Assembly: GCA_902772695.1 (NCBI GenBank)
Contig: CACYBL010000104.1
Coordinates: 1 to 35,450 of the forward strand
Origin: an uncultured Elusimicrobium sp.
GTDB taxonomy: Bacteria > Elusimicrobiota > Elusimicrobia > Elusimicrobiales > Elusimicrobiaceae
Reading direction: 5' to 3'
DNA length: 35,450 nucleotides
In this document: positions 1 to 35,450 of the stretch, piece by piece
Layout: each line of letters opens with the position of its first letter
Numbering within the stretch: position 1 is the stretch's first letter
Made by a program: the position numbers and the translations under genes
Notes under the pieces: model-generated
The model's database searches: none
Seen by the model: the letters and a program-made list of their open reading frames with translations, nothing else
Told to the model about the DNA's origin: nothing

Positions 1-2
1 AA

Positions 3-848
3 AACATCCGCACCATTAACCGCCGAGCACAAGACTTTATTAAGATTACTGAAAATTTGTTCAAAGTGAACGAATACAAAGACGGGAAATTAACAAATAG
101 TTTCTGGTTGAATCGCAGTGATGAAAATATCTTATCTCTTTTCCGTATCGGGCCCAAAGATGTGGTGTATAAAGATCCTACTTCATTATTAATTACGGCT
201 ATCCGATCTAAAGAAAATACGGTTCCTTTTTGCGCTCAGGGGAAATATAAAGGACCTGTTTCCCGCGTATTTACCTATGATTTTTTGCCTCAAGATCCCT
301 TGGAAAGCCAAGCCGTTAGCGTATCTTGTGTCGCTGACGGACAAAACATGGCTTCATATACGTTCATCTTCAGAGATAAAAATTCCATTGGTTTTTTCTT
401 AAGCGCAGAACAGAATGCTAGCCACCAACGGAACCCTTTTCAGATTTACCCGATAAATGTATTTTTATCTTTCCAGGACGGAACACTTAGAAGATTGCAA
501 ACTTCTGCCACTTTATTGGAACCTGGCACGGGACGTATGGTTCCCTATAGTCTACTTTGGAATCCATATGCAATGCCTTCTCATATTGTCCAGAGAAATA
601 GATATGCATCTCGAATTCTATCTTCCAAAAAGGATCTGTTGGCTTCCGACTTGGATAATTTACCTCTTGCTCCCCAAACACGCGCGCAACTTTACGCCGT
701 ACACGCACAGAACATCCGGGACGCCAAGAATTTTGAAAAAGCGTTTTATACCCCGTTATTCCAACACGCTAAAAAATTATCCAAGGCGCACGCCGCCAAG
801 GCCCAAATTAAAGCCAAAACACAAGAATCCCCCTCGCTAAAAAAATAA
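3..848 (+). CDS. Hypothetical protein, 5'-truncated by window edge
   Basis: The reading frame is open from the first bases of the window, so the gene starts upstream and only the last ~281 codons are seen. A TTG at 57 is the first start-like codon, but nothing suggests a ribosome binding site there, so I treat the gene as partial. The visible part is a soluble, mixed alpha/beta sequence with no obvious membrane segment. Its last ~60 residues are rich in Ala and Lys (repeated AKA/KAK), giving a basic, probably helical tail. I do not recognise the family. It is separated by 130 bases from tpiA, which probably has its own promoter. Coding status is likely from the long open frame and consistent composition; function is unknown. 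Confidence 0.75.
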   Translation, partial: NIRTINRRAQDFIKITENLFKVNEYKDGKLTNSFWLNRSDENILSLFRIGPKDVVYKDPTSLLITAIRSKENTVPFCAQGKYKGPVSRVFTYDFLPQDPLESQAVSVSCVADGQNMASYTFIFRDKNSIGFFLSAEQNASHQRNPFQIYPINVFLSFQDGTLRRLQTSATLLEPGTGRMVPYSLLWNPYAMPSHIVQRNRYASRILSSKKDLLASDLDNLPLAPQTRAQLYAVHAQNIRDAKNFEKAFYTPLFQHAKKLSKAHAAKAQIKAKTQESPSLKK

Positions 849-922
849 ATCTTATCCAATCTATAACATAAAAAATAGACTTTCCATTTTGCTCGCTTTA
901 TGATAGGATATAGTAGAGGAAC

Positions 923-941
923 TCTCCCCTATAAAGGGAGA
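923..941 (+). terminator. Weak hairpin between first gene and tpiA
   Basis: TCTCCC (923-928) pairs with GGGAGA (936-941) around a 7-base loop, followed by a T-rich but interrupted tract. It could be a weak terminator for the upstream gene or a leader hairpin of tpiA. The stem is only 6 bp and the T tract is poor, so this is a tentative call. Confidence 0.3.
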
Positions 942-978
942 TTATCGTTGTTTTACATTGTTTGAACAGAGGAAATAT

Positions 979-1734
979 ATGACTAAAAGAACACCTATCA
1001 TTGCTGGAAATTGGAAAATGCACAATACAATTGCTGAGGCTGCCGCCCTCGTTTCTGCGCTAGCTAAAGCTGAAAATAAAAATAATGCCGAGATTATTGT
1101 TGCCCCTTCTTACACTTCTTTACATATCGTTACACGTTTAACTAAAGATACTCCCATTCAAGTGGCCGCCCAAGATATTCATTGGGAAGATAAAGGCGCT
1201 TTTACCAGTGCCATTTCTCCGGTTCAAGCGAAAGATGCCGGGGCTACTCTTACACTTATCGGGCATAGTGAACGCAGAAGTGTCTTTGGCGATACTGACG
1301 AAATTTTAAATAAAAAAGTAGCTGCCGCCCTGCGCCATGGGCTGAAAGTAATCTTTTGCGTGGGAGAAACCTTGGCAGAACGCGAAGCAAATAAAACCAT
1401 GCAAGTGATTGAAGGACAACTCAAAAACGGGTTGACCGGATTTACACAAGAACAGTTAAAGGGCATTATTATTGCCTACGAACCTGTTTGGGCAATTGGC
1501 ACCGGCAAAACAGCCACTCCGGAGCAAGCTCAAGAAGTGCATAGTTCCATTCGCGCTTATTTGGCAAAAACTTATTCTGCTGATTTTGCCCAAACCACCC
1601 GCATCCTGTACGGCGGAAGCGTAAAGGATTCTAACGTAGATGAAATTATGGCTCAGCCGGATGTGGATGGAGCGCTCGTCGGTGGGCAATCACTCATTGC
1701 AGAGAAGTTTGCCAGAATTATTAATTTTAATTAA
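979..1734 (+). CDS. tpiA: Triosephosphate isomerase
   Basis: This 251-residue enzyme interconverts dihydroxyacetone phosphate and glyceraldehyde 3-phosphate in cytoplasmic glycolysis and gluconeogenesis. All TIM active-site landmarks are present: the substrate-binding Lys13 in GNWKM, the electrophile His96 in IGHSERR, and the catalytic base Glu168 in [11 protein letters not shown], whose WAIGTGKTA is the mobile loop 6. The phosphate-binding YGGSVK and GALVGG motifs lie near the C terminus. Length is normal. I start at ATG 979, not at the in-frame TTG 958, because AGAGGAAA sits a few bases before 979 and the N terminus then matches the family. deoC follows after 13 bases, so the two are probably co-transcribed, linking triose phosphate and deoxyribose phosphate metabolism. 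Confidence 0.98.
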
Positions 1735-1747
1735 CGATAGAATAATT

Positions 1748-2392
1748 ATGGATTTAGCCAAACTGATTGACCATACACTGTTAAAATCTGCTGCTACCCG
1801 GCAAGATGTGTGCCGTTTGTGCCAAGAGGCCAAACAGTACGGGTTTTGCAGCGTGTGCGTAAACCCGTTTTGGGTATCTTATGCTAAACAGCTATTAGGG
1901 GGCACTCCGATAAAAGTATGCACCGTTATCGGATTTCCATTGGGAGCCAATACAAGTGAAGTAAAAGCATACGAAACGACCCAAGCCGTTCAAAACGGAG
2001 CGGACGAAATTGATATGGTCATCAACATCGGTGCGTTGCGTGGGCAGGAATATGACATCGTCTTGGATGATATTCGCGCCGTACGTCAAGCATGTCCCGG
2101 CAAAATATTAAAAGTCATTATTGAAACCTCCCAGCTGACTGATGAAGAAAAAATAAAGGCTTGTCAGTTAGCTAGCCAAGCGCAAGCAGATTTTGTAAAA
2201 ACATCCACCGGATTTGTAGGAGGGGGAGCGACCACAGCGGATGTGGCTTTAATGCGCAAATCGATTACACCCCGCATGCAAGTTAAAGCCTCCGGTGGTA
2301 TACGCACCCGAAAAGATGCGGATGCTATGGCGGCTGCAGGAGCCTCACGAATTGGTGCTAGCAGCAGTATTGCAATTGTAGAGGGAAAATGA
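1748..2392 (+). CDS. deoC: Deoxyribose-phosphate aldolase
   Basis: This 214-residue class I aldolase cleaves 2-deoxyribose 5-phosphate to glyceraldehyde 3-phosphate and acetaldehyde, feeding deoxynucleoside carbon into glycolysis; tpiA immediately upstream handles the same triose. The Schiff-base lysine is Lys151 in VKTSTGF, the second active-site lysine is Lys180 in QVKASGGIR, and the partner acid is in [10 protein letters not shown] (Asp89). Length is typical of the short bacterial form. The start at ATG 1748 gives the expected N terminus [10 protein letters not shown]; earlier in-frame starts lie inside tpiA. No clear Shine-Dalgarno precedes it. The stop overlaps the next start as ATGA (2389-2392), so translation is probably coupled to the DnaA-like gene. 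Confidence 0.97.
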
Positions 2393-5124
2393 TTCAGAAT
2401 TGGGATATCATTTCACATCTCAAATCTCCGGATGAAAACCGTTCTTTCACCCTTGTGATTGACGGAACGGAGCAGGATGCCCGTTTGATTTCTAAAAAAT
2501 TAGCCGGTTACGTGCAAACGCCCGAACCTGCAGAGCCGCCTTTTACCTATTCGTTTGTCCTGCCACCTAATTTGGATGAGGACACGCTGGCCAAAATTCG
2601 TACAGCTGTTAGAGAAGGGGTGGAACAAGCCAATAAAATAAATCAATTTGTACCAGGGGGCACATTGGGGAATCCGTTATTTGGGGATCATTCGTCTTCT
2701 GACGAAAAAGGTCCTTCCGTAACGTTACCCCCGGAAGACAGTTTCTTCAAAAGTGCCGCTGAATCGGCGCAACCTTCCCGGGAATCAAAAAAGCCCGGAA
2801 AACAAGGAACCCCCCCGCAGGAAATTACCGTCAGCGATAAAGATATGCTGATTAAAGATATGGAAGCCACTTTGTTAGGGAAGATGCCGTTGGAAGACAT
2901 CTTTTCTGCCGAAACAAAGTACGGTGTTGTGATGGACATTGACAACCAACAACTTGTTAAAAAACGTCCGGCACAACCAGCGGCTCACACGGATGTACAA
3001 CGTCACGCCGCAGACGCTTTTGATATCTTTGAACAACAAGAAAAGGACTCGAGTAACGTGATGGATTTAGAAGATTTACATCAAACACCCGGGGATGAAT
3101 CCCGGAAACACCACTCCGGCAATGAAGAAAACAAATTGCCTGATAATTTATCGGTACATTCTTTTAAAACAGATTCGGAAGCAGGTCCCTCCGAAGCAAA
3201 CCAATCGGAGACTTTGAACAACTGTGCGTTACCGGAAGAAATGGTGTTAGGGGATACTGTTCCCCCTATGCAAGTACGCAATCACTTGCAAAACAAAAAG
3301 GACGGCTTACCGGATATTGCCATTCGGAACGATGATGCAGACATCTTGGAAAAAACATTTAACCTAGAAACAACTCTCAGCCCGGAAGTTATGCGTACCC
3401 AATATGAAAAATCTTTCCGTACGGGGGAATCCTTAACCGAAGTAGCGCAAACTCCCCAGGCCACTCTTCACAACACTCAAAGTTCGTCGGAATTGCATCC
3501 GGCACAGACCATGTTGCACTTACGGCGAAAGGATGCAAAAAAGCAAACGCCACCGCCTTCGCAAATAGAAGAGCCTGCCGAGGGAAAAACTATTTTGCGA
3601 TTACGGAAAAGAGCAAAGGCCGCCAATTCGGCTCCACAAAAGCCGCAAGTTCAGACACCGGCTCCTGCTGAACAACACCCATCGCGCGTTGCCCCTCAAA
3701 CTGTACCAGTCCAACAACCGCAAATACAACCTGCTGTTGAACAGACACCTATAGAAGAACAACCGCCGACTGTTCCACCTACTCAACCGGTTACGCCACC
3801 TCCATCGGCTCAATTCGAGAATCCTAAACAGGATCCTACTCCTGCCACGGAAACTCCCAATCCGGTTCTTGAAAAAACAAAAACCATCGACCATTCTATT
3901 GAATTGCCGCTTTCGGAACTAAAAAAACACAATTGGCCGTTGGAAGTGCCGCTATTGCCTACTTACACATTGGAAAATTTGGTGCTTTCCGTAAACCGGT
4001 TTGCCCATGCCACGGCTATTTCGGTCATTGATAATCCGGGCAAAATGTATAATCCGCTGGTATTTCACGGAACCACCGGTACCGGAAAAACCCATTTCTT
4101 AAATGCTATGGCATATGGGTTTTCAAAAAAATATGGCCAAGAGAATATTTTCATGACCAACGGCGTGCGTTTATCCCGTGGGATACAACGGTATGTCTTG
4201 GAAGGGAATATTGAAAAATTTGAAAAATTCATGGATAGCGTGAAAGTATTGCTCATTGACGACATCCATTTGTTAGCTATCAATGAACAAAATCGTGCGC
4301 ACGTTTCCAAATTGCTCAATAAGTTCTTAAAAGAACAAAAACAAATTGTAATCACTTCAAAATATCCGCCGGAAAGCCTGGAAAAATTGGAAGAGCTGAT
4401 TCAATTTAGGTTGGATTCCGGATGGATTTCCGAACTGAAAACAACCACCGGAAACGCTCACCTCAAAATTGTCAAAACCATGCTCATTGGCAACGGGGTA
4501 GATCTGAGCGATACCCAAATTAACCAATTTTTCGGTCATCCGCATATGACTCTTAGTACAATCGTGCGTAGCATCCGCCGGTTAAAAGTATTGGAAAATT
4601 TAGTATTTCCTCAGTTGCCGGAGTCTCAACGTTCCCAAGCCGATATGCTTGAAAAACTATTGGCTACGACCGGAGAGGACCCCCGCAGCGAAATTTTGGA
4701 AAAAGATCCTTCTACTGTAACATCCATCAATACAATTGGTAACGGAGAATGGGGTCGGTTAGGTTTCTTCTACCCCAGCAACAGCTCCAAAGCCATGAAC
4801 TGGATGGTATACGCTATAGAACAGCGTGCCAAAGAACTGGGTATTAACGGTGGCTTTGAAATTGCGGTGCGTTCTTCCTATTCCACGGAAAATATTATTT
4901 CTTCGGCGTTTAAAATCGCTAATCTGTGCGACAATAAGAAATTACGCGGAGCGGTAATTCTGGGGCCGGCCTTAACGGTATGCGAGCCTTCTATTCGAGA
5001 AAATTTCTACGACATTTTGACTCATATGTTGGAAAATATGCTTATCCGTTGCGGCATTATTAACACGGAAGCCTTACGGCTCCCCAGCACGTACGTCAAA
5101 GTTATTTCCGAATTGTTGAGGTAA
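2389..5124 (+). CDS. Large DnaA/Hda-like AAA+ ATPase with disordered linker
   Basis: The protein has 911 residues. Residues 1-90 form a small unassigned domain. Residues ~90-515 are low-complexity, acidic then Pro/Gln-rich (~417-490), and carry two basic repeats, TMLHLRRK (374-381) and TILRLRKR (401-408). Residues ~520-770 are a DnaA/Hda-type AAA+ module: the N-linker [14 protein letters not shown], Walker [10 protein letters not shown] (561-569), Walker [10 protein letters not shown] with Asp624-Asp625, and a lid helix with an Arg-rich VRSIRRL (sensor 2-like). DnaA domain IV, the DnaA-box-binding helix-turn-helix, is absent; instead residues ~788-911 form an unassigned alpha/beta domain. It therefore resembles Hda or another DnaA paralogue rather than the initiator. 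Its operon partners are metabolic (upstream) and lipoproteins (downstream). The AAA+ assignment is secure; the biological role is unknown. Confidence 0.85.
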
Positions 5125-5131
5125 TTCTTCT

Positions 5132-5581
5132 ATGAAGAAATGGACAATCGCTGTCGTTGTGTTTTGTTGTTTATGGGGGTGTACCCACTCCTTGAAATCT
5201 GCCGTCAAAAACGGGGCCCTTGCGCCGGCATTTAACGATACGTTGTTAACAAGTGATTACTTGTGGGTACGCGGGTTTGGTGCAGCCAATCCCACTCATC
5301 AGAGTGACTCTCAGCGTCGTATTATGAGCCGGGAAGCAGCTATTGCCCATGCTTACCAACGCGCTACAGAAGTATTGTACGGAACCGAATTGGAAAGCCA
5401 TGTTCAAGTAGTGGATGCGTTGTCCGTAGGAAGTACTATAGATTCTTCCGCAACGGGCATTATCAAACAGATGGAACTTATTTCTACGGAATATCTGGAG
5501 GACGGCGGATGTTCCGTTGTTATGCGCCTATCACGCAAGCAATTGCAACAAGCCGGAATTGATCCGGAGGGTAAAAAATGA
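5132..5581 (+). CDS. Small LPP20-like lipoprotein
   Basis: This 149-residue protein begins with a lipoprotein signal peptide ending in LWGC (Cys17 the likely lipidated residue; Cys12 and Cys13 lie in the hydrophobic stretch). The mature part resembles LPP20/FlgT-like envelope lipoproteins: a segment LWVRGFGAANP, then REAAIAHAYQRATEVLYG, then a region of alternating strands ending in a Gly-Gly turn and VVMRLSRKQL. This match is by pattern and is not strong. GAGGT overlapping the upstream stop gives a Shine-Dalgarno 9 bases before ATG 5132. Its stop overlaps the next start (ATGA, 5578). It lies between the AAA+ gene and a second lipoprotein of related architecture, suggesting the three act together at the envelope; that is inference. 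Confidence 0.7.
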   Translation: MKKWTIAVVVFCCLWGCTHSLKSAVKNGALAPAFNDTLLTSDYLWVRGFGAANPTHQSDSQRRIMSREAAIAHAYQRATEVLYGTELESHVQVVDALSVGSTIDSSATGIIKQMELISTEYLEDGGCSVVMRLSRKQLQQAGIDPEGKK

Positions 5582-6693
5582 AAAAAATTTTAATTTCATG
5601 TATTTGTTTAATAGCATTATTTTCGTTGACGGCCTGCCGTTCTTTGCGTATCGGCCCTAAAGGGGAAGGCGAATACGTAACGGCAGAATCATTAGTACCG
5701 TATGATGAAAACAATTTGCGTCAGATGAAAAAAGAAGGCATTTTGGCTGCTCAAAAAGCAGCGGTAGAAAAAGTGGCCGGTGTATTTGTTTCTTCCGCCA
5801 CAACGGTAGACCAGGCCAAACTTGTGGAAGATAAAATTGTATCTAAATCGGCCGGATTTATCCGCCATAGCCACGTTCAAAAATCATATCGGAAAGGTGA
5901 CGAATTCTATACTAAAATCAAGGCCATGGTATTAGTAAAAGATATCGGAGAGATTATCAAACAGTCCGAGGCGGATTCTTTTGCCAAAAAGACCACCATT
6001 TTAGTTGCTTCGCGTGAAACTGTCGGCGACGAAATTTCTTTACGTCAGGATTGCAAACAGGCAATTTACCACGCACTAAAAAATCAACCCTTTGCTTTGG
6101 TAAATGGAGACAACTTAAGCCAAAACAATATTGAAAACCCCAATCCATCCATAGACAAAGCCCGCAGCGAAGGCGCCCGTTTTATTATTGTAGCGGATGC
6201 GACTACCAATCCTCTCGAAGCTTTAACAACGACAACGCTCTCCCCCTTTAAAACTTATCGGGCCCGAGCCAATATACAGGTTTATTCTACCAACAATTAT
6301 GCCGCTATAGCCGAAGGAGCCCAACAACAAAGCGGTCTGGATCCTTTGCCTGAAATAGCAGCTCAAAAATCCATTTCTGCCGCATGTGAAGCGGCTGCCA
6401 AACAATTGGCCGAACCTATCAACGCGGCCATCAATTCCGCCAAAGTCTTTCAATTAACTGTTAAAGATGTTAATACAATTGAACGATTAAAACAAATTCA
6501 GGATATTTTCAAAGATTTGCGCGAAATTGAAGACTTCAACCTGGTACGATATGCTAATTCCAGCGCGCAATTTGAAATTTCGGCCAATGTCTCAACAGCA
6601 GAAGAATTGGCGGCCAAAATTATCCGTAAATACAATGTCAACTTTACGGTGGTGTCTATTACGCCTTCAGCTATTATTCTCAGTTTTAATTAA
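5578..6693 (+). CDS. FlgT-N-like lipoprotein
   Basis: This 371-residue protein has a clean lipoprotein signal (LTAC, Cys20). Residues ~45-130 have the pattern of the FlgT N-terminal domain: a helix with repeated small residues (GILAAQKAAVEKVAGVFV), then VDQAKLVEDKIVSKSAGFI, then a strand pair ending in YTKIKAMVLV. The middle (~140-290) resembles a periplasmic receptor-like domain (TTILVASRE, ARFIIVADATT). The last ~80 residues look like a FlgT/LPP20-type or secretin-associated small domain. No flagellar gene is in this window, so it is not annotated as FlgT. It is translationally coupled to the preceding lipoprotein. Family assignment is moderate and the function unknown. Confidence 0.7.
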   Translation: MKKILISCICLIALFSLTACRSLRIGPKGEGEYVTAESLVPYDENNLRQMKKEGILAAQKAAVEKVAGVFVSSATTVDQAKLVEDKIVSKSAGFIRHSHVQKSYRKGDEFYTKIKAMVLVKDIGEIIKQSEADSFAKKTTILVASRETVGDEISLRQDCKQAIYHALKNQPFALVNGDNLSQNNIENPNPSIDKARSEGARFIIVADATTNPLEALTTTTLSPFKTYRARANIQVYSTNNYAAIAEGAQQQSGLDPLPEIAAQKSISAACEAAAKQLAEPINAAINSAKVFQLTVKDVNTIERLKQIQDIFKDLREIEDFNLVRYANSSAQFEISANVSTAEELAAKIIRKYNVNFTVVSITPSAIILSFN

Positions 6694-6696
6694 ATT

Positions 6697-8235
6697 ATGC
6701 TAGCTAATATTTGCACCGGTGCGATTAAAGGGATAGAGGGATTTGCTGTATCCGTAGAAGTGGATATCGCTCCGGGTATGCCGACATTGGCTGTAGTAGG
6801 CTTACCGGATGTTGAAGTGAGAGAAAGCAAAGAGCGCGTAGTAGCTGCAATACGAAACAGCGGCTTTGACTTCCCCTTAAAACGAATTACCGTCAATTTG
6901 AGCCCGGCTGAACTGCGCAAAAGCGGTACCCATTTTGATCTGCCGATTGCACTGGGAATATTGGCCGCCAGCGGTCAACTTTCCGCTAACGCGGTGGAAA
7001 AACTTTCTCAATTTCTCTTTTTGGGTGAACTCGCATTGGATGGATCTCTGCGACCTTGTGCCGGAGTCTTGCCCATGCTCATTTCCTGTCAACAATTCGC
7101 CAAAACGGCCGTTATTCCTCCGCAAAACGTATTGGAAGGGCAGGTATCTTCCACTCCTTTTATTACCCCACACACCCTCAAAGAATTGGTAGATTATTTG
7201 GAAGAGCGGATAAATCAGAACCAAGTAAAAATTAACTATATTCCAACAGAGGAAACCGAACAGGAAGCGGAATTAGATTTTTGCGAAGTTAAGGGGCAGG
7301 CCTTGGCTAAACGGGCCTTGGAAATTGCCGCAGCCGGGGGACATAATGTACTCATGATTGGACTACCCGGTACCGGCAAAAGCATGCTGGCCAAACGGTT
7401 TCCCGGTATTCTCCCGCCGCTTACGCAAGAAGAAGCATTGGAAATTACCAAAATTTATTCTATTTGTAATTTAATGGGGAAAAGTAAACTTCTTACACGC
7501 CGACCGTTCCGGGATCCTCACCATACTATCTCTGATGTTGCTTTAATCGGAGGAGGATCCAACCCGCGCCCGGGGGAAGTATCCTTGGCACATAACGGAG
7601 TGCTTTTTTTAGATGAATTCGCCGAATTTTCCCGCTCTTCGCTGGAGGTATTGCGTGAACCCTTAGAAAACGGAAAAGTAACTATTTCACGGGCAAAAGA
7701 AACCGTTTCATACCCGGCCCGGTTTACGTTAGTTGCCGCCATGAACCCTTGTCCGTGCGGCAATTTGGGAAATCCCCTAAAACCGTGCACCTGCACTCCC
7801 ATGCAAATCAACCGTTATAAATCACGTATATCGGGACCTTTATTGGACCGCATCGATCTAACGGTTAATCTAAATCCCGTCAAATATACTGATTGGAATA
7901 AACAAAGCGAAGGCGAAACCTCGGCACAGATCCGGGAACGTGTACTCCAAGCGCGCGAAATTCAACGCCGCCGGTTTGCCGGCACATCTACTACAGCCAA
8001 TGCTTTTATGTCCGCCAAAGAACTCAAAGAATTTTGTCCTCTTCCAACAGGCGCTGATACTATCTTAGAAGCGGCCATGCGCAAATTCGGTTTGAGTGCA
8101 CGCAGTTTAGATAAAATTTTGAAAACAGCCCGTACGATTGCGGATTTAGAAAGATCGGAACAAATTCAAACTAAGCATTTAGTGGAAGTGATGCAGTATC
8201 GTCCGCTAGATCGCAAGGGAGTAGCCGACTTATGA
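6697..8235 (+). CDS. comM: ComM/YifB-family Mg-chelatase-like AAA+ protein
   Basis: This 512-residue cytoplasmic protein has the family layout: an N-terminal ChlI-type domain (1-~160, with VDIAPGMPTLAVVGLPD), an AAA+ core with Walker A GLPGTGKS (222-229), Walker B VLFLDEFAEF, the conserved AAMNPCPCG segment and an Arg-finger region, and a C-terminal Mg-chelatase-type helical domain (~410-505, with GLSARSLDKILKTARTIADL). In Vibrio and Acinetobacter, ComM is a hexameric helicase promoting branch migration during natural transformation. It overlaps dprA as ATGA (8232), and this comM-dprA pairing fits a competence role. There is no clear Shine-Dalgarno before ATG 6697, three bases after the upstream stop. 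Confidence 0.95.
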   Translation: MLANICTGAIKGIEGFAVSVEVDIAPGMPTLAVVGLPDVEVRESKERVVAAIRNSGFDFPLKRITVNLSPAELRKSGTHFDLPIALGILAASGQLSANAVEKLSQFLFLGELALDGSLRPCAGVLPMLISCQQFAKTAVIPPQNVLEGQVSSTPFITPHTLKELVDYLEERINQNQVKINYIPTEETEQEAELDFCEVKGQALAKRALEIAAAGGHNVLMIGLPGTGKSMLAKRFPGILPPLTQEEALEITKIYSICNLMGKSKLLTRRPFRDPHHTISDVALIGGGSNPRPGEVSLAHNGVLFLDEFAEFSRSSLEVLREPLENGKVTISRAKETVSYPARFTLVAAMNPCPCGNLGNPLKPCTCTPMQINRYKSRISGPLLDRIDLTVNLNPVKYTDWNKQSEGETSAQIRERVLQAREIQRRRFAGTSTTANAFMSAKELKEFCPLPTGADTILEAAMRKFGLSARSLDKILKTARTIADLERSEQIQTKHLVEVMQYRPLDRKGVADL

Positions 8236-9368
8236 ATTCTGCCATTTCAGCCGAAGAACGATTGGCCCGTATCCGGTTAAATGCTTTCTTATATTTTCGT
8301 GCCGATTGGTTGGAACGATTGATTGAAATCTTCGGTTCGGCACAGGATATTTTACGGCAAAACGCTGAAACTTTATCGCAAGAAGCCAACCTTAATCCGG
8401 ATACCGCTGCTAAACTGTTAGAAGCCGCCTTTTCTATCAATCCGCAAGAAGAATGGGATAAAACCACCAAACTAAACGGACATATTTATATACCGGAAGA
8501 TGAGGAATATCCCCAATCACTGCGAAATTGTAAAGAAGCCCCATTAGCTCTTTATGTATTGGGAAAGCTCCCCCCGGATGAACACGCTTGTGTGGCAGTG
8601 GTCGGCACACGTAAAATCACACCATATGGCAGACGTGTGACACGCAAATTGGGAGAAGAATTAGCCCAGTGTGGGGTAACCATTATCAGCGGGTTGGCTC
8701 GCGGGATAGATAGCGAATCTCACGCAGCGGCCGTTCGCCTTAAAAAACCGACCGTAGCTGTTATTGGCACCGGAATCGGGCGTTGCTATCCTGCAGAAAA
8801 CCGCGCCTTGGAAAAAGCACTATTGGAATATGGAGGAGCTGTCGTGTCCGAATTGCCGTTTAACAGTCCGCCAAATGCATTTCATTTCCCACGCCGCAAC
8901 CGTATTATTGCAGCACTTTCCCAACCGATAGTCGTCGTAGAAGGAGAAATCAAATCCGGTGCATTGATTACCGCCAAACTCGCTTTAGAGATGGGTAAAG
9001 ATGTATTAGCGGTCCCCGGGCCGATAGATAGTCCGCAGTCCGGAGGGCCCAATTCGCTTATCCGGCAAGGGGCAGGGGTTGTAACTTCCGTCGCAGATAT
9101 ACTAGACTATATACCACAGGTGTCTCGTTTTGGGCTGGACAGTCGTTTTTTTGAGCACACAGACACAGCACCGGACAAACCGCAGGAAGATCTCCCTGCA
9201 AAACAACAACAGGTAATGCAAATAATTGGTACCGGTTCCTGTAGTTTAGACCAAGTGGCCGAAGCCCTCGGAACGGATGTTCCCGAAACAGCAACTTTGT
9301 TATTTGAATTGGAAGTGAAAGGCTTTCTATCCTGTGAAAACGGACTGTATAGTAAAAATAAATTTTAA
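8232..9368 (+). CDS. dprA: DNA processing protein DprA
   Basis: The product, 378 residues, is a DprA/Smf protein, which receives incoming single-stranded DNA during transformation and loads RecA. Residues 1-~75 form the SAM-like N-terminal region, followed by a Rossmann-like core with GTRKITPYGRR, SGLARGIDSESHAAA, GTGIGRCYPAEN, FPRRNRIIAALS and GALITAKLALEMGKDV. The C-terminal ~60 residues match the winged-helix DML1-like domain (LDQVAEALG... ATLLFELEVKG). All characteristic motifs are intact. Its start is embedded in the comM stop codon, with AAGGGAG upstream as the ribosome binding site. It is followed after 18 bases by topA, an arrangement common in bacteria. Confidence 0.97.
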   Translation: MNSAISAEERLARIRLNAFLYFRADWLERLIEIFGSAQDILRQNAETLSQEANLNPDTAAKLLEAAFSINPQEEWDKTTKLNGHIYIPEDEEYPQSLRNCKEAPLALYVLGKLPPDEHACVAVVGTRKITPYGRRVTRKLGEELAQCGVTIISGLARGIDSESHAAAVRLKKPTVAVIGTGIGRCYPAENRALEKALLEYGGAVVSELPFNSPPNAFHFPRRNRIIAALSQPIVVVEGEIKSGALITAKLALEMGKDVLAVPGPIDSPQSGGPNSLIRQGAGVVTSVADILDYIPQVSRFGLDSRFFEHTDTAPDKPQEDLPAKQQQVMQIIGTGSCSLDQVAEALGTDVPETATLLFELEVKGFLSCENGLYSKNKF

Positions 9369-9386
9369 TTTATAGGGAGTAAGGAT

Positions 9387-11666
9387 ATGGCAAGTAACAT
9401 AAAAGGAAAGAAATTGGTGATTGTGGAGTCTCCCACCAAGCAGAAAACAATTAGCAAAATTTTAGGAAATGATTTTATTGTACGCAGTTCATTCGGGCAC
9501 GTGCGTGATTTGCCTTCCAAGGATATCGGAGTGGATATAGACCACGGTTTTGCCCCTACCTACCAACCGGTAGACCGCGCTAAACGGCTAATCGCCGAAC
9601 TTTCCGCCGCCGCCAAAAATGCCAGTGAAATCTATCTTGCAACCGACCCTGACCGCGAGGGAGAAGCTATCGCGTGGCATTTGGTAGAACTATTAAAACT
9701 ACCTAAAGAACGGTATCAGCGTATTTTCTTTCACGAAATCACGCCTTCTGCCATCAAAGAATCTTTTGCGCATGCCCGTAAGATTGACGACAATTTGGTA
9801 AACGCCCAGCAAGCCCGCCGCATATTAGACCGCATTGTAGGATATAAATTATCCCCACTTTTGTGGCGTAAGATTACCTCCGGTTTATCCGCCGGACGTG
9901 TGCAATCGGTAGCGGTACGTTTATTAGCCGAACGTGCAAAAGAAATTGCCGATTTTAAAGAACAAGATTATTGGACTATCGGTGCTCAATTTGAAAAACC
10001 GAAAACAGCTCCTAAATTTTGGGCTCGCGTAACCAAATGGCAAGGTAAAAACATAGAGCAAACGACTACGTATCATTTGTTCGCGGAAGATTACAAAGTT
10101 AAAAATACCGTTTTTGATAACGAAGCCAAATTAGCCCCCCTTTCCGAAGTCCTGCGTAAAGGACCCAACACGGTTGTGAAAGTAGAAAAAAAGGAAGTTA
10201 AACAAAAACCCAAACCGCCTTTTATTACCAGTTCTATGCAACAAGATGCATATAACAAATTAGGGTTCTCTTCCCAAAAGACCATGATGACCGCCCAACA
10301 TCTTTACGAAGGGATTGACGTAGAAGGGCAAACGGTCGGGTTGATTACCTATATGCGTACGGATTCATTTAACGTATCCAAATTGTTACAAGAACAAACA
10401 AAAAAATTTATTGGGGAGAAATATGGCCCCCAATTCGTGCCGACCAAACAACCGGTATACAAAAGCAAAGTAATGGGTGCGCAAGAAGCTCACGAAGCTA
10501 TCCATCCCACAGATGTACGCCGTACCCCGCAAAACATGAAACCATTTTTAACGTCAGACCAATATAAATTATATGAACTTATTTGGTTGCGTTTCGTAGC
10601 CAGTCAGATGGCAGATGCTGTATTTAACACTGTGGCTATAGATATCGCTGCCGGAGATGAAAAGACTTGTCTGCTCCGCGCAAACGGGCGTACAGTAAAA
10701 TTCCCGGGATATTTATCCATCTATAAAGATCAGGACGAAGAAGAAAATAATGAAGAAAGTACCAGTGCTCTTTTACCGGTGCTTACACAGGGTGATACTT
10801 TAACGTTATTAGATATCAGCACTAAAGCGCATAAGACAACACCTCCACCTTGTTACAACGAAGCGAGTTTAATCAAAACATTAGAAAAACACGGCATTGG
10901 ACGTCCTTCCACATATGCGCCAACCATTAAAACCATTTTGGACCGTAAATATATCGCACGCCAACCCAAATCCAGCAAACTGATTGCCACCGATTTGGGA
11001 ATTACGGTAACAGAAAGCTTAAAGGGATTCTTTAAAGAAATCATGGATCTATCCTATACCGCCGGCGTGGAAGAACAATTAGACCAAGTCGCTGAAGGTA
11101 CCCAAAAATGGGTGGAACTTTTAAATAGCTTTTATGTAAACTTCAAACGCGAGTTGGACGAAGCTGACAAAGGGATGCAACGCCCTGCAGCCAAAGAAAC
11201 GGAAGAAAAATGTCCTATTTGCGGTAAAATGATGTTACAAAAAAGAAGTCGTTTTGGGGCTTATTTAGTGTGCAGCGACAGTACATGTAAGGGAAAAATT
11301 AACCTAACCAGTTCCGGGGAAAAAGTAGCTCCTGAGGAAACGGACGAGGTATGCGATAAATGTGGAGCCCCTATGGTGATCCGCCAGGGAAGACGCGGTA
11401 AATTTATGGCGTGTTCGGCATACCCCAAATGTAAAAATACATATTCTATTGATGCCGATGGCCATAAGGTGGCTTCTTCCGGCCCGATCGTAACGGACCG
11501 CTTATGCGAGAAATGCGGGAAACCATTTGTATTGCGTTCTTCCAAACGTGGAGAGTTTTTGGGCTGTTCCGGATATCCTAAATGCAAAACCATCGTTACC
11601 GTTACTCCGGAAGAAATCGCTCAAATTAAAGCCGCACACGAAGCTAAACAAAAACAAAATCAATGA
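9387..11666 (+). CDS. topA: DNA topoisomerase I (type IA)
   Basis: This 759-residue enzyme relaxes negative supercoils. The N-terminal TOPRIM domain carries VIVESPTKQKTI and the acidic TDPDREGEAIAWH. The catalytic tyrosine is Tyr322 in GLITYMRTDS. ARRILDRIVGY and SAGRVQSVAVRLL mark the gate domain, and KHGIGRPSTYAPT is also conserved. The C terminus has three four-cysteine zinc ribbons beginning CPICGKM, CDKCGAP and CEKCGKP, each closing with a C-x-x-x-x-x-C or similar pair (e.g. CSAYPKC). Length and domain order are normal. GGGAG lies just before ATG 9387. The xer gene follows after 10 bases, in a topA-xer order seen in many bacteria. Confidence 0.98.
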   Translation: MASNIKGKKLVIVESPTKQKTISKILGNDFIVRSSFGHVRDLPSKDIGVDIDHGFAPTYQPVDRAKRLIAELSAAAKNASEIYLATDPDREGEAIAWHLVELLKLPKERYQRIFFHEITPSAIKESFAHARKIDDNLVNAQQARRILDRIVGYKLSPLLWRKITSGLSAGRVQSVAVRLLAERAKEIADFKEQDYWTIGAQFEKPKTAPKFWARVTKWQGKNIEQTTTYHLFAEDYKVKNTVFDNEAKLAPLSEVLRKGPNTVVKVEKKEVKQKPKPPFITSSMQQDAYNKLGFSSQKTMMTAQHLYEGIDVEGQTVGLITYMRTDSFNVSKLLQEQTKKFIGEKYGPQFVPTKQPVYKSKVMGAQEAHEAIHPTDVRRTPQNMKPFLTSDQYKLYELIWLRFVASQMADAVFNTVAIDIAAGDEKTCLLRANGRTVKFPGYLSIYKDQDEEENNEESTSALLPVLTQGDTLTLLDISTKAHKTTPPPCYNEASLIKTLEKHGIGRPSTYAPTIKTILDRKYIARQPKSSKLIATDLGITVTESLKGFFKEIMDLSYTAGVEEQLDQVAEGTQKWVELLNSFYVNFKRELDEADKGMQRPAAKETEEKCPICGKMMLQKRSRFGAYLVCSDSTCKGKINLTSSGEKVAPEETDEVCDKCGAPMVIRQGRRGKFMACSAYPKCKNTYSIDADGHKVASSGPIVTDRLCEKCGKPFVLRSSKRGEFLGCSGYPKCKTIVTVTPEEIAQIKAAHEAKQKQNQ

Positions 11667-11676
11667 GGTAACTGGG

Positions 11677-12555
11677 ATGGAAGAGTGGGTGGATGCCTTT
11701 TTATTGCATTTGCAAAACAAGAACTTCTCTGCCCTGACGGTAAAAAGTTACCGTGCAGATTTGGCGGAATTCTTGGCTTTTTGCAAACAGCGCGGCATCA
11801 ATAACACCGGGCAATTCACGTCAGCTTTAATTCGTACTTTTTTGGCGGCTCTACAAACCCAGCATCAGCCGGCTCGTAATACAATTTTACGCAAAATCGC
11901 CTCTCTACGCAGTTTTGCCGCTTATTTGCTGGAACAGGGAGAACTGATGCGCAATCCCTTCAAATTGCTTCCGGCGCCCAAGCGTCAAAAAATACTTCCC
12001 AAATTTTTAACTCTACAGGAAACCGAGCAGCTTTTAAATACAGCAGCACATACTAAAATGTCTGCGCGGGATAGGGCATTGTTTGAATTGATGTATTCTA
12101 GCGGCTTACGTCGTAGTGAAGTAATCGGCCTAAAAGTGCAGGATGTGGATTTTTTTAACGGGATTGTAAAAGTATTTGGGAAAGGTTCCAAAGAGCGGTT
12201 AGTGCCCGTTACAGATACAGCCCTGGCTGCTATTAAAGATTACTTGGCTTGCCGCCCGTCCCCCCAGCCACAAGATGCTCTTTTCTTAAACAAGAGAGGG
12301 AATCCTTTAACGGGAGATGGCCTGGCTTATATTTTTAGAAACACAACAATTGCCGCTCATTTAGTACGGAAGGTAACACCCCATAGTATGCGCCACTCTT
12401 TTGCTACGCACTTACTCAACAACGGTTGCGATTTGCGCAGTTTACAGGAAATGCTAGGTCACAAAAGTTTGGCAGCTACTCAAGTTTACACCCATGTGTC
12501 TGTTGAAAAACTAAAAAGCGTGTACCGGCACGCACATCCCAAATGTAAGGAGTAA
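11677..12555 (+). CDS. xerC: Tyrosine recombinase XerC/XerD family
   Basis: This 292-residue site-specific recombinase has an N-terminal SAM-like core-binding domain (~1-95; FSALTVKSYRADLAEF) and a C-terminal catalytic domain. All active-site residues are present: Arg145 (SGLRRSE), Lys172 (GKGSKER), His236 and Arg239 (PHSMRH), His262 (LGHKSL) and nucleophile Tyr271 (QVYTHV). Length fits XerC/D, which resolve chromosome dimers at dif. I start at ATG 11677, preceded by GAGGT at 7 bases; a longer in-frame reading to 11527 would lie inside topA and add a non-homologous N terminus. The topA-xer neighbourhood and absence of phage genes argue against a mobile integrase. C versus D cannot be decided from sequence alone. 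Confidence 0.93.
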   Translation: MEEWVDAFLLHLQNKNFSALTVKSYRADLAEFLAFCKQRGINNTGQFTSALIRTFLAALQTQHQPARNTILRKIASLRSFAAYLLEQGELMRNPFKLLPAPKRQKILPKFLTLQETEQLLNTAAHTKMSARDRALFELMYSSGLRRSEVIGLKVQDVDFFNGIVKVFGKGSKERLVPVTDTALAAIKDYLACRPSPQPQDALFLNKRGNPLTGDGLAYIFRNTTIAAHLVRKVTPHSMRHSFATHLLNNGCDLRSLQEMLGHKSLAATQVYTHVSVEKLKSVYRHAHPKCKE

Positions 12556-12557
12556 TT

Positions 12558-13520
12558 ATGATAGGGGTAGGTATTGATATCGGTGGCACATTCGTTAAAT
12601 TATTTGTCTTAAATGACAAAGGGGTCGTCTTGCACAAGCAGAAAGCCGAAACGGATTATACAAAGGGAGCCGCTCATTTGATTGACTACTTGTGTTCCTT
12701 TATTAAGCAAGTTCAAACAAAATATGTGGGGCAGTCGGTTGCTGTTGCCATCGGGGCACCGGGAGACGTAGATAACCAAAATGGTATTTTGCGGTATAAC
12801 CCAAATCTAAAATTCACAAATATAGATGATTGGCCCATTGCTCAACAAATTTACGAAAAAACAGGAATCCTGCCGTACGTTGCCAATGATGCTACTTTAG
12901 CGGCCTGGGGAGTATATGAAACCGATCTTCACCGGCAAGGCGACAATGTATTAGTCGTTACTTTGGGCACCGGAGTAGGCGGCGGATTGATTCTAAATAA
13001 GGAATTATATCAGGGCTCTAACGGAACGGCGGGAGAAATCGGTCATACTAAAATTGCCGATCCGGCTACAGCGCCTCTCTGTGGTTGTGGCGCACGAGGA
13101 TGTTTAGAAGCGTTTGTAGGCACTATTGGAATTAAAAGGCGCGTATTGCAAGCTGTGAAAGAATATCCTGTCAGCGAACTGGCGAAACGAATACATAAAT
13201 CAAACGATTTCAAAATAGAAGAAGTTTTTCAGGCGGCTCAAAAAGGGTGCCCTTTTGCCCTAAAAATTTGGGAAGATACCGGATATTATCTGGGAGTAGG
13301 CATAGCCAATGTTGTACTTACATTAGACGTTGATACCGTAGTATTAACCGGCGGGATATCGGGGGCGGCTCCTTATTTTATGCCTGCTATTAAATACGTT
13401 CTGGCCAACCAGCAGATCAAAACACCTTTTACACAATTGAAATTGCTCGTATCAAAAAATCCCAATATAGGAGGCATCGGCGCGGCTTTATACGCTATTC
13501 ATCACGCCCAGAATCACTGA
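12558..13520 (+). CDS. ROK-family sugar kinase, probably glucokinase
   Basis: This 320-residue cytoplasmic kinase has the ROK signature: phosphate-binding DIGGT (7-11), the catalytic region VANDATLAAWG with Asp, TLGTGVGGG, and the zinc-binding set His163, Cys175, Cys177 and Cys182 in CGCGARGCLEAF. This is the pattern of ROK glucokinases and N-acyl hexosamine kinases; the exact sugar cannot be read from sequence. ROK repressors would have an N-terminal helix-turn-helix, which is absent. AAGGAG precedes the ATG, and the gene begins two bases after the xer stop. lptD follows after five bases. Gene context gives little functional hint beyond operon membership. Confidence 0.92.
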   Translation: MIGVGIDIGGTFVKLFVLNDKGVVLHKQKAETDYTKGAAHLIDYLCSFIKQVQTKYVGQSVAVAIGAPGDVDNQNGILRYNPNLKFTNIDDWPIAQQIYEKTGILPYVANDATLAAWGVYETDLHRQGDNVLVVTLGTGVGGGLILNKELYQGSNGTAGEIGHTKIADPATAPLCGCGARGCLEAFVGTIGIKRRVLQAVKEYPVSELAKRIHKSNDFKIEEVFQAAQKGCPFALKIWEDTGYYLGVGIANVVLTLDVDTVVLTGGISGAAPYFMPAIKYVLANQQIKTPFTQLKLLVSKNPNIGGIGAALYAIHHAQNH

Positions 13521-13525
13521 TAAAT

Positions 13526-15718
13526 ATGTTCAAATTTCGCGGCTTCCTTTTCCCCTTGTTCCTTCTATCGGGTGTTGCGCTTTTCGCCCAAGAACGCGTA
13601 TTGCCAACCCCGGGGGAGAATGGTTTTATTTATTTTACGGCGGATCAAGCTTCTTTGGAACCGAAAACAAAAAGGGTAAATCTAACCGGGAATGTAACGC
13701 TTATACAAAAAACTGCCGATGGTAAAGCACGTACCGTCACAGGCGAAAATATCACCTACGATCATTTGAACACCACCATTACTTCCATCGGCCCGGTAAC
13801 CCTGGAAGATGGGCAGGGCAACATCTTACACGGGCAAAATGTTACAGCCAATTATACAACCAAAGATTTCAAGGCCGATCACTTAACCACGGAATATCCA
13901 CCGTTACGCATCTTGGGGGCTAAAGAAATTTCTTCCAAAAACGGAAAACAAATTTTACGTAAAGCCGAAGTAACCTGTTGTGATTGTGAAGACCCGCATT
14001 ATACGCTTTCGGTTGGCAAATTATCCGTTTCCCCGCAAAAGCGGGTATTCGGTACAAATGCGGTACTGCGGCTAGATGGCTTTCCCGTGTTATATTTGCC
14101 GGTGTTTTGGCGTTCGCTAGATTCCCAAAAACCCTGGACAACGTATGTTGATTTTACTCAAAGTAATAAGATTGGTTTTGGGGTGCTGACTTCTTCTGTT
14201 TTTAAACCTGTGCTGGGTTTACGCCCGGTACTTAATGTAGATTATTACACTAAATCCGGTTTAGGATTAGGCGCCGGCTTACGCGCGGTTACCTCCCCGA
14301 CTTTGCGTGGCAGTGCCGAGTATTATTACATCAATGATCACGCGGCTGACGATCTAAATTTGGCCAATACTAAACGTTGGGGTTTGCAAGGCGGTTATTG
14401 GTGGGAAATGTATGATTCATCCGACCATTTCAATAACCCGACCGGGGCCCTGTATCAATTGCAGACTCAATTTCGTAAAGTATCCGATCCTTATTTCAAC
14501 GATTCTTTTTTCCGTAATAATCCTTACATTTTTATGCCGGACCAAGAAACGAATATTTCCGTGTCACGCCAAACCCGCCGTACTACCTTGCGGGTAAGTT
14601 ATCAAGAAAAAGAAATTTTTGCCTGGAATAAAAAAGAATTTATGGCAGAAAAACGCGTCCTGCCGGAAATTAAATACACTCTCTTGCCCTTTAATGACCC
14701 TTGGCTTAAACTCTCCCATCGGTTCGAAGCTGATTTTAATAATACATCTTCTTTGATTTACCAGAATCAATCCCCCAATGAGGAAGGGCCCTACAAACGC
14801 CAGGGGCATGCCAAATGGACAACCGCCAAATCTATCCGTTTGGGAAAACATGTTACCTTTGCCCCCAGTGTATTTTATGATCAAAAAATAACGCTGGATG
14901 ATCCTAATTATCACGATAAAGAATCTTGGATAGCACGCGTAGGAACCGATTTAAATTTGCAAACCCGATCTGTAGCCGGAACGACCGATTTTGGCTACCA
15001 ATTTACCAAACGTCTCTCTACTAACACATTAAGTTCCGATCATTTCTCCCCGGATAAAGGCCTGGAACGCAATCGGCTTTATTTAAATCATTACTATCGC
15101 CCCTCCTTTAATACTCATGTACGGTTTGGAGCCGGATTCAACCTTTCCGATTACACCTATGATTTAACAGACGGTTACGGTCGGGAAATCACATGGGATC
15201 ACCTCAAAGAACGTGTGGAACCGTTTTTAATAGAATGGGGATACAATTCGCCCGACGGAAAAATAAACTTTTTTATCCAAGACCGATATGATTTAACTAA
15301 AAAAAATATCAATTTTATTGCCCAATCTAATTTTGTAATCAAGGGGCAACTACTGGGCCTAGGAATAAATAATTTTGCCGATTATACCGACCCCGGCTCT
15401 CTCTATACCACAAACGCAGACCGTTACACAGTTACAACCACCTGGGGCATTCGTCCCAACAGCCAAAAATGGAAGCTGGATTTTGGTATAGATGCTTCCT
15501 TCTTCCGTGGAAGTATAATTGGATTTAATAAGATGATCCGCGCCGTACGGGACTTTCATGATGCCCGCTTGGATTTCACCTTACGGCACCGTAATGACAA
15601 TTTATCCTTTGCCTTGCGCTTTACCATCTTATGTGGGATAAAACATCCCGGTCAAGCCAAAGCCGAAGAAGATGTTTATTTGTACCCTTGGCTACGAACA
15701 AACGATTTGAAAAATTAA
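13526..15718 (+). CDS. lptD: LptD-like outer-membrane LPS assembly protein
   Basis: The product is 730 residues with an N-terminal signal peptide (1-~22, ending LFAQ). Residues ~30-150 form an OstA/LptA-like beta-jellyroll (KRVNLTGNVTLIQ, GENITYDH, ILHGQNVTANY), followed by a beta-barrel region rich in alternating strands with many aromatic residues, as in LptD, the outer-membrane translocon for lipopolysaccharide. A CCDC cluster (Cys151, 152, 154) sits at the junction of the two domains; LptD normally uses paired disulphides, but the arrangement here differs from the enterobacterial one. Length is slightly below E. coli LptD (~784). No Shine-Dalgarno is obvious before ATG 13526. The lptE partner is not in the window. 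Confidence 0.88.
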   Translation: MFKFRGFLFPLFLLSGVALFAQERVLPTPGENGFIYFTADQASLEPKTKRVNLTGNVTLIQKTADGKARTVTGENITYDHLNTTITSIGPVTLEDGQGNILHGQNVTANYTTKDFKADHLTTEYPPLRILGAKEISSKNGKQILRKAEVTCCDCEDPHYTLSVGKLSVSPQKRVFGTNAVLRLDGFPVLYLPVFWRSLDSQKPWTTYVDFTQSNKIGFGVLTSSVFKPVLGLRPVLNVDYYTKSGLGLGAGLRAVTSPTLRGSAEYYYINDHAADDLNLANTKRWGLQGGYWWEMYDSSDHFNNPTGALYQLQTQFRKVSDPYFNDSFFRNNPYIFMPDQETNISVSRQTRRTTLRVSYQEKEIFAWNKKEFMAEKRVLPEIKYTLLPFNDPWLKLSHRFEADFNNTSSLIYQNQSPNEEGPYKRQGHAKWTTAKSIRLGKHVTFAPSVFYDQKITLDDPNYHDKESWIARVGTDLNLQTRSVAGTTDFGYQFTKRLSTNTLSSDHFSPDKGLERNRLYLNHYYRPSFNTHVRFGAGFNLSDYTYDLTDGYGREITWDHLKERVEPFLIEWGYNSPDGKINFFIQDRYDLTKKNINFIAQSNFVIKGQLLGLGINNFADYTDPGSLYTTNADRYTVTTTWGIRPNSQKWKLDFGIDASFFRGSIIGFNKMIRAVRDFHDARLDFTLRHRNDNLSFALRFTILCGIKHPGQAKAEEDVYLYPWLRTNDLKN

Positions 15719-15734
15719 ATAAAGGAGATTTACC

Positions 15735-16562
15735 ATGTCTACACCTTATGTCGGTTTTTTTAGAAGAGCTCTCGCTTTTGTGGTAGATAATTTGCTCATA
15801 ATACTCCCCCCGCTGATAATTTGCGGTCCTTTCTTTGCTTGGCAAATGAACGCTGTAGCCCAACTTCCGGAAAGTGAAATAAAAGCCGCCAGTATGGCCG
15901 GAGCCATTCTGTTGGGATCCTTGTTATGGCAATTTTTAATTTTACTGACCTATTGGCTCTATTTCGCATTTTGCGAAAGCAGCCCTTGGCAAGCTACGTT
16001 GGGTAAAAAATTATTGCGTATAAAAGTGGTGGATCAACAAGGCAAACGCCTGCATTTTTGGCATGCTACCGGACGGACTTTTGCTCGGTTGTTATCGCAA
16101 CTGACTTTTTATATAGGATTTGTGATGGCAGGATGTACCCGGCGCAAACAGGCCTTGCATGATAAAATTGCTCAAACATATGTTGTTTACCGGAATTTTC
16201 AACCCGGAGATAAACTGCCAGATTCAAAAGGCCATCCCGTTTGGATGGGCATATGGTGTGCTTTATTAGGTTTTCTTTTCATTGTAGGGTTGTTCTCGGT
16301 CCTGGAAGAAAATTTGGCCAATGCCCAGGCCGAGCAAGCGGTTAATCGTTTAGAAGAATTGGTCAATTCGCAAGTCTCGTTACCCCAACCCTTAAAAGAA
16401 GAAGCTGCTGTATATTACCAACGGGCGGATGGCTATCGGGCGGTTTTACAAGACGGACAAAATACCACGCTGTTTTTGTCATCGGAAAAATCGGAGGTTT
16501 GTTGCGAACAACAGTCCGGTTCTAATTGTTACAATCTTAATTTATCACTTTGTTCTAAATAG
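15735..16562 (+). CDS. RDD-family membrane protein 1
   Basis: This 275-residue protein is the first of three tandem RDD paralogues. The family signature is present: Arg and Asp residues in helix 1 (GFFRRALAFVVDNLL), a second helix ending in YFAFCESSPWQATLGK, then KVVDQQGKR and the C-terminal basic motif RRKQALHDKIAQTYVV. Three to four transmembrane helices are expected (~10-35, ~55-80, ~165-190). It differs from its neighbours in having an extra ~80-residue tail after the last helix, containing several cysteines (CCEQQ, NCYN, LCSK). GGAG lies before ATG 15735. Substrate is unknown; RDD proteins have been implicated in ion/proton antiport in some bacteria, but this is not shown here. Confidence 0.85.
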   Translation: MSTPYVGFFRRALAFVVDNLLIILPPLIICGPFFAWQMNAVAQLPESEIKAASMAGAILLGSLLWQFLILLTYWLYFAFCESSPWQATLGKKLLRIKVVDQQGKRLHFWHATGRTFARLLSQLTFYIGFVMAGCTRRKQALHDKIAQTYVVYRNFQPGDKLPDSKGHPVWMGIWCALLGFLFIVGLFSVLEENLANAQAEQAVNRLEELVNSQVSLPQPLKEEAAVYYQRADGYRAVLQDGQNTTLFLSSEKSEVCCEQQSGSNCYNLNLSLCSK

Positions 16563-16570
16563 GGTATAAT
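16542..16570 (+). promoter_or_regulatory. Promoter for second RDD gene; leaderless geometry
   Basis: TTATCA (16542-16547), a 17-base spacer and a perfect TATAAT (16565-16570) lie inside and just after the first RDD gene. The ATG at 16577 is only six bases after the -10 box, so transcription would start at or near the start codon. There is only a weak AGGG and no proper Shine-Dalgarno. Confidence 0.6.
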
Positions 16571-16576
16571 AATCGT

Positions 16577-17290
16577 ATGAATAAAATTTATCCTTATGCT
16601 GGATTTTGGAAACGTGCGATAGCGTATTTCATTGATAGTTTAGTACTATTTATTCCCCAAATTACCGTTTGGGTCGGGTGCATTTTTTTAGTATTTCGTA
16701 CGCATCTACACGGAGGAGACTCCTTTCCAACCCAACTCTATGAACAAACTTTTACCCAGTTGACTGTATTGTTAAACACAGTTATGTGGTGGTTATATTT
16801 TGCGTGGATGGAAAGCAGTTCTTACCAGGGCACCTTGGGAAAAATCATCATGGGAATTAAAGTAGTAGACAAAGACGGAAACCGCTTAAGTTTTGGACAC
16901 GCTTCCTGCCGGTTTTTAGGAAAATATTTGTCGGGTTTAACTATGTGTGTTGGTTTTTTAATGGCAGGAGCTACTCGCAAAAAACAAGCCTTACATGATA
17001 AAACTGCTTCCACCTATGTGGTGGACAAAAACTTCAAACCCGGGGATGCTTTACCGGATGTACCCACGCATTTTGGCATACTTGGTGTTACCATAGGATT
17101 GATGATACTTTCCTGGGTGGCTCTAGTAGCGTTGTTTATCGGACTTATTGCATATGCCGTCCAACACATTGATAAAAAAGCGGCACCGTCGCAAACCAAG
17201 GTCACTACCTCTATCCAAACAGGGGGTACCGTAGATCCCGTGGGCAGTATCGGTTTTGTACATACTACAAAAAGGAGTTCACATGAATAA
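16577..17290 (+). CDS. RDD-family membrane protein 2
   Basis: This 237-residue paralogue begins YPYAGFWKRAIAYFIDSLV, with the Arg/Asp pair of helix 1 intact. It continues with YFAWMESSSYQGTLGK, KVVDKDGNR and TRKKQALHDKTASTYVV. It has three or four membrane helices (~12-38, ~62-80, ~170-195), then a short Thr/Ser-rich cytoplasmic or exported tail (TSIQTGGTVDPVG). It is closer to RDD protein 3 than to 1 across these motifs, suggesting the 2/3 duplication was later. Its stop overlaps the next start by eight bases, and the AAGGAG for gene 3 lies inside its last codons. It has its own promoter. Function is unknown beyond family membership. Confidence 0.86.
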   Translation: MNKIYPYAGFWKRAIAYFIDSLVLFIPQITVWVGCIFLVFRTHLHGGDSFPTQLYEQTFTQLTVLLNTVMWWLYFAWMESSSYQGTLGKIIMGIKVVDKDGNRLSFGHASCRFLGKYLSGLTMCVGFLMAGATRKKQALHDKTASTYVVDKNFKPGDALPDVPTHFGILGVTIGLMILSWVALVALFIGLIAYAVQHIDKKAAPSQTKVTTSIQTGGTVDPVGSIGFVHTTKRSSHE

Positions 17291-17894
17291 TATTTACCCG
17301 TATGCCGGGTTTTGGAAAAGAGCAGGAGCATATTTAATTGACTACATGCTCATTAACATAGCAACGCAAGTGATAATCAGAATAATGGCTTTGCCTATGG
17401 CATCCAACTTGCAAGCACTGGAAAAAATGCCTGAAAATGAAATATCTTGGGAACAACTGGCCCCCATGCTAGGTTGGTTACCCATGATAATGATTGTTGC
17501 CTTGATCGCACCGCTATTGTATTTTGCTTTTATGGAAAGTAGCAGCAAACAAGCCACTTTGGGTAAAATGGCATTGGGAATTAAAGTGGTTGGATTAGAT
17601 GGTGGACGCATCTCTTTTTGGCGTGCCGTAGGACGCAAATTAGCCAAAATCGTATCCGGATTAACCTTCAATATCGGTTATTATATGGCGGGAGCCACAC
17701 GTAAAAAACAGGCTTTGCACGACAAAATGGTTTCCACTTATGTGGTGGATAAAAACTTTAAGCAAGGGGACAATTTGCCTGAAGTAGAACCTCACTTTGG
17801 GATTCTAACCGGTATAATTATAGCAGAAGTATTAGTTACGCTATTATTTATCGGGCTCTTTGTCTTCGTCGTAATAGCCGCTTCCCAACACTAA
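17283..17894 (+). CDS. RDD-family membrane protein 3
   Basis: This 203-residue paralogue starts MNNIYPYAGFWKRAGAYLID, almost identical to the start of RDD protein 2. I choose ATG 17283 over an upstream in-frame start at 17256 because AAGGAG is correctly spaced before 17283 and this N terminus aligns with its neighbour. Motifs YFAFMESSSKQATLGK, KVVGLDGGR and TRKKQALHDKMVSTYVV are conserved. Helices are predicted around 12-32, 65-88 and 175-200, the last at the very C terminus, so it lacks the tails of the other two copies. The triplet is closed by a strong hairpin terminator. Confidence 0.86.
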   Translation: MNNIYPYAGFWKRAGAYLIDYMLINIATQVIIRIMALPMASNLQALEKMPENEISWEQLAPMLGWLPMIMIVALIAPLLYFAFMESSSKQATLGKMALGIKVVGLDGGRISFWRAVGRKLAKIVSGLTFNIGYYMAGATRKKQALHDKMVSTYVVDKNFKQGDNLPEVEPHFGILTGIIIAEVLVTLLFIGLFVFVVIAASQH

Positions 17895-17910
17895 TAGAAA
17901 TATTTACATA

Positions 17911-17948
17911 AAAACAGCGGCTACTCTTTTTGTAGCCGCTGTTTTTTT
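17911..17948 (+). terminator. Strong hairpin terminator after RDD cluster
   Basis: A 13-bp perfect stem, AAAACAGCGGCTA (17911-17923) with its complement at 17933-17945, has a 9-base loop and runs into a T tract. The A-rich left arm means it can also act on the convergent tolB transcript, so it is probably bidirectional. Confidence 0.93.
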
Positions 17949-17965
17949 ATCATATCTTATCTTTG

Positions 17966-19261
17966 CTAAAAGCTCCAATGTGGAGTAAAACTATCTCCCG
18001 GTAAATCAGCTAATAAATGCGGAGCACTGCCATCCATATCCATCATATATAGCTGACGGCGTCCCCCACGGGTAGAAGTAAAAGCGATAAAGCGCCCGTC
18101 TGGGGACCAAGTCGGGTCCTCATTAGAGCCGGCATCTGTAGTCAATCGGCGCAGTTGTGTACCGGTTAAATCTACTAAAAAGATGTCCATCGGATGGTAC
18201 GGTTCTTCGCGTCCGGTAAATACAATCCATTCCCCGGTAGGTGACCATTGGGGGCTATCCGACCAGTTGAATTTCTTTGTTAACGGGCGTGTTTCTCCGG
18301 TAGCTAATTCCATCACATAAATTTGCGGGTTCCCGGCTCGGTTAGACACAAAAGTAATATACTTTCCATCCGGCGAATAGGAGGGAGATCCGTCCACAGA
18401 AGATTTATTGGTCACACGTTGTTTTTCATGTGTTTCTAAATTATAGATATAAATACTGGGGTTAGAACCGCCAGAACTCGTAAAAGCAAGGGCTTTCCCG
18501 TCCGGAGAAACCCCTCCGATAAGTGATAAGCCGCCGCGAATAATAACAGGGGCGACCTTGCCGGCGCGTAAATCAATAGCATAAATATCGGGATTACGGT
18601 GTTTATAAGTAGTGTAGAAAATACGTCCATCCTTGGACCAACGCGGTAACAACGCTATACTGTTATCGTTCGTTAATTTCTTTAGATTTTCTCCGTCATA
18701 ATCTACGACATAAATTTCTTTATTCTTGGTGGAGTTATTAGCGAAGGCAATTTTTGTATCCGCAATACCGCGTTTTCCCGTCAATGAGGAAATGATTTGG
18801 TCTGAGGCGATATGCGCTAAACGACGTAAACTGTTTTGCGTACCCTTAAATGCTTTAGAGAACACCGGAGTACGTGTAGATAAGTCATATACATAAATTT
18901 TGATTGTATAATACGGCTCCGCGTAGGAAATGTCCCCCACCAACAAATAACTCGCTTTTGCCCGTGCCCACTCCGTCAAAGTTTGGCTAAGTTTTTTGGC
19001 ATTAAAAGAAGGGCCTTCTTCATTCACATCAAAGTAGCGGGCAAATAACAAGTCGGCACGCATTACGTCACGCACCAAATTGGCAGCGTCTTGGTTTTGC
19101 GGAGTTTCAAATTGGAAACCCGGCATCCCAATGGCAGGTAAATGTTTATCTCCTACAGATGTTATACCGATATAAACATCCGTTTTTGGCGCGGCAAAAG
19201 CCGGACAAAACGTACACACACAGATCGCTAAAAAAGCTATCAAAAAAATCTGTTTTTTCAT
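17966..19261 (-). CDS. tolB: Tol-Pal system protein TolB
   Basis: This 431-residue periplasmic protein has a signal peptide with probable cleavage after AFA (residue 23). The N-terminal alpha/beta domain (~25-160) contains RADLLFARYFDV and YLLVGDISYAEP. It is followed by six WD40-like beta-propeller repeats (~165-431) with the recurrent pattern PxWSPDGRxIAFTS, e.g. SPSYSPDGKYITFVS, SPQWSPTGEWIVFTG and DPTWSPDGRFIAFTS. In Gram-negative bacteria TolB interacts with Pal and TolA to maintain the outer membrane during division. Here it is the last gene of pal-cpoB-tolB, an altered order from the E. coli tolB-pal-cpoB. TolQ, TolR and TolA are not in the window. Confidence 0.96.
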   Translation of the reverse strand: MKKQIFLIAFLAICVCTFCPAFAAPKTDVYIGITSVGDKHLPAIGMPGFQFETPQNQDAANLVRDVMRADLLFARYFDVNEEGPSFNAKKLSQTLTEWARAKASYLLVGDISYAEPYYTIKIYVYDLSTRTPVFSKAFKGTQNSLRRLAHIASDQIISSLTGKRGIADTKIAFANNSTKNKEIYVVDYDGENLKKLTNDNSIALLPRWSKDGRIFYTTYKHRNPDIYAIDLRAGKVAPVIIRGGLSLIGGVSPDGKALAFTSSGGSNPSIYIYNLETHEKQRVTNKSSVDGSPSYSPDGKYITFVSNRAGNPQIYVMELATGETRPLTKKFNWSDSPQWSPTGEWIVFTGREEPYHPMDIFLVDLTGTQLRRLTTDAGSNEDPTWSPDGRFIAFTSTRGGRRQLYMMDMDGSAPHLLADLPGDSFTPHWSF

Positions 19262-19288
19262 GCAAGAAAACCGCCTTACAAAATAGAA

Positions 19289-19966
19289 TTATTTCAATTT
19301 AGCCAAATCCGATTTGGCCAATTTGGCTTCTTCCGAAGAGGAAAATTCTTTTATAATAGAGGACAAGTAGCGTTTTGCCTCATCTGTTTTCCCAAGTGGC
19401 ACAATGCTACGGGCATATTTTAACCTGGCCGCAGGGATTAATTTACTTTGTGGAAATTTCTGTAGCAAGGTTGCATAAGCCACCGCCGCCGATTTGGTTT
19501 TGCCGGCCGCCAGGTAAGCATCCCCCATATACATATAAGCCTGATCTGTATTTTCCGCATTTGGATATTGAGTCACATAAATTTTGAACCCGGTAGCCGC
19601 CGGCTCAAAGGCTTCTTTATCTAAATGATTTTTAGCTTCGGCAAATAGTTCTGAGGGCAATACTGTTTTGGTGGTAGTCTGATGCGCAGAACGGGAAACA
19701 GAGGCCGCCAAATCATCTAATTTAGCGGAAAATTTAGATAGTTGCCCATCCATTTGAGCTAAATTTTCACCGGAAACCAGTAAATTCTGGTTCAGTTCAT
19801 CCATTTTACCCGCCAATTCAGCCTGATTGGCCTGCATTTGAACAATAGTAGAATTTAAAGCTTGCAGTTGTAATTTAAGCGTACTCATATCGCTTTGACT
19901 AGCGATACAGCCGGACAGCAAAAAGCCCGAACCGGCCATAAAAATAAGTTTCGTAATGTTTTTCAT
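19289..19966 (-). CDS. cpoB: CpoB/YbgF-like Tol-Pal accessory lipoprotein
   Basis: The product has 225 residues when started at ATG 19966, which gives a good lipoprotein signal (LLSGC, Cys20); a TTG start at 19996 would add ten residues before it. Residues ~25-95 form a predicted trimeric coiled coil rich in Gln, Leu and Met (LKLQLQALNSTIVQMQANQA), and ~115-225 contain TPR-like repeats (EAFEPAATGFKIYVTQYPNA, MGDAYLAAGKTKSAAVAYA). This matches YbgF/CpoB, which couples Tol function with peptidoglycan synthesis. E. coli CpoB is a cleaved periplasmic protein, whereas this one carries a lipobox. It lies 30 bases downstream of pal and 27 upstream of tolB. Confidence 0.9.
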   Translation of the reverse strand: MKNITKLIFMAGSGFLLSGCIASQSDMSTLKLQLQALNSTIVQMQANQAELAGKMDELNQNLLVSGENLAQMDGQLSKFSAKLDDLAASVSRSAHQTTTKTVLPSELFAEAKNHLDKEAFEPAATGFKIYVTQYPNAENTDQAYMYMGDAYLAAGKTKSAAVAYATLLQKFPQSKLIPAARLKYARSIVPLGKTDEAKRYLSSIIKEFSSSEEAKLAKSDLAKLK

Positions 19967-19996
19967 GTGCGTTCGGGCTCCTTGTTGCCAAAACAA

Positions 19997-20512
19997 TTAT
20001 TTTACGCCAAGCAATGTTTCCGCACGGCGGTTTTTAGCCCAGCAAGACTGGGTGGCTTCCGTGCAAACCGGTTTTTCTTCACCGTAAGAAACAGTTTCAA
20101 TATTGGCGGCCGGAATCCCTAAACGCACATAATTAGCTTTGAGTTCATCCGCACGTTTTTGCCCCAACACAATATTGTAAGAGGTAGTACCTCTATCGTC
20201 GCAGTTTCCTTCAATGATAACGCGGTAAGAGGCCATTGCACCAGCAGATTTAATGGCTTGGGCATTTGCTTCTACAATTTTGCGAGCATCCGGCGTTAAA
20301 GTCGCTTTATCCAGCGAGAAATATACCGCCCCCAACGCAATTTCTTGCGTAGGGACAACCGCAGATTCCGTTACTGCAGAATCTTCCAACACCATTTCGG
20401 TACCCGTACCGGCGGTGAGATCAGCATTGGCATCGTCTTTAACATTCTTTTTACAGGCAGTTAAACCAGCGGCCAAAGCGAAAACTAAAACAACTTTCAG
20501 TAAGTTTTTCAT
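19997..20512 (-). CDS. pal: Peptidoglycan-associated lipoprotein Pal
   Basis: This 171-residue outer-membrane lipoprotein has a signal ending LTAC (Cys20), an unstructured acidic linker (~21-60) and an OmpA-like peptidoglycan-binding domain (~62-170). Conserved features are VYFSLDKATLTPDA, IEGNCDDRGTTSYN, LGQKRADELKANYVRLGI, ISYGE-like VSYGEEKP and KNRRAE near the C terminus. Two cysteines in CTEATQSC could form a disulphide. It is the first gene of the pal-cpoB-tolB operon, preceded by a good promoter (TTGACC and TATATT) and a GGAG ribosome binding site. Confidence 0.97.
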   Translation of the reverse strand: MKNLLKVVLVFALAAGLTACKKNVKDDANADLTAGTGTEMVLEDSAVTESAVVPTQEIALGAVYFSLDKATLTPDARKIVEANAQAIKSAGAMASYRVIIEGNCDDRGTTSYNIVLGQKRADELKANYVRLGIPAANIETVSYGEEKPVCTEATQSCWAKNRRAETLLGVK

Positions 20513-20550
20513 GTCTTTCTCCGTTTTAGATTTATACTTCTATACTATAT

Positions 20551-20580
20551 AATATACTAACTTTCATACATTAGGGTCAA
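20551..20580 (-). promoter_or_regulatory. Promoter of pal-cpoB-tolB
   Basis: On the minus strand TTGACC (complement of 20575-20580) and TATATT (20551-20556) are separated by 18 bases, close to a sigma-70 consensus. It sits ~40 bases upstream of the pal start and just after the gatB terminator. Confidence 0.7.
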
Positions 20581-20605
20581 CGCAGAAACGCTTCCTTTTT
20601 TAATT

Positions 20606-20636
20606 AAAAAGCCCCGCTTTCTTGGCGGGGCTTTTT
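20606..20636 (-). terminator. Strong terminator after gatB
   Basis: AAAAAGCCCCGC (20606-20617) pairs perfectly with 20625-20636 around a 7-base loop. Read on the minus strand it ends in a T tract just after the gatB stop, separating it from the pal operon. The T-rich flanks make it potentially bidirectional. Confidence 0.93.
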
Positions 20637-20649
20637 GATTAACAAATTT

Positions 20650-22095
20650 TTATCCCAATAATTTAGCCAGTAGTTGACTGATCATTTTGGGATTAGCCTT
20701 TCCTTTGCTTAGCTTCATGACCCCACCCACCAGGGCTCCGATAGCAGCTTTATTACCTTTTTGATAATCAGCCACTGCTTTCGGATTGGCGGCCATAGCG
20801 GCTTTAGCCCACTCTTCCAATTGTCCTTCGTCACTTACTTGAATCATTCCGCGCTGAGAAATAATGTCGGCGGCTTTGCCTCCATGGGCATAAATTTCAT
20901 CAAACACCTCACGGGCTTGTTTACGGTTGATTTTACCGTTTTCGGCAAATTCTAACAACTCAGCTAATTGCTCCGCAGAAATCGGTGATTGTTCAATCTC
21001 CTTTCTTTCCGCATGGAGCATACCAAGTAAATCCGTTTGAATCCAGTTGGAAGCTGTTTTCAAAGAAACCTTACCACTCTTGGTAACGGTTTCAAAATAA
21101 TCAGAAATTTCGCGCGAACTCGTTAAGACACCCGCATCATAGGCAGATAAGCCGGCTTGCATAAACCGGTTCTCTTTGCTATCCGGCATTTCCGGCATAG
21201 TCGCCTTGATCCGGTTTAACCATTCGTCACTTAATACAACCGGAGGCAAATCCGGCTCTGGGAAATACCGATAATCCAATGCATCTTCTTTGGAACGCAT
21301 TGGCCTGGATACCCCTTCTACTTTATCCCATAAACGCGTTTCTTGCTTTACTTGTCCTCCCGCATTTAACACTTCCGTCTGACGATTGATTTCATATACA
21401 AGCGCATCTTTAACGGCTTTGAAAGAGTTGAGATTTTTTAACTCTGTACGTGTGCCAAATTGTTCCTGCCCAACCGGACGCAACGAAACATTCACATCCA
21501 CACGCAATTCCCCTTTTTCCATATCGCAATTGGAAGCGCCTACCCAACGCATCAAGCGTTTAATTTCGGTTAAATAAGCATAGGCCTCATCGGGGGAACG
21601 CATATCTGGCATGGATACAATTTCCAGAAGGGGGCTGCCGGAACGGTTGTAATCCACCAACGAGTGATCTGCCAAATGTGATGATTTAGCAGCATCTTCT
21701 TCCAAATGGGCATGATGAATGCCAATACGTTTTTTTTGTAAATGGTCCTTAGGCCCAAAAGTAATTTCCACATAGCCGGCGCCGTTGATAGGTTCATCAA
21801 ATTGGGTGATTTGATATCCCTTCGGCAAATCGGGGTAGAAATAATGTTTACGTGAAAAAGAAGAGTGCTGTTGAGTTTGACAATGCAAACTCAATCCGGC
21901 CCGAACAGCCAGTTCTAAAGCCCCCTCCGTTAAGACAGGTAGCACACCGGGGTGACCCAGGCAGACAGGGCAAACAGCAGTGTTGGGCTTTGTATCTTCT
22001 CCAACGCCGTTAGGGCAAGAACAAAACAATTTCGTTTTGCTGGCCAGTTGAACATGTATTTCTAATCCGATAACCGGTTCAAATTGGGTTTTCAC
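20650..22095 (-). CDS. gatB: Asp/Glu-tRNA(Asn/Gln) amidotransferase subunit B
   Basis: This 481-residue GatB binds misacylated Glu-tRNA(Gln) or Asp-tRNA(Asn) and phosphorylates the side chain so that GatA-derived ammonia can amidate it. It starts with GTG 22095, preceded by AGGAGA. The N terminus has IGLEIHVQL and the zinc cysteines Cys25, Cys27, Cys42 and Cys45 (FCSCPN, CPVCLGHPG). HHAHLEEDAAKS-type, DYNRSGSPLLEIVS, DVNVSLRP and ELKNLNSFKAV follow, all conserved. The C-terminal ~150 residues form the YqeY-like tRNA-binding tail. gatA and gatC are not adjacent. It is divergent from the flippase gene with only 34 bases between starts. Confidence 0.98.
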   Translation of the reverse strand: MKTQFEPVIGLEIHVQLASKTKLFCSCPNGVGEDTKPNTAVCPVCLGHPGVLPVLTEGALELAVRAGLSLHCQTQQHSSFSRKHYFYPDLPKGYQITQFDEPINGAGYVEITFGPKDHLQKKRIGIHHAHLEEDAAKSSHLADHSLVDYNRSGSPLLEIVSMPDMRSPDEAYAYLTEIKRLMRWVGASNCDMEKGELRVDVNVSLRPVGQEQFGTRTELKNLNSFKAVKDALVYEINRQTEVLNAGGQVKQETRLWDKVEGVSRPMRSKEDALDYRYFPEPDLPPVVLSDEWLNRIKATMPEMPDSKENRFMQAGLSAYDAGVLTSSREISDYFETVTKSGKVSLKTASNWIQTDLLGMLHAERKEIEQSPISAEQLAELLEFAENGKINRKQAREVFDEIYAHGGKAADIISQRGMIQVSDEGQLEEWAKAAMAANPKAVADYQKGNKAAIGALVGGVMKLSKGKANPKMISQLLAKLLG

Positions 22096-22116
22096 AATAA
22101 TTCTCTCCTAAATTAC

Positions 22117-22122
22117 TATAAT
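22117..22122 (+). promoter_or_regulatory. -10 box just before flippase start codon
   Basis: A perfect TATAAT ends seven bases before ATG 22130, with no Shine-Dalgarno in between, consistent with a leaderless transcript. No convincing -35 box lies 17 bases upstream, so the promoter call is partial. Confidence 0.45.
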
Positions 22123-22129
22123 ATCAAAT

Positions 22130-23644
22130 ATGACAAATCTTTTTAAGCCCACCTCTTACCGCAGCGGCACTATGATGGGAGTAGGAGCTACTGCCGCGTG
22201 GAAATTGTTGTCTTTTGCCAACTCGCTTATGTTGGCGGCTTATTTTGGCGCATGTAACGAAACGGATTTGTATTTTTTCCTTATTATCATAATGGGGGTC
22301 GGCGTGTTTTTCTTATATCGGTTGAATACGGCTGTGCTGATTCCGCAAGCTATGGCGTTAGATGCCCAATCCCCATTAGGTGGTAGAAATTTACTGAACG
22401 GATTTTTATATTTGTATATCGGGTTGGCAGGATTGAGTGCTCTCGTGGGAATCCTCATCCCGGTACCCTTGATGCAAGTTTTTTCCCGTTTTGATCCCTC
22501 TTTTTTAATTCTGCAACGCTCCATAATTACCTGGGGATATGTGTTGTTTGGATTGCAAGTACTGACTTCTTATTTGATCAGCGTGTTGGAAATGTACAAA
22601 CGTTTTACTGCGGCTTTGTTGACTCCCCTCAATGCCGCATTACCGCTGTTGTTTCTAATCATCGGGGGCAAACAATATGGAATTATCAGCATGATGTATG
22701 GATTTGTGATAGCCAATTTACTTCAAATTATAATCTTGGGCCGGGTCATGAAAAAAGAACTGGGATGGAAACTGACCCGTGGCGAAATCTTCCACTCCCG
22801 AAAATTTTGTAAAAATCTTATCAGCAACCAACTTATAGAAGCTGCCACCTTAATAAATGGAATGTTGCCGGTTTATTTGTTAAGCGGATTCTCTACCGGG
22901 ATTGTTAGCGCACTTAACTATGCTAAACAACTTTCTGATTCTGCTTCCGAAGTATTTATTGCACGCATCACCAATATTGCCAAAATTGAACTTACGGAAC
23001 ACACCACCCACGAACAAACCGCTACGTTTAACCGGGCGTTCCTCCGCGCGCATTATGGTTTGGCATTTTTACTCACACCGCTGGTGGTTTTTTCTATTTT
23101 CTTTGCGCCGGACATTGTAACTATTTTCTTCAAAAGAGGAGCTTTTACCCAATTAGATGTCCGTCAAACCGTGTGTTTTTTACGTCCGCTGTTAATTACC
23201 CTTTTGTTGACGGTCCCCGTATTAATGCAAAATAACGTCGTAGCCGCCAAACGCAAACTGAAAGAATTTATGCCTTATGCGCTGGCCAGCACCGGGCTTT
23301 GTATCGTCTTAACACCCTTCACACTTTTTTACTTTGGCCCCTTTTCGTTACCGTATTTGTTGGCAGGATGCACATTAGTAGGACTTGCCATCAATGCCGT
23401 TTTTTTCAAACGGATCCTGCCGTTTGATACATTCAAACCTGCATTATTGGAAATGATACACCTGCTTGTATTGAATATGATGGCTATATTACCTGCCGTT
23501 TTCTACCGTTGGTTCTTATCCGGAAACAATGCCTGGCAAGCATTAGCCATAGAGGGAATCCTGTTTGTGGGTATGTTGGCCGGCATCTCGTATTATAGCG
23601 GGGATTTGAAACGATTCTTAGATACGGCCCATCAATCTGCGTAA
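22130..23644 (+). CDS. MurJ/MviN-family lipid flippase
   Basis: This 504-residue polytopic membrane protein with about 13-14 hydrophobic segments belongs to the MurJ/MOP superfamily. Family-like features are an N-terminal small-residue helix (GVGATAAWKLLSFANSLM), the FGAC..TDLYFFL segment, and a central LNYAKQLSDSASEVF, which corresponds to the LNYA.rl..lP..vf motif of MurJ. It could be the essential lipid II flippase, or a specialised flippase for the polysaccharide made by the neighbouring glycosyltransferases; without a genome view of other MurJ copies I leave the symbol blank. Its 3' end overlaps the convergent glycosyltransferase gene by 27 bases. No Shine-Dalgarno precedes ATG 22130. 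Confidence 0.85.
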   Translation: MTNLFKPTSYRSGTMMGVGATAAWKLLSFANSLMLAAYFGACNETDLYFFLIIIMGVGVFFLYRLNTAVLIPQAMALDAQSPLGGRNLLNGFLYLYIGLAGLSALVGILIPVPLMQVFSRFDPSFLILQRSIITWGYVLFGLQVLTSYLISVLEMYKRFTAALLTPLNAALPLLFLIIGGKQYGIISMMYGFVIANLLQIIILGRVMKKELGWKLTRGEIFHSRKFCKNLISNQLIEAATLINGMLPVYLLSGFSTGIVSALNYAKQLSDSASEVFIARITNIAKIELTEHTTHEQTATFNRAFLRAHYGLAFLLTPLVVFSIFFAPDIVTIFFKRGAFTQLDVRQTVCFLRPLLITLLLTVPVLMQNNVVAAKRKLKEFMPYALASTGLCIVLTPFTLFYFGPFSLPYLLAGCTLVGLAINAVFFKRILPFDTFKPALLEMIHLLVLNMMAILPAVFYRWFLSGNNAWQALAIEGILFVGMLAGISYYSGDLKRFLDTAHQSA

Positions 23645-24601
23645 ACCGTGCATCCAAAAAGCATACGAAAACCCATAACGCAAACTTCGGTCAAAAATCC
23701 ATTGACGAAGGCGAAACTTCCAAGGTCGGCCACCAAATATGCCAGCCGGTAGCATCAAGTCCTCCCGATGCTTACGCAATAATGCTTCCTCTCGGGGAGT
23801 CAGTCCGTACTTCTCCATAAAACTGGTTAATACCACCCGGCAAACATACTCAAAACCGGGGGCAAAATCTTCATAAACTTTTTTCTGTTTAAGTAACTGC
23901 TTAGCCGCACAAAAGCCGGTTAACAACCCTTCAAATCGCCCATCTCCAGCATGACTTTGGGAACTTATACGCTGACGATAAAAATAACAGGCCCGGGGAG
24001 CCAACGCCACGGGATCGCTTGCGCAAATTAAAAATGTGGTTGGAAGAATATCATCCCCGGTTTGTGACTGAGGCAAAGGCAACCCTTCCAAAATTGTACG
24101 GGAAATTAACTTGCCACACAATGCCATAACCGCTGAGAAATCTTCAAACAATCGTACGCGCTGTCCTCCGCCTAAACAACCGGCTGAAAAAACATTAGCT
24201 ACTACTAAAGGAGCCTGTGGACATGCAGAAAAACGGACCATAGGAGATACGACCACATGAGCATGTGTCTTCGTGTAAACCTGAACTAATTCTTGAAGGC
24301 AGGAAGAAGAAAGCACGTCATCTGCATCCACGAAAAGAATAGCATCTCCGTGAGCCACGGACAGTGCCTTCCTACGGGCTGCCGCTACCCCTTGGTTAGA
24401 TTGATGTATGACACGCAGACGTGCATCACGTTGGGCGAACTCGTCTAATAAAATACTACTACCATCGGTGGAGCCATCATCCACAACTATTATTTCTATA
24501 GAACCATACGTTTGTGCAACCAAACTTTCTAAACAGTCGGCTAAATAGTCTTTAACGTTATACACCGGCACTATTATGCTGATAAGTGGGCTTGATTGCA
24601 T
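23618..24601 (-). CDS. Family 2 glycosyltransferase
   Basis: This 327-residue GT-A enzyme has an N-terminal ~110-residue catalytic core: ISIIVPVYNVKDYLADCLES, VVDDGSTDGS with Asp41-Asp42, and the metal-binding DADD (92-95). The C-terminal half is more variable and basic, ending in WMHGLRRLMG. It probably transfers a sugar onto a polyprenyl-linked or lipid acceptor for a surface polysaccharide, with donor and acceptor unknown. It overlaps the preceding minus-strand glycosyltransferase by 28 bases, implying translational coupling, and converges with the flippase gene. Confidence 0.92.
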   Translation of the reverse strand: MQSSPLISIIVPVYNVKDYLADCLESLVAQTYGSIEIIVVDDGSTDGSSILLDEFAQRDARLRVIHQSNQGVAAARRKALSVAHGDAILFVDADDVLSSSCLQELVQVYTKTHAHVVVSPMVRFSACPQAPLVVANVFSAGCLGGGQRVRLFEDFSAVMALCGKLISRTILEGLPLPQSQTGDDILPTTFLICASDPVALAPRACYFYRQRISSQSHAGDGRFEGLLTGFCAAKQLLKQKKVYEDFAPGFEYVCRVVLTSFMEKYGLTPREEALLRKHREDLMLPAGIFGGRPWKFRLRQWIFDRSLRYGFSYAFWMHGLRRLMGRI

Positions 24602-25662
24602 AGAGCCTCGTATGAATTCAAATAATTTTCTATAGAAAAACGCTCTGTGACTTCTTGGGCACGAATACTAAATTCCCGACGCTGCACTTCATTCTTCATT
24701 AATTCAGTCAACGCGGCAGAAAACAAATCAACCCGATCTTGCGGAACCAGTAAGCCGTCCAAACCGTGACGAATAATAACATCCGGCCCCGTACAATTGA
24801 AGCTCACGGCGGGCAATCCCGACGCCATAGCTTCTAACAACACCAACGGAAATCCTTCTGCGCGGGAAGACATAGCCAAGATCTGGGCATGTTTGTATAA
24901 AGCGAATATATCTTTCTGCGGAACAATGAAATCTACTTCTTCTGTTAGGCCTAGCTCTCGGGCCTGCGCTTTAAGCGCGCTTTCTAATTCACCGGCTCCC
25001 ACAATGGCCAACCTCCAACCGCAACGCTCCGGACCTATTGAACTCCATGCTTGCAATAACCGATCAAATCCTTTTTGTGTCGTTAAACGTCCCACCGCCA
25101 ACACGTATTTCACCCCGGTTTTAAAACATACGGGCCGATCACCCGACTTCGTTGGAGGGATAGGGGCCGGATTATAAATCACTTGAGTCCGCCAAGAAGG
25201 ATGACGTTCTTGTAAAAACTGTTTATCACGATAAGAAAGAACTGTTACACAGTAGGCAAAACGAAGCAATATGTTGCGTAAATACTGCCACTTGCGGGAG
25301 TAAGCCAAGTGACGGACATCTAAATGATCGGCATAAATATAGGGAATACGCAACAATAGACAGGAAGCCAAAACACTAACTGTCATAAAACTAATGACCA
25401 CCTGAGGGCGAGTAGTCCATAATGCGCGGGTTAGTTTATACAACCGCACCCATCCCCTCCATAAGCCGGGGGTACGAAAAGTCGGCAAATGTACGCGTGC
25501 CCGCGTCACAGACGCGGGCAACGTATAAAAATCAGGGATTGTATCATCCAGTGTAAGCAAGGTAACTTGGTGACCACGAGCGGCTAAACCTGCACACAGG
25601 CAAGCCATCATCCGCTCTGCTCCGCCACCACCCAACGTACCAATTACACAAGTAATACGCAC
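24574..25662 (-). CDS. Family 4 glycosyltransferase (GT-B)
   Basis: This 362-residue GT-B enzyme has an N-terminal acceptor domain with the glycine-rich GTLGGGGAERMM, and a C-terminal Glycos_transf_1 domain with VLAVGRLTTQKGFDRLL, LAIVGAGELE and the E-x7-E nucleotide-sugar motif EGFPLVLLE (Glu269, Glu277). The conserved GLDGLLV follows. Retaining transfer of a nucleotide sugar in cell-surface polysaccharide or LPS core synthesis is the likely role. It is 13 bases downstream of a paralogous family 4 gene and overlaps the GT2 gene downstream. Confidence 0.93.
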   Translation of the reverse strand: MRITCVIGTLGGGGAERMMACLCAGLAARGHQVTLLTLDDTIPDFYTLPASVTRARVHLPTFRTPGLWRGWVRLYKLTRALWTTRPQVVISFMTVSVLASCLLLRIPYIYADHLDVRHLAYSRKWQYLRNILLRFAYCVTVLSYRDKQFLQERHPSWRTQVIYNPAPIPPTKSGDRPVCFKTGVKYVLAVGRLTTQKGFDRLLQAWSSIGPERCGWRLAIVGAGELESALKAQARELGLTEEVDFIVPQKDIFALYKHAQILAMSSRAEGFPLVLLEAMASGLPAVSFNCTGPDVIIRHGLDGLLVPQDRVDLFSAALTELMKNEVQRREFSIRAQEVTERFSIENYLNSYEALCNQAHLSA

Positions 25663-25675
25663 GCGGAGTCCTTTT

Positions 25676-26686
25676 CTATTTAGCCAGTTTTTCGGCTACT
25701 GCCTGCACAAACATTTCAAAGGGATGCTTTTCTTTGAGCTTACTGGCTTCTATCGCTATCCCCACGCGCTTTCCCCAGTTGACCATCATATCATCTAATG
25801 CAATGGTGAAAGGCTCTTCTTCGCCCGCATTGACAATCACCCCGTTCACCCCATTGGTCACCAAAGCCGTAACAGCCGGTGATTCACAGGCCACACACGG
25901 TAATTTGCTGGCCATGGCATCAAGCAGGATATCTGCCAAAGCAGGTTGCACGGCGGGGTATGCAAAGATATCGGCATTGCGCAATAAACTGTATACATCA
26001 CTTTGGGCAGGGATAATTTCCGTGCTGTCTTCCAAGTTGTTCTTGGCAATAAAGCGTTTGAAAGCCGTTTTTTTAGCTCCATCCCCTACCAAAGTCAAAT
26101 GCCAGGTCTTGTGCGCCGGAGCCAACCGAGCCCAAGTTTCCAGTAATGTATCAAATCCGCTTTCTTTAGACAGGGGGCCTACAGCTACGATATTGTTTTC
26201 TTTCTTAAAACAAGCCGGTTTGTTGTAGTTATAATGCTCCACCCAAACAGCAGGTTCCGTAACCCGCACGGCATTTGTACCGTATATTTTTTTGTTTAAC
26301 GGTTTATCACTTTCCCCAAGTACTAGCACGCGCACGGCTTTTTGCAAAATAGCTTTTTTATTTTTAACAGTCTTATCTTCTTGAAAATTCTCATACTCTA
26401 CATACACGAACGGTATTTGCGCCAAAATGGCCGCCTCGCAAGCACGCAAGTTCATCAGTGAGATGACCGTTTGAGAAGCTGTTTTAGTAAAGATGCCCGC
26501 CAACGTTTTGGCCGTAGTAAAAGCGGTATACTCTTTAAGCGGTACTTGGGAAAATACATTTCCTTTTCCCTTGGGAGCAAAAATGCTTACTTCATTACCT
26601 TGGGTTTGCAAAAATTCTGCCAATTTAACACCTAATCTGGCACCGGAAATAGTTTTGTTCCCCCCTATGCATACTGTTACTTTCAT
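25676..26686 (-). CDS. Family 4-like glycosyltransferase with degenerate motif
   Basis: This 336-residue protein aligns along its length with the adjacent family 4 enzyme: N-terminal KVTVCIGGN, PACFKKENNIVAVGPLSKESGFDTLL, LTLVGDGAKK and LLDAMASKLPCVA. The E-x7-E pair is lost, however: the positions of Glu269 and Glu277 in the neighbour are Pro248 and Asp256 here, and the N-terminal Gly-rich loop is replaced by NKTISGARL. It may be inactive, use an altered donor, or be a scaffold for the active paralogue. It is the first gene of the minus-strand glycosyltransferase operon. GGAG lies before ATG 26686. Confidence 0.82.
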   Translation of the reverse strand: MKVTVCIGGNKTISGARLGVKLAEFLQTQGNEVSIFAPKGKGNVFSQVPLKEYTAFTTAKTLAGIFTKTASQTVISLMNLRACEAAILAQIPFVYVEYENFQEDKTVKNKKAILQKAVRVLVLGESDKPLNKKIYGTNAVRVTEPAVWVEHYNYNKPACFKKENNIVAVGPLSKESGFDTLLETWARLAPAHKTWHLTLVGDGAKKTAFKRFIAKNNLEDSTEIIPAQSDVYSLLRNADIFAYPAVQPALADILLDAMASKLPCVACESPAVTALVTNGVNGVIVNAGEEEPFTIALDDMMVNWGKRVGIAIEASKLKEKHPFEMFVQAVAEKLAK

Positions 26687-26810
26687 AACTGTTCTCCTAT
26701 TTGCTTAAAAATCTCTTTCTTGTATTGTACATAATAATGAGCCCCCATACTATAACAATTGCGAAACACCCCGGGCTTACGACCGGGGCGCCTGTAACAA
26801 TAACGGTAAG

Positions 26811-26836
26811 AACCCCCGGCCAATTGACCGGGGGTT
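26811..26836 (-). terminator. Terminator after exported-protein gene
   Basis: AACCCCCGG (26811-26819) pairs with CCGGGGGTT (26828-26836), ending transcription of the minus-strand gene that stops at 26844. A second GC hairpin of related sequence (CCCCGG at 26769-26774 with CCGGGG at 26783-26788) lies just downstream but lacks a T tract. Confidence 0.75.
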
Positions 26837-26843
26837 TTGTTAC

Positions 26844-27623
26844 TTAGTGGAATAATTCTTCCCATTTTTCGACGGTTTCTTCTAGTGCTTCCCCGATCTT
26901 CTCTTTCCGTGCAGCTTTCCTTTTTGCCCTTTCAGCAGCTGCTTTTTGTCTATTTACAACTCGTTGGGCATCGGCTTCTTTGTCAAAAGGGAGCAGTCCT
27001 TTTAATGCTTGTCTATAGTGAACCCGAAAATTATAATCCCCGATTGGTACTTGTAAAAATGGAGGCAGATCGTATCGCTCACTCAGCCGCTGAAAGACCC
27101 TTTCACCCTTTTGGTTGTAAACGGAGTATGCATAATCGATGTAACCGCGTACAGAATAGCAGTTATAATCATAGCGGCCCGTCAAAAAATCGCGTTTATG
27201 ACAATAGCCTGTATCGGGGTGATGTCCCTGCAGAACTCCTACCAAGGGTCCCTTCAAATGCTTAACTTCTCCATTTACCACTTCCCATATACCGTCTGGA
27301 TAATACCGGTTAATAGCGGTCATTTTTTGAAACGGAGAAAAGCCAGTTAAAGTAAAATAAGCTTCATAATCTCTCGTAATTACATACTCTCCTAATGCAT
27401 TGGCTCTGGGTGGTTTACCCTTGCGTATATCGTACAAAATATTTCCTAATTTCTCATTCCCATCACACAAATCGATATATTTTTGTAAAACGCGATTAGA
27501 GTTCGTTTGCACCTTCGCCACAATAGAACCCACGCGTTGGGTTAAATCCTGGTGATTGGTTCGCGCATAGGTAAGCGCAACAGGAAATAAACTGACTAGT
27601 AAAACTAACATAAATTTTTTCAT
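26844..27623 (-). CDS. Exported protein of unknown function
   Basis: This 259-residue protein has a Sec signal peptide (1-~20, LLVSLFPVALTYA). The mature part has a helical segment (~25-65), then a beta-rich region with many Tyr and aromatic residues (YVITRDYEAYFTLTG, GIWEVVNGEVKHLKG, YDYNCYSVRGYIDYAYSVYN). The C-terminal tail from ~215 is a highly charged helix (RQKAAAERAKRKAARKEK). Three cysteines suggest at most one disulphide. I recognise no family. GGGAGG lies eight bases before ATG 27623. It has its own promoter with the palindromic element directly upstream of the -35 box, and its own terminator, so it is a monocistronic, probably regulated secreted protein. Confidence 0.8.
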   Translation of the reverse strand: MKKFMLVLLVSLFPVALTYARTNHQDLTQRVGSIVAKVQTNSNRVLQKYIDLCDGNEKLGNILYDIRKGKPPRANALGEYVITRDYEAYFTLTGFSPFQKMTAINRYYPDGIWEVVNGEVKHLKGPLVGVLQGHHPDTGYCHKRDFLTGRYDYNCYSVRGYIDYAYSVYNQKGERVFQRLSERYDLPPFLQVPIGDYNFRVHYRQALKGLLPFDKEADAQRVVNRQKAAAERAKRKAARKEKIGEALEETVEKWEELFH

Positions 27624-27672
27624 ACTTTTTCCTCCCTGCGTTTAGCTATATTTTCTTACTGACTATATTTTT

Positions 27673-27700
27673 ATTCTATGCTTTTATTTTGTAAAAACAA
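27673..27700 (-). promoter_or_regulatory. Promoter of exported-protein gene
   Basis: On the minus strand, TTGTTT (complement of 27695-27700) and TAGAAT (27673-27678) are 16 bases apart, ~50 bases before the start codon at 27623. The AGGTC/GACCT palindrome begins at 27701, immediately against the -35 box. Confidence 0.6.
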
Positions 27701-27763
27701 AGGTCTTTGGACCTAGTTGAAAGGGCCTTTTGGACCTAGTTTTTTTCTAGGTCATTTGGGCCC
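27701..27763. repeat. Palindromic TTTGGACCTA element, operator-like
   Basis: Two direct copies of the core (27701-27716 and 27723-27739) are followed by an inverted copy (27747-27763). GACCTAG (27733-27739) pairs with CTAGGTC (27747-27753) around T7, and GGGCC (27723-27727) pairs with GGCCC (27759-27763). The first copy is itself a small palindrome, AGGTC...GACCT. The same element recurs at 32345-32383 beside another secreted-protein promoter. Confidence 0.65.
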
Positions 27764-27790
27764 ATAAAAAAACCGCCCTTGATGGGCGGT
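27764..27790 (-). terminator. Terminator of initiator tRNA transcript
   Basis: ACCGCCC (27772-27778) pairs with GGGCGGT (27784-27790) around a 5-base loop. Read on the minus strand it is followed by a run of seven T, 17 bases after the tRNA 3' end. Confidence 0.88.
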
Positions 27791-27806
27791 CCTATAAAGT
27801 AAAATT

Positions 27807-27880
27807 TTGCGGGGACTGGATTTGAACCAGTGATCTCAAGGTTATGGGCCTTGCGAGATACCAGGCTTCTCTACCCCGCA
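27807..27880 (-). tRNA. Initiator tRNA-fMet (CAU)
   Basis: The 74-base gene folds into a full cloverleaf: acceptor TGCGGGG/CCCCGCA, D stem GAGA/TCTC with the bacterial-initiator pair A11-U24, anticodon stem CAAGG/CCTTG, loop CCCATAA with anticodon CAT, T stem ACTGG/CCAGT and loop TTCAAAT. CCA is not encoded. It is called initiator from A11-U24, the AGCCTGGTA D loop and the weak first pair. Unusual points are U1-A72 in place of C1xA72, C33 in place of U33, and A29-U41 in place of the first of three G-C pairs. Confidence 0.9.
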
Positions 27881-27885
27881 AGTTT

Positions 27886-27914
27886 ATTATAGCAAATTGA
27901 AATGTAAGACGCAA
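27886..27914 (-). promoter_or_regulatory. Promoter of initiator tRNA gene
   Basis: On the minus strand, TTGCGT (complement of 27909-27914), a 17-base spacer and a perfect TATAAT (27886-27891) lie five bases before the mature tRNA 5' end at 27880, so the primary leader would be very short. Confidence 0.75.
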
Positions 27915-28029
27915 ATCAAACGATAACAGATGCCAACGACCCAAGAACCGCTTCTAAAGGCCTTGCCACCCCCCCCAGAAAAAACGATAATAATAGAGTG
28001 TTGGACAAAAAAGAGGTTTATAAAAAAGC

Positions 28030-28109
28030 GTCATCCTGAACTTGTTTCAGGATCTCTACCGCTTTCTAAAACGAAACAAGGTGAGATGCTGAAATAAATT
28101 CAGCATGAC
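28030..28109. repeat. REP/MITE-like nested palindrome upstream of pilin
   Basis: Two 27-base arms (28030-28056 and 28083-28109) are inverted repeats of each other with 23 of 27 positions matching. Each arm is itself near-palindromic: CCTGAACTTGTTTCAGG on the left and GCTGAAATAAATTCAGC on the right. The 26-base centre is not conserved with the arms. This is the architecture of REP-type or small MITE repeats. It ends 21 bases before the pilin start, so it could affect pilin transcript structure. Confidence 0.75.
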
Positions 28110-28130
28110 AAAATTATAAGGAGAGTTTTT

Positions 28131-28631
28131 ATGAGAAATACACAAGCATTTACTCTCATAGAATTATTAGTAGTGGTACTTATTATCGGCATACTCGCCG
28201 CGGTAGCGGTGCCACAATATCAAAAAGCCGTTTTAAAAGCCCGAGTAGCCAAAATTGTGTCTCTCGTACGAGCCGTGGCCGATGCCCAACAAGTATATTT
28301 CTTGGCAAACGGCACATATGCCACTACAGCTGATGAATTGGCTATAGATTTCTCCTGCCCCGACGATTGGCAGTGCTTGTTAGGTAAGAATGTAAATACA
28401 GATACTCCCGGTTCTTACAACAAAATTCAGTTGACTCACAGAACTTCCGGGATACAAATTATTGATTACTATGGGGAACCCCACTCCGGAACCGCCTTGG
28501 AAAGTGCCAATGTCCAAAATAGAATGTACTGTTACGCTCGCACCAACAATCCTTTGTCGGTTGCGGTTTGCAAATCGTTTGGCCCCAAATTGGATGAAAG
28601 CAGCACCTACGTCCGTTACTTTATCCAATAA
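28131..28631 (+). CDS. Type IV pilin-like prepilin (PilE type)
   Basis: This 166-residue prepilin has a six-residue leader followed by the class III signal [20 protein letters not shown], with the methylated Phe at mature position 1 and the essential Glu5. The residue before the cleavage site is Ala, not the usual Gly. The N-terminal helix continues to [38 protein letters not shown], a pseudopilin/PilE pattern. Two pairs of cysteines in the globular domain (C-x5-C around residues 76-82, and later two) may form disulphides. AAGGAG lies just before the ATG. The major pilin, minor pilin or pseudopilin role cannot be chosen from one gene; no assembly genes (pilB, pilC, pilD, pilQ) are in the window. 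It fits with comM and dprA as a DNA-uptake component. Confidence 0.93.
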
Positions 28632-28642
28632 ATAATCCTCAA

Positions 28643-30373
28643 TTACTTATACATGGGGTAAAAATAGATACCCATATATACCGGATTATCTACAAATCCT
28701 TTTACTTTTTTATTCATGGCCCATAAACCGGTGGGATGAACCGTGTAAATTTGCATGGCATCTTCATGCATGAGGTTATGCACTTGCTTATAAAGCACGT
28801 TGCGTTTGGCTTGGTTTGTTTCCGCCACAGCTTGTTCAATAAGTGCATCTATCGCCGGATTTTTGTATCCCTGGGAAAGTGCATAACGCCCTTGGCTATG
28901 CAAAAACGGAAAGTAGAAATTGTGCGCGTCGGCATAATCAGCCACCCAACCGCGGGCCCACATCGGCATTTGGCGGCGGGCTGTTTTCTCCAAGAATGCA
29001 GGCCACGTAACACCCCGTAAATCAATTTGGAATTTAGGGTTTAACTTCTCCACATTGCGTTTAAGTATTTCGCTGGCAATTTGGCGCATCTCGCCGCTGG
29101 TATTGTAAGTAATGGTAAATTTGAATCCCTTTTCCCACACTTGGCCGCCCCACGCCTTTTTGAAATGCTCCTCGGCTTTTTTCAAATCAAACGTGTAGCG
29201 TTTAAAATTGTTATCGTATTTGACAAGTCCGGCCGGAGCAGGCCCGGTAGCCATTTCCGCACGGCCTTCCATAGATTCTTTCAAAAATGCTTCATAATCA
29301 AAGGCATATGCAAATGCTTTGCGCAAATCTTTATCGGCAAAGAAATCAGGTGGGATGCCTTGCCCGTCCAATTTGCCCGAACCGACGTCGGGGTTGGCAT
29401 CCATATTGATATCAAGCGTAAAGAAAATAACCGGATCTGTACGCAAGCGCGGTAAATTATCGTATAAATCCACCGTTGGACTGTCTTTGAGTTGAGAAAT
29501 AAATTTAGGTGAAAGTTCCGCCACATCTGCCTCACCTGATTCCAACATCAAACGCAAGGTACTAGGTTCATCTACCGTCATCATCAAAATGGTTTTTAAT
29601 TTGGGGGCGCCTTCAAAATAGTTTTCATTAGCAGTTAAAGTTAACCGTTTTGCCGCAATATCCCAACGGTCCACTTGGAAAGGCCCCGTACCGTTTGTTT
29701 GGTTGAAAAGTGCCGAATTTTCTTTGGCAAAATTATTAAATTGTTTCCATGTTTCTTCACGTCCGTCCCAGGCACCTTTTTCCACCGCCCAGGACTTGCT
29801 CATTACATATCCCCAACGGGCTAAAATATATAAGAACGGTGCAAACGGACGTTTAAGCGTAATAACGACGTTGTTTCCATTCACACGCACCGCATTGGCA
29901 GCATCTTTATAACTGACGACGATTTCGCCTTTATCATTACGGGTGGAGGAAACTCCTAAAATCGGTTCTAATAATAAACTGGACGGTCCGCCGGAAATAT
30001 CGGAAAGCAAAAACCGCAAAAGCGAATAGCGCACATCTTCGGGCGTTAACTCGCGGCCATCGTGAAATTTGACGCCCTGCCTAATAGGAAATGTATATGT
30101 ACGGCCATCCGCGGAAATTAAACCGTTTTCTTTCGTGGGAACTTGTGTAGATAACGACGGTATAAGCTCGGTAAGTGAACTGCCGTTAAATTTAAGCAGT
30201 GTATCGTATACGTTAATAAGCATCCCATGTGTAACTCCATCATAGGAATAAACGGGGTCCAACGATTCCATTTCCCCTTTATGCGCCACGATGAGCGTAT
30301 CGTTCGCCGTTTGCTTGGCGCACGCGCCTGCTAATAGAATAACTGTCAATAATATAAATAGTTTTTTCATCAT
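28643..30373 (-). CDS. Peptide/oligopeptide-binding lipoprotein (SBP family 5)
   Basis: This 576-residue extracytoplasmic solute-binding protein has a lipobox LAGAC (Cys18). The SBP_bac_5 signature is clear: LDPVYSYDG near the N terminus, YTFPIRQGVKFHDGRELTPEDVRYSLLR, VVITLKRPFAPFLYIL, and later GTGPFQVDRWD and DLRKAFAYAFDYEAFL. It would deliver peptides (or, in some members, nickel or other ligands) to an ABC permease, but no permease or ATPase gene is adjacent. It begins four bases after the C39-like peptidase stop, so the two are co-transcribed. Two consecutive ATGs open the frame, with no clear Shine-Dalgarno. Confidence 0.93.
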   Translation of the reverse strand: MMKKLFILLTVILLAGACAKQTANDTLIVAHKGEMESLDPVYSYDGVTHGMLINVYDTLLKFNGSSLTELIPSLSTQVPTKENGLISADGRTYTFPIRQGVKFHDGRELTPEDVRYSLLRFLLSDISGGPSSLLLEPILGVSSTRNDKGEIVVSYKDAANAVRVNGNNVVITLKRPFAPFLYILARWGYVMSKSWAVEKGAWDGREETWKQFNNFAKENSALFNQTNGTGPFQVDRWDIAAKRLTLTANENYFEGAPKLKTILMMTVDEPSTLRLMLESGEADVAELSPKFISQLKDSPTVDLYDNLPRLRTDPVIFFTLDINMDANPDVGSGKLDGQGIPPDFFADKDLRKAFAYAFDYEAFLKESMEGRAEMATGPAPAGLVKYDNNFKRYTFDLKKAEEHFKKAWGGQVWEKGFKFTITYNTSGEMRQIASEILKRNVEKLNPKFQIDLRGVTWPAFLEKTARRQMPMWARGWVADYADAHNFYFPFLHSQGRYALSQGYKNPAIDALIEQAVAETNQAKRNVLYKQVHNLMHEDAMQIYTVHPTGLWAMNKKVKGFVDNPVYMGIYFYPMYK

Positions 30374-30377
30374 TTTT

Positions 30378-31331
30378 TTAGCGTTTTTTCAAAATATAAG
30401 CAGCACCCTGCTTATTCTTTAACCACACTTGCGCAAATGATTTGGCATCATAAGCACGCAAAACTCCGTCTGCAGTATCGGCAGCAGGGTCCGCCACTAG
30501 AATTTTACCGTCTTTCCAACCCCGAATAAGCACAAAATGCCCGGAGGTTTGCGGCTGGGCCGCATTAGGCAATTCGTTCTCTTGGTAAGCAATACTTGCC
30601 GCCACTAACGACTTTGGCGTACAAAAATCAGCCAATTCATTAAGCGCACTAAATCGCCAGAAATGAACATCTAACCCTTGTCTAGAGGCATACGCCGTAT
30701 TAAAAAACCAATTGCCAAAAATATCCGCAGCCGGGTCATATACGCTTTGCAATACTTGACTGAGTACGATCGGCCGATCCAACGCATTAAGTGCCATACA
30801 TAACGCGACAGGACTGCAAATGCGCGTATTATCCGGAGTGGCTTGTTCCTTTTGGGAAATGGGAAACACTTCCATTTCAAACGAACAGAAAGGCAATCGA
30901 CTGGCTTTTTCTTCATCATAATTGGAAGACTTACACGCTCCGCTTACCCCAAAAGACAAAAGTGGTACTTTCCCTTTCATCCGCACCCGTAGCCGATAAT
31001 AATGCATCGGTTTTTTTAGTATCAATTCATCTATTTTAACCTCGCCCCACTCGTTAGCCTGATCGGGGAAGCTCTGCTGGAATGTTTCCGACACAAATCC
31101 TAATTTGAAGAAAGGGCTCCAAAGCAAGCCATTACTTACCTGTGCTTCCAACAACACAGACCCGTCAAAAAAAACTCCTAAATTAGCTGATGCCACTAAC
31201 GAAGAAAATGCAAAAGGTGCTTTTTGTGGGTAGGAAATAGCGGCACGCACTCCGTCTACCATGGCAAGTTTTTCCACATCGGCAGAAGTATGTATTCTAT
31301 TAAAAACACTCGTAGGATTAGTATGCGTCAT
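30378..31331 (-). CDS. C39-like cysteine peptidase family protein
   Basis: From ATG 31331 the product is 317 residues with no signal peptide. Residues ~30-155 are beta-rich (FDGSVLLEAQVSNGLLWSPFF, YYRLRVRMKG), probably a carbohydrate-binding-like or jelly-roll domain. Residues ~165-317 match Peptidase_C39_2: the nucleophile Cys172 in ICSPVALCMAL, the catalytic His265 in GHFVLIRGW and Asp281 in VADPAA. These proteases or amidases cut Gly-Gly-type leader bonds or similar targets. An in-frame start at 31346 would overlap the tRNA-Pro gene, so I reject it; no Shine-Dalgarno precedes 31331, and an internal ATG at residue 24 is also possible. Its partner is the peptide-binding lipoprotein downstream, suggesting peptide uptake and processing (inference). 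Confidence 0.75.
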   Translation of the reverse strand: MTHTNPTSVFNRIHTSADVEKLAMVDGVRAAISYPQKAPFAFSSLVASANLGVFFDGSVLLEAQVSNGLLWSPFFKLGFVSETFQQSFPDQANEWGEVKIDELILKKPMHYYRLRVRMKGKVPLLSFGVSGACKSSNYDEEKASRLPFCSFEMEVFPISQKEQATPDNTRICSPVALCMALNALDRPIVLSQVLQSVYDPAADIFGNWFFNTAYASRQGLDVHFWRFSALNELADFCTPKSLVAASIAYQENELPNAAQPQTSGHFVLIRGWKDGKILVADPAADTADGVLRAYDAKSFAQVWLKNKQGAAYILKKR

Positions 31332-31337
31332 AAAAAA

Positions 31338-31410
31338 TCGGGGCACCCGGACTTGAACCGGGAACCTCCCGCTCCCAAAGCGGGCGCTCTACCACTTGAG
31401 CCATGCCCCG
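31338..31410 (-). tRNA. tRNA-Pro (UGG)
   Basis: The 73-base gene forms a complete cloverleaf: acceptor CGGGGCA/TGCCCCG with A73, D stem GCTC/GAGC, anticodon stem CCCGC/GCGGG with loop TTTGGGA and anticodon TGG, and T stem CCCGG/CCGGG with loop TTCAAGT. CCA is not encoded. The 3' end is six bases from the ATG of the C39-like gene, so tRNA and mRNA may share a transcript. Confidence 0.95.
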
Positions 31411-31419
31411 TTAGTTTTT

Positions 31420-31448
31420 ATCTTATCAGTTTTAGAGAAAATTGAAAA
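31420..31448 (-). promoter_or_regulatory. Putative promoter of tRNA-Pro
   Basis: On the minus strand, TTTTCA (complement of 31443-31448) and TAAGAT (31420-31425) are 17 bases apart, nine bases from the tRNA 5' end. Both boxes deviate from consensus, so this is tentative. Confidence 0.35.
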
Positions 31449-31600
31449 GGGCAAACTCTATATCAATTGGCAGACGGCTTTAGCAAGGCATGCCGAACAG
31501 CATTTTACAACGAGGCAGTAACCAAAAAGTGCCCTATGTTTTATGGTTTTTTACCTGTAATTCTTCAAAGGTTCTAGTATCACTGCAACTATACTCCATC

Positions 31601-31632
31601 AAAAAAGAGGGATAATCACAAGATTATCCCTC
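31601..31632 (-). terminator. Terminator after secreted-protein gene
   Basis: GAGGGATAATC (31607-31617) pairs perfectly with 31622-31632 around a 4-base loop, and on the minus strand the hairpin is followed by six T. It ends the transcript of the gene that stops at 31657. Confidence 0.92.
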
Positions 31633-31656
31633 ACACAATTGGACAGAAACTGCTTA

Positions 31657-32259
31657 TTATAAAAGTGTTACCGCATTCAACATTTCTATAAATTTCGGGG
31701 TTTCTTCTCCACAGTTTTCTCGGCGCAACGAAGAATCCACCTCAAACCCGGATAAGGCCCGTCCACTTAATGAGGGTGGTAGAACCGCAGATAACACCGT
31801 GGTATTCGGTTTTAAATAATTCAAGACGAAATGCGCTTGTCCGCCTTTTTCAAAGTAAAACGTCGTGTAATCGCCATGATTCGTAATTATATATCCAGCA
31901 TTGTATACGTTGTACTTCGCACGTAGATCTTTTTCTTGGTCCCCTTCGTAGACACGTACAGTCACATATTCCGGAAGATCTTTATAATCTTCTGCCTTGG
32001 CACCTTCGCACAACCATATCTTTCCTTTTTGGTAAACATAAAACCAAAAAGCCGGTGATTCCTCTTGCGCAGGGACAAAACGGGTATACACATTGTCGTA
32101 TACTACATCTGCGGAGTCGCCCCCGCCGAAATATTCCACATAAGCTATTGCAGCAGCCTGACACTCATCGGTATTTCTTGTTTCCGTGGCAAACGAGAGC
32201 GAAGCCACCAAGCACAATCCCAACACTATCAGTATTCTCTTAACTGATCCTTTTTTCAT
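31657..32259 (-). CDS. Secreted protein of unknown function
   Basis: From ATG 32259 (AAGGAG eight bases upstream) the product is 200 residues with a Sec signal peptide (IVLGLCLVASLSFA, cleavage near residue 24). An in-frame start at 32289 would put ten unrelated residues before the signal peptide. The mature region is acidic and rich in Tyr and beta-strand patterns (VVYDNVYTRFVPA, FWFYVYQKGKIWLC, TTFYFEKGGQAHFVLNYL), with three cysteines (DEC, WLC, ENC). No family is recognised. It shares with the 26844-27623 gene a Sec signal, a single-gene transcript, a strong terminator and the palindromic promoter element, so the two may be co-regulated. Confidence 0.8.
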   Translation of the reverse strand: MKKGSVKRILIVLGLCLVASLSFATETRNTDECQAAAIAYVEYFGGGDSADVVYDNVYTRFVPAQEESPAFWFYVYQKGKIWLCEGAKAEDYKDLPEYVTVRVYEGDQEKDLRAKYNVYNAGYIITNHGDYTTFYFEKGGQAHFVLNYLKPNTTVLSAVLPPSLSGRALSGFEVDSSLRRENCGEETPKFIEMLNAVTLL

Positions 32260-32314
32260 AGAACATCTCCTTGTTTTCTTACAACACATCTCATTGTTAC
32301 ATCTCCATACCTCG

Positions 32315-32344
32315 ATTGTAAAGCTTATCCCCTCCTATGCGCAA
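32315..32344 (-). promoter_or_regulatory. Promoter of secreted-protein gene
   Basis: On the minus strand, TTGCGC (complement of 32339-32344) and TACAAT (32315-32320) are 18 bases apart, ~55 bases before the start codon at 32259. The palindromic element begins at 32345, directly against the -35 box. Confidence 0.6.
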
Positions 32345-32383
32345 GGGCCTTTGGACCTACCTTCATCTAGGTCTTATGCCCCT
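32345..32383. repeat. Palindromic TTTGGACCTA element, second copy
   Basis: Direct core GGGCCTTTGGACCTA (32345-32359) and inverted core TAGGTCTTATGCCCC (32368-32382) face each other; GACCTA (32354-32359) pairs with TAGGTC (32368-32373). The first half matches 27701-27716 at 13 of 16 positions and has the same distance to its -35 box. The second half abuts a possible plus-strand -35 box. Confidence 0.65.
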
Positions 32384-32411
32384 AGTTTTTCATGCCTTCT
32401 CCCCTTATTCT
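32383..32411 (+). promoter_or_regulatory. Possible divergent promoter with leaderless geometry
   Basis: TAGTTT (32383-32388), a 17-base spacer and TATTCT (32406-32411) read towards the short exported ORF whose second ATG is at 32418, six bases after the -10 box. Neither box is perfect; the case rests on the geometry and on the symmetry with the minus-strand promoter. Confidence 0.4.
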
Positions 32412-32417
32412 ATGAAT

Positions 32418-32636
32418 ATGAAAATATTTAAACGGATATTACTAACTTTATTATTGGGTTTGTATACCACGATAACATTTGCCCAAGGACAACTCGCCCA
32501 GGTGCCGCAGGCCATCCGGAGCGTCGGTCCGGCTTCCCACCAAGCGTGGTACTACTGGCGGGACGTGTACGAATTTTCTGCCGTACTTTTTCCAAATCTG
32601 TTAAAAACAAACTTTTTCTGCCATATACAAGTATAA
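32418..32636 (+). CDS. Short exported ORF, possibly a truncated secreted gene
   Basis: From ATG 32418 the product is 72 residues; ATG 32412 would add two. It has a textbook signal peptide (MKIFKRILLTLLLGLYTTIT, cleavage after TFA, leaving QGQLAQVP). The remaining ~48 residues (SHQAWYYWRDVYEFSAVLFP) are Trp/Tyr-rich and match nothing I know. The 32490-32580 stretch is clearly more GC-rich than its surroundings, which suggests a transferred or rearranged fragment. I therefore think it is either a small secreted peptide or the 5' end of a decayed secreted protein; there is no open frame linking it with the SUFU gene 113 bases downstream. Confidence 0.4.
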   Translation: MKIFKRILLTLLLGLYTTITFAQGQLAQVPQAIRSVGPASHQAWYYWRDVYEFSAVLFPNLLKTNFFCHIQV

Positions 32637-32749
32637 CTTTCGTCGATAGTTTCTTTAGCGAAAATGTTACAATGCAGATATATTTAATTCTAAATGCGGA
32701 TTAGATTGTTTTTAAATTTACTTCTTATAGGAGGAAACAATAACTTATC

Positions 32750-33319
32750 ATGGAACCATTAAAAAGAATTTGCCGGGACGTTGTGGATGTTTTTCAAGGG
32801 AAAAAACCCGCTGTGCATCGTTATTGGGATGATAAGAATGTAAAACACATTGACATTTTGTCCTGTGAGGACTCTCCTACCCAGGGTATCGTCTCTTATG
32901 CAACGTTGGGATTATCACAGATAGATTTCGGTTGGACTTCCCAGCAGAAGAGCTTGCGGACGGAACTTATCGGAACGTGTTGTTCGGAAACGACGTATTT
33001 CCCCCAAATACTTTCTGCCGCCGCTTTTGAAATTATGAACTCCGGTGCAGGTGTACCCGGGGCAGTGTTACGAAATATTATCTCTTTGTATGTCCCCGAA
33101 ACAACCACACCCCATTTATTTCTGACTATGCCCTCTATGTGGCAAAAGGAACTTTTACCCATCTCGTTCGATGATATCATGGTTGATTTTCTAATGGTTG
33201 TGCCCATTTCCGATACTGAATGGCGATTCTTAAATCAGCAAGGTGAGGAGGCGTTGGAATCATTATTGGAAGAAAAACAAGTTCATATACACGATTTTTT
33301 CCGCAAGCCAATTTGCTAA
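32750..33319 (+). CDS. Suppressor-of-fused (SUFU) domain protein
   Basis: This 189-residue cytoplasmic protein has the bacterial SUFU pattern: HIDILSCEDSPTQGIVSYATLGLSQ-like start (residues ~30-60), RTELIGTCC (~68), then DFLMVVPISDTEWRFLNQQG (near residue 147) and LLEEKQVHIHDFFRKPI at the end. Bacillus YqcF, of this family, is an antitoxin for an LXG toxin, and SUFU proteins are often immunity proteins in polymorphic toxin loci. No toxin is recognisable here; the short exported ORF upstream is not one by sequence. AGGAGG precedes ATG 32750 with a long 15-base spacing. An orphan immunity protein is one reading, but this is inference. Confidence 0.8.
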   Translation: MEPLKRICRDVVDVFQGKKPAVHRYWDDKNVKHIDILSCEDSPTQGIVSYATLGLSQIDFGWTSQQKSLRTELIGTCCSETTYFPQILSAAAFEIMNSGAGVPGAVLRNIISLYVPETTTPHLFLTMPSMWQKELLPISFDDIMVDFLMVVPISDTEWRFLNQQGEEALESLLEEKQVHIHDFFRKPIC

Positions 33320-33508
33320 TCAAACCTAAACTCTAAATCTGCCACCCAAACGCCCGGGCCAAGTTTGTTCCCCCAGCTCCTCTATCATGCATACTGGCTT
33401 TGTACTCATGACCTATTGGACATTCCCACTATGCTTTTTATTGCCGGCAGGTTCAAGTTTCTACAGCGCAGATAACGCGTGGGCTTCAAACCTAACCATT
33501 AATTACAG

Positions 33509-34573
33509 TTATTCTTTCGCCCCGGCTTGAATGAGCAATTGTTTGATTTCCTGAGTTTTGGCTACGCTCAGGGCGGTTTGTCCCATAGCGTTAGTTTGGT
33601 TTACATCAGCATTTGCTGCAATAAGGAGCTTTACTATTTCAATATGCCCGGCAGCGCTTGCTTGCATCAACGAGCTTGTATTATTGGCCTGAGGAACAAA
33701 AGTAACTTGCTCTCCCTTATATTGTCCTTCGTGAGCTATTCCAATATTGCTACTTGCATTCGCATTTGCTCCTGCAGTTAAGAGTATATTTACAATATCC
33801 GTATAACCAGATTTGCTAGCCGCCAGTAACGCATTCCACCCAGTTTGTGGATGAGAGATGTTAACATCTGCTCCAGATTCAACAAGTGCTCGTACCGCAT
33901 CCGTTTGTCCATATTTACTCGCTTCTGCTACAGCAGGCAATCCGCCTCTGGTAGCGTTAACATCAGCTCCCCCGGCAATAAGCATCTTTATGATTTCTGG
34001 ATTTCCTTTATAACTTGCTACCGAAACGGCCGTTTCCCCACTTTCAGTTGTAACATTGGGGGTTGCCCCAGCGGTAAGCAAAATCTTGACAACTTCTGGA
34101 TTTCCCCCACTACTTGCGCTCATCAACACGCTCCAGCCATCGTACGTGACAGCGTTAACATTGGCACTAGCTGCAATTAAATCTTCTACTATATCTACAA
34201 ACCCTTTGTAGCTGGCTAACATTAAAGCCGTTCCTCCTCCTTTTGAAACAGCATTGGTATCAGCGCCAGCTTTTAATAAAGTGCGAACAATTGCCGCATT
34301 TCCGACCATACTTGCAGCCATCAAAGGGGTAATCCCACCATACGAATAATAAAAACCGAATTTTGCATTTTTCGGTATGTTTTTGCTTATTAAGCAATTA
34401 TCCAAATAATCAGTGGTATTTACGTTGTTTCCTCGAGCAATTAGTTCCTCAACAACATCTAATTGTCCTTTTACACTGGCTTGGATCAAATTTGATTGAT
34501 GTATTTTAACACAACCCGCTATTAACGATATTCCTAATAATGCAAACAAAAAGCATCTGTGTAAATTACGCAT
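33509..34573 (-). CDS. Ankyrin-repeat lipoprotein
   Basis: This 354-residue protein has a lipoprotein signal (LIAGC, Cys21), then about nine ankyrin repeats. Recurrent units are TPLMAASMVGNAAIVRTLLKAG, TALMLASYKGFVDIVEDLI, NALLAASKSGYTDIVNILL and TALSVAKTQEIKQLLI-like, with the usual ADVN/ATPN turns (six or more). Two insertions break the regular 33-residue spacing: one of ~20 residues within repeat 1 (CLISKNIPKNAKFGFYYSYG) and one between repeats 7 and 8 (IAHEGQYKGEQVTFVPQ). It is probably a membrane-anchored periplasmic binding or immunity protein. GGGAG lies before ATG 34573. Confidence 0.9.
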   Translation of the reverse strand: MRNLHRCFLFALLGISLIAGCVKIHQSNLIQASVKGQLDVVEELIARGNNVNTTDYLDNCLISKNIPKNAKFGFYYSYGGITPLMAASMVGNAAIVRTLLKAGADTNAVSKGGGTALMLASYKGFVDIVEDLIAASANVNAVTYDGWSVLMSASSGGNPEVVKILLTAGATPNVTTESGETAVSVASYKGNPEIIKMLIAGGADVNATRGGLPAVAEASKYGQTDAVRALVESGADVNISHPQTGWNALLAASKSGYTDIVNILLTAGANANASSNIGIAHEGQYKGEQVTFVPQANNTSSLMQASAAGHIEIVKLLIAANADVNQTNAMGQTALSVAKTQEIKQLLIQAGAKE

Positions 34574-34600
34574 ATTCTTCTCCCAATAGGAATATATTTT

Positions 34601-34629
34601 ATTATAAAATATTTTCTTTTAATCCAGTT
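34601..34629 (-). promoter_or_regulatory. Promoter of ankyrin gene
   Basis: On the minus strand, AACTGG (complement of 34624-34629) and a perfect TATAAT (34601-34606) are 17 bases apart, ~28 bases before the start codon. The -35 box is poor, so confidence rests on the -10 box. Confidence 0.5.
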
Positions 34630-34740
34630 ATTTTACTGCATAAAGTTCACTGCGCTATTTGCGACATAAACTTTTTGGACCTTAAAAATTTTTATAGAAT
34701 ACAGATTTTTTCCGCGGGAAATTTGATTTTGTCGACGAGA

Positions 34741-34776
34741 AAAATTTAGGCCCCGCGTATGCGAGGCCCAAATTTT
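34741..34776. repeat. Long palindrome in a GC-rich intergenic patch
   Basis: Arms at 34741-34756 (AAAATTTAGGCCCCGC) and 34761-34776 are complementary at 14 of 16 positions around a 4-base loop. It opens a GC-rich patch running to ~34870, with no long open frame. It could be a bidirectional terminator between the ankyrin gene and an unseen transcript, or a repeat. The whole 34574-35024 interval otherwise holds the ankyrin promoter and one doubtful 38-codon frame. Confidence 0.55.
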
Positions 34777-34891
34777 ACTGCGCCCACCAGGACTTGCCTT
34801 CCGGTAAAATTCCTGACGAAATTTTCCTGCAGGCCGGGCTCGCGGTTTTTGCCTTTCGCGGCTTTCGCACGCTCAAACAAAAAAGTTTAAC

Positions 34892-35008
34892 ATGATTGAA
34901 GGGCGGGATTTAATCTCACTTTCTAAGCCCATGCTTGTACACAATGACTACTTGCAAAGAGATATAGAAATCGCCAATGGCAGAAATAAAGTAGAGCCTT
35001 TAATCTAG
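34892..35008 (+). CDS. Doubtful 38-residue ORF
   Basis: The frame MIEGRDLISLSKPMLVHNDY continues to an in-frame stop at 35006-35008. The composition is protein-like (mixed hydrophobic and charged), but there is no Shine-Dalgarno and no recognisable family. It may be a fragment of a decayed gene. Listed because it occupies an otherwise empty interval. Confidence 0.2.
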   Translation: MIEGRDLISLSKPMLVHNDYLQRDIEIANGRNKVEPLI

Positions 35009-35024
35009 GAATCATATAGCAGCG

Positions 35025-35414
35025 CTATTTGGTACTCATCAGGTAAACCATTATAAACGCCCACACTGTGCTTGCCAACCCCAAAAAACTTCCCACAGAA
35101 CGTACAACTATTAAACCCATTGTATAGGGAGATTTAAACCAAGGGTATAGGGCTATAGCAACAAATAGGCCTGCCCATAATGAACCCATAATTATCCCAA
35201 AGGCATTATCTCCTTTTATGTTTGCCAATACATTACCTACAAGTCCATTAACAAAGACTAATATAAAGGCAACAGTATACGTGGCAACATACATCCCCAG
35301 TACGGCAAAGATGTCCCCTGTTGCAAATGCCCAATTAAATAATCGATACCCCAAAAAAATTGTTCCTCCTAGGAGGCACGCTGATAAAAGACCTGCTATT
35401 GTATATGCCAACAT
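35025..35414 (-). CDS. Small four-helix integral membrane protein
   Basis: This 129-residue protein has four probable transmembrane helices (~5-27, ~34-58, ~72-92, ~103-126) and very short loops. Glycine and small residues are frequent in the helices (GLLSACLLGGTIFLGY, GSLWAGLFVAIALYP). No family is recognised. AAAGGA lies 11 bases before ATG 35414. Its promoter would lie outside the window. Coding status is likely from the strong hydrophobic periodicity. Confidence 0.7.
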   Translation of the reverse strand: MLAYTIAGLLSACLLGGTIFLGYRLFNWAFATGDIFAVLGMYVATYTVAFILVFVNGLVGNVLANIKGDNAFGIIMGSLWAGLFVAIALYPWFKSPYTMGLIVVRSVGSFLGLASTVWAFIMVYLMSTK

Positions 35415-35450
35415 AGTATTTTTATTCCTTTGACTCGCAGATTTTAAAAC

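What the first reader, a model, noticed from the sequence alone, without database searches (positions are those of the whole stretch)
32315..32418. Same element as a shared operator between two divergent promoters
At 32345-32383 the direct half abuts the minus-strand -35 box (32339-32344) and the inverted half abuts a possible plus-strand -35 box (32383-32388) that is 17 bases from TATTCT. The two transcripts encode a secreted protein and a short exported ORF. The symmetry suggests one regulator controls both directions.
Basis: partly seen in the sequence, partly recalled or inferred. Interest (0 to 1): 0.5.

Follow-up and report, generated by a model that had tools for sequence, protein, structure and literature searches.

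The report
Shared promoter switch for exported proteins
The palindrome is one copy of a promoter control site that recurs across the bacterial class Elusimicrobia, sits at a fixed distance from the transcription start of genes for exported proteins, and is probably bound by one conserved two-component response regulator.

Summary
The palindrome is real and placed as described: 32342-32359 (minus, abutting -35 TTGCGC) and 32368-32383. It is one copy of a dispersed cis element. Its half-site (<=1 mismatch) occurs 394 times in 79 genomes of the window's family versus 0 for the reversed pattern, and in 132 of 189 class genomes but 1 of 105 outside. Over 125 sites the grammar is RGRCCTA-N8/9-TAGGTCYAAAGRCCCTTG(-35)-N17-TATAAT; 101/125 have the -10 in place. 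Downstream ORFs look exported in 89/115 cases versus 62/180 background; ATG at the predicted +1 (25/125) suggests a leaderless subset. The proximal box is centred at -42.5, as for a class II activator. Best candidate regulator: a NarL/FixJ response regulator (166/189 class genomes, 0/105 outside) that keeps DosR's base-contacting residues and lies beside a dCache sensor kinase. That link is inferred. The distal half is generally not a second promoter. Here the plus side has a -10 at the canonical offset and ATG at +1, but scores weakly, is not conserved, and its ORF runs into another repeat. One regulator is likely; symmetric two-way control is only possible.

The parts
32342..32359 (-). Proximal box TAGGTCCAAAGGCCCTTG of the minus-strand promoter (about -50 to -33, counting from the idealised 17-nt spacer); full match to the class-wide consensus TAGGTCYAAAGRCCCTTG
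   Evidence: rank 1 of the window in the matrix scan
32360..32367 (.). 8-nt unconserved gap between the two boxes (gap 8 in 31 and gap 9 in 40 of 125 sites)
32368..32374 (-). Distal box core AGACCTA (consensus RGRCCTA) of the minus-strand promoter
   Evidence: kept in both orthologous promoters
32339..32344 (-). -35 hexamer TTGCGC, overlapping the last three bases of the proximal box
32315..32320 (-). -10 hexamer TACAAT, spacer 18
31657..32259 (-). Gene for a 200-aa exported protein of unknown family (MKKGSVKRILIVLGLCLVASLSFA...), the main target; start codon at 32259 behind AAGGAG
   Evidence: no Pfam or NCBIfam match; orthologues in 2 of 60 other genus genomes searched, G030 and G031, both with the element
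32368..32385 (+). Possible plus-direction box TAGGTCTTATGCCCCTAG (degenerate)
   Evidence: 7 of 11 extension positions; 10.9 bits, rank 3 in window
32383..32388 (+). Plus-strand -35-like TAGTTT (2 of 6 to TTGACA)
32406..32411 (+). Plus-strand -10-like TATTCT at the canonical offset of 38 from the T of TAGG
32418..32636 (+). Short ORF (72 aa), ATG exactly at the predicted +1 (leaderless reading), signal-peptide-like N-terminus; 3' half is repeat-derived, so probably a truncated gene
   Evidence: no Pfam match
27698..27738 (-). Second copy of the element in the window: two proximal-type boxes in tandem, TAGGTCCAAAGACCTTTG (27698-27715, next to the -35) and one starting at 27738; -10 TAGAAT at 27673-27678
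   Evidence: rank 2, 23.4 bits
26844..27623 (-). 259-aa exported protein of unknown family downstream of the 27698-27738 copy

Best explanation
The element is the binding site of one transcription activator that switches on genes for exported proteins in Elusimicrobia. On the promoter strand it reads RGRCCTA-N8/9-TAGGTCYAAAGRCCCTTG. The last TTG is the -35 box and a good -10 (TATAAT-like) follows 17 bases later, while the rest of the -35 hexamer is not conserved. A dimer on the proximal box (14-bp dyad, centre -42.5) would touch RNA polymerase in the class II manner, helped by a second dimer on the distal box. The most likely activator is a NarL/FixJ-family response regulator ('RR-A', G000:C30:5523-6209 minus), phosphorylated by the dCache-HAMP sensor kinase encoded next to it. 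In this window the element mainly drives the minus-strand secreted-protein gene; a weak leaderless transcript to the right is possible. Shown by computation: recurrence, fixed promoter position, exported targets, taxonomic range, co-distribution with RR-A. Inferred: activation rather than repression, identity of the regulator, signal sensed, any transcript at all.
For: Recurrence with a reversed-pattern control: 13 sites versus 0 in the own genome at <=3 mismatches; 394 versus 0 in 79 family genomes, and 39 versus 5 and 41 versus 6 in families f2 and f7, at <=1 mismatch; all 27 stretches that match the full gapped palindrome exactly in the named genome collection are Elusimicrobia, Elusimicrobiales, Elusimicrobiaceae or Elusimicrobium records. 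Fixed promoter position: -10 hexamer at offset 38 in 78 and 39 in 21 of 125 sites, background about 5 per position; a -10 at 37-39 in 89 of 99 sites that I grouped as own family and 12 of 26 others. Exported targets: 89/115 versus 62/180 (Fisher 3e-13); stricter rule 78/115 versus 45/180 (3.6e-13). Independent genome G128: 10 sites versus 0 control at <=2 mismatches, 9/10 with the -10, 10/10 followed by an exported or pilin-like protein by eye. Orthologues of the window gene keep the element. RR-A: 166 of 189 class genomes, 0 of 105 outside; 61-90% identical to the first of 15 aligned members. Its recognition helix KT(V/I)KN matches DevR/DosR KTVKN in the alignment; Lys179, Lys182, Asn183 are DosR's base-contacting residues (PMC4082495 and PMC5861037, passages). 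The box resembles the OsdR consensus AGGGCCGATCGGCCCT (PMC5069765, passages), and DevR sites overlap -35 (PMC3029386, passages). In G173, with 6 sites, the only two GerE proteins are both RR-A-type.
Against: No binding or expression data. RR-A shares its range with most of the class, so any class-wide regulator would co-distribute as well; within the class 9 of 23 RR-A-negative genomes still have a site (mostly single sites; 123 of 166 positives do). The RR-A-positive genomes of g14, g15 and g16 (one each) have 0 sites at <=1 mismatch. In G229 only 1 of 6 sites has a -10 and several look like tandem repeats; in G191, G240 and G234 together 1 of 9 has one. A second GerE regulator (RR-B, NTVHVH helix) is present in family f1, where sites are densest. 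RR-A's closest solved sequence is VraR; DevR comes after it. The RR-A operon carries no good copy of the element. The 125 sites are not an independent sample: orthologues were not removed and some came from similarity to the window.
Confidence: 0.62

Rival explanations
1. Same operator and regulon, but the protein that binds it is another regulator (RR-B or a non-GerE factor), or it represses by covering the -35 box.
For: RR-B is present with RR-A in family f1, where sites are most abundant. The site overlaps -35, which also suits a repressor. No autoregulatory site at RR-A.
Against: Promoter-type sites occur in f7 genome G173, whose only two GerE proteins are RR-A-type. RR-B lacks the DosR K-K-N residues. 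The -35 hexamer is reduced to TTG in the 125-site profile, which argues for an activator.
Confidence: 0.27
2. One reading: a symmetric operator between two promoters, each half serving its own direction.
For: In this window the plus side has -10 at offset 38, ATG at offset 50 and a signal-peptide-like ORF. L019 has two complete halves. DevR itself regulates the divergent tgs1-Rv3131 promoters through two sites (PMC3029386, passage).
Against: No mirrored -10 peak over 71 distal sides. Only 4 of 70 distal sides score 8 or more of 11 in the extension, against 125 of 125 proximal sides, which were selected for it. The plus ORF is not conserved and is partly repeat-derived.
Confidence: 0.3
3. A mobile or selfish dispersed palindrome (MITE, REP-like) that happens to carry promoter parts.
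For: Dispersed copies at unrelated loci; some tandem copies (window 27698-27738; G229).
Against: Only about 40 bp are shared, the inner gap varies (8 or 9), and the -10 lies at a fixed distance with unconserved bases between.
Confidence: 0.05
4. An RNA hairpin (terminator or attenuator) or a DNA-uptake word.
For: The strand can fold into a hairpin (z -1.48), and T-runs follow some copies.
Against: The element lies upstream of the -10 it accompanies; one search finds no terminator there; at most 21 copies per genome at <=1 mismatch, placed at -35 boxes.
Confidence: 0.03

Closest known systems
DosR/DevR dormancy regulon of Mycobacterium tuberculosis and OsdR of Streptomyces
   Same: NarL-subfamily response regulator; base-contacting Lys, Lys, Asn in the recognition helix; GGG/GGC-rich dyad of the same register; proximal site overlapping -35 with a second cooperating site upstream
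   Different: Different sensor (dCache-HAMP kinase instead of the heme sensors DosS/DosT); targets are exported orphan proteins, not a hypoxia set; distal box reduced to its inner core; no autoregulatory site; RR-A is below the cut-off of every NCBIfam equivalog shown
Class II activator-dependent sigma-70 promoters (for example CRP at -41.5, recalled)
   Same: Dyad centred at -42.5, poor -35 hexamer, good -10 at 17 bp
   Different: Different protein family and a conserved second box 24-25 bp upstream
VraR/LiaR-type cell-envelope response regulators
   Same: RR-A's best sequence match among solved structures is VraR; envelope-related output (recalled)
   Different: VraR has KTVKTH where RR-A and DosR have KT(V/I)KN; kinase architecture of VraS not compared

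Membership tests
DosR/DevR orthologue group | Receiver plus GerE (LuxR-type) domain, about 215-230 aa | tested here: met
   Pfam PF00072 and PF00196 in L225:4351-5034
DosR/DevR orthologue group | Lys179, Lys182, Asn183 equivalents | tested here: met
   K187/N188 invariant in 15 of 15 of A3 and K184 in at least 90%; 43 of 44 helices matched by a regular expression read KTxKN, one reads NTVKN
DosR/DevR orthologue group | Partner kinase of DosS/DosT type (GAF/heme) | tested here: not met
   Adjacent kinase has dCache, HAMP, HisKA, HATPase_c
DosR/DevR orthologue group | Closest relative of DosR among characterised regulators | tested here: not met
   VraR scores higher than DevR; MadR, MctR and NarL are the nearest NCBIfam models, all far below cut-off
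DosR/DevR orthologue group | Binds the GGGACTTTAGTCCC-type box | not testable with these tools
   Only resemblance of the predicted site; DevR box letters recalled, OsdR consensus from PMC5069765
Class II activator-dependent promoter | Activator site centred near -42 and overlapping -35 | tested here: met
   Sequence position over 125 sites; +1 itself is predicted
Class II activator-dependent promoter | Weak -35, intact -10 | tested here: met
   only TTG conserved at -35; -10 profile T.62 A.69 x A.62 A.46 T.74
Class II activator-dependent promoter | Transcription depends on the activator | not testable with these tools
   No expression data
Operator shared by divergent promoters | Both sides carry a promoter in register | tested here: inconclusive
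   Met in form in this window, not in the set of 71 distal sides
MITE/REP dispersed repeat | Sequence identity of copies across the whole unit, independent of promoters | tested here: not met

The most novel reading that the evidence does not exclude
A single DosR-like phosphorelay sets the secretome of the class Elusimicrobia: one fixed promoter grammar marks many fast-evolving, family-less exported proteins per genome, about a fifth of them on leaderless mRNAs that start at the AUG, together with a few structured small RNAs and small proteins, and new exported genes join the regulon by acquiring this promoter.
Probability: 0.35. Interest if true: 0.8.

Novelty: new variant of a known kind. 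Interest (0 to 1): 0.6.

Why it matters
The searches listed in the full report found no regulatory code described for Elusimicrobiota. A sequence rule that predicts promoter, start site (including leaderless starts) and export of otherwise unclassifiable proteins would let one read the secretome, and hence much of the interaction with gut hosts and other microbes, from MAGs alone. It also names one regulator and one sensor kinase to test.

Tried and rejected
Terminator or attenuator: rejected by position relative to the -10 and. Mobile repeat and DNA-uptake word: rejected by fixed -10 spacing and low copy number. RemA/DUF370 as regulator, prompted by two sites in front of gmk: the ORF between is a 30-aa peptide, not DUF370. 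MetJ-like 8-bp box array: the boxes fit an 8-bp register when the gap is 8, but gap 9 is more common, so dropped without a family search. Autoregulation of RR-A: no good site in the RR-A loci scanned. A homologue of the plus ORF as the divergent gene of G030: no significant similarity. An attC-like reading of the second repeat: the single-strand fold is not clearly better than shuffles (z 0.37 and -0.72), left open. The signal-peptide rule is a home-made hydropathy rule and my ORF picker chose wrong starts at several sites (for example L062, L072, L075; compare), which lowers the counts.

Full report
What was claimed and what is there. The own genome is G000 (1.23 Mb, 147 contigs, 89% complete), a member of family f1. 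Named hits of the full gapped pattern are all labelled Elusimicrobia, Elusimicrobiales, Elusimicrobiaceae or Elusimicrobium (27 of 27 stretches), which places the window in that class.

The element recurs. A 281-base query found the palindrome, and nothing else of the query, at a second place in the own genome, and many further matches in relatives cover the same 40 bases at unrelated loci. As a pattern with <=3 mismatches it has 13 places in the own genome and 0 for the pattern read backwards. In 294 genomes of the phylum, <=1 mismatch, it is found in 133. From the table, retyped: 394 sites versus 0 controls in 79 genomes of f1; 39 versus 5 in 46 of f2; 41 versus 6 in 34 of f7; 0 versus 1 in 6 of f4. 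132 of 189 class genomes and 1 of 105 genomes outside the class have a site.

Promoter grammar. I collected 125 distinct sites (<=1 mismatch) from the loci on hand; this sample includes orthologues and sites found by similarity to the window. Read towards the gene: RGRCCTA at gap 8 (31 sites) or 9 (40 sites), then TAGGTCYAAAGRCCCTTG; 39 of 125 have no distal core at >=6/7, and 15 have one at other gaps. Shuffled upstream sequence gives 0 and 2 at gaps 8 and 9. A -10 hexamer starts 38 bases after the T of TAGG in 78 of 125 and 39 bases after in 21, against about 5 per position elsewhere; 101 of 125 have one at 37-39. This puts TTG at -35 and the centre of the 14-bp dyad GGGYCTTTRGACCT at -42.5. 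Beyond TTG the -35 hexamer is not conserved.

One-sided, not two-sided. On 71 distal sides the mirrored position has a -10 in 4 cases at offset 38, no peak, and the outer arm is mostly lost, although 12 of 70 keep 7 or more of 11 extension bases where shuffling gives about 1. So there is some outer symmetry, but the usual output is one promoter. In this window the plus side has TATTCT at offset 38 and ATG at offset 50. It is the third-best position of the window (10.9 bits), but below 98% of the training sites.

Targets. 89 of 115 downstream ORFs look exported by a simple hydropathy rule versus 62 of 180 other ORFs; with a stricter rule 78 of 115 versus 45 of 180. 10 of 125 sites had no ORF by my rule. 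Among the 89 exported-looking proteins no Pfam family matches more than 5 (ankyrin repeats lead). The window gene itself has no Pfam or NCBIfam match and orthologues in 2 of 60 other genus genomes searched (63% and 56% identity), both with the element and a -10. ATG is enriched at offsets 50 and 51 (17 and 8 of 125; most neighbouring offsets 0-5), the predicted +1, usually opening an exported ORF: a leaderless subset.

An independent genome. In G128, not used to define the pattern, there are 10 sites at <=2 mismatches versus 0 control; 9 of 10 have the -10 at 37-39 and all 10 are followed within 300 bases by an ORF that looks exported or pilin-like by eye.

Outside the family. In f7, G173 (6 sites, 4 with -10), G274 (4, 4) and G169 (3, 3) follow the grammar, and these sites precede exported-looking proteins by eye. 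G229 (6, 1), G286 (4, 1), G191 (3, 0), G240 (3, 0) and G234 (3, 1) mostly do not show the -10.

Candidate regulator. The dyad resembles DosR/DevR sites (recalled consensus GGGACTTTAGTCCC) and the published OsdR consensus AGGGCCGATCGGCCCT (PMC5069765, passages). I therefore searched GerE proteins in 24 genomes: all 18 class genomes have 1-7, of 6 others only 2 have any, one marginal. One group, RR-A, is shared by f1, f2, f5 and f7 (61-90% identity to the first member in an alignment of 15). At E <= 1e-50 it is found in 166 of 294 phylum genomes, all in the class; 23 class genomes lack it at that threshold. Its recognition helix KT(V/I)KN aligns to DevR KTVKN, which holds the three base-contacting residues of DosR (PMC4082495 and PMC5861037, passages). 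VraR, its best match, has KTVKT. RR-A lies next to a dCache-HAMP histidine kinase, a receiver-kinase hybrid and a TadE-like gene. PMC3029386 (passages) reports -35 overlap of the proximal DevR site, cooperative second sites and a divergent DevR-controlled pair.

What this does not show. Co-distribution at class level is weak evidence for one regulator among many class-wide ones; RR-B is a live rival in f1. The single genomes of g14, g15 and g16 have RR-A but no site at <=1 mismatch, and the g14 protein has N for the first lysine. No transcript, binding or phosphorylation has been tested.

The plus ORF. Residues 38-72 of the 72-aa ORF match a dispersed stretch at unrelated places of the genus; its core occurs once each in 8 of 61 genomes. 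The N-terminal part has no convincing relative. G030 has an unrelated 295-aa exported protein on that side, G031 none. The gene is most likely a remnant.

Literature. Searches (PMC open-licence full text; listings only) gave no paper whose listing describes this element, a secretome regulon or a DosR-like regulator in Elusimicrobia. Most subscription papers are not held, and I did not see the E. minutum genome paper.

Noticed in passing
window 32525-32660, with a possible second 3' end near 33446-33476: A second dispersed sequence of about 110 bp (CTGCGCCCACCAAGCG...GTACGAATTTTCTGCC...GTTCAAGTTTCTCTAGCGCAG) with short terminal inverted repeats; the core occurs once each in 8 of 61 genomes at different loci. 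It forms the 3' half of the plus ORF and may flank the SUFU-domain gene 32750-33319. Recombination site or cassette boundary not tested further.
   Followed up: partly
L063 (second site) and L101, downstream of the element: Instead of a protein, a short RNA-like sequence follows: unpaired CATCC, then a GC-rich hairpin and T-rich tail, similar in two loci. Possible small RNA of the regulon.
   Followed up: no
L055 and L155, downstream of the element: A similar multi-hairpin sequence with CATCCA and TATCCAGGGA motifs and a terminator-like end follows the element in two loci; possible structured small RNA.
   Followed up: no
L025 and L115: The element precedes a conserved 30-aa ORF (M(S/Q)L(T/S)ADNFLIMS(I/M)EFIAVSTQG...) upstream of a gmk-like gene in two genomes; possible leader peptide.
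   Followed up: no
L087, L113, L167: The element precedes a conserved 50-54-aa protein without signal peptide (NL(R/K)FxLALGN(T/A)K).
   Followed up: no
L217 (G193): The RR-A of the single g14 genome has SINTVKNH, N for the first DosR-type lysine, and that genome has no site at <=1 mismatch; a single case of possible co-change.
   Followed up: no
G229 loci L157, L265: Sites in tandem or upstream of a tRNA-like sequence without a -10; the half-site may have another role in this lineage.
   Followed up: partly
window 32750-33319: Protein with a SUFU (suppressor of fused) domain, E 2.3e-24.
   Followed up: no
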